Source of the DNA: a virus
IMG/VR virus record: IMGVR_UViG_3300032092_000139
Span: 1 to 32,605 of that record
Reading direction: 5' to 3' (one strand)
Length of the DNA: 32,605 nt
Below, piece by piece: positions 1 through 32,605 of the stretch. Under the pieces are notes generated by a model. The model was not told where the DNA came from, ran no database searches, and was given only the letters and a program-made list of their open reading frames with translations. Position numbers and translations under genes: made by a program. Positions within the stretch are counted from its first letter, which is position 1, and the number at the start of each line of letters is the position of its first letter.

Positions 1-735
1 GGTTCAGAGATCTTCCAAAACATTCGAAAGAAGATTGACGAACGAAATCTAAAACAGGACTTAAATACGCTCAAGGCCAAAAAGAAAGCTGCCAACAAAA
101 AAGTAAGCGATAAGTATTTTCCACCATCACAGTCCAAAGGAACCCTGTTCATTGTGGAAGGCAGTTCGGCGATGGGATCAATCCTTCAAAAGCGTGATCC
201 ACGAACCGACGGTGTCTACTCACTCAAGGGTAAGATTAAGAATGCAAGAACTGTTCGTGATCTGGGAACCAACGCAGAGATCATTGACCTAATGAACATC
301 CTCAACCTGGAACCAGGAAATGGTAAAGGCTGTACCTTTGCAAACGTTGCAATTGCAACTGACTGGGACCCGGATGGCATTGGTCACATTGCCTCTTTGG
401 TAATTAACCTCTTCTACAAATGGTTCCCTGACGTAATTGAAAGTGGAAAGCTTAACATACTTATTACGCCTCTTGCATCAGTGGATGTCAATAGCAAGCG
501 CCAATACTTTTACTCGCTGGAAGAGTTTGGAAACTATGAAAAGTCTGGAAACAAGATGAGCAACGTCCGATACCTTAAGGGTCTGGGTTCTCTAAGCATT
601 CAGGACTGGGAAGTGGTTATGGCGGAACGTGCCATGTTCAAAATCAAAAACGACCGCACTTCGGGTAAGTATATTGATATTGCGTTCGGCCTTAATTCTG
701 GGAAGCGCAAAAAGTGGTTAGAAGGTGCTCTATAG
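1..735 (+). CDS. 39: DNA topoisomerase II large subunit, C-terminal part (5' partial)
   Basis: The reading frame is open from the first base, so the gene starts outside the window; 244 residues are visible. They form the TOPRIM region of a type IIA topoisomerase large subunit (GyrB/T4 gp39-gp60 type). Visible motifs are LFIVEGSSAMG (the catalytic Glu of the EGxSA motif) followed by about 30 residues with K/N-rich DNA-contact features, then ATDWDPDGIGH, the metal-binding DxDxxG motif. In the family this subunit binds ATP and supplies the TOPRIM metal site while the medium subunit carries the active tyrosine; that partner is encoded at 2910. An internal GTG at 154 is inside the conserved motif and is not a start. 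The stop is followed 5 bases later by a late-type promoter motif, so the gene closes an upstream transcription unit. Family assignment is secure; whether the N-terminal ATPase part is in the same polypeptide cannot be seen. Confidence 0.9.
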   Translation, partial: GSEIFQNIRKKIDERNLKQDLNTLKAKKKAANKKVSDKYFPPSQSKGTLFIVEGSSAMGSILQKRDPRTDGVYSLKGKIKNARTVRDLGTNAEIIDLMNILNLEPGNGKGCTFANVAIATDWDPDGIGHIASLVINLFYKWFPDVIESGKLNILITPLASVDVNSKRQYFYSLEEFGNYEKSGNKMSNVRYLKGLGSLSIQDWEVVMAERAMFKIKNDRTSGKYIDIAFGLNSGKRKKWLEGAL

Positions 736-740
736 TCTGT

Positions 741-749
741 GATATATAG
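741..749 (+). promoter_or_regulatory. putative late promoter GATATATAG (copy 1)
   Basis: The nonamer GATATATAG lies between the topoisomerase stop and the first capsid-targeted small gene, 12 bases before its ATG. Identical nonamers occur at 13309, 14892 and 30635, each in front of a structural gene. No conserved -35 element is apparent. It resembles the T4 late promoter (TATAAATA, -10 only). Use by the gp55-type sigma encoded at 17050 is inferred. Confidence 0.6.
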
Positions 750-761
750 AAGGTAAAAATA

Positions 762-1088
762 ATGAAAGGAATGAAACACGTAAAAACATTCGAAAGCTTC
801 ATCAGCGATTCAATGAGCGAAGCGGTTAAGTACAACCCAAAGCCGTTTGACCAAGTAAAACCTGGCAACACTGCTTTTGTATACGGAGATGACAATGCAT
901 GGCAAGTGGTTGACACTGCTGTAGGAAAAGACTTTGACAAGAAGTTAAAGAAATACGATCAATCCGGTGTGGCTGATGAGTTGAAGAATGATTCAGACTG
1001 GGACGCGATGGAGCTCATCGCAGTTAAGCACAATTCTGAAGTTGCCGTGTACACATACGGAGAAGACGGTGCTTGGGTAAACAAATAA
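762..1088 (+). CDS. small protein with capsid-targeting-like N-terminus (candidate internal head protein)
   Basis: This is a 108-residue protein. After MKG it begins MKHVKTFESFISDS, matching the pattern at the start of two neighbours (1452 and 1810) and closely resembling the T4 internal-protein capsid-targeting sequence MKTYQEFIAE, which the gp21 prohead protease removes after (I/L)-x-E. Here the cleavage triad would be ISD, or MSE four residues later, so processing is less certain than for the neighbours. The remaining ~95 residues are charged, with no recognised domain. ATG 771 is an alternative start that would put MKHV at the exact N-terminus. The gene follows a late-type promoter motif. 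The inferred role is packaging into the capsid and possibly injection with DNA; the molecular function is unknown. Confidence 0.7.
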   Translation: MKGMKHVKTFESFISDSMSEAVKYNPKPFDQVKPGNTAFVYGDDNAWQVVDTAVGKDFDKKLKKYDQSGVADELKNDSDWDAMELIAVKHNSEVAVYTYGEDGAWVNK

Positions 1089-1095
1089 AAAGCAA

Positions 1096-1455
1096 ATGGA
1101 AAAGGAACTCTTAAATAACGTGCTACAAATCCAGGCACAATTGCGAGTACTGCACTGGCAAACTGAAAGCTACGCAGAACACAATGCGTTCGGTATGACA
1201 TACGATACGCTGGATGAGCTGTTTGATGATTTGATCGAAGTTTATAGCGGAAAATACAGTCGTCCAAAATTTGGTGGCATGAAGCAGATTGCGGTTGCCG
1301 ATATCGACAATATCAAGGTGGAACCTTTTATTGATGGTTTAATGGACTTTTTCTCTAATGCATTCATTGCAGATGGTGATAGCGAATTGAAGAACATTTG
1401 CGACGAGATCAAAAGCGCACTTGGTAAACTGAAATACTTGTTGACTTTGAAATGA
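1096..1455 (+). CDS. Dps/ferritin-like small protein (DUF5856-like)
   Basis: This is a 119-residue, largely helical protein. Residues 19-50 carry LHWQTESYAEHNAFG followed by DTLDELFDDLIEVY. That pattern of His20-Trp, His29, Asp37/Asp40, Glu41 and Glu48 resembles the metal-binding helices of Dps and ferritin-like proteins, though the spacing is not the classical Dps ferroxidase spacing. I recall similar proteins from T4-like marine phages annotated as DUF5856, but could not check this. It lacks the MKHV-type N-terminus of its neighbours and overlaps the next gene by 4 bases (ATGA), so the two are probably translationally coupled. It may bind iron or another metal, or DNA; none of these is proven by the sequence. 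Confidence 0.65.
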   Translation: MEKELLNNVLQIQAQLRVLHWQTESYAEHNAFGMTYDTLDELFDDLIEVYSGKYSRPKFGGMKQIAVADIDNIKVEPFIDGLMDFFSNAFIADGDSELKNICDEIKSALGKLKYLLTLK

Positions 1456-1790
1456 AGCACGTACACACATACGAAAGCTTTCTTGCCGAATCACATTACG
1501 CTTTTCTTGGCGGGAATTCCAATTTCACTGATGATGAAATGCGCAAAAACGTAGTGGACAAAGTCTTAGGCAAAAACTATGATGCCTACATTATGTTCGA
1601 CGACAGCGCTCCAAAAGGTGAATACGACAAAATGAAAGCCAAGTACGCTTCCGATGCAGATAAATGGGAAGTCATTTGGCAATCTCAATCGTATCAAGGC
1701 GAAGCGCGGCTTTCACCCGACAAAAAAGTTATCAAAGCCACGGTGTTTGGTAAAGGTGGAATCATTGGTGCTATCTACGTTAAAAAGTAA
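1452..1790 (+). CDS. small protein with capsid-targeting-like N-terminus (candidate internal head protein)
   Basis: This 112-residue protein starts MKHVHTYESFLAES, the closest of the three to the T4 internal-protein leader MKTYQEFIAE. LAE is a canonical (L/I)-x-E site for the T4-type prohead protease, predicting a mature protein that starts at Ser14. The body is a small mixed alpha/beta domain with DKMKAKYASDADKWEVIW in the middle and a glycine-rich strand GKGGIIGAIYVKK at the end; no family is recognised. The start overlaps the stop of the Dps-like gene (ATGA), indicating co-translation. The inferred fate is packaging in the head as an internal protein, with unknown activity after injection. 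Confidence 0.75.
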   Translation: MKHVHTYESFLAESHYAFLGGNSNFTDDEMRKNVVDKVLGKNYDAYIMFDDSAPKGEYDKMKAKYASDADKWEVIWQSQSYQGEARLSPDKKVIKATVFGKGGIIGAIYVKK

Positions 1791-1809
1791 AATGAGCCTA
1801 GAGAAAACA

Positions 1810-2067
1810 ATGAAGCACGTAGCTAACTACATAGAATTTCTTTACGAAGGCAAAAAGCAATATCGATATTTGCTAAAAGTTGAGAAAGACTTCAACACGT
1901 TTAATCTTTTGAACGACCTCAAGCCTCTTGGAGCTGAGGTACTTGACAATCAGCCTGACGGAAAGTCAAAAGATCACATAGTGATCACCGTTGTTATGGA
2001 TGATTCCAAACGAACGCAGGTGGAAGAAACAATAAGAAACACGGCAGAGATTATTAAGAATCTGTAG
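1810..2067 (+). CDS. small protein with capsid-targeting-like N-terminus (candidate internal head protein)
   Basis: I place the start at ATG 1810 because it gives MKHVANYIEFLYEGKK, aligned with the leaders of the two preceding small genes. ATG 1792, 1 base after the previous stop, is in frame and would add six residues (MSLEKT). LYE followed by Gly is a canonical gp21-type cleavage site. The predicted mature part is about 70 residues, with a ferredoxin-like beta-alpha pattern (YRYLLKVEKDF then HIVITVVMDDSKRTQVEETIR); no family is recognised. It is the last gene of the cluster, and a terminator begins 8 bases after the stop. Confidence 0.7.
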   Translation: MKHVANYIEFLYEGKKQYRYLLKVEKDFNTFNLLNDLKPLGAEVLDNQPDGKSKDHIVITVVMDDSKRTQVEETIRNTAEIIKNL

Positions 2068-2074
2068 AAACTGG

Positions 2075-2097
2075 GGCTATTAACAATAGCCTTTTTT
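2075..2097 (+). terminator. intrinsic terminator
   Basis: A perfect 7-bp stem GGCTATT/AATAGCC with loop AAC is followed by six T residues. It closes the small late cluster and separates it from the outer-membrane protein unit. Confidence 0.85.
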
Positions 2098-2101
2098 AGT
2101 G

Positions 2102-2127
2102 AAACTTTTTTTGTTTAGTGAATATAT
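2102..2127 (+). promoter_or_regulatory. putative early/middle phage promoter P1
   Basis: AAACT at 2102 and TGAATATAT at 2119-2127 are 18 bases apart, start of AAACT to G of GAATATA. The arrangement recurs at 2862, 5279, 8789 and 26831. It lies directly after a terminator and 33 bases before the beta-barrel gene. It does not match the Bacteroidota TTG/TAnnTTTG housekeeping promoter. Confidence 0.6.
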
Positions 2128-2160
2128 CTACTACTAAACAAACATAAACAAATCAATCAA

Positions 2161-2799
2161 ATGAAAAATCTGTTTTTAACGATTGCCCTTGTATTTGGGC
2201 TTATGGTCGCTAATGCACAAGTGGAAACGCCTGCTGCATGTTGCAACAAGAATGGCAAACAAATTCTACCAACTGCTGGTGACTGTTCACTCGGCTTTGA
2301 TGCAACTCCTGTTTTGAACTACTTTGGTAACTTCCTTGGTAACGGCGAAAATAGCATTAACATGGCTTATCAAAGTGCCAACACCATCACTGGTAGCTAT
2401 ATGAAGACTGATACCAAAGCTTATCGCGTAAAGATTGGAATTGGCTACACAAACACGTCAGAGGATTCTGTGAAGACTAATAGCACAAGCGTTTCTCTTG
2501 GCGCTGGCGTACAGAACTTCCGTGGACACGGTCGCTTGCAAGGCTTTTATGGAGCTGAAGCCGGTGTTGGCTTTTCAAACGGTAAGACTACTGTAAATTC
2601 TACTGAAACAAAGGCGCCAAATGCTTTCGGTGTAAATGTTCGTGGCTTCTTGGGTGCTCAATACTATGTAGCTCCACGAGTTGCTCTTGGCGCAGAATAT
2701 GGCTGGGGTCTTTCTTATGGAAAAGTTGATAAGGCAACTTCTTTGAATCTTGGAGTTGACAACTTGGATGGATCGATCTTCTTGTCTCTCTACTTCTAA
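2161..2799 (+). CDS. secreted outer-membrane beta-barrel protein (phage-borne moron)
   Basis: This is a 212-residue protein. Residues 1-19 are a clean type I signal peptide (Lys, hydrophobic core, cleavage ANA|Q); Gln at +1 is typical of Bacteroidota exported proteins. The mature part has ACCNKNGK, then LPTAGDCSLGFDATPVLNYF, resembling the beginning of Bacteroidota outer-membrane beta-barrel proteins. Alternating amphipathic strands rich in Gly and aromatics follow, ending in IFLSLYF with a C-terminal Phe like the barrel-assembly signal. It is expected to sit in the host outer membrane. The gene forms its own unit: a terminator and promoter in front, a terminator behind. The 5' leader is A/C-rich with no Shine-Dalgarno sequence. 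Likely acquired from a host; superinfection exclusion by receptor masking or envelope remodelling is possible but inferred. Confidence 0.85.
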   Translation: MKNLFLTIALVFGLMVANAQVETPAACCNKNGKQILPTAGDCSLGFDATPVLNYFGNFLGNGENSINMAYQSANTITGSYMKTDTKAYRVKIGIGYTNTSEDSVKTNSTSVSLGAGVQNFRGHGRLQGFYGAEAGVGFSNGKTTVNSTETKAPNAFGVNVRGFLGAQYYVAPRVALGAEYGWGLSYGKVDKATSLNLGVDNLDGSIFLSLYF

Positions 2800-2819
2800 C
2801 CAATCAAACTGCAATCACA

Positions 2820-2847
2820 GGCTCCTACGAAAGTAGGAGCCTTTTTT
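2820..2847 (+). terminator. intrinsic terminator
   Basis: A perfect 9-bp stem (GGCTCCTAC/GTAGGAGCC) closed by a GAAA tetraloop is followed by six T residues. It ends the beta-barrel gene. Confidence 0.93.
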
Positions 2848-2861
2848 GTTAATAGCCTTTG

Positions 2862-2889
2862 AAACTTTTATCAATGTTTTGAATATAAA
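2862..2889 (+). promoter_or_regulatory. putative early/middle phage promoter P2
   Basis: AAACTTTT at 2862 and TTGAATATAAA ending at 2889 have 19-base spacing. This copy drives the gp52 unit and lies between the preceding terminator and the gene. It shares the -35-like and -10-like boxes with P1, P3, P4 and P5. Confidence 0.6.
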
Positions 2890-2909
2890 CATAAATGCTA
2901 TAAAATAAA

Positions 2910-4307
2910 ATGGCAAAAAAGATCTACAACTTACCCATATCAAAGCAGATTAACACTAACTTTAGAAATTACGCTCTGTATGTATTGGAAAATCGAGGCA
3001 TCCCATCTTTTTACGATGGGTTGACTAATGTTCAAAGATTCATTTTAGTCAACGCGCCTTCCAATTTCAACAAAACAATTTCGGTAGTTGGATCCTGCAT
3101 TTCTGATGGTTATCACCACGGCGACAAATCTCTAACAGGAGCCGTCAACAAATTAGCTCGCCCTTTTGGTTGCTCAGAGCAGCTGCTTCTTGGTGATGGA
3201 TTCTTTGGAACTCCAGTTCAGCAAGAACCATCAGCTGCTCGTTATACATCGGTAAAGATTGCTCCGGGCATTTCGGAAACGATTCGAAAGAACTCTTTCC
3301 TTAACACACGTAACGATGAAACTGGTTGGGATCCACTTTGGATCGATTTGCCAATAGGTCTTACTACAACCATTATTGGTATTGCGGTAGGTTACAAAAC
3401 CACGGTTCTTCCAAGAAGTCTAACCGATGTCCAAAAGTTCTTGGATGGAAAGATCACCGAAGTAAAGCCGGTGTTTAAAGGCTTTAATGGCAAAATCACT
3501 CGCTATCAAGGTCTCAATAAATCTTGGTTGATTGAAGGCGTGGTAGAAAAGAATGATTCCGAAAGATGGATGCGAGTTACTGAGCTGCCACCTCTGATGA
3601 AGTACGGTTCTTTCCTGAAGAAGCTTGATTCAATTATGAATTACCATCCAGGAGTAAAGGTAACTAACAATTCTTCTACAAATGTAGATATCTTACTTCG
3701 ATACTCTGGCGACCTTGATGGCTGGAATGCATTTTCCGATGCTATCCACAAAGGAACAAAGATGTTGGTAACAGAGACTCCGGTATTTGTGAAGGACGGA
3801 TTGGTGCTGGAATACGACAGAATTGAGGACTATATCACAGACTTCAAATATCGCCGTGCTCAACTTCGAGTAAAGCGTGCTGAACACTTCTTGCAAGAGG
3901 CCAACGATGAATTGGAATTTATGCGATGTAAGGAAAAGTACTTAATGTACATGTTGGAAAAGCAGAGGAAGGAAGCCGAGGTAGATAAGTTCCTTGACAC
4001 AGTAACCTCTAATTCACGGGTGAAGCGTCGTTTGGAATCCATCTACCTGAAGTCTTTAAATGCGCAAGAACTTGAACGCACACGTAAAGAAATCAAGAGA
4101 CTTGAAGACTTGCAGGCAGCAGAAACCAAAGAACTGCATAATGCCCAGGTAGAATTTGAACTTATGGTAGATACCTCCATTGCTCGTGGAACTATGAGTA
4201 AGTCGTCTACAACTAATCTGTTTGAAGATGAAGGCGAGATTGACGGTATTGAACTCTGGGATGGAGATCTTGAAACTGAAGAAACAGAAACAACAAACGA
4301 AGAATAA
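2910..4307 (+). CDS. 52: DNA topoisomerase II medium subunit
   Basis: This 465-residue protein (T4 gp52 is of similar size) is the GyrA/ParC-type breakage-reunion subunit. The winged-helix core is visible as YHHGDKSLTGAVNKLARPF around residues 68-86, GDGFFGTP near 96-102 and SAARYTSVK, where Tyr112 is the expected active-site tyrosine that forms the covalent link to DNA. A long coiled coil rich in Lys/Glu/Arg spans about residues 325-425, as expected for the tower/coiled-coil arm, and the tail is very acidic. It partners with the TOPRIM subunit at the left edge of the window, although the two are separated by the internal-protein cluster and the beta-barrel unit. The leader is A-rich (TAAAATAAA before ATG). 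It overlaps the next gene as TAATG. Confidence 0.95.
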   Translation: MAKKIYNLPISKQINTNFRNYALYVLENRGIPSFYDGLTNVQRFILVNAPSNFNKTISVVGSCISDGYHHGDKSLTGAVNKLARPFGCSEQLLLGDGFFGTPVQQEPSAARYTSVKIAPGISETIRKNSFLNTRNDETGWDPLWIDLPIGLTTTIIGIAVGYKTTVLPRSLTDVQKFLDGKITEVKPVFKGFNGKITRYQGLNKSWLIEGVVEKNDSERWMRVTELPPLMKYGSFLKKLDSIMNYHPGVKVTNNSSTNVDILLRYSGDLDGWNAFSDAIHKGTKMLVTETPVFVKDGLVLEYDRIEDYITDFKYRRAQLRVKRAEHFLQEANDELEFMRCKEKYLMYMLEKQRKEAEVDKFLDTVTSNSRVKRRLESIYLKSLNAQELERTRKEIKRLEDLQAAETKELHNAQVEFELMVDTSIARGTMSKSSTTNLFEDEGEIDGIELWDGDLETEETETTNEE

Positions 4308-4708
4308 TGAAAGGAAGAATCACGTCATCGAAAGAAACGTCTACAGGTAATCTGTCAGATCACCAGGTAAAGTTCATGCGAGAGATCAATCTCAACCCGA
4401 CCTTTGACCGAAAGACCAAGCCATGGAAGCTTGTTAAAATTCCAAAATCAACAACAAGAAACGTAGCCTGGCACATTGCAGTAAACGACCGCAAATTTAT
4501 TGCTGTTCAATACTATGCCAAAGGTGAAGGCGTTGCCATCTATGACACCGATGAAAAGTTTCGGGCTTTTAAGCCAACCGATTTGGTAAAGAACTACCCT
4601 TCATATGTAGATTTAGAAGTGGCTATCGACGAGTTTTACAATGAACAATATGGATCAAATGAACAAAGAGACACAGAATCAGAACCCAGCACGGAACTCC
4701 AAGCGTAA
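4307..4708 (+). CDS. conserved-looking hypothetical protein in the replication operon
   Basis: This 133-residue protein is not recognised. The N-terminal ~30 residues are polar and basic (MKGRITSSKETS). The middle has beta-rich segments (WHIAVNDRKFIAVQYYAKGEGVAIYD), and the last 25 residues are acidic and disordered. It starts within the gp52 stop (TAATG), so its translation is probably coupled to the topoisomerase. Its end overlaps the ClpP-like gene by 50-68 bases. No transmembrane segment or signal peptide is seen. Confidence 0.7.
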   Translation: MKGRITSSKETSTGNLSDHQVKFMREINLNPTFDRKTKPWKLVKIPKSTTRNVAWHIAVNDRKFIAVQYYAKGEGVAIYDTDEKFRAFKPTDLVKNYPSYVDLEVAIDEFYNEQYGSNEQRDTESEPSTELQA

Positions 4709-5279
4709 TGAAGACTTCTTCATTGGAAATCCATTGATCTCTGCCCACGGAGATCACATCTACTTTTATGCGCCAGTGAGTCCAGAGTCTGCTCTAGAAC
4801 TCAATCAAAAATTGCACCAGGCTTCTATGCAAAATCTGGCTGGCGTCTTCAACAGCATGTATGAAGTCAACTCACCACCACCGATTTGGTTGCACATCAA
4901 TTCCTATGGCGGAGAACTCTTCTCGGCTTTTGCAATTGCTGATACTATTGAACGGATCAAAACAACCGTTCCAGTAGTTACCATTGTGGAAGGCTGCGCA
5001 GCATCTGCAGCCACTGTTATTTCAACAGCAGGTACACGAAGACTTATGCGTAAGAATGCATATATGCTTATTCATGAGCTAAGCGATTCCTCATGGGGAC
5101 GCTTTACTGAGCTACAGGATAACTACAAGAGCAATGAGGATATCATGAAAACTATGAAAGAATGGTATCTTGACCGCACCAAAATCAAGCCCGATAAATT
5201 GGACGAGATTTTGAAGCACGACATTTGGTGGAATTCCGCTCTATGCCGCAAGAACGGCCTGGTTGATGACATCATCTAA
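4641..5279 (+). CDS. ClpP-like serine protease
   Basis: The frame encodes 212 residues from ATG 4641; ATG 4650 and ATG 4659 are also possible starts, and all lie inside the preceding gene. The fold is that of ClpP: IWLHINSYGGELFSAFAIAD corresponds to the oxyanion-hole Gly-Gly strand and helix. EGCAASAATVIS carries the nucleophile Ser122 in the AAS context, YMLIHELS carries His145, and KHDIWWNSALCRKNGLVDDII matches the ClpP C-terminal block with Asp194 as the third triad member. The triad appears complete. The polar N-terminus of about 25 residues precedes the core. ClpP-type enzymes in phages are often head-maturation proteases, but this gene lies between gp52 and the sliding clamp, in the replication block. 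An AAA+ unfoldase partner was not found in the window. Confidence 0.88.
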   Translation: MNNMDQMNKETQNQNPARNSKRNEDFFIGNPLISAHGDHIYFYAPVSPESALELNQKLHQASMQNLAGVFNSMYEVNSPPPIWLHINSYGGELFSAFAIADTIERIKTTVPVVTIVEGCAASAATVISTAGTRRLMRKNAYMLIHELSDSSWGRFTELQDNYKSNEDIMKTMKEWYLDRTKIKPDKLDEILKHDIWWNSALCRKNGLVDDII

Positions 5280-5306
5280 AACTAAGTTTAACTTCTGAAT
5301 ATAAAA
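5279..5306 (+). promoter_or_regulatory. putative early/middle phage promoter P3
   Basis: AAACTAAG at 5279 overlaps the end of the ClpP-like gene, and CTGAATATAAAA follows at 18-base spacing. The sliding clamp starts 17 bases after the -10-like box. Its left half is almost identical to that of P5 (AAACTAAGT). Confidence 0.6.
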
Positions 5307-5322
5307 TCAAACAAAAAGTAAA

Positions 5323-6072
5323 ATGGCAGAACAAATCAATTTTAAAGTAAAGTCAGCTTCTGAGTTCACAAACTTTCTTAAGCGATTCTCATCAATCGAG
5401 AGCACACTGCTTCTCGAAATTGAAAACGGCTATCTCAAAGCCAAAACTCACACACCTGAGCGTAGCGTGGTAAAGTCTTCAAAGATTGACATGAGTCAAA
5501 TCTTTGACATGGAAAGCGCACCTGCTACAAGTCAGAACATTCTGTTTGGAATCTTCAGCGTTGATAAGCTGACTGATGCATTCAAGCACTTTTCTGAAAC
5601 CGATGTGGAATTCATTCTGAAGTATGAGAACACAGCCGATGGAATGATTGGTACTGAGGTAATTCTGTCAAGCCCAAGCTTGAAAATCAATTTCCAATGT
5701 GCAAGTCTCCGTTTGTTCACTCACATTACTGACGAAATGATGGACCGCATCTCAAACACAGAAACTGCTCCAATCAATTTCGTTCTTACCAAAGAACACC
5801 AGAAGCGCATCTCTTCAATTTCAACAATTGATAGCGACCACAAGTTGCTTACGCTGGATGTAAATAAAGGTCAAGTGAAGGTCACGGGTCGCAGTTACGA
5901 TCTTTCACTGATGCACATCGATCAACCTACCGATGATGTTTCAATTTCGATCTACAAAAACCAGTTTGGTTTCTTGGACCGCGAGGATGCAATTGCATAC
6001 TTGTCAGGAGACCGTATCGTTTTCTCATCAATCGAAACTGAAACAAAAACAATCATCGGTAAGGCCGAGTAA
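5323..6072 (+). CDS. 45: DNA polymerase sliding clamp
   Basis: This 249-residue protein resembles T4 gp45 (228 residues), the trimeric processivity clamp loaded by gp44/62. Matching features are the N-terminal pattern of short strands (INFKVKSASEFTNFLKRFSS), the central acidic stretch, and the C-terminal strand pair ending RIVFSSIETETKTIIGKAE, which resembles the end of T4-type clamps. In T4 the clamp also tethers gp55 to RNA polymerase through gp33, coupling replication to late transcription; a gp55 homologue is present at 17050. It has its own promoter motif and is followed after 3 bases by the polymerase fragment, so the two are co-transcribed. Confidence 0.85.
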   Translation: MAEQINFKVKSASEFTNFLKRFSSIESTLLLEIENGYLKAKTHTPERSVVKSSKIDMSQIFDMESAPATSQNILFGIFSVDKLTDAFKHFSETDVEFILKYENTADGMIGTEVILSSPSLKINFQCASLRLFTHITDEMMDRISNTETAPINFVLTKEHQKRISSISTIDSDHKLLTLDVNKGQVKVTGRSYDLSLMHIDQPTDDVSISIYKNQFGFLDREDAIAYLSGDRIVFSSIETETKTIIGKAE

Positions 6073-6075
6073 TCT

Positions 6076-7260
6076 ATGGTAGCAGAATACAAACATTGTA
6101 AAATTGACCCAGCCTCTTCTTCTCGTGAAGAGATACAGGCTGAAATTGCTCGACTGAGCCTCGTAATGAATGAAAAAACTAACGAGGAACAGGCGATAAA
6201 AATCTTCATCAACTCTATCTATGGTGCGACGGCATCACCCTACTTTGTAGGTTACAATGTAAGAGTTGCAGAAGCAATCACGCTTCAAGGTCAGGACATC
6301 ATTAAGTTTGTATCTAAAACTATCAATCGATACTTCCAGGAATTTTGGCATCGCGATACTGAGCTTCATAAAAAGCTTGGTATCACGAAGGCCGAAATGG
6401 TAAAAGGCGAAGTCACCATCTATGGCGATACCGATTCCGCGTATGTTTCTTTTCAGGAACCGCTGTTTGGCTCAGACTGGGCTGGCGGTGATCCAACGGA
6501 TTTTGTTCTTGGGGTTTACAATCATCGTCTCAAAGACTACCTCAAAAAGGCGTTTGACCGATATGCCGAAGCATGGGGAACCGAGAACATTCAGGATCTT
6601 GAGATGGAAACAATCTCGTATTCTGCAATCTTCCTCAGAAAGAAAAAGTACGTATTGGATATTCGTTGGAAAGATCCGGGAGTATTCTATGAACCTCAAA
6701 AGAAGATCAAGGCAAAAGGCGTTGAAATTGCTCAGTCGTCTACTCCGTCGTTCATTCGTCTTCGAATGAAAACCATGCTGGAGTATATTTTCAAAGAAAA
6801 GAACAAGCTTAACCTAAAAGCCTTTGCGGAAATCTTAAAGAAGGAAAAGCAAACCTTTATCATGGAAAACATCGAAAATGTTGCGTTCTCTTCTGCGGTT
6901 GGCGATTATGAAAAAGGAATATCCGAGGATCGAAAGAAATTGGTGATCAACTCAGGCTGTCCAATTCACGTCCGCGCAGCAGGCTACCACAACTATTTGC
7001 TGAATACTTCCAAATGGAAAGGTAAATATCAGCTCATCCGCTCGGGCGACAAGGTTCGATATTACTATGCAAAAGCTGAACGCGGCGAAGAAAATGTATT
7101 TGCATTCCTTCCTGGAAACTTCCCGGCTGAGCTTGCTCCACCGGTTGACTACGACACACAGTTCTCTAAAGGCTTGATCGAACCTCTGAATCGTTTCATT
7201 TCAGCAATCGGTCTTCCGCCAATCTCACCTGAGATTATTGTGAGAACCCAACTCTTCTAA
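6076..7260 (+). CDS. 43: family B DNA polymerase, C-terminal half (split gp43)
   Basis: This 394-residue protein contains only the C-terminal part of a T4-type PolB. Motif B is at residues 40-50 (AIKIFINSIYG, with Lys42, Asn46 and Tyr49) and motif C is YGDTDSAY at 116-123, which supplies two catalytic aspartates. A thumb-like region then runs to the C-terminus. The 3'-5' exonuclease domain and palm motif A (DxxSLYPS), both essential for a working enzyme, are absent here and not found elsewhere in the window. The frame starts with its own ATG 3 bases after the clamp gene, and no remnant of the N-terminal half lies upstream. Gp43 split into separate A and B genes is known in some T4 relatives (Aeromonas phage lineages), so I favour a natural split with the N-terminal gene elsewhere. 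Confidence 0.9.
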   Translation: MVAEYKHCKIDPASSSREEIQAEIARLSLVMNEKTNEEQAIKIFINSIYGATASPYFVGYNVRVAEAITLQGQDIIKFVSKTINRYFQEFWHRDTELHKKLGITKAEMVKGEVTIYGDTDSAYVSFQEPLFGSDWAGGDPTDFVLGVYNHRLKDYLKKAFDRYAEAWGTENIQDLEMETISYSAIFLRKKKYVLDIRWKDPGVFYEPQKKIKAKGVEIAQSSTPSFIRLRMKTMLEYIFKEKNKLNLKAFAEILKKEKQTFIMENIENVAFSSAVGDYEKGISEDRKKLVINSGCPIHVRAAGYHNYLLNTSKWKGKYQLIRSGDKVRYYYAKAERGEENVFAFLPGNFPAELAPPVDYDTQFSKGLIEPLNRFISAIGLPPISPEIIVRTQLF

Positions 7261-7279
7261 AATAAACTAAAAGTACAAC

Positions 7280-8509
7280 ATGGCAAAAGAATTCTCATTC
7301 AATGAACTTGACGAACAACTGACCAAAATCAACTCGAAAGGCTCAGTCATCTCAAATAACACGTACTCGCGTATTGACGAATGGATTAGCACTGGTAATT
7401 ACTTGCTAAACGCTCAACTAAGTGGATCACTTTTCGGTGGAATCCCTAATAGTCGTTCTATCTGCTTGGCTGGAGAATCCGGCACTGGTAAAACTTTCTT
7501 GGCTCTTAACATCTGTCGAGAGGCTCAGGAAATGGGATACAACATTATTTACTGTGATTCTGAAGCAGCAGTAGACCAAGACGTAATTCAAAACTTTGGT
7601 GTTGAACCTGATAAGTTTCGCTACCAGCCAGTAAGCACACCACTTGAAGTTCGACAGTTTGTTGCTCACCTCTGCGACCAGCTGAAGAAGGCGAAGGAGG
7701 GTGGAAAGTCAATCCCTAAAATTATGTTGGTGCTGGATTCTTTAGGTAACTTGGCAACTACAAAAGAACGTTCCGATGCAATCAGCGGTTCTGATAAACG
7801 CGATATGACCAAGCAGCAAGAGCTGCGTTCTCTCTTCCGTGTTATCACAGCAGATTTGGCAGAACTAAAGATTCCTTTTGTATTTACCAACCACACGTAT
7901 GCAACTATCGGTTCATACGTACCTGGTCAAACTATTTCAGGTGGCGGCGGTGCAATTTACAATGCATCAGTAATTCTACAGCTTTCTAAAGCTGGTTTGA
8001 AGGAGGACGGCGCCAATAAGACCGGTATTATTGTAACTTCAAAGCCTGCAAAGAATCGCTTTGCTCGCCCTCTTCCTATTAAGTTTCACATCAGCTTCTA
8101 TAAAGGTATGAATCCTTATGTAGGACTAGAGCAATTCTTAAGCTGGGAAAACTGCGGAATTCAAAGAGGAAAGCTTCTTGCGGAAAAAGACTTTTTGAAA
8201 TACTACAAAGAGGATAACGCAAAGTACGCTGAAGTAAAGGCAACCGAAATCATTCGCAAGAATGTAGACGGAACGGAAGATAAGTTTTACTTGGAAGCAA
8301 AAGAAACTTCAAGAACTATAGCAGTTGCTCATCTGTTCGACGTGATTAAACCACAAGAATTGTTTACATCACGGGTGTTTACCAAAGAATTGTTAAAGCA
8401 GCTTGACGAAAAGTTTATTCAAAATATGTTTAAGCTTCCAAATGTAGCCGCTCTTGGAGATATCGAAAACGAAGAAATCAGTGATCTAATACAAGATGAC
8501 GAGAATTGA
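7280..8509 (+). CDS. uvsX: UvsX RecA-like recombinase
   Basis: This 409-residue protein (T4 UvsX is 391) catalyses homologous pairing and strand exchange in recombination-dependent replication. The Walker A motif is GESGTGKT at residues 65-72, with the strand IIYCDSEAAVD after it. Walker B is IMLVLDSLGNL, with Asp153. The motif FVFTNHTYATIGSYVPGQTISGG covers the RecA L1/L2 DNA-binding region, as in T4 UvsX. The C-terminal ~60 residues are acidic. It follows the split polymerase by 19 bases with an A-rich leader and overlaps the small downstream ORF by 14 bases. Confidence 0.94.
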   Translation: MAKEFSFNELDEQLTKINSKGSVISNNTYSRIDEWISTGNYLLNAQLSGSLFGGIPNSRSICLAGESGTGKTFLALNICREAQEMGYNIIYCDSEAAVDQDVIQNFGVEPDKFRYQPVSTPLEVRQFVAHLCDQLKKAKEGGKSIPKIMLVLDSLGNLATTKERSDAISGSDKRDMTKQQELRSLFRVITADLAELKIPFVFTNHTYATIGSYVPGQTISGGGGAIYNASVILQLSKAGLKEDGANKTGIIVTSKPAKNRFARPLPIKFHISFYKGMNPYVGLEQFLSWENCGIQRGKLLAEKDFLKYYKEDNAKYAEVKATEIIRKNVDGTEDKFYLEAKETSRTIAVAHLFDVIKPQELFTSRVFTKELLKQLDEKFIQNMFKLPNVAALGDIENEEISDLIQDDEN

Positions 8510-8780
8510 TAGAAACCGACTTCAGGCAAAATACGTGCTTGAAGTATACAAAATGGTCGATGGTTATCCTTCGACCATTGATCTTTTGTATGAAATCGTA
8601 ACAGTTCTAAGCGAACGAGAAAAGCTTGGAGACCTATTTATTGCAAAAGACATAATACGTGAAGTCACAACCCGCCTGGGAGAAGAGGATTTGGCAGATT
8701 CTTTGCCAAAACTTCAGAAGGAAGGCTGGTTGGAATTTACTGAAGGCGCTTACCGAGTGGTAAAACATCCTTGGATGTAA
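8496..8780 (+). CDS. small hypothetical protein downstream of uvsX
   Basis: This 94-residue protein has a predicted helical N-terminus and a C-terminal part (ADSLPKLQKEGWLEFTEGAYRVV) that looks like the recognition helix and wing of a winged-helix domain; this is a pattern judgement only. It occupies the place just after uvsX, but I see no convincing similarity to UvsY. Its ATG lies inside the uvsX 3' end (14-base overlap), so translational coupling is likely. A perfect 9-bp inverted repeat lies within the coding sequence at 8552-8579. Confidence 0.65.
   Translation: MTRIDRNRLQAKYVLEVYKMVDGYPSTIDLLYEIVTVLSEREKLGDLFIAKDIIREVTTRLGEEDLADSLPKLQKEGWLEFTEGAYRVVKHPWM
8552..8579 (+). repeat. perfect 9-bp inverted repeat inside the ORF after uvsX
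   Basis: AATGGTCGA and TCGACCATT are exact reverse complements separated by a 10-base loop, followed by GATCTTTTG. It could form an RNA hairpin between the uvsX and helicase genes or be an operator-like palindrome. It lies in coding sequence, so chance remains possible. Confidence 0.4.
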
Positions 8781-8788
8781 AGCATCTG

Positions 8789-8815
8789 AAACCTTATCCA
8801 AAAAGTGAATATAAC
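8789..8815 (+). promoter_or_regulatory. putative early/middle phage promoter P4
   Basis: AAACC at 8789 and GTGAATATAAC ending at 8815 have 18-base spacing. It fills the 41-base gap between the small ORF and the helicase. It also argues that the helicase starts at ATG 8822 rather than at the in-frame ATG 8771. Confidence 0.6.
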
Positions 8816-8821
8816 TTTTAT

Positions 8822-10123
8822 ATGACATCCATACATTTAGAAAAAATCTTCTTTCACTATCTTTTACAGAATCGTGAACTTCAAAGCGTGGTTGATCCAC
8901 GCTTTTTTGAATCCGGACTAATCAAAAAGGTTTATGAATTAAGTAAAGAGTTCTGCACAAAATATAGCGATGCTCCAACTCGGCATCAGATTCTGGAACT
9001 TGCCAAAATGCAAGGCCTAGAAGAAACTCTATCCGAAACCAATCTTTTATCTCTTTTTGACGTTAACCTCACAGAATACGAGGAGGAATGGCTGAAAGAA
9101 ACTACAGAATCCTGGATTGAATACAAAAATCTGGACACCTCTATTTTTGATGTAATCAGCTATCTGAAAACTACCAAAGTAACTGCTGAGAACATCAAGG
9201 AAATTGTTGCCAAAGTAAAGGAAATCGTTAACGAGAGAAATTCAATCGAGTTTGGTTTTGACGAAGGTCTTGACTTCTTTAATCCGGATTCTCACTTGCA
9301 GCCAACACAAGATACTTTTACCTCAGGGTATAGCTATCTGGATCTGGTTTTAGGTGGCGGATTCTATTCAAAGGCTCTTTTCTGTTTCATCGGTGAAATG
9401 AAAATTGGTAAGTCAATTTGGCTTGCTAATCTTGCAGCAAACAGTGTACGTGAAGGTCACAACACCGCGGTAATCTCTCTCGAGATGCGTGACCGTAAAC
9501 TCATAAAACGTCTAGGCGCAAATCTTCTTGGAATTTCAATGAGGGACTATGCGGATAAGTCCAAGGACGGTGTATCTATGAAAAAGAAGCTGGGCAACGT
9601 TGGTTACGACAGCCTGAAAGTTCCAGGAAAGCTTTGGGTAAAAGAATTTCCAACTTCTTCTGCTGGCGTTCCCGATGTGGAAAAGTACTTAAAGAAGATG
9701 GAAGAAACTAAAGGCATTAAATTCAAGCTGATAGTACTCGACTATGTGAACATTTTAAAGAATTGGCGCAATCCAAATTCCGAAAACATGTACATGAAAA
9801 TCAAACAAATTGCTGAAGATCTCAGGGCGATGGCAATGAGAAATGAATGGGCAATTGTAACCGCAACTCAGGTTAACCGTTCTGGTTTTGGTTCAACGGA
9901 TCTGTCGATCACAAACATCAGCGAATCTTCTGCATTAGGTCACACAGTGGATGCCATGTTTGGTATTATTCAAGATGAAATTATGCACGCAAATCGAGAA
10001 TACACTCTAAAATTGCTGGCAAACCGAGACGACGGCTACAAAAATAGTCGAAAGAAGTTTCTTATCGACTATGATTATATGCGCATCACTGAAGATGCTA
10101 CAACCGAAATAATAACTGAGTAA
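8822..10123 (+). CDS. 41: replicative DnaB-like helicase
   Basis: This is 433 residues from ATG 8822. That start is preferred because it follows promoter P4 and gives MTSIHLEKIFFHYLL, matching the short N-terminus of T4 gp41-type helicases; ATG 8771 would add 17 residues and overlap the upstream gene. The RecA-like C-terminal domain has Walker A GEMKIGKS at 191-198, SLEM with the catalytic Glu221, Walker B LIVLDYVNIL with Asp307, and ATQVNRSG, a DnaB H4/sensor block with Gln. The N-terminal 140 residues are helical. The enzyme is expected to be a 5'-3' hexameric helicase at the fork. No primase (gp61) is visible nearby. A terminator-like hairpin lies within codons 21-29. Confidence 0.92.
   Translation: MTSIHLEKIFFHYLLQNRELQSVVDPRFFESGLIKKVYELSKEFCTKYSDAPTRHQILELAKMQGLEETLSETNLLSLFDVNLTEYEEEWLKETTESWIEYKNLDTSIFDVISYLKTTKVTAENIKEIVAKVKEIVNERNSIEFGFDEGLDFFNPDSHLQPTQDTFTSGYSYLDLVLGGGFYSKALFCFIGEMKIGKSIWLANLAANSVREGHNTAVISLEMRDRKLIKRLGANLLGISMRDYADKSKDGVSMKKKLGNVGYDSLKVPGKLWVKEFPTSSAGVPDVEKYLKKMEETKGIKFKLIVLDYVNILKNWRNPNSENMYMKIKQIAEDLRAMAMRNEWAIVTATQVNRSGFGSTDLSITNISESSALGHTVDAMFGIIQDEIMHANREYTLKLLANRDDGYKNSRKKFLIDYDYMRITEDATTEIITE
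8883..8908 (+). terminator. terminator-like hairpin inside the helicase coding sequence
   Basis: The 9-bp stem AAAGCGTGG/CCACGCTTT has the loop TTGAT and ends in a run of six T residues (8903-8908), the first three shared with the stem. This is the form of an intrinsic terminator, yet it lies 61 bases inside the helicase gene and about 70 bases downstream of promoter P4. It could act as a translation-sensitive attenuator. No experimental support is visible, and coding constraint could produce it by chance. Confidence 0.45.
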
Positions 10124-10125
10124 CT

Positions 10126-10548
10126 ATGAAGGAAGACAAAATCTTTAACAACCGGTACAACACTGGAGAAATTGAGTACGAACCGTTTCCCAGGATGCGG
10201 ATTGACATGCCGGATAGTTTTGATGTAATGGACGAATACACTTCTATGGAGGTGCAGCATCTGCTACTAGAAATCTTCCAAACGGCTCCGTTTTACCAAT
10301 CGTATATTGCAAACCGAAAGATTCCAAAAGGCGATTCTTGCAAAATTTTCTACTATTTTGAAACCGAGCTAGATAAGACTCGGGATATGAGACTGATGGA
10401 GAAATTTATCGCAGTGGCAGACTTTATGGAAATTGGGTATGAAGTTCTCTACCGAGAAATAAGTGTGAAACATAAAGAAGTTCTACTGAAGGAGATGGAT
10501 GAAGAGTACGGTATATTCAAAAAGAAAAAAATTCACAGACTTTTCTAA
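10126..10548 (+). CDS. hypothetical protein between helicase and gp47
   Basis: This 140-residue protein is not recognised. It is rich in acidic residues and aromatics, with predicted helices in the second half (RLMEKFIAVADFMEIGYEVLYREI) and a basic C-terminal tail (FKKKKIHRLF). It starts 2 bases after the helicase stop, and gp47 starts 1 base after its own stop. It is therefore embedded in the helicase-gp47-gp46 transcript and probably has a replication or recombination role. No catalytic motif, signal peptide or membrane segment is seen. Confidence 0.7.
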   Translation: MKEDKIFNNRYNTGEIEYEPFPRMRIDMPDSFDVMDEYTSMEVQHLLLEIFQTAPFYQSYIANRKIPKGDSCKIFYYFETELDKTRDMRLMEKFIAVADFMEIGYEVLYREISVKHKEVLLKEMDEEYGIFKKKKIHRLF

Positions 10549-10549
10549 T

Positions 10550-11635
10550 ATGGTTATTGATGCAAAGCGTATATGGCTGATTAGCGATACACACCTTGGA
10601 GTGAGATCAAATTCTCGAGAGTGGATGGACAACATTGAGTCTTACTTTCACAATTTTTTCATTCCAACTGTGAAGGAGAACTATCAGCCCGGCGACGTCT
10701 TGGTTCATTGTGGAGATGTGTTTGACTCTCGCCAGTCGATCAACCTCTATGTAATGAACAAAGGAATTGAAATCTTTGAAGACCTTGCGGAAATCCTACC
10801 GATCTATATGATTATAGGAAATCACGATATCTTTATGAAGAGCAGCAACGAAATTAACTCGTTAAGAATCTTCAAGAACAATCCCCGCATCCATGTATTT
10901 GAAGAACCCGAGAAGGTTCGGTTTGGAAAGCGAACTGCTTTAATGATGCCATGGCGGGATGGACATGAAGCGGAATCCGAAGTGCTAAATAACCCAGAAA
11001 ACTATGCTGACCTGGTATTTTGCCACACAGATATACGAGGCTTTACATTTAATAAGACGCAACGAGTAGAAGAAGGGAACGATGTTGACACTTTCAAAAA
11101 TTTCCAGAAAGTCTATTCGGGTCATATTCACTGGGCACAGTCATTCAAAAATGTAAGAATGCTGGGTTCTCCTTATCAGATCACCCGAAGCGATAATGGA
11201 AACACTAAAAGCGTTTGGCTGCTCGATCTTGAAAATTTGGAGGAGCAACAGTTTGTCAATGAGCATTCTCCTAAATTTGTAAAATACAAACTTGGTTGGC
11301 TAATTGAGCAATCAATGGAAGACTTACAAAAACTGTTTGTTAATAATTATGTTGACATAATGGTAGATGCTACATGGGCTTCGTGGTTCCCTTTTTCTAT
11401 GTTCACGGAAGCCTTTAGTGGATACCGAAAGCTTAATTATGTAATAACCACAGTTGAGTCTGAAAGTGAAGAGGATCTACCAGTAGAAACCGAGGAGATC
11501 AATCTCTTGAAAATGATTGAAATGCATATCCAGACTCTGCCATATAATGATGCTTTAAAAGAAAAGTTGTTTAAAGCTTCCACACAGTTTTACAACAAAA
11601 CACTTCAAAATCTAAGTAAAGGAACCGCCGAATGA
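10550..11635 (+). CDS. 47: Mre11/SbcD-like nuclease subunit
   Basis: This is 361 residues from ATG 10550 (T4 gp47 is 339). That start places the first metal motif at the N-terminus; the frame also reads upstream into the preceding gene but without reason to start there. Calcineurin-like phosphoesterase motifs appear in order: SDTHLG (Asp13, His15), CGDVFD (55-59), IGNHD (89-93), CHTD (158-161) and GHIH (191-194). With gp46 it forms the complex that resects DNA ends for recombination-dependent replication and degrades host DNA. Its stop overlaps the gp46 start (ATGA), matching the T4 gene pairing. Confidence 0.93.
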   Translation: MVIDAKRIWLISDTHLGVRSNSREWMDNIESYFHNFFIPTVKENYQPGDVLVHCGDVFDSRQSINLYVMNKGIEIFEDLAEILPIYMIIGNHDIFMKSSNEINSLRIFKNNPRIHVFEEPEKVRFGKRTALMMPWRDGHEAESEVLNNPENYADLVFCHTDIRGFTFNKTQRVEEGNDVDTFKNFQKVYSGHIHWAQSFKNVRMLGSPYQITRSDNGNTKSVWLLDLENLEEQQFVNEHSPKFVKYKLGWLIEQSMEDLQKLFVNNYVDIMVDATWASWFPFSMFTEAFSGYRKLNYVITTVESESEEDLPVETEEINLLKMIEMHIQTLPYNDALKEKLFKASTQFYNKTLQNLSKGTAE

Positions 11636-13308
11636 AAATAAAAGAAATTGCTTTTAAGAACTTTGGCTCATACGGGAACCGACTACAAAAAATCCAATTT
11701 GATCCAAACCAAGGAGCCTTTTATGTGGTGACTGGTCATAATGGCGCTGGTAAATCCACTATATCCGACGTTATTAAGTACGGATTGTACGGAAAGCTGG
11801 ACAACAAAAAGAACCGTGACATACCTAATCGCTTCAATGGAAACATGTATGTGAAAATTGTAGTAGAAAAGGTGGCAGGCGTTGAAGTTTCAATCGAAAG
11901 AGGATTAGCCCCGAACTTTTTCCGTGTGTCTGTCAATGGAAAGGAATATGATCAGGCTGGAAAGAGAAACGTACAAGAGTTTCTCGAGGATGAGATCCTG
12001 GGAATGCCGTACTACATTTTCAACAATATAGTTTCTCTCTCAATTAACGACTTTAAGTCATTCTTGGGAATGTCTCCGTATGATAAGCGTCTAATTATTG
12101 ACAAACTCTTTGGATTAGAAATGCTAGGGATCATGAGGTGGCACGTAAAGGAACATATCAAAACAATTCGCGAAAACATTACCAATGTTGAAACCGAAAT
12201 CTCGGTTTTGGAAAGATCCATTGAAACTTCTTCTGATGAGCTACAGATACTTTTTGAAAAGTTAAAGTCTGCCGATGAGGAAAAGAAGGCTCAATTAATT
12301 GAAAGCATTCAAAAAGTGCAGGCGTATATTAAGGAAGCTGATATTAGACTGGCTGATGTGGAAGAACGCGAGAGAAGCCTAAAGGCTTCTCTTAAAGAAA
12401 TTGGAAAGCAGCTTACTGAAAAACAGTATGAATTAAGGACTCGGACGGAAAAAGAAACCTTATACAACAATGACTGCTGTCCTACGTGTGGAAGCGACTT
12501 GCACACTGACTATCACAAGAATCTTTTAGAACAGATTGCGGAAGAGTCTGCTGAAATTGAAAAAGAAATTGGTGATATACGAGAATCTCAAAAGAGGCTT
12601 GACGAAAGTGGCAAAAAGATTTATGAAATCAAAACGGATCTTACCAATAAGAAGACCACAGCTCGAGCCAAAATCCTGGCTCTGCAAAAAGAACTTGGTT
12701 CTCTTTCTGATGAGTTGATAAAAGACGAACAAACCAGTTCGCTTAAAAATATCATTGAGGACTCCGGCCGGAAAAAGGAAGAAGCAATTAAGAAAAAAGA
12801 CGAAGAAGAAAAGAAGGCGCACTTCTATAAAATAATTGAGGAGGTCTTTGGAGACCGAGGAGTAAAGCTTTCAGCCATTAAAAGGATTGTGCCAGTTCTT
12901 AATCAGGAAGTCCGTAAAGTTCTAAAGGATCTCAACGTAGACTACAGAGTTACATTCGGAGAAGACTTTGGCGTAAAGATTATGCACATGGGATATGATG
13001 TTTCCGTAGACCAGCTGAGTACTGGTGAACGGAAGAAAGTTGACTTTGCAGTTCTTGTTGCCTTAATTAAAATTATGAAGATTAAATTCCATGGCCTAAA
13101 TCTCATTTTCTTGGATGAGATCTTCTCCTCTATAGACTCTGACGGTATATGGCATATCCTGGGAGTTCTCTCTAATACTTCTCGAGAATTGGGCTTGCAT
13201 ACCTTTGTGATCAACCACAGTAGTTTGCCAACTGAATTGTTCAACTATAAGGTAGAAATTGAGAAAAAGAACGGGTTTTCTGAACTGACAATCGAGGCAA
13301 TTAGCTAA
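11632..13308 (+). CDS. 46: Rad50/SbcC-like ATPase subunit
   Basis: This 558-residue protein (T4 gp46 is 560) is an SMC-type ABC ATPase. Walker A GHNGAGKS is at residues 35-42. Two long coiled-coil arms flank a zinc hook, CCPTCG at 282-287 (hook cysteines 283 and 286). The ABC signature LSTGERKK and Walker B LIFLDEIFSSID lie near the C-terminus. It is the partner of the gp47 nuclease immediately upstream. It is the last gene of the replication block; a late-type promoter motif starts on the base after its stop codon. Confidence 0.95.
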   Translation: MKIKEIAFKNFGSYGNRLQKIQFDPNQGAFYVVTGHNGAGKSTISDVIKYGLYGKLDNKKNRDIPNRFNGNMYVKIVVEKVAGVEVSIERGLAPNFFRVSVNGKEYDQAGKRNVQEFLEDEILGMPYYIFNNIVSLSINDFKSFLGMSPYDKRLIIDKLFGLEMLGIMRWHVKEHIKTIRENITNVETEISVLERSIETSSDELQILFEKLKSADEEKKAQLIESIQKVQAYIKEADIRLADVEERERSLKASLKEIGKQLTEKQYELRTRTEKETLYNNDCCPTCGSDLHTDYHKNLLEQIAEESAEIEKEIGDIRESQKRLDESGKKIYEIKTDLTNKKTTARAKILALQKELGSLSDELIKDEQTSSLKNIIEDSGRKKEEAIKKKDEEEKKAHFYKIIEEVFGDRGVKLSAIKRIVPVLNQEVRKVLKDLNVDYRVTFGEDFGVKIMHMGYDVSVDQLSTGERKKVDFAVLVALIKIMKIKFHGLNLIFLDEIFSSIDSDGIWHILGVLSNTSRELGLHTFVINHSSLPTELFNYKVEIEKKNGFSELTIEAIS

Positions 13309-13317
13309 GATATATAG
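13309..13317 (+). promoter_or_regulatory. putative late promoter GATATATAG (copy 2)
   Basis: An exact GATATATAG lies immediately after the gp46 stop and 15 bases before the first structural gene. It marks the switch from the replication block to the structural block. Confidence 0.62.
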
Positions 13318-13332
13318 AAAAAGCAATAAATT

Positions 13333-14865
13333 TTGCCGACATCCAACTATCTACATAAGTACAATACGGACAATGTTCACGCTCGAGCCGTGATTGTCGG
13401 CTTGGTGAACTTGCTAAATAGCAAGGTTCAGTATGAAAACATTTACTCTGATACTGAGATTCAATCGGTGACCGTTCCGTTTTACTACAATTTTGGCGGA
13501 GACGAGAGATTCCTGCAGGACTACTTCCTACAGTGGAATGAGTGTATGACTCCTGATATGGTGGACGGAAACATTGATCCTATCCCACGAGGTATAGTCA
13601 CTCTCAGTTCGAGCACCATCAACACCAATATGATGGCCAACCGCTTTGTACGAGGAAATTACGTAAAGCAGGTTGGAAACGAGGTTATTACATACAACGC
13701 ATTTATCAATCCTATACCTCTTTCTATGAACTTCGATGTGAAGATCGTTGCTGATACTTCTCTCGACGCATTCAAAATACAGCAGTCAGTTCTTGAAACA
13801 TTCTACAAAACGCAAGTATTTTCTGTTGAGTTTAGAGGATTTAGAGTACCATGCCAGGTAGGATTTCCGGAAGATCAAGGAATTGAAAAGACATTTGAAT
13901 TTACCTACCAATCTGACACCGAAATTGCATTTAACGTCCCATTACAATTAGAAACTTATTTCCCTGTCACAGATCCTACCACTGAGAGATTTGGCGGAAA
14001 CCGCATGAACTATCCAGGAGGGCCAAACATTGAATGGACTTCTGATGAAAAGTACAATCTTCCAAGGTTTGAAATCATCTCTCCAAGACAAGGCGAGACA
14101 TATTTTTCTTCCGGCCAGATGATATTCTCCTGGACAAACACTGGACCAATAACACGAGTAAACCTATATTACCGAAGAGTTGGTAGCCCAGATTGGTTGC
14201 CGATCGTGAAGAACTTAAAAAATTCTGGAACCTATACCTGGAATGTGCCATTTCTAGATAGCAGTGGTAAAGAAATCAAAGGAGAAACCACACGAGCCTT
14301 TGTGAATACTCAATACGGCCAAGGAGCAAGCCTGCGAGCAATCATTGATTCAACAGGCGGTGTAGAAAGCGTTATTATTCTTAATGGTGGGTACACGTAT
14401 CTTGGAACCGACAGCATTATTGTCGAAGACACATCGCATCCTACCATACAGCCTACGATATCTCCTAAAGTGGTTGCAGGAACCATCATAGGCTCACAAA
14501 TTTATGCAGTAGGCGCAGACTTTGAACCAACCCCGGTAAACCAGATTGAGGTTATGATCGAGGACGCTAACAACGATTCTTTTACTCAAATGCTGGAACA
14601 AAAAGTAGAATTCCAGGCACAGACTACAAACGGTTCAAACATACTTTCAAATCTCATACCAAACATTTCAACGCTGGAAGCTTTGAACGCTAGCGGGATC
14701 TATGTAGGTATGCCAGTGGTAGGAGCTGGAATTCCAGCAAACGCCACAGTAGAACAAATAATCAGTGGATCAAATCAACTACAAATAACAACAAACGCTA
14801 ACCTGTCATCTCCTCTAACGTTGATCAGCGGAGGTCTTATCGATGGATACATCACAATCAAGTAA
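13333..14865 (+). CDS. gp15-like tail terminator/sheath stabiliser with C-terminal extension
   Basis: This is 510 residues from a TTG start. An in-frame TAA at 13327 leaves only ATT 13330 or TTG 13333 near the conserved N-terminus, and the first internal ATG is far inside the domain. Residues about 15-215 follow the layout of T4 gp15, the protein that caps the tail: a helix plus VTVPFYYNFGGDERFLQDYF, the NPIPLSMNFDVKIVADTSLD segment, and a final EIAFNVPLQLETYFPV strand. Residues about 243-305 look like an Ig/fibronectin-type domain (WTNTGPITRVNLYYRR, then GTYTWNVP), and the last ~200 residues are Gly/Ser/Thr-rich beta-structure. T4 gp15 lacks this extension, so it may decorate the tail. The assignment is by pattern and needs structural confirmation. 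Confidence 0.6.
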   Translation: MPTSNYLHKYNTDNVHARAVIVGLVNLLNSKVQYENIYSDTEIQSVTVPFYYNFGGDERFLQDYFLQWNECMTPDMVDGNIDPIPRGIVTLSSSTINTNMMANRFVRGNYVKQVGNEVITYNAFINPIPLSMNFDVKIVADTSLDAFKIQQSVLETFYKTQVFSVEFRGFRVPCQVGFPEDQGIEKTFEFTYQSDTEIAFNVPLQLETYFPVTDPTTERFGGNRMNYPGGPNIEWTSDEKYNLPRFEIISPRQGETYFSSGQMIFSWTNTGPITRVNLYYRRVGSPDWLPIVKNLKNSGTYTWNVPFLDSSGKEIKGETTRAFVNTQYGQGASLRAIIDSTGGVESVIILNGGYTYLGTDSIIVEDTSHPTIQPTISPKVVAGTIIGSQIYAVGADFEPTPVNQIEVMIEDANNDSFTQMLEQKVEFQAQTTNGSNILSNLIPNISTLEALNASGIYVGMPVVGAGIPANATVEQIISGSNQLQITTNANLSSPLTLISGGLIDGYITIK

Positions 14866-14891
14866 TGTTTCATAGAATGCTAAAAGGGAGA

Positions 14892-14900
14892 GATATATAG
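14892..14900 (+). promoter_or_regulatory. putative late promoter GATATATAG (copy 3)
   Basis: An exact GATATATAG lies in the 65-base gap after the gp15-like gene, 30 bases before ATG 14931. The following leader is A-rich and lacks a Shine-Dalgarno sequence. Confidence 0.62.
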
Positions 14901-14930
14901 TTAGAAGAAAATAAAAACAAAATAAGGCAC

Positions 14931-16505
14931 ATGTCTACACTAAGAAATAGAATTGAAACGCTGCAGACCAAGACAACGTCAACCGCAGTACTTAATGCAT
15001 GTAATGAGGCTATCCGCCGATTTGACAGCAACAACGCCTACGCTATTTCTGCGGAAGAAAATAAAGTTCTCGAGGCAGATATTATGAACTCACTTATCGA
15101 AGGTCTGTCAAAAATTGAGGACGAGTCTGCTAAGCAGTTCATTTCGATGAATGTTATTGAACAGAGAATCGAAAATCTAAGTAATCTTGGAGTAAAGAAG
15201 ACATTTGCTGTTATTAGCGAATCTGAGATTGCAAAGCATCCAGCTTTTTCTTATATGTTTGAGAAGCTTAAGTCAATAGCAGCTCAACCAGAGTGGATGA
15301 TTATTGAAAGTGTTATCTCATCGCTTACGCCATTTAATTGGGATCCAACCGTAAATGAATGCTTGAAATCTCTGATTGAGAATTCCGAGAAATTCCGTGA
15401 AGAGATCACAATCTACAAAATTGTAGAAAACATTAAGCGTTCTACATCAAACTATCTGATGCCGGCAATGTCTGCTCATTTGGATGAGTATTTGAACAAC
15501 CGCAATTCATCATCACGAGTGAAGCTTATGGAAAAGACTTCACAGTTTTTGTTTGATCAAAACGTAAAAAGCCTACACAAGTTTCTTTCAGAATCTGAAA
15601 GAGCTTTCCACGTAGCAGCAAACGACAACAGCTGCACAATCAATCGAGTATATTCTCCAGTTTTCATTGCTGAATCTAGCGAATTTTTCATTGCAGGTAC
15701 ACAAGTTTACAAAAAGACTGGCAACAATATTGCGGTAGCAACTACCGAAGAAATCACGGCTCTTCCTGAATCCTTTAAAGCAGTTGCGGATATTCTTACA
15801 TGGGATAACGTAATGATGGCTGAAGGCATGATTAAGCTCTACTCAGGAGACAAAGTAATTGAGATTAGCGAGTCTGAAGTAAAAATCAACGGAAAGGTTG
15901 TAAACAAAGCAGACATTCACAAGGTATATCTCAATGCAGGAGTATTCAGAATGACCGAAAGCAAAAACATCAATGCAATTTTTGCTATCTCTGAAAACTG
16001 GAACAACATTTTTGAAATGGATTTTGCCAAGACAATCTCATCAAAGTCTGACACTGGCAAATCAATGACACTATTCTTCTTGGAAGAAAACATCTTCATC
16101 AATAAGACAAACAAGATGATGAACGAGAGCGTATTCTATTCAAACTGTAACGCAACTCAAACCAAAAATCTTGTAATGGAATACATGAAGACTGACATCT
16201 CTTCATCTTTTGCTGAACTCCTAAACGAGGAGGAAAAAGAACTGAAGAAGCTGTCTGCTTTGAAAGAAGAATTTGTACAGTCTATAGCTCATCTCACTGA
16301 GCAACGTTCAAAGCTTGAGAATCTTCCTAACATGATGAGCGAAGAGGCTGAGGTAAAAGAACTCATCGTGGCAATCGAAGAAGAGATCAACTTCCTTAAG
16401 TCTGAATACGCAAAGCTTACTACTGCCGAAACCACAGCTACCACAGTATCTGAAGGCCTTGGCTATAACGTAGGCGATTCTGCTCTTCTAGGAAAAAAAA
16501 AGTGA
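14931..16505 (+). CDS. large late protein, probable virion component, ending in a -1 frameshift site
   Basis: This 524-residue protein is not assigned to a family. The N-terminal half is helical. The middle (about 225-370) is beta-rich, with SPVFIAESSEFFIAGTQVYKK. Residues about 425-500 form a charged coiled coil (LNEEEKELKKLSALKEEF). The gene ends GGA AAA AAA AAG TGA, i.e. A AAA AAG in frame directly before the stop, with a hairpin 9 bases downstream. The last residues (YNVGDSALLGKKK) read directly into the next ORF in the -1 frame as one apparent small beta-barrel, so I expect both a 524-residue and a 733-residue product. It sits under its own late promoter motif and among head and tail genes, consistent with a structural or scaffold role; the exact role is unknown. 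Confidence 0.75.
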   Translation: MSTLRNRIETLQTKTTSTAVLNACNEAIRRFDSNNAYAISAEENKVLEADIMNSLIEGLSKIEDESAKQFISMNVIEQRIENLSNLGVKKTFAVISESEIAKHPAFSYMFEKLKSIAAQPEWMIIESVISSLTPFNWDPTVNECLKSLIENSEKFREEITIYKIVENIKRSTSNYLMPAMSAHLDEYLNNRNSSSRVKLMEKTSQFLFDQNVKSLHKFLSESERAFHVAANDNSCTINRVYSPVFIAESSEFFIAGTQVYKKTGNNIAVATTEEITALPESFKAVADILTWDNVMMAEGMIKLYSGDKVIEISESEVKINGKVVNKADIHKVYLNAGVFRMTESKNINAIFAISENWNNIFEMDFAKTISSKSDTGKSMTLFFLEENIFINKTNKMMNESVFYSNCNATQTKNLVMEYMKTDISSSFAELLNEEEKELKKLSALKEEFVQSIAHLTEQRSKLENLPNMMSEEAEVKELIVAIEEEINFLKSEYAKLTTAETTATTVSEGLGYNVGDSALLGKKK

Positions 16506-16529
16506 ACATCACCGCAGTTAATGCTGCGG
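16496..16529 (+). promoter_or_regulatory. candidate programmed -1 ribosomal frameshift signal
   Basis: The heptamer A AAA AAG (16496-16502) is in the correct X XXY YYZ phase for the upstream frame and is followed at once by TGA. It belongs to an A9 run (16493-16501). A perfect 6-bp stem, CCGCAG (16512-16517) with CTGCGG (16524-16529), lies 9 bases after the heptamer. This is the layout of dnaX and insertion-sequence frameshift sites. Transcriptional slippage on the A run, or a one-base homopolymer error in the assembly, would give the same fusion. Confidence 0.65.
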
Positions 16530-17131
16530 ATGGAATCATCACTGTAGTTGACGACAAGGGAGATACCTCTAAAGTAGAGGCAAGATTTCTTGAGCCGTTA
16601 AACAAAAAGCATCGAGCAAAGACGGGCAACCCGGTTGAAATCAATTCTCAAGGTGATGGGGCTACTGTTGCCATCAAGGAAGAGAAGGAAGAAGGCTATG
16701 TAAAAGCCAAACTTAGCATTGCCGTACAAGGAGTTCCCGCAGGAACCGAAGTCCAAATAAAGGCTCTTGACTATACGTCAAAGGCTGACAACGAGAACGT
16801 TGATATCATATTGCCTAATAAGAAGCTAGCAAGCGTTAAAAAGTCCGACGTGAAACTTTTTGAAGCTGGTGTATACAATTCTGAAACGGATATTAAAAAC
16901 AATCCAAAAACAGATGAAAACAAACCAGATGAAATAACAGGTAAAATGGACAACGTGTTGGTTCAAGTGGAGAACGCTATTGCACAGCTTCAAGAACTTA
17001 AAATAACCGTTGACGATGGAACTTCATTCTCATCAGAAGCAATAGAATCATGCATAACGGAACTGACAACATACAAGAAAACCCTGGAACAGGAACGGGA
17101 GACATCAAACGCAGCAACACCGGCCGCGTAA
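16502..17131 (+). CDS. C-terminal extension of the 14931 protein (-1 frame) or separate GTG-started protein
   Basis: This is 209 codons beginning at a GTG that overlaps the previous stop (GTGA). The first ~33 residues (NITAVNAADGIITVVDDKG, then SKVEARFLEPL) look like the second half of an SH3/KOW-like small barrel whose first strand lies at the end of the upstream ORF. This favours production as a fusion through the slippery site at 16496. A basic/acidic middle follows with a second beta-rich segment (KLSIAVQGVPAGTEVQIKALDY). The C-terminus has a helix (MDNVLVQVENAIAQLQEL) and a Thr/Glu-rich tail. No family is recognised. The last 82 bases overlap the start of the gp55 gene. Confidence 0.7.
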   Translation: MNITAVNAADGIITVVDDKGDTSKVEARFLEPLNKKHRAKTGNPVEINSQGDGATVAIKEEKEEGYVKAKLSIAVQGVPAGTEVQIKALDYTSKADNENVDIILPNKKLASVKKSDVKLFEAGVYNSETDIKNNPKTDENKPDEITGKMDNVLVQVENAIAQLQELKITVDDGTSFSSEAIESCITELTTYKKTLEQERETSNAATPAA

Positions 17132-17487
17132 AAAAGAATCCTTCAAACTATTACGTGGATCCTAAAGAACTTCGAGAAGAAGTTCTTAGATCTCGTGAAA
17201 AAGATGCTCTTACGCCTCGAGCAATTGAAATGTTTCAAACAATGGCAAGAGAGGCGTCCAAAAAATTAAGGTACCGCGACGAAGAGGACCGAAAGGACTG
17301 CATTGCTTTTGCAATGATGGATGTCGTTCGATACTGGAGAAGCTACAATCCCGAGAAATCTAAAGACCCGTTTGCGTATTTTACGCAAATGATCAAGAAT
17401 GGATTTGCTAAAGGATGGCGTAAGCTGCATCCTCTATCAGCTGGCGAGAAAGTTTCTCTTAGTCACGACAACGTCTTTACTCTGTGA
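17050..17487 (+). CDS. 55: late-transcription sigma factor, gp55-like
   Basis: This 145-residue protein (T4 gp55 is 185) resembles the divergent sigma that directs RNA polymerase to late promoters. Key features are a helix with EDRKDCIAFAMMDVVRYW (80-96) and the core motif NPEKSKDPFAYFTQMIKNGF (100-119), which matches the NPxAYxTQ region-2 signature shared by T4-type gp55 proteins. It lacks sigma region 4, which fits -10-only promoters such as the GATATATAG motifs here. No better start than ATG 17050 is seen, so it overlaps the preceding ORF by 82 bases; the first ~30 residues are low in order. Its stop overlaps the gp4 start (GTGA). In T4, gp55 works with gp33 and the gp45 clamp; no gp33 was identified. 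Confidence 0.82.
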   Translation: MHNGTDNIQENPGTGTGDIKRSNTGRVKKNPSNYYVDPKELREEVLRSREKDALTPRAIEMFQTMAREASKKLRYRDEEDRKDCIAFAMMDVVRYWRSYNPEKSKDPFAYFTQMIKNGFAKGWRKLHPLSAGEKVSLSHDNVFTL

Positions 17488-17987
17488 GAGCAAAAACTAA
17501 CAAAACAAATCCTCCTCATAAGAGAAGCCGTTTTAGGCAAGGATATTTTGTGCCCGGTTATCCCGAGAAGTATATAGGTGATCCATCAAAAATCATTTAC
17601 AGATCTTCTTGGGAGTATCGTTTTTGTAAGTACTGTGATACAACTCCTGAAGTTTTATCGTGGTCTTCGGAACCAGTGCCAATACCATACATCAGTCCAA
17701 TAGATAACCGAGAGCACAGCTATTTTGTAGACTTTTACATGAAGCTACAAAAACCCGATGGGCCGGTTGAATACCTAGTAGAGATTAAGCCATCTAAGTC
17801 TTTAAAGCAACCTTCCATGAAAGAAGGATTGACTACTATAAAAAGACTGAAAGAATACAATAAGATGGCTGCTGATTGGTTGATAAACAGGGCAAAATTT
17901 AAAGCAGCACAAGAGTTTGCGCGGCTTAATAATAAGAACTTCATCATTGTTACCGAGGAGTTTCTTTTCAAAAGAGTTAATTCATAA
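17484..17987 (+). CDS. 4: head completion nuclease, gp4-like
   Basis: This is 167 residues from a GTG start inside the gp55 stop (GTGA). It matches T4 gp4 (150 residues) along its length: GDPSKIIYRSSWEYRF (32-47), PEVLSWSSEPVPIPYI (55-70), YFVDFYMK (80-87) and YLVEIKPSK (97-105), then KFKAAQEFARLNNKNFIIVTEE near the C-terminus. Asp83 and Glu100-x-Lys102 form a PD-(D/E)xK-type nuclease signature. In T4, gp4 acts at head completion, when packaged heads are made ready for tails. The gene shares TAATG with the following gene, and the order near other assembly genes recalls the T4 2-4-53 region. Confidence 0.9.
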   Translation: MRAKTNKTNPPHKRSRFRQGYFVPGYPEKYIGDPSKIIYRSSWEYRFCKYCDTTPEVLSWSSEPVPIPYISPIDNREHSYFVDFYMKLQKPDGPVEYLVEIKPSKSLKQPSMKEGLTTIKRLKEYNKMAADWLINRAKFKAAQEFARLNNKNFIIVTEEFLFKRVNS

Positions 17988-18715
17988 TGATTAGTCCAGC
18001 AGTAGCATATCAGAAAAATATGAAAGAACGTCCTGATATGAGAAAGGACGCTTACAAGTATTTTTTTGAAAAGTACTTTAAAGACCCGTTTGTAGATAAA
18101 GGCTTTTTAGATACTATTGAAAGAATCAAAGGAAAGTCTATTAGGCAATTTATTCCTGGAAAAGTTTATACTTTTCGCTATGATCCAGTCTACAAAGATC
18201 TTTTAGATTATTATGACAAGAGACCTATCATACTCTGTTGTGGAGAATGGATTGCGGAAAGCACCGGAAACAGAATAGTAACCGGCATCAATTTCAACTT
18301 TCTTCCTGAGATAGCGAGAGTTAATACCTTGGAATACTACTACAGATCGGTAAAAGGCGACTTGGATCAAGCTTACAAGATAACTAGCGAAACCGATCAT
18401 GTATCATTTATCAAGCGGGCCTTAATTGTTTTACAGGATATCGTTCAATCTTTCAACATATTCAATAAAACCGGCCAGATTGGCTATCAGTTTGCAATGA
18501 GAAATTATATTGTTGGCGAACATATGTCTCAGAATGTAATTGTGGAATATGACGACTGGGAGTGGATACCTTTTGTACAGACAAAAGATGTTGTAGGTAA
18601 GCCGTTGGGTCAAATCTACAAAGAATACTTATTGGAAAGGAAGGCACTTGCCAAGAAACAGCCTCCAATACTCAAGGCTGAAGAAAAGAGAAAATACAAT
18701 AATAGAAGAGGATAA
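17987..18715 (+). CDS. conserved phage assembly protein of unknown function
   Basis: This 242-residue protein has the central motif PGKVYTFRYDPVYKDLLDYY followed by DKRPIILCC and GINFNFLP. I associate this YxP..L.YYD..P pattern with a conserved protein of T4-like phages sometimes annotated as a DNA-end protector (gp2), but I am not sure. Its position directly after gp4 matches the neighbourhood of genes 2, 4 and 53 in T4; it does not resemble gp53. The C-terminus is basic (LKAEEKRKYNNRRG). It begins with the ATG of a TAATG overlap with gp4 and ends 19 bases before the portal gene, so it is in the same late operon. Confidence 0.72.
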   Translation: MISPAVAYQKNMKERPDMRKDAYKYFFEKYFKDPFVDKGFLDTIERIKGKSIRQFIPGKVYTFRYDPVYKDLLDYYDKRPIILCCGEWIAESTGNRIVTGINFNFLPEIARVNTLEYYYRSVKGDLDQAYKITSETDHVSFIKRALIVLQDIVQSFNIFNKTGQIGYQFAMRNYIVGEHMSQNVIVEYDDWEWIPFVQTKDVVGKPLGQIYKEYLLERKALAKKQPPILKAEEKRKYNNRRG

Positions 18716-18718
18716 ATA
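18711..18718 (+). promoter_or_regulatory. possible late promoter variant GATAAATA before the portal gene
   Basis: GATAAATA overlaps the stop of the preceding gene and lies 16 bases before the portal ATG. It differs from the T4 late consensus TATAAATA by one base and from the local motif GATATATA by one base. The evidence is weak. Confidence 0.3.
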
Positions 18719-18734
18719 ACAAAACAACAAAAGC

Positions 18735-20339
18735 ATGGCAGGTTTCATTGACAGAGTGGGTGTGAACCCTATATTTGGTCAAATATCAAAAAGCTTAAAG
18801 ACGCTGTCGTCTCTCGGAATGAAGTACGAGGACATGGTAGTTAAGCAATCGAGAGCAGTCGGTGTGACCGAAGCTGAATTTGGTCTTCAAGGTTACCTAC
18901 CTGAAGAATTCTTATATTCATTAGCGCTAACTGACGTTGGCCAAAAGAAGTTTATTGCGTTCTTCGACAAAGACTACAAGTCTCGTCGAGACTACTTGAG
19001 AAAGTTTTCGATGAACCCGGAAATTGAGTTTATCCTTGATACTGTTTCCGATGAAGCAATAGTCTACGATGACTCAAACTACTTTGCTGAAGTTGACACT
19101 ACCCTGCTTAAAGGAATACTCGACCCTGATCATTCTAAAGAGATTGTGGATGAAATTGGAACAGCTTTCCGTAAGATATACGCTCACTTTCACTTCAATG
19201 AAGGTCACGATGCTTGGGGATATTTCCGCCAACTGCTGATTGATGGATTCCTTGCCTTTGAAATCATTTATGATCCTGAAGGAAAGAACATCATTGGTTT
19301 TAAAGAGCTGGATGCAACTTCTCTTCGTCCAGGCGTGGAAAAATCTGGCGACAACGTGTATCGCAAAATTTGGGTACAGTACGAAGACATTCCTGCAATG
19401 AAACGAGTCCTCCTCGATTCGCAGATCATCTACATATCATATGCCAAAGGTAACTTTACCGGTCGCGTATCATACACGGAAAGATTGGTAAGAAGCTTCA
19501 ACCTCTTGCGTATCATGGAAAACAGCCGAGTTATTTGGAACATCATGAACTCAAGCTTCCGCTTGAAAATGGTGGTACCAATTGGAACCAAGTCTCCACA
19601 AAAAGCAAAGGAAAGCTTGGCGGAGATGATGGCAATCTATAAAGAAGATGTATCTCTAAACTATGATTCTGGTGAGCTGACTGTAAACGGTAAGCCTGCA
19701 ATGCAGTTCTACAAAAACTACCTTTTCCCTTCAAAGAATGGCGAACAGCCTGAAATTGAAACTATCGGAGGTGATGGCTACGATCTAAGCGATACCGATG
19801 CACTAAAATACTTTGAAGACAAATTAAAAGTGGATTCAAAGATACCATTCTCCCGTTTTGATCGTACACAAGACGGTGGCTCCTTTAGTATCAGCTCTGA
19901 TGGAATGGCTCGCGACGAAATTCGTTTTGCTCGCTTTATCAACCGCTTGAGATCAATGTTCCAAGAGATCTTAATCAAGCCAGTATTCTTGCAAATCGGT
20001 CTTAATCACCCGGATCTTGCTGAAGACGAACTGTTCAAGTCTGCTCTTGCATTGAAATTCCGTTCTGACAATCTGTTTGAAGAAATGAAGGAAATGGAAG
20101 TGATGGACAAGAGAGCAAGCATCATACAGACTATGATGGGAATCAATGAAAAAGTTCCAGATTCAACAGGTATGTTACAGGATGTTCCGTACTTTGATCC
20201 AAAGTTCCTCATTGAAAAGTACTTAGGTCTTACCAAAATTGAGATGGATCGAAATGCTGGCTATAAAGAGGAAACGCAGATTAAGAACGATGCAATCATG
20301 AAAGCCGCTCAACAAGCGTCGGGCATGGGAGGCATTTAA
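18735..20339 (+). CDS. 20: portal vertex protein
   Basis: This 534-residue protein (T4 gp20 is 524) is the dodecameric portal at the special head vertex, through which DNA is packaged and to which the tail joins. Recognisable features are SMNPEIEFILDTVSDEAIVYD near 95-115, the stem/clip region with ERLVRSFNLLRIMENSRVIW, then FPSKNGEQPEIETIGGDGYD followed by LKYFEDKLKVDSKIPFSRF. That last block matches the segment of T4-type portals reading GG.GxxL.xxxDxxYFxxKLxxxLxVPxSRL. The C-terminal part is helical. The leader is A-rich (AAAACAACAAAAGC before ATG). The family is secure. Confidence 0.93.
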   Translation: MAGFIDRVGVNPIFGQISKSLKTLSSLGMKYEDMVVKQSRAVGVTEAEFGLQGYLPEEFLYSLALTDVGQKKFIAFFDKDYKSRRDYLRKFSMNPEIEFILDTVSDEAIVYDDSNYFAEVDTTLLKGILDPDHSKEIVDEIGTAFRKIYAHFHFNEGHDAWGYFRQLLIDGFLAFEIIYDPEGKNIIGFKELDATSLRPGVEKSGDNVYRKIWVQYEDIPAMKRVLLDSQIIYISYAKGNFTGRVSYTERLVRSFNLLRIMENSRVIWNIMNSSFRLKMVVPIGTKSPQKAKESLAEMMAIYKEDVSLNYDSGELTVNGKPAMQFYKNYLFPSKNGEQPEIETIGGDGYDLSDTDALKYFEDKLKVDSKIPFSRFDRTQDGGSFSISSDGMARDEIRFARFINRLRSMFQEILIKPVFLQIGLNHPDLAEDELFKSALALKFRSDNLFEEMKEMEVMDKRASIIQTMMGINEKVPDSTGMLQDVPYFDPKFLIEKYLGLTKIEMDRNAGYKEETQIKNDAIMKAAQQASGMGGI

Positions 20340-20349
20340 TCTCTCCTCT

Positions 20350-20802
20350 ATGGATCCAACACAAAAGGACGAAAAAAATCTTCCGCTATTTCCAGGACTT
20401 CTCCCTTATGGACACACCATAGGGGCTCCTGCTTTTAGGCCTAACGAAATGGGAGTCGTGCTCAGCAAATCCATGTCTGCTATGAATGAGCAGGTCGAGG
20501 CGCAGAAAGCACAAATACTCCAGCAGGTGGAACTGTTAAAGAGGCAGTACACAGAACTTGAAGAGCGGCGAGTCATCTCTCTTATCATATACCAATCGGA
20601 AATGCGATTTACTCCTGACATTGGGCAGATCTACTACCTATATGCTCGAGAAAATGAAACCACTTTTATCTCGCTCATTGAACCAGGCAATTGGCATCGG
20701 CAAGACTTAAAATATATTGCCAGTGTTAAACTTCTTTCGGATATGACGTGGTCTGTGATAGAAAAAACTATCCTCTTTGATGATATATATGTTCGAAAAT
20801 AA
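20350..20802 (+). CDS. DUF2452-like protein
   Basis: This 150-residue protein has LLPYGHTIGAPAFRPNEMGV (18-37), then SMSAMNEQVEAQ with a coiled coil, then MRFTPDIGQIYYLYARENET (83-104) and a Trp-containing PGNWHRQDLKYIASVKLLSD. This order matches my memory of DUF2452 proteins, small uncharacterised proteins of Bacteroidota and some eukaryotes; the assignment could not be verified. It lies between the portal and the fibre gene, 10 bases after one and 9 before the other, so it is co-expressed with virion genes. The function is unknown. If the family is right, the gene was probably acquired from a host. Confidence 0.62.
   Translation: MDPTQKDEKNLPLFPGLLPYGHTIGAPAFRPNEMGVVLSKSMSAMNEQVEAQKAQILQQVELLKRQYTELEERRVISLIIYQSEMRFTPDIGQIYYLYARENETTFISLIEPGNWHRQDLKYIASVKLLSDMTWSVIEKTILFDDIYVRK
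20782..20790 (+). promoter_or_regulatory. possible late promoter variant GATATATAT before the fibre gene
   Basis: GATATATAT differs from the four exact late motifs only in the last base. It lies in the 3' end of the DUF2452-like gene, 21 bases before the fibre ATG. It is in coding sequence (Asp-Ile-Tyr), so it may be chance. Confidence 0.4.
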
Positions 20803-20811
20803 GGACTACTA

Positions 20812-23800
20812 ATGCCGTTAATCACAAGAGAGTATGGTCCCAATGCAAAAGGAAGTAAGCTCACCATTCGCGAAATGGATGACAACCTTCTGTATTTGCA
20901 AGCGCTAGCGCAGGCCGGAACCGCAGGAACATCAGGATCTTCAGGAACATCAGGTTCTTCAGGAACCAGCGGAACTTCGGGTTCTTCCGGAACCTCGGGA
21001 TCTTCAGGAACATCAGGATCTTCAGGAACATCAGGTTCTTCAGGAACTTCGGGGTTTAGCGGTGACAAGTACTTTACAACTTCGTCAACGCTTCTCTCAA
21101 TAGGCACAGGCACCAAGTCTCTAGTAGTCGACCCGGATCTTGCATATTCTGTTGTACAAGCAATATACGTATCTTATGACCCTGCAAATTTCATGCAAGG
21201 TCAAGTTCTGAGTTATGATTCAATAACAGGACAGCTCGTAGTAGATATAACCTCAAGCACCGGTTTTGGAAACTTTAGCGCTTGGACAGTAAACCTGGAC
21301 GGTGCATCCGGTGGTAACGGATCATCCGGAACTAGTGGAAGCAGCGGAACAGATGGAACATCAGGAACTAGTGGAACTGATGGAACTTCAGGAAGCTCGG
21401 GAACGAGCGGAACGGATGGAACCAGCGGTACAGATGGAACTAGTGGAACTGACGGAACTTCAGGAAGCTCGGGAACTAGCGGAACTGACGGAACGAGCGG
21501 AAGCTCGGGTTCTTCGGGAACGTCAGGAATTGATGGATCCAGCGGAACTTCTGGAATTGATGGAACAAGTGGAACGTCGGGAATTGATGGAACTTCCGGC
21601 ACTAGTGGCTCGAGTGGAACTGACGGAACCAGCGGAACTGATGGAACGAGCGGAAGCTCAGGTTCTTCGGGAACCTCGGGAATTGATGGATCCAGCGGAA
21701 CTAGTGGAATTGACGGTTCTTCAGGAACCTCGGGAATTGATGGAACCAGCGGAACCTCGGGAATTGATGGAACCTCTGGCACTAGTGGATCGAATGGAAC
21801 TGACGGAACATCTGGATCATCTGGGACTGATGGCACTTCGGGATCTAGCGGCTCAAGCGGTACTGATGGAACCAGCGGTTCTAGCGGCTCAAGCGGAACC
21901 AGCGGCTCAAACGGTACTGATGGTACTTCAGGAACTGACGGTACTTCGGGAACCAGTGGATCAAGTGGAACTGATGGAACCAGCGGTTCTAGTGGCTCAA
22001 GCGGAACCAGTGGCTCAAACGGTACTGACGGAACCAGTGGCTCAAACGGTACTGATGGAACCAGCGGTTCAAGCGGTAGCTCTGGCTCTAGTGGTACTTC
22101 AGGAGATGACGGAACTAGTGGTACAAGCGGAAATGACGGATCTTCCGGAACCAGCGGTACAGACGGAACCAGTGGAACTGACGGAACTTCAGGAAGCTCG
22201 GGCTCTTCAGGCTCTAGCGGAACATCAGGTTCAAGCGGAACCAGTGGAAGCTCTGGCTCTTCGGGATCGAGTGGATCTTCCGGAACTAGTGGATCTAGTG
22301 GAAGCTCAGGTTCATCAGGAACAAGTGGAAGCTCTGGATTCTCTGGTTCTAGCGGAAGCTCTGGTTCGTCAGGAACAAGTGGAAGCAGCGGAACAGATGG
22401 TACTAGCGGAAGCAGTGGAAGCTCTGGCTCATCGGGCACAAACGGCTCTTCAGGAACCAGTGGTTCTAGTGGAAGCTCAGGTTCATCAGGAACGAGCGGA
22501 AGCAATGGAACCAGCGGTTCTAGTGGAAGCAACGGAACAAGCGGTACAGACGGAACCAGTGGAAGCAGCGGAAGTTCTGGCTCTTCGGGTACAAATGGAT
22601 CTTCGGGATCTAGCGGTTCATCCGGGTCGAGCGGTACATCTGGGTCGAGTGGTTCATCCGGGTCAAGCGGTACAAGCGGAAGCTCCGGATTCTCCGGTTC
22701 TAGCGGATCATCAGGAACATCAGGTTCTAGTGGATCTAGCGGAAGTAGCGGAACTTCAGGGTCTGGAACAAGTGGAAGCTCTGGCTCTTCAGGATCAAGT
22801 GGATCGAGTGGAACTTCTGGTATTGATGGATCAAGTGGAAGCTCGGGAACGAGCGGAAGCAATGGAACCAGTGGTTCTAGTGGAACCGACGGAACAAGCG
22901 GTACAGACGGAACCAGTGGAACAGACGGAACAAGTGGATCTAGCGGATCAAGCGGAAGCTCTGGTTCTTCAGGAACTAGTGGAATTGATGGATCTTCAGG
23001 AACTAGTGGAGTTGATGGATCTAGTGGAAGTTCGGGAACTAGCGGAATCAATGGAACTTCAGGTTCTAGCGGCTCAAGCGGCTCAAGCGGTACCAGTGGT
23101 TCTAGCGGATCTTCAGGAACTAGTGGTTCAAGTGGAACCAGCGGAAGTAGTGGAACCAGCGGATCAAGCGGAAGTTCAGGGACTAGTGGATTAAACGGAA
23201 CTAGTGGTTCAAGTGGAACCAGCGGATCAAGCGGAAGTTCAGGAACTAGTGGTTCAAGTGGAAGCTCGGGAACCAGCGGTTCAAGTGGAACTAGTGGATC
23301 AAGCGGCACAAGCGGAACTCGTGGAAGCTCGGGAACGAGTGGAAGCTCGGGAACGAGTGGAAGCTCGGGAACAAGTGGAAGCTCGGGAACGAGTGGTAAT
23401 AACGGAACAAGCGGAAGCTCGGGAACTAGCGGAATCAATGGAACTAGCGGATCTAGCGGCTCAAGTGGCACCAGCGGCTCAAGCGGCTCAAGCGGCACAA
23501 GTGGGATAGGAACTCATGGTACTTCAGGGTCTTCAGGTACCTCGGGTTCTGGAACCAGCGGAAGCTCAGGAACCAGCGGTTCAAGCGGTTCAAGTGGAAC
23601 TAGTGGATCAAGCGGAAGTTCGGGAACTAGTGGTTCAAGTGGAAGCTCGGGAACCAGCGGTTCAAGTGGTTCAAGCGGTTCAAGTGGAACAAGTGGTTCA
23701 AGTGGAACAAGCGGAACCAGCGGTTCAAGTGGAACAAGCGGAACTAGAGGAACTAGTGGATCTAGCGGAACCTCAGGTCTTGCGGGCACCTCCGGTTCAA

Positions 23801-24771
23801 GTGGAACTAGCGGTTCTTCAGGTTCCAGCGGATCGTCAGGAACCTCGGGTTCTAGCGGATCTAGCGGAAGTAGCGGAACATCCGGATCTTCAGGAACTAG
23901 CGGATCTAGTGGCTCAAGTGGAACCAGCGGAGTTTCCGGCGATCCTGGCGATCCAGGAACTAGTGGTTCTTCAGGAACTAGTGGAACGACTGGCTCTTCT
24001 GGTACTAGTGGATCTTCAGGCACTAGTGGATCTAGTGGAAGCAGCGGAACCAGCGGCGTAAATGGAGCCAACGGTACAAGTGGAAGCAGCGGAACCAGCG
24101 GAACTCGTGGTTCGAGCGGAACTAGTGGATCTAGCGGAAGCAGCGGAACCAGCGGATCTGGAACTAGCGGAAGCTCTGGAACCAGCGGATCTGGAACTAG
24201 CGGAAGCAGTGGTACTGCTGGAAGCTCTGGTACCGCCGGAAGCTCTGGAACCAGCGGTTCTAGTGGAACACGTGGAACTAGCGGATCCAGTGGATCTTCA
24301 GGAACTTCAGGGATACTTGCAATTAACAACAATACTAACAACAGATTATTAACCGCAACAGGAACATCCGGTGTTATTGAAGCAGAAGCAAACGTAACAT
24401 ATGACGGAACTGACTTTACGATTAGCGGAAACTTGAGAGTTACCGGAAACGCTGTAGTCAACATAGAAACAGAAACAACAACAGCTGCAGGAAATAATGC
24501 GGTCAGCTTTAGCGGTGGAAACGTTTTACAGTTTGTCCTTGGAGGAAACACCACATTCCTTGCACCTACTGGAACTGTGACCGGCGGGGTTTACATAATC
24601 TGTGTTCGGCAAAGCCCAAGCACAACATATACCGTTACCTGGAACGCAACGTACCTTTGGCCTGGAGGCACAGCGCCTACGCAAACAGCCACACTTAATC
24701 GGGTGGACGTTTACACGTTTGTAAGCACAGCAAATGGCCTGGTGGGAATGTACTCACAAAATTACGGATAA
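20812..24771 (+). CDS. giant Gly-X-Y repeat fibre protein
   Basis: This 1319-residue protein belongs to the late structural block. Residues 1-38 (with SKLTIREMDDNLLYLQALAQ) resemble N-terminal attachment segments of T4-like structural proteins. A short repeat tract runs to about residue 82. A globular insert at about 83-164 (KYFTTSSTLLSIGTGTKSL to FSAWTVNL) is of a type I associate with phage fibres that carry collagen-like tracts. Then come about 1000 residues of Gly-X-Y triplets built almost only from GTS, GSS, GTD, GID and GSN. The last ~155 residues form a C-terminal domain containing NVTYDGTDFTISGNLRVTG and a jelly-roll-like end, probably a trimerisation or receptor-binding head. A long side or tail fibre is the likely role. 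Open frames on both strands across this region are repeat shadows. Confidence 0.85.
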   Translation: MPLITREYGPNAKGSKLTIREMDDNLLYLQALAQAGTAGTSGSSGTSGSSGTSGTSGSSGTSGSSGTSGSSGTSGSSGTSGFSGDKYFTTSSTLLSIGTGTKSLVVDPDLAYSVVQAIYVSYDPANFMQGQVLSYDSITGQLVVDITSSTGFGNFSAWTVNLDGASGGNGSSGTSGSSGTDGTSGTSGTDGTSGSSGTSGTDGTSGTDGTSGTDGTSGSSGTSGTDGTSGSSGSSGTSGIDGSSGTSGIDGTSGTSGIDGTSGTSGSSGTDGTSGTDGTSGSSGSSGTSGIDGSSGTSGIDGSSGTSGIDGTSGTSGIDGTSGTSGSNGTDGTSGSSGTDGTSGSSGSSGTDGTSGSSGSSGTSGSNGTDGTSGTDGTSGTSGSSGTDGTSGSSGSSGTSGSNGTDGTSGSNGTDGTSGSSGSSGSSGTSGDDGTSGTSGNDGSSGTSGTDGTSGTDGTSGSSGSSGSSGTSGSSGTSGSSGSSGSSGSSGTSGSSGSSGSSGTSGSSGFSGSSGSSGSSGTSGSSGTDGTSGSSGSSGSSGTNGSSGTSGSSGSSGSSGTSGSNGTSGSSGSNGTSGTDGTSGSSGSSGSSGTNGSSGSSGSSGSSGTSGSSGSSGSSGTSGSSGFSGSSGSSGTSGSSGSSGSSGTSGSGTSGSSGSSGSSGSSGTSGIDGSSGSSGTSGSNGTSGSSGTDGTSGTDGTSGTDGTSGSSGSSGSSGSSGTSGIDGSSGTSGVDGSSGSSGTSGINGTSGSSGSSGSSGTSGSSGSSGTSGSSGTSGSSGTSGSSGSSGTSGLNGTSGSSGTSGSSGSSGTSGSSGSSGTSGSSGTSGSSGTSGTRGSSGTSGSSGTSGSSGTSGSSGTSGNNGTSGSSGTSGINGTSGSSGSSGTSGSSGSSGTSGIGTHGTSGSSGTSGSGTSGSSGTSGSSGSSGTSGSSGSSGTSGSSGSSGTSGSSGSSGSSGTSGSSGTSGTSGSSGTSGTRGTSGSSGTSGLAGTSGSSGTSGSSGSSGSSGTSGSSGSSGSSGTSGSSGTSGSSGSSGTSGVSGDPGDPGTSGSSGTSGTTGSSGTSGSSGTSGSSGSSGTSGVNGANGTSGSSGTSGTRGSSGTSGSSGSSGTSGSGTSGSSGTSGSGTSGSSGTAGSSGTAGSSGTSGSSGTRGTSGSSGSSGTSGILAINNNTNNRLLTATGTSGVIEAEANVTYDGTDFTISGNLRVTGNAVVNIETETTTAAGNNAVSFSGGNVLQFVLGGNTTFLAPTGTVTGGVYIICVRQSPSTTYTVTWNATYLWPGGTAPTQTATLNRVDVYTFVSTANGLVGMYSQNYG
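21311..24312 (+). repeat. 3-kb coding tract of degenerate 9-nt (Gly-X-Y) repeats
   Basis: A nine-base unit GGN-(ACN/TCN/AGY/GAY)-(TCN/AGY/GAY) is repeated roughly 330 times, mostly as GTS-GSS pairs. Synonymous codons are thoroughly mixed: Gly as GGA, GGT, GGC and GGG, and Ser from both AGY and TCN families. The protein repeat is therefore much more regular than the DNA repeat. Two-residue interruptions (G-S or G-I in place of a triplet) occur at 22759, 23503, 23545, 24154 and 24187. Proline is nearly absent; the exception is one GDPGDPG patch near 23938. Confidence 0.92.
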
Positions 24772-24772
24772 T

Positions 24773-25489
24773 ATGATAGTTTACCCTGCATCTTTTTTAG
24801 GAGGCTCTCTGTGGAGTTTTAGCACCCAGACACTAAGCTGGCCTTCTTCTACCGCTGGCTATACTCAACTGACCGGTGGTATTGTAAGCAATTTATATAC
24901 TAACAGTTGGACAAACACCAGCGCTTTCCTTGGTTTCCAATTTGCGATGGCGGCGTCAACCACCAGCCAGTCGACGTCGTTTGGTATTCGAATATCCACA
25001 AACGGTCAGTTTAAAATAAGCGCTGGGGCAGTGGATCTTACTAATGATAAGCCAAGCATTCCTTCCGGTGGCACACAGCCTTTATACTATGGAAATGCAG
25101 GGGGTCCTACGGGGATTGCTCCAGTCAATAGTCTTCAGCCAGGATCTCTTCTCGCAGACGGAGATACGCAAAACGTCTGGTATAGATCTGGTTCTGTTGG
25201 TCAAAAATACTATGCTGACATAATAGTCTATTCAGGTATTGACGGAGTCCCTTCGGGAGTATCTTCTTACATGTTTAGCTTATATAAAGATCCGGGTTTC
25301 CAATGGATGGTAACTCGCACTAAAACCACTCCTAATTCTACATTTGCTGGTCCATATAATCCTACAACAGATGTGTCGCAGCCGGCTTCTACCACAAGTC
25401 AAGTTTGGAGAGCTGGAAGAGATGTCAATTCTGGCGGCACCGTATTTTATTACAATTGGCAGTATGTAGGTACAGGCAGCGTAGTCTAG
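24773..25489 (+). CDS. probable fibre-associated or virion surface protein
   Basis: This is 238 residues from ATG 24773, 1 base after the fibre stop; the frame also reads upstream into the fibre gene, but the clean ATG at the junction is preferred. The protein is rich in Ser, Thr, Gly and aromatic residues, with many short predicted strands (SFLGGSLWSFSTQTLSW, FGIRISTNGQFKISAGAV, GTVFYYNWQYVGTGSVV), typical of beta-structured fibre tips or adhesins. No signal peptide is seen. The position after the fibre, like T4 gp38 after gp37, suggests an adhesin or fibre partner; this is inference from order and composition. A terminator follows 18 bases after the stop. Confidence 0.7.
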   Translation: MIVYPASFLGGSLWSFSTQTLSWPSSTAGYTQLTGGIVSNLYTNSWTNTSAFLGFQFAMAASTTSQSTSFGIRISTNGQFKISAGAVDLTNDKPSIPSGGTQPLYYGNAGGPTGIAPVNSLQPGSLLADGDTQNVWYRSGSVGQKYYADIIVYSGIDGVPSGVSSYMFSLYKDPGFQWMVTRTKTTPNSTFAGPYNPTTDVSQPASTTSQVWRAGRDVNSGGTVFYYNWQYVGTGSVV

Positions 25490-25507
25490 ATGTTAATAAC
25501 TATCGGT

Positions 25508-25534
25508 CCCGAGATTTTTTTCTCGGGTTTTTTT
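25508..25534 (+). terminator. intrinsic terminator ending the structural block
   Basis: A perfect 7-bp stem CCCGAGA/TCTCGGG with a six-T loop is followed by seven T residues. It separates the late structural block from the second early/middle block. Confidence 0.93.
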
Positions 25535-25567
25535 GTATTATTTTTATACTATTAAAATTTAACCGAT

Positions 25568-25840
25568 ATGGAAACACCCAGATTTGACCGTCACAAACAC
25601 ATGGATTCCGATACTTGTAAACGAATCCAAGATCTTATCACGGATCTTATAATCATTGAAAACTGCAATTCAAATCAGGTTGTCAATATGCTTTATGGAG
25701 CATTCGATGGTTATGATTATTCACAACAAATCCTACAGCATGAATTGCTTACTCAACTTGAGGATAGCGGTAATGGCCACATAGCAAATGACATTGTGGA
25801 TCTTGCGTACATCATTAGTAATACATACCCAAAACTATAA
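25568..25840 (+). CDS. small hypothetical protein
   Basis: This 90-residue protein is not recognised. It is acidic and mostly helical (CKRIQDLITDLIIIENC, then NGHIANDIVDLAYIISN). It is the first gene after the strong terminator at 25508, so it needs its own promoter. The AT-rich gap 25535-25567 contains TATACTATTAAAAT but no clear copy of the AAACT/TGAATATA motif. It is followed after 3 bases by the next gene. Confidence 0.6.
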   Translation: METPRFDRHKHMDSDTCKRIQDLITDLIIIENCNSNQVVNMLYGAFDGYDYSQQILQHELLTQLEDSGNGHIANDIVDLAYIISNTYPKL

Positions 25841-25843
25841 ACT

Positions 25844-26389
25844 ATGAAAACCTCAAAATTTGCTTTACCTCCAAAGCCTTTTAAAGAACGAGCGCGGAAC
25901 TTTTCACAGAGTATGCTCTTTTGGAAAGGCCGCAAAAAAGGTATCATTCATACTCGTGATATCCAGTGGAATGACATTCGTGAAATCTTTTTTCCAAAAG
26001 ACTTCAATGAGAAGTACGGCTACCTTGGCTACATATACACAGAAGAAAGCGGACCGTACGCTGAAGCGATTCGGCCGCTTATTTTAACAATGGACAAAAA
26101 GGCAAAACCTTCTTGGTGCCCCCGGTGGTTCCTGCGTTTTCTGGAAGTCTTTGGTAATGACAAATCAATTGTGCGAGTTCGTAATCGGAAATTGCACAAT
26201 TTGCACAGAGAGCTTACCAAAGACTACCGCTTCATAGATTGGAAAACCAAATGGAGCTGGTATGATTTGCGTATTTCAATCCATGCCGATAAGCATCTTC
26301 AACGCATGGCCGAGCATATTGAAGACGAGTTCTATAAAAAAGGTCTTGCTCAAGAAAAGAAAGATCACCCAGAACTTTTTGAAAACTAA
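25844..26389 (+). CDS. hypothetical protein
   Basis: This 181-residue protein is not recognised. It is basic and aromatic-rich, with a Trp cluster (KPSWCPRWFLRFLEVFG) and a His/Trp-rich second half (WKTKWSWYDLRISIHADKHL). No transmembrane helix or signal peptide is evident. It overlaps the DUF4385 gene as TAATG, so the two are probably co-translated. Presence in the block with clamp-loader and RNase H genes suggests early or middle expression. Confidence 0.68.
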   Translation: MKTSKFALPPKPFKERARNFSQSMLFWKGRKKGIIHTRDIQWNDIREIFFPKDFNEKYGYLGYIYTEESGPYAEAIRPLILTMDKKAKPSWCPRWFLRFLEVFGNDKSIVRVRNRKLHNLHRELTKDYRFIDWKTKWSWYDLRISIHADKHLQRMAEHIEDEFYKKGLAQEKKDHPELFEN

Positions 26390-26883
26390 TGAAAAACTAT
26401 CAATGGAAAAGCGGAATTGACTATGAGGCCAATCCGCACCTGTATGAAATTGGAAAAGGACAACAGGGAGTTCTTATATGTGAACCGTACAAATCAAGAC
26501 TGCATCCTATTTGGAGGTTCAAAACTCCCACAGAAGCGGATGCATCTCGTCAAGCAATCTACAAAGAATTTTTAGCATATCTAGAAAAAGGAGATTTTGT
26601 AGGTGCTGATATGTGTAAGAAGTACTTACACATGGGATTCACTCGAGCTCGCAGATACGCGAACCACAAAAGTGGAAGGAAGTATGCGGATGATGGCAGG
26701 ATTCTGCCACAAGAATCCGACTGGGCCACTAATCAGAAAGCGCAATCTGCTGGTCTTTTTTACGAGTACTGGGTGCTGGCGAGAACTCACACCGACTATT
26801 TGGAACTAAAGAAAAGTTTCATTCAGAAAAAAACTAAGTATACTCCTTTGAATATAAATAACACAAATCAAATAATCGAATGA
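26389..26883 (+). CDS. DUF4385 family protein
   Basis: This is a 164-residue protein. Its sequence order matches DUF4385 as I know it: DYEANPHLYEIGKGQQGVLI (11-30), EPYKSRLHPIWRFKTPTEAD (32-51), GDFVGADMCKKYLHMGFTRA (68-87) with RRYANHKSGRKY after it, LPQESD, and a C-terminal FYEYW helix. The family is small, found in bacteria and many phages, and has no established function; the conserved Arg, Lys, His and Tyr residues suggest nucleic-acid or nucleotide contact. Promoter P5 for gp44 lies inside its 3' end, and its stop overlaps the gp44 start (ATGA). Confidence 0.82.
   Translation: MKNYQWKSGIDYEANPHLYEIGKGQQGVLICEPYKSRLHPIWRFKTPTEADASRQAIYKEFLAYLEKGDFVGADMCKKYLHMGFTRARRYANHKSGRKYADDGRILPQESDWATNQKAQSAGLFYEYWVLARTHTDYLELKKSFIQKKTKYTPLNINNTNQIIE
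26831..26860 (+). promoter_or_regulatory. putative early/middle phage promoter P5
   Basis: AAACTAAGT at 26831 and TTTGAATATAAATA ending at 26860 have 19-base spacing. It is within the 3' end of the DUF4385 gene, 19 bases before the gp44 ATG. It also contains TATAAATA, the T4 late consensus, so dual early/late use is conceivable. Confidence 0.58.
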
Positions 26884-27830
26884 TTCAAGAACTTTTTACA
26901 GAAAAGTACCGTCCTCAAAGTTTGGACCAAACAATTTTACCATCACGAATTAGAAAAGCTATTGGTGATGGAACTCTGCATCAGAACTACTTATTCTATG
27001 GTCCTCCAGGTCTGGGAAAAACTACACTGGCAAAAGTGCTTTCCAAGCAGTATCCCACTCTGTACATCAACGTATCCGATGAAAGTTCAGTGGATGTCAT
27101 TCGCGAAAAGATTACAAACTGGTGTTCTACTATCAGTCTGCTCGACGGCGCTGAACAATTTAAGGTAGTACTCCTCGACGAGATGGATGGTGCGTCTGAC
27201 CAGTTCTACAAGGCTCTGCGCGCAACCATCGAAAAATTTGCAAGCACTGCTCGTTTCATAGGAACTTGTAACTACATCAACAAGGTTCCAGATCCGGTGC
27301 AATCGCGTTTCACCTGTATCAACTTTGATACCATCTCTAAGGAGGAGGAAAAAGAAGTAATGGTGGAATTTGCAAAGCGTGCATATGCAATCTTCCAAAA
27401 GTCAGGTATTACCATCAGTAAGGAAGCATTGGGCGAGTTTGTAAAACGCAACTTTCCGGATATGCGTTCCATCGTCAACAAGATCCAGACTTTTGTGGTT
27501 CAAGGCGTAACACAGATCGAGGCAGAAGACGTAAAGAAGCTCAACTACTCTTTTCGAGATGTATTTGAACTCGTTACCAAGTCGGCTGATGCTTACGAGA
27601 ACTACAAGTTTTTAATGACGAACTACAGCAGCAAAGTTGACGAGGTTCTTTCTGCGCTGGGCACCGAGCTGCCGGAATACATACGCGATAACCATCCTGG
27701 AAAAATAGCAAAAATTCCACAAATACTCATTACAGTAGCAAATCATCAAGCGCAAAGAGTTCACGTAATTGATCCGTGCGTAACCATGCTTTCTGCGGTA
27801 TTCAACTGTCAAATGATTCTAAATTCATGA
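26880..27830 (+). CDS. 44: sliding clamp loader, ATPase subunit
   Basis: This 316-residue protein (T4 gp44 is 319) is an AAA+ clamp-loader ATPase of the RFC type. Visible motifs are EKYRPQSLDQTI at the N-terminus, Walker A GPPGLGKT (41-48), Walker B VVLLDEMD (96-103), the sensor-1 region FIGTCNYINKV and SRFTCINF, the SRC-like arginine finger. It opens the gp45 clamp (encoded at 5323) and places it on primer-template DNA. It begins within the DUF4385 stop and ends in an ATGA overlap with the KTSC gene. The expected gp62 partner is not next to it as in T4; a candidate is at 30201. Confidence 0.94.
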   Translation: MIQELFTEKYRPQSLDQTILPSRIRKAIGDGTLHQNYLFYGPPGLGKTTLAKVLSKQYPTLYINVSDESSVDVIREKITNWCSTISLLDGAEQFKVVLLDEMDGASDQFYKALRATIEKFASTARFIGTCNYINKVPDPVQSRFTCINFDTISKEEEKEVMVEFAKRAYAIFQKSGITISKEALGEFVKRNFPDMRSIVNKIQTFVVQGVTQIEAEDVKKLNYSFRDVFELVTKSADAYENYKFLMTNYSSKVDEVLSALGTELPEYIRDNHPGKIAKIPQILITVANHQAQRVHVIDPCVTMLSAVFNCQMILNS

Positions 27831-28213
27831 GCCTAGAAAAAATTCTTTTCGATGCACACAACCGTGGCATACACAAAGAAGTACTTGATAGAATGGAAAT
27901 GTATAAACACTTAAGAATGGAAAATAAACAAAAAGCAGAAAAAGCCTACAGCGAGGTTTTAGGAGAAAACATGCAGAAAGGTAATATAGTTCACAAGGAA
28001 TGGGAATCATCTTTGATAAACTCCACTACCTATAACTATGAAAAGGAAGTTCTAACTGTGGAGTTCAACAATGGTCAGGAATACATGTATGAGGACGTGA
28101 CCAGAAAAGAATACGACGAGTTTTGCGGAGCAGAATCTCAAGGCAAACATTTCCTGGCAAACATTCGCAATTCTAAAAATTTCCAAAAGGTAGATGACAA
28201 TCAAGAGAACTGA
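27827..28213 (+). CDS. KTSC-domain protein
   Basis: This is 128 residues from ATG 27827, which overlaps the gp44 stop (ATGA). The frame is open further upstream within gp44, but that part is shadow. The N-terminal ~60 residues are a charged helix rich in Lys, Glu and Met. The C-terminal domain, SSLINSTTYNYEKEVLTVEF through EYMYEDVTRKEYDEF and ESQGKHFLANIRN to the end, fits the KTSC pattern (short strands, Y.Y..V, S.GK.....I). KTSC domains occur in small phage and bacterial proteins, sometimes fused to RNA-related enzymes, and have no firm function. Confidence 0.75.
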   Translation: MSLEKILFDAHNRGIHKEVLDRMEMYKHLRMENKQKAEKAYSEVLGENMQKGNIVHKEWESSLINSTTYNYEKEVLTVEFNNGQEYMYEDVTRKEYDEFCGAESQGKHFLANIRNSKNFQKVDDNQEN

Positions 28214-28454
28214 GGATCTGAAAGCGTATATGCTACAGAAGTATAGCTTTCTGCATCCCAAGAAATTTGAAATCATTAAGGTAGGCACGCGCGTCTACAT
28301 GTATTACGTAGCCAATGATGGTAGTCTCAGCCGCCAAGTAGTTTTTAAAGGCTGCCTACCAACTACCGAAGGAGTACCTAAATTACGGGAACACCTAGAG
28401 AAAAGTGTGGATGAAGCCGTTAAAAAATGGAATCCACAAAATGTTAACAACTAA
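28194..28454 (+). CDS. small hypothetical protein
   Basis: This 86-residue basic protein is not recognised. It has a helical N-terminus (TEDLKAYMLQKYSF), a two-stranded middle (FEIIKVGTRVYMYYVANDG) and a C-terminal amphipathic helix (LREHLEKSVDEAVKKW). It overlaps the KTSC gene by 20 bases and is followed by a hairpin with a T-rich tail before the RNase H gene. Confidence 0.62.
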   Translation: MTIKRTEDLKAYMLQKYSFLHPKKFEIIKVGTRVYMYYVANDGSLSRQVVFKGCLPTTEGVPKLREHLEKSVDEAVKKWNPQNVNN

Positions 28455-28457
28455 ATG

Positions 28458-28497
28458 ACCAAATGTTTTCAGATTTGAAATCTTTTGGTTATTTTTA
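28458..28497 (+). terminator. weak terminator-like hairpin before RNase H
   Basis: ACCAAA and TTTGGT enclose an inner AGATT/AATCT stem, followed by TATTTTTAT. The stem is AT-rich and interrupted and the T run is broken, so termination would be partial at best. Confidence 0.35.
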
Positions 28498-28514
28498 TCA
28501 AAACAAAATAAAAT

Positions 28515-29627
28515 ATGGTACTAATTTTTGACGGCAACTATCTCTTCTATAAATCCCTATTCGTATTCTCTTCCTATGGAAGCAGCGACAAACTGCTCGA
28601 AGACGAGAAGGATCAAGCAATGTTTATTCGTAAGATTGCAACTGATATGTCTTACGCAATTCGACAATTTGGAAATCCGGATCATGTAATCTTCACTATT
28701 GACTCTCGTTCCTGGAGAAAGGACATTGAAATCCAGGATGGCTCTTACAAAGGCCATCGCGAAAAGGACGAGAGCAAAGTCAATTGGGACAATTTCTACA
28801 ATGTAATGAATGAGTTCTCCCGAATCCTTTTGTCACGTGGTTTCGTAGTTTCCCGTCAGGAAAAAGCGGAAGGCGATGACCTCATGGCTCTCTGGTCCAA
28901 AGCACTCGTGGAAAATGGAATGGACGTGGTGGTAATTACAGGCGACCGGGACCTCACCCAAACGGTAAGCATGCAGGATTCTGGTAATTTTTCAGTAGTC
29001 TACAATCCTAACACAAAGACCCGAAAGATCACAGCTCCTATTGGATTCAAAAACTGGGTTACTGCCGACAGTATCGATATCTTCAATGCTGATACCTACA
29101 TGAATCGTGGAAAGGATCTTATACAGGACGCTCTAAATTCCATCGAGATCGAGGAAATTGATCCATTCTATGTAGTATTTGAAAAGGTGCTTATGGGCGA
29201 TGCAGGCGATGCAGTACCGCCAATCTACACTTGGCAGAAAGACGGCAAGACTTTCCGTATCACCCCTGCTAAATGCGCAAGAATCTGGGAAATACTTACC
29301 AGCGTCAAGCCGCTTACCGATATCATGGATTTGCCTAGCAGGGCTGCAGAAATTGCAAATGCAATCAACGCGGTACTGAAACAAAATCCAACTCCGGATC
29401 TTATCCGCCATAACCTGGAACGTAACATTCAACTGGTGTACCTCGACGAAAGGGTTATACCAACAAGCATACAGGAAGAATTTGCACCACATGCAGAAGC
29501 TCTTCTCAAGAGAAAAACTCTATCTGCTCGAACCTACGATATGCATGCTATCCTTGAAGGATCTAAATTCATCAGCGCAGGTAAGACTTTCGAAGCGGAT
29601 ATATTCAAAGCACTTGGAGGCAAATGA
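28515..29627 (+). CDS. rnh: RNase H / 5'-nuclease (FEN/PIN-like)
   Basis: This 370-residue protein (T4 RNase H is 305) is the 5'-nuclease that removes RNA primers and adjacent DNA from lagging-strand fragments. Metal-binding acidic residues are in the expected order: Asp6 in IFDGN, Asp63 in FTIDSR, EGDD at 119-122, TGDRD at 142-146 and MGDAGDAVPP around 227-236. The extra length is mainly in the C-terminal half. The gene is preceded by an A-rich leader (AAAACAAAATAAAAT) and overlaps the next gene as ATGA. Confidence 0.9.
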   Translation: MVLIFDGNYLFYKSLFVFSSYGSSDKLLEDEKDQAMFIRKIATDMSYAIRQFGNPDHVIFTIDSRSWRKDIEIQDGSYKGHREKDESKVNWDNFYNVMNEFSRILLSRGFVVSRQEKAEGDDLMALWSKALVENGMDVVVITGDRDLTQTVSMQDSGNFSVVYNPNTKTRKITAPIGFKNWVTADSIDIFNADTYMNRGKDLIQDALNSIEIEEIDPFYVVFEKVLMGDAGDAVPPIYTWQKDGKTFRITPAKCARIWEILTSVKPLTDIMDLPSRAAEIANAINAVLKQNPTPDLIRHNLERNIQLVYLDERVIPTSIQEEFAPHAEALLKRKTLSARTYDMHAILEGSKFISAGKTFEADIFKALGGK

Positions 29628-29974
29628 AAAACGATATAACTCTACCAATAAAGATCTATGTGACTGTGTCGGAAACTATTGATGAACACGTAGTGGAATG
29701 GATGGAAGCAAACCGCGATACTGTATTGCGAGGTAGCATGATTGCTTGTCGAGAACTCTGCGAAGACGAGGAATCTGAAGAGCTGATTGTTTTGGAAATT
29801 CACGAAGACGATCCGCTGTTAGAAGAACATCTCAGTCTTATTGCGGTTGTTACCATCGATCGGGTTGATATCGAAGGAAACCTTGAGGAATGCGAAAACT
29901 ACTTCGTAAGTATTGAAGACTACGAGGCAGCAGAAGAAGTACTGGAAATAAGAAATCTATACAATAAAAAATAA
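29624..29974 (+). CDS. acidic hypothetical protein
   Basis: This 116-residue protein is strongly acidic (many Glu/Asp, e.g. CEDEESEELIVLEIHEDDP). It has an N-terminal strand (PIKIYVTVSETI) and a following helix. No family is recognised. The high negative charge and small size would suit a protein or DNA mimic, but nothing more specific supports that. It starts inside the RNase H stop (ATGA), implying coupled translation. Confidence 0.65.
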   Translation: MKNDITLPIKIYVTVSETIDEHVVEWMEANRDTVLRGSMIACRELCEDEESEELIVLEIHEDDPLLEEHLSLIAVVTIDRVDIEGNLEECENYFVSIEDYEAAEEVLEIRNLYNKK

Positions 29975-29979
29975 TCATC

Positions 29980-30192
29980 ATGAACAAATTAAAAGCTTTT
30001 TTCATCTGGACGTTCATCGTCATACAGATTGCCATCATGTTCGGTGGCTTCTTTGCATTAGGTTATTCACTATTTGCAAAAGTTCCGCTACGCGATGTGG
30101 TAGACTTTGATTGGTGGATAGGTCTATTTGTATTCTACCTCTGGACAGATAAATTTTCCAGCGTAAAGAAACTTTCTAAAGAAGTTGAATAA
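29980..30192 (+). CDS. small inner-membrane protein with two transmembrane segments
   Basis: This 70-residue protein has one strong hydrophobic helix at about residues 6-32 (FFIWTFIVIQIAIMFGGFFA and following) and a second at about 45-56 (WWIGLFVFYLW), with a basic C-terminus (KKLSKEVE). It probably sits in the host inner membrane. Size and topology would allow a holin or a superinfection-control peptide, but no lysin gene is near and the block looks early/middle, so no function is assigned. It lies 5 bases after the preceding gene. Confidence 0.65.
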   Translation: MNKLKAFFIWTFIVIQIAIMFGGFFALGYSLFAKVPLRDVVDFDWWIGLFVFYLWTDKFSSVKKLSKEVE

Positions 30193-30195
30193 AAT
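30169..30195 (+). promoter_or_regulatory. weak copy of the early/middle promoter motif (P6)
   Basis: GAAACTTT at 30168 and TTGAATAAAAT follow with 18-base spacing from AAACT to GAATA, but the -10-like box reads GAATAAAA rather than GAATATAA. It overlaps the end of the membrane-protein gene and precedes the gp62-like gene. Confidence 0.35.
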
Positions 30196-30200
30196 AGAAT

Positions 30201-30614
30201 ATGGAACTATTCGACCTTCTAAATTCAATGTTCTCTAAACGAGACCAATTTGAAAAGACAACTCTGCATGAACGCGGAAGACACCATTTTATGGTGAATC
30301 GTTTTATGGCAATAAAATATCCTATGCAGGCCCAGTTCCTTAATCACACAAAAATCCATCCTGGAAACGCGGTGACTTATTGGGCGGACACTGTTGGCAA
30401 GATGTTTAGCCGCACTCCTTCCTGGATGTTTGTAAAGACCAAGAAAGAAAAAGAAAAGAAGGCAGCGGCACAGCCAGTCAACGACTCAACCATTCGGTAT
30501 TACTGCCAAAAGAATGCGTGTTCCCGAAGAGACGTGGAGGAGGCAATTAAAATGTTTGGAGATCCTTTCGTACAAGAACTTTCACAGCTTCAAAAGCTCA
30601 TCGAGAAGAACTAA
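30201..30614 (+). CDS. probable clamp loader small subunit, gp62-like
   Basis: This 137-residue protein starts MELFDLLNSMFSKRDQFEK and has HHFMVNRFMAIKYP around residues 28-41, a basic linker (KTKKEKEKKAAAQ) and a C-terminal helical part with RYYCQKNACSRRDVEEAIKM. That order (FDxLN start, FMVNR/FIVNK block, basic linker, YY....A helix) resembles the short gp62 proteins of marine T4-like phages more than T4 gp62 itself (187 residues). If correct, it partners with the gp44 ATPase. In T4 the two genes are adjacent; here about 2.4 kb separates them. I am only moderately sure. Confidence 0.5.
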   Translation: MELFDLLNSMFSKRDQFEKTTLHERGRHHFMVNRFMAIKYPMQAQFLNHTKIHPGNAVTYWADTVGKMFSRTPSWMFVKTKKEKEKKAAAQPVNDSTIRYYCQKNACSRRDVEEAIKMFGDPFVQELSQLQKLIEKN

Positions 30615-30634
30615 GTATCGAGGCTTTCTTTGTT

Positions 30635-30643
30635 GATATATAG
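30635..30643 (+). promoter_or_regulatory. putative late promoter GATATATAG (copy 4)
   Basis: An exact GATATATAG lies in the 64-base gap between the gp62-like gene and the structural gene at 30679, again at a switch from early/middle to late genes. Confidence 0.62.
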
Positions 30644-30660
30644 CTATATGCTATTATAGC
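30643..30660 (+). repeat. 6-bp inverted repeat in the leader of the last structural gene
   Basis: GCTATA and TATAGC are separated by six bases, beginning at the last base of the late motif. It would form a hairpin at or near the 5' end of the transcript. The stem is short and AT-rich. Confidence 0.35.
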
Positions 30661-30678
30661 AGAAAAAGAAAAGCATCG

Positions 30679-32605
30679 ATGGTATTAGCAACACTTAGTC
30701 AGATTGGAGATTTTGCAAAGATCTCTTACGATCAATCTATCAATTATGTCACTAAGCTGACTGGTTATACTTATGAATCTTCCGGGGCTGGCACCGTTCG
30801 ATTAGAATTCAGGTGGTCTAAGACTAATCAAATCAAAACCGCCTGGATTGAACTCACAGAACAGCATCTGACGGATGTCGTATTAGATCCTAACAATGAA
30901 CTGTGGATCGACTTCCGAGTAACACTTATTTCCGGCGGACCTGTGATGATAAATGCAATCTCAATACAGTACGAGCAGGATCCAATTGCAAAGGACAAAT
31001 TTTTGGGATATGTTCCAATAGCTTCAGCGTGTCAATGCGGAAACATCACTTCTCTTACAAAAATTGAAAACTTCAGCTTTAAACCGTATCAAGTCAATCC
31101 CGCGGTTTCGCTGTACCGAAGCCTAAGCTTTACTATCAACCAGCTCTTTGGTCACACAGTGGAATATGCAAAAGCAACTCCACTGCTGAACGGCCGAGAT
31201 ATAACTCTAAAGGAGTGGACCTTGTACGATGTGGATGATCCATGTTGTATCAAAGTATTGGTGCCTAACAATGAATTCCCAGACAACAAGATCAATTTTG
31301 GTCCGATGGGTCTGGACTTTGAAATGCCTTTTGAGATTCACATTGACAAAGCATATTTTGAAGACATTTTTGGAGTGGGGAGCGCTCCACAGAAAAGGGA
31401 CATACTCTACTTCCCGCTCACTAATAGGATTTATGAAGTCCAAAGTTCTTACCTCTTCCGTGATTTCATGCATAAGCCAGTTTACTGGAAAGTTGCTTTA
31501 ATGAAGTATGCTCCCAAGTCAAATCGAACAGAAACACAAGAACATCGAGAATTCCTGGACTCTATATCAAGGGACACCAAAGAACTTTTTGGAGCAGACT
31601 TGCTTGCGGATGCGCTGGAAAAAACCAAACCACAGCAGTACGATCCAAAGATTGGTTCACGAGATTACGATCCAATCCGCGGATACATTAACAACGATCT
31701 GGTAATCAGCGAAGAGAGATTCCTCAATTACTACACTCTCATATCAAACTCACAGTATGATTTGCGAACAACTTCAGGTGGATCTGTTGCAAACATTGAT
31801 CCAACATCAAACAGTTACGTTGCAAATACCTACGTACCTAGCTACTTTAGCCTAGGGGCTGCTTCCAGAAACGCGGTAATTTACAAAACAGATGTTGAAT
31901 TTAGCAACACCAGCAACCGTGCATTCATGGCCTGGTTCAAAGACGTGGATCCTGGATATGCGGTTCCGCGAGATCAAGTACAGGGAGCATTCACCGTTAT
32001 CAGTATTACACCAACTCATGCCTTGGTACAATTTAGCCTAAGTTCTATTAGAGTGTTCAAGGGCGACGACCTCATAAAATTCACAAGGCCGAACGGAATT
32101 TCTTTTTATGGATCATGGGATTCTTCTCCAACAACGTACTCACACAGAGTGCAAGTTCCGATTGAAATCTATAATTTCTTGCAAGCTCAATACTCTGGCT
32201 GGCAAACTGTTGGAACCTTTACTGCAGAACTCACCTACGAGAAGAACCTAATTTATGGATATGATCCAGACAACAATAAAGGCTGGCAGCTATCACTGCT
32301 GGCTGGACGCTTCATAAAGCTCTACCTCAACGAGACAAAGAAATACTTCATACTTCCACAAAATTTAGCAATGAACCAGTGGTATGCAGTATTCCTCAAC
32401 ATATCAAACGAATTTGGTCAAGTTTCCTTGAACCTATGGACTCGGAAATGGATTGACAATGACCCAACACCGATCAACACAACTGATCTTGAAAATATAT
32501 ATGCATCGGCGGTACAAGTCCCTGCTGCGGATTACACAGTGACTGACGACAAATGGAGAAATTATCGATTGTTAGGAACACCTCTTGTTATCACCAACAT
32601 TAGGT
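30679..32605 (+). CDS. large virion structural protein (3' partial)
   Basis: The frame is open from ATG 30679 to the window end, 642 codons. Residues about 230-270 contain DILYFPLTNRIYEVQSSYLF followed by KPVYWKVALMKYAPKSNR. This recalls the block GD.VYFPL....FEV......PFYQ......L....Y.. of T4-like gp14 neck proteins, though that similarity is uncertain and the protein is far longer. Residues about 510-600 include GWQLSLLAGRFIKLYLNET and WYAVFLNISNEFGQVSLNLW, with the alternation of a LamG/concanavalin-like jelly roll, which would suit carbohydrate binding. No signal peptide is seen. A late promoter motif precedes it. I call it a structural protein of the neck, tail or baseplate, with no firm gene equivalence. 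Confidence 0.7.
   Translation, partial: MVLATLSQIGDFAKISYDQSINYVTKLTGYTYESSGAGTVRLEFRWSKTNQIKTAWIELTEQHLTDVVLDPNNELWIDFRVTLISGGPVMINAISIQYEQDPIAKDKFLGYVPIASACQCGNITSLTKIENFSFKPYQVNPAVSLYRSLSFTINQLFGHTVEYAKATPLLNGRDITLKEWTLYDVDDPCCIKVLVPNNEFPDNKINFGPMGLDFEMPFEIHIDKAYFEDIFGVGSAPQKRDILYFPLTNRIYEVQSSYLFRDFMHKPVYWKVALMKYAPKSNRTETQEHREFLDSISRDTKELFGADLLADALEKTKPQQYDPKIGSRDYDPIRGYINNDLVISEERFLNYYTLISNSQYDLRTTSGGSVANIDPTSNSYVANTYVPSYFSLGAASRNAVIYKTDVEFSNTSNRAFMAWFKDVDPGYAVPRDQVQGAFTVISITPTHALVQFSLSSIRVFKGDDLIKFTRPNGISFYGSWDSSPTTYSHRVQVPIEIYNFLQAQYSGWQTVGTFTAELTYEKNLIYGYDPDNNKGWQLSLLAGRFIKLYLNETKKYFILPQNLAMNQWYAVFLNISNEFGQVSLNLWTRKWIDNDPTPINTTDLENIYASAVQVPAADYTVTDDKWRNYRLLGTPLVITNIR

Follow-up and report, generated by a model that had tools for sequence, protein, structure and literature searches.

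A probable extended form of the T4 capsid-targeting sequence on unrelated small proteins of a lineage related to huge phages

Why should three small phage genes, whose products have unrelated bodies, open with a shared N-terminal leader? The genes lie in a 32,605-base fragment of a viral contig (hereafter the window, G000 in our numbering), between the topoisomerase genes 39 (154-735) and 52 (2910-4307). Their starts are at 771, 1452 and 1810, all on the + strand. ORF1 (771..1088, 105 aa) carries the leader MKHVKTFESFISD, ORF3 (1452..1790, 112 aa) the leader MKHVHTYESFLAE and ORF4 (1810..2067, 85 aa) the leader MKHVANYIEFLYE. Just after ORF4, a stem-loop followed by a T run (2075..2097, + strand) reads in the sequence as the likely terminator of the leader operon. 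The sequence-only reading of this locus had described three neighbouring short ORFs with such leaders on unrelated bodies. The three leader genes are there as described, but the interval holds four ORFs: a 119-aa DUF5856 / PHROG 858 protein (1096..1455, + strand), encoded between ORF1 and ORF3, lacks the leader, which makes it a built-in negative control. We also had to move one gene start. ORF1 had been begun at 762 with the residues MKG; in the related contig G001, whose orthologue of ORF1 is 94% identical, that upstream ATG reads ATC (AATCAAAGGAATGAAACAT), so the prefix is not conserved and the start is at 771. For ORF4 the start was set at 1810 because its orthologues align from there, a 137-aa frame from 1654 being merely the longest open frame.

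The leaders recall the internal proteins of phage T4, IPI, IPII and IPIII, which reportedly share a capsid-targeting sequence described by Mullaney and Black in 1996. Inspection of the T4 record confirmed the earlier statement that T4 internal proteins start MKTYQEFIAE, in this case for IPII and IPIII, and showed that residues 59-65 of gp23 read FGSFLTE, within the stretch AFGSFLTE that precedes the maturation point. T4 gp23 loses a propeptide of 65 residues, and in IPIII residues 4 and 7 determine targeting and residues 8 and 10 processing, an Asp at position 10 blocking processing while targeting stays intact (PMC9026906). These four IPIII positions map to leader positions 7, 10, 11 and 13. 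The leaders and the T4 proteins share the MK start and the core [FY]xxF[IL]xE, of T4-type propeptide spacing and ending in the Glu of the cut site (ORF1, with Asp13, deviates), as well as small unrelated bodies under one leader, a gp21-type protease in the lineage and variable gene content. They differ in length, the T4 leader having 10 residues and ours mainly 13, with three extra residues ahead of the core; in number, a contig here having between one and two dozen tagged genes against three in T4 and at least ten reported in T-even phages; and in the bodies, which are basic in T4 and here are not generally so (the median pI of the mature proteins is 5.5), some of them matching enzyme families. 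Forms of 10 residues also occur in the lineage, for example MKSFKEFLNE.

The frequency of such starts was assessed by counting ORFs that begin with M[KQ][1-4 residues][FY]xx[FYH][VIL]x[ED] and by taking the expectation from shuffled N-termini. In the window, two ORFs of the non-overlapping set match, plus the ORF at 1452, where 0.16 are expected. The sequence-only reading had proposed a search of the rest of the genome for further leader starts; here the count was extended to three closely related contigs, G001 (202 kb), G002 (101 kb) and G003 (143 kb). We found 13 starts in G001, 16 in G003 (15 when a start inside the scaffold gene is excluded) and 23 in G002, against 0.3, 0.3 and 0.1 expected, respectively. 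The DNA pattern read backwards as a control gave 0-1 matches, and the 13-residue pattern had no match in Lak-A1 or T4. By blastp, 53 leader proteins fall into 36 unrelated body families; in their alignment Met1 never varies, and at least 90% of them keep Lys2 and Glu13. Seven of the G002 leader genes form an array within 2.3 kb (30290-32628), mostly adjacent to one another and with mutually unrelated bodies.

A shared start could also arise without any protein function, as a trace left in the DNA when sequences recombined or genes were duplicated. The DNA of the three window leaders is indeed identical at 21-29 of 39 bases, as compared with only 16-22 of the 60 bases upstream, and from this difference leaders may have spread by copying. 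Third codon positions vary, however, while residues 2, 7, 10, 11 and 13 keep their class, and synonymous variation at fixed residues indicates selection on the protein. Together with the protein-level bias at residue 14 described below, this makes a purely DNA-level origin of the shared start extremely improbable.

To avoid circularity in the analysis of the cleavage site, we assembled 131 distinct leader proteins chosen by residues 1-11 only. Glu13 is present in 116 of them (89%; background 7%) and is followed by Gly, Ala or Ser in 79 of these 116 (68%; background after Glu 18%), figures whose p-values are too small and overstate the case because the leaders are not phylogenetically independent. 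In the window the small residue is Ser in ORF3 and Gly in ORF4, for both of which we predict a cut after Glu13, leaving mature parts of 99 aa (pI 8.7) and 72 aa, respectively. ORF1 is the exception. Cleavage at residue 13, as it might be read from the leader, is not expected there, since this residue is Asp and the IPIII data indicate that Asp would block processing (PMC9026906). Its later stretch reads FISDSMSE-A, and the cut is therefore probably made after SMSE, that is after Glu17, which is followed by Ala. Several proteins without Glu13 show displaced cut-like sites of this kind (ISDSMSE-A, VVSLSE-G, ITNSLNE-A and VQDLNE-S).

Which protease would make this cut? Neither gp21, gp22 nor gp23 is encoded within the window fragment; its closest relative, G001, ends inside gp23, and neither of the two reaches gp21. 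The window does encode, 2.6 kb downstream of the cluster (4641-5279), a ClpP-like enzyme with kinship to head maturation proteases. With gp21 missing from the window, one may suppose that this enzyme cuts the leader, or that the leader is a tag for another site such as the membrane or a replication compartment. We regard this supposition as very unlikely, given that a gp21-type protease, whose presence had been named as a check on the head-protein reading, was found in the relatives, and that the leader core corresponds both to a gp21-linked scaffold repeat and to the maturation-site sequence of T4 gp23. The G003 protease has E = 1e-12 to T4 gp21, with which it shares the S77 protease domain and the GEL[ND]HP motif; all six phage records searched match, and in three the score exceeds the curated cut-off.

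In G003 the gp21 protease and the scaffold form one polypeptide (L059:17095-18987), and the same holds for loci L128-L148. Such single chains of ~540-640 aa (up to 811 aa in huge phages) are unlike the separate gp21 and gp22 of T4, although most of their protease domains keep the GEL[DN]HP motif of T4 gp21. Their scaffold contains a repeat, mostly of 14 residues, Yxx[YH][LIV][AG]E, which T4 gp22 lacks and which matches the leader core. The G003 fusion has ten core motifs, mostly 14 residues apart; in that contig the motif is met 28 times outside leaders, so that this one protein accounts for ten of them. Across 16 fusions examined we counted 5-11 core motifs each against ~0.1 expected, and the huge phages LR756501, 502 and 504 have the same arrangement with about ten or more. 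In the scaffold the motif Glu is mostly followed by Lys, Asn or Gln, not by the Gly, Ala or Ser of the leaders. For this reason we do not take the repeats as proof of a cut at every one of them; they may be structural only, and the leader looks like one scaffold unit plus a cut site. One highly acidic leader protein (G003 101621-102211; G001 173752-174303) has a second, internal motif, FESFL[AS]E, and is perhaps the counterpart of the T4 core proteins gp67/gp68.

Head targeting plus cleavage in the prohead, as first proposed from the window sequence, is well supported by the agreement of the leader core, Glu13 with its small following residue, the displaced sites, gp21 in the relatives and the scaffold repeat. 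We think it highly probable that ORF1, ORF3 and ORF4 are internal head proteins of a T4-type phage, with a leader propeptide, a gp21-type cut, packaging and most likely injection. Points against this reading are the lack of gp21, gp22 and gp23 in the window fragment, the different residue after the scaffold motif, the mature proteins that are not generally basic, and the lack of a match to the 13-residue pattern in Lak-A1 and T4. The first 13 residues would form a propeptide for capsid targeting, in which a short amphipathic helix with Phe/Tyr7, Phe/Tyr10 and Ile/Leu/Val11 may enter the prohead core by mimicking one unit of the scaffold's 14-residue repeat. A gp21-type protease would then cut after Glu13, or after Glu17 in ORF1, and the mature body would stay in the head beside the DNA, most likely to be injected at infection. 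Co-assembly, cleavage and packaging are proposed here by analogy with T4, in which Ip1, Ip2 and Ip3 are injected and each inhibit a different type IV restriction system (PMC12373910). On the same analogy injection of the leader proteins is likely, but both it and a host-directed function are suggested with less certainty than packaging. Since the T4 proteins each block a different restriction system, head-tagged proteins are prime anti-defence candidates. The match between tag and scaffold repeat offers a simple, testable reason for the tag to direct proteins into the prohead.

What the leaders may carry is less uniform than the leaders themselves. None of the three window bodies has a convincing domain match in Pfam, PHROGs or NCBIfam, and tblastn of two of them against annotated phages returned nothing credible. 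The structure prediction of ORF3 was poor (mean pLDDT 61) and was set aside. In the AlphaFold model of ORF4 the leader forms a helix of low confidence and the mature part is ferredoxin-like (mean pLDDT 83), with no Foldseek match below E = 0.01; the fold being generic and without a match, we assign it no function. Among the leader-tagged proteins, a dozen or more per contig, nearly all are without a known family. Enzyme-like bodies among them are (i) a cytidylyltransferase, matched by Pfam CTP_transf_like at E = 1.7e-6 and in NCBIfam by models that include NMN adenylyltransferases, (ii) an ATP-grasp protein whose match lies below the curated cut-off, (iii) a PAP2 protein (E = 1.4e-8) and (iv) an unassigned protein in which a nucleotidyltransferase-like GSxxxx...DxD stretch was seen by eye. 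In all three close relatives the cytidylyltransferase bears the leader; its homologues from Stenotrophomonas phage Moby and Xanthomonas phage X1 do not, and that of LR756500 is extended at the N-terminus by another sequence. An ADP-ribosyltransferase suspected in G003 (25193-25723) from a YHYT stretch was dropped because Pfam finds none.

These bodies bear on whether the leader proteins are cargo at all. They might instead be components of the prohead core that serve head building and are not injected, as could be argued from the resemblance of the leader to the scaffold repeat, from the core-like look of the acidic leader protein with its internal FESFL[AS]E, and from the head-assembly defects of T4 IPIII mutants (PMC9026906). 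We find this unlikely, because 36 body families, content that varies between close relatives and enzyme-like bodies suit exchangeable cargo better. Gene content at the leader site between genes 39 and 52 varies among the window, G001, G002 and G003, and the orthologues of ORF3 (84-90% identical) lie at a different locus in G001 and G002, as expected of exchangeable cargo. Tentatively, with chances not quite even, we propose that, by means of a transferable scaffold-like leader, these phages fill the head with a large, exchangeable set of ready-made effectors that are delivered at infection. In the window and the three related contigs this set would comprise at least 36 families, among them the cytidylyltransferase-like protein (possibly an NMN adenylyltransferase) and the ATP-grasp, PAP2 and nucleotidyltransferase-like proteins. 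Large phages that pack many proteins together with the genome are known from the inner-body and ejection proteins of phiKZ and SPN3US, and in SPN3US the prohead protease reportedly cleaves some of the packed proteins (PMC5694885, PMC10052503). Our comparison with these phages is by literature only, and the short leader of the present lineage belongs to the T4 type.

The portal gene of the window (18735-20339) places it closest to uncultured phages of 462-735 kb and to the Prevotella Lak phages of ~540 kb, with 49% identity to LR756500. G001 and G002 track most of the window in gene order, and G003 its first 9 kb, after which the contig ends. The leader is an extended form of the T4 capsid-targeting sequence, with a larger cargo, in a lineage related to Lak and other huge phages; searches of the open-access literature turned up no account of it from huge or Lak-type phages. 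In uncultured large phages, one 13-residue signature would provide a readable list of probable injected candidates.

The sequence-only reading had seen a late promoter motif in front of the cluster, and the candidate gained support. GATATATAG lies at 741..749 on the + strand, upstream of ORF1. It occurs four times in the window (741, 13309, 14892 and 30635; 0.6 expected), always on the + strand and 15-35 nt before an ORF, and 20, 16 and 11 times in G001, G003 and G002 against 3.9, 2.6 and 1.3 expected. Almost all copies stand on the coding strand, most of them no more than 40 nt ahead of a start. Genes that follow a copy in the relatives include the gp21-scaffold fusion, the acidic core-like protein and several further leader operons. 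From this distribution the motif is probably the late promoter of the lineage, and at 741..749 it would serve the leader operon.

Some neighbouring genes deserve mention. Downstream of the stem-loop, the ORF at 2161-2799 encodes an outer-membrane-barrel-like, apparently secreted protein with a signal-peptide-like start; it has no family in Pfam or PHROG and is flanked by two terminator-like sites, which is odd for a phage replication region. For the ClpP-like protease, the best matches in PHROG are to head maturation proteases; gp21 is present in this phage lineage as well. Finally, 20812-24771 encodes a 1319-aa GTSGSSG repeat protein, probably a fibre, whose repeats create long spurious frames on the opposite strand and in another frame.
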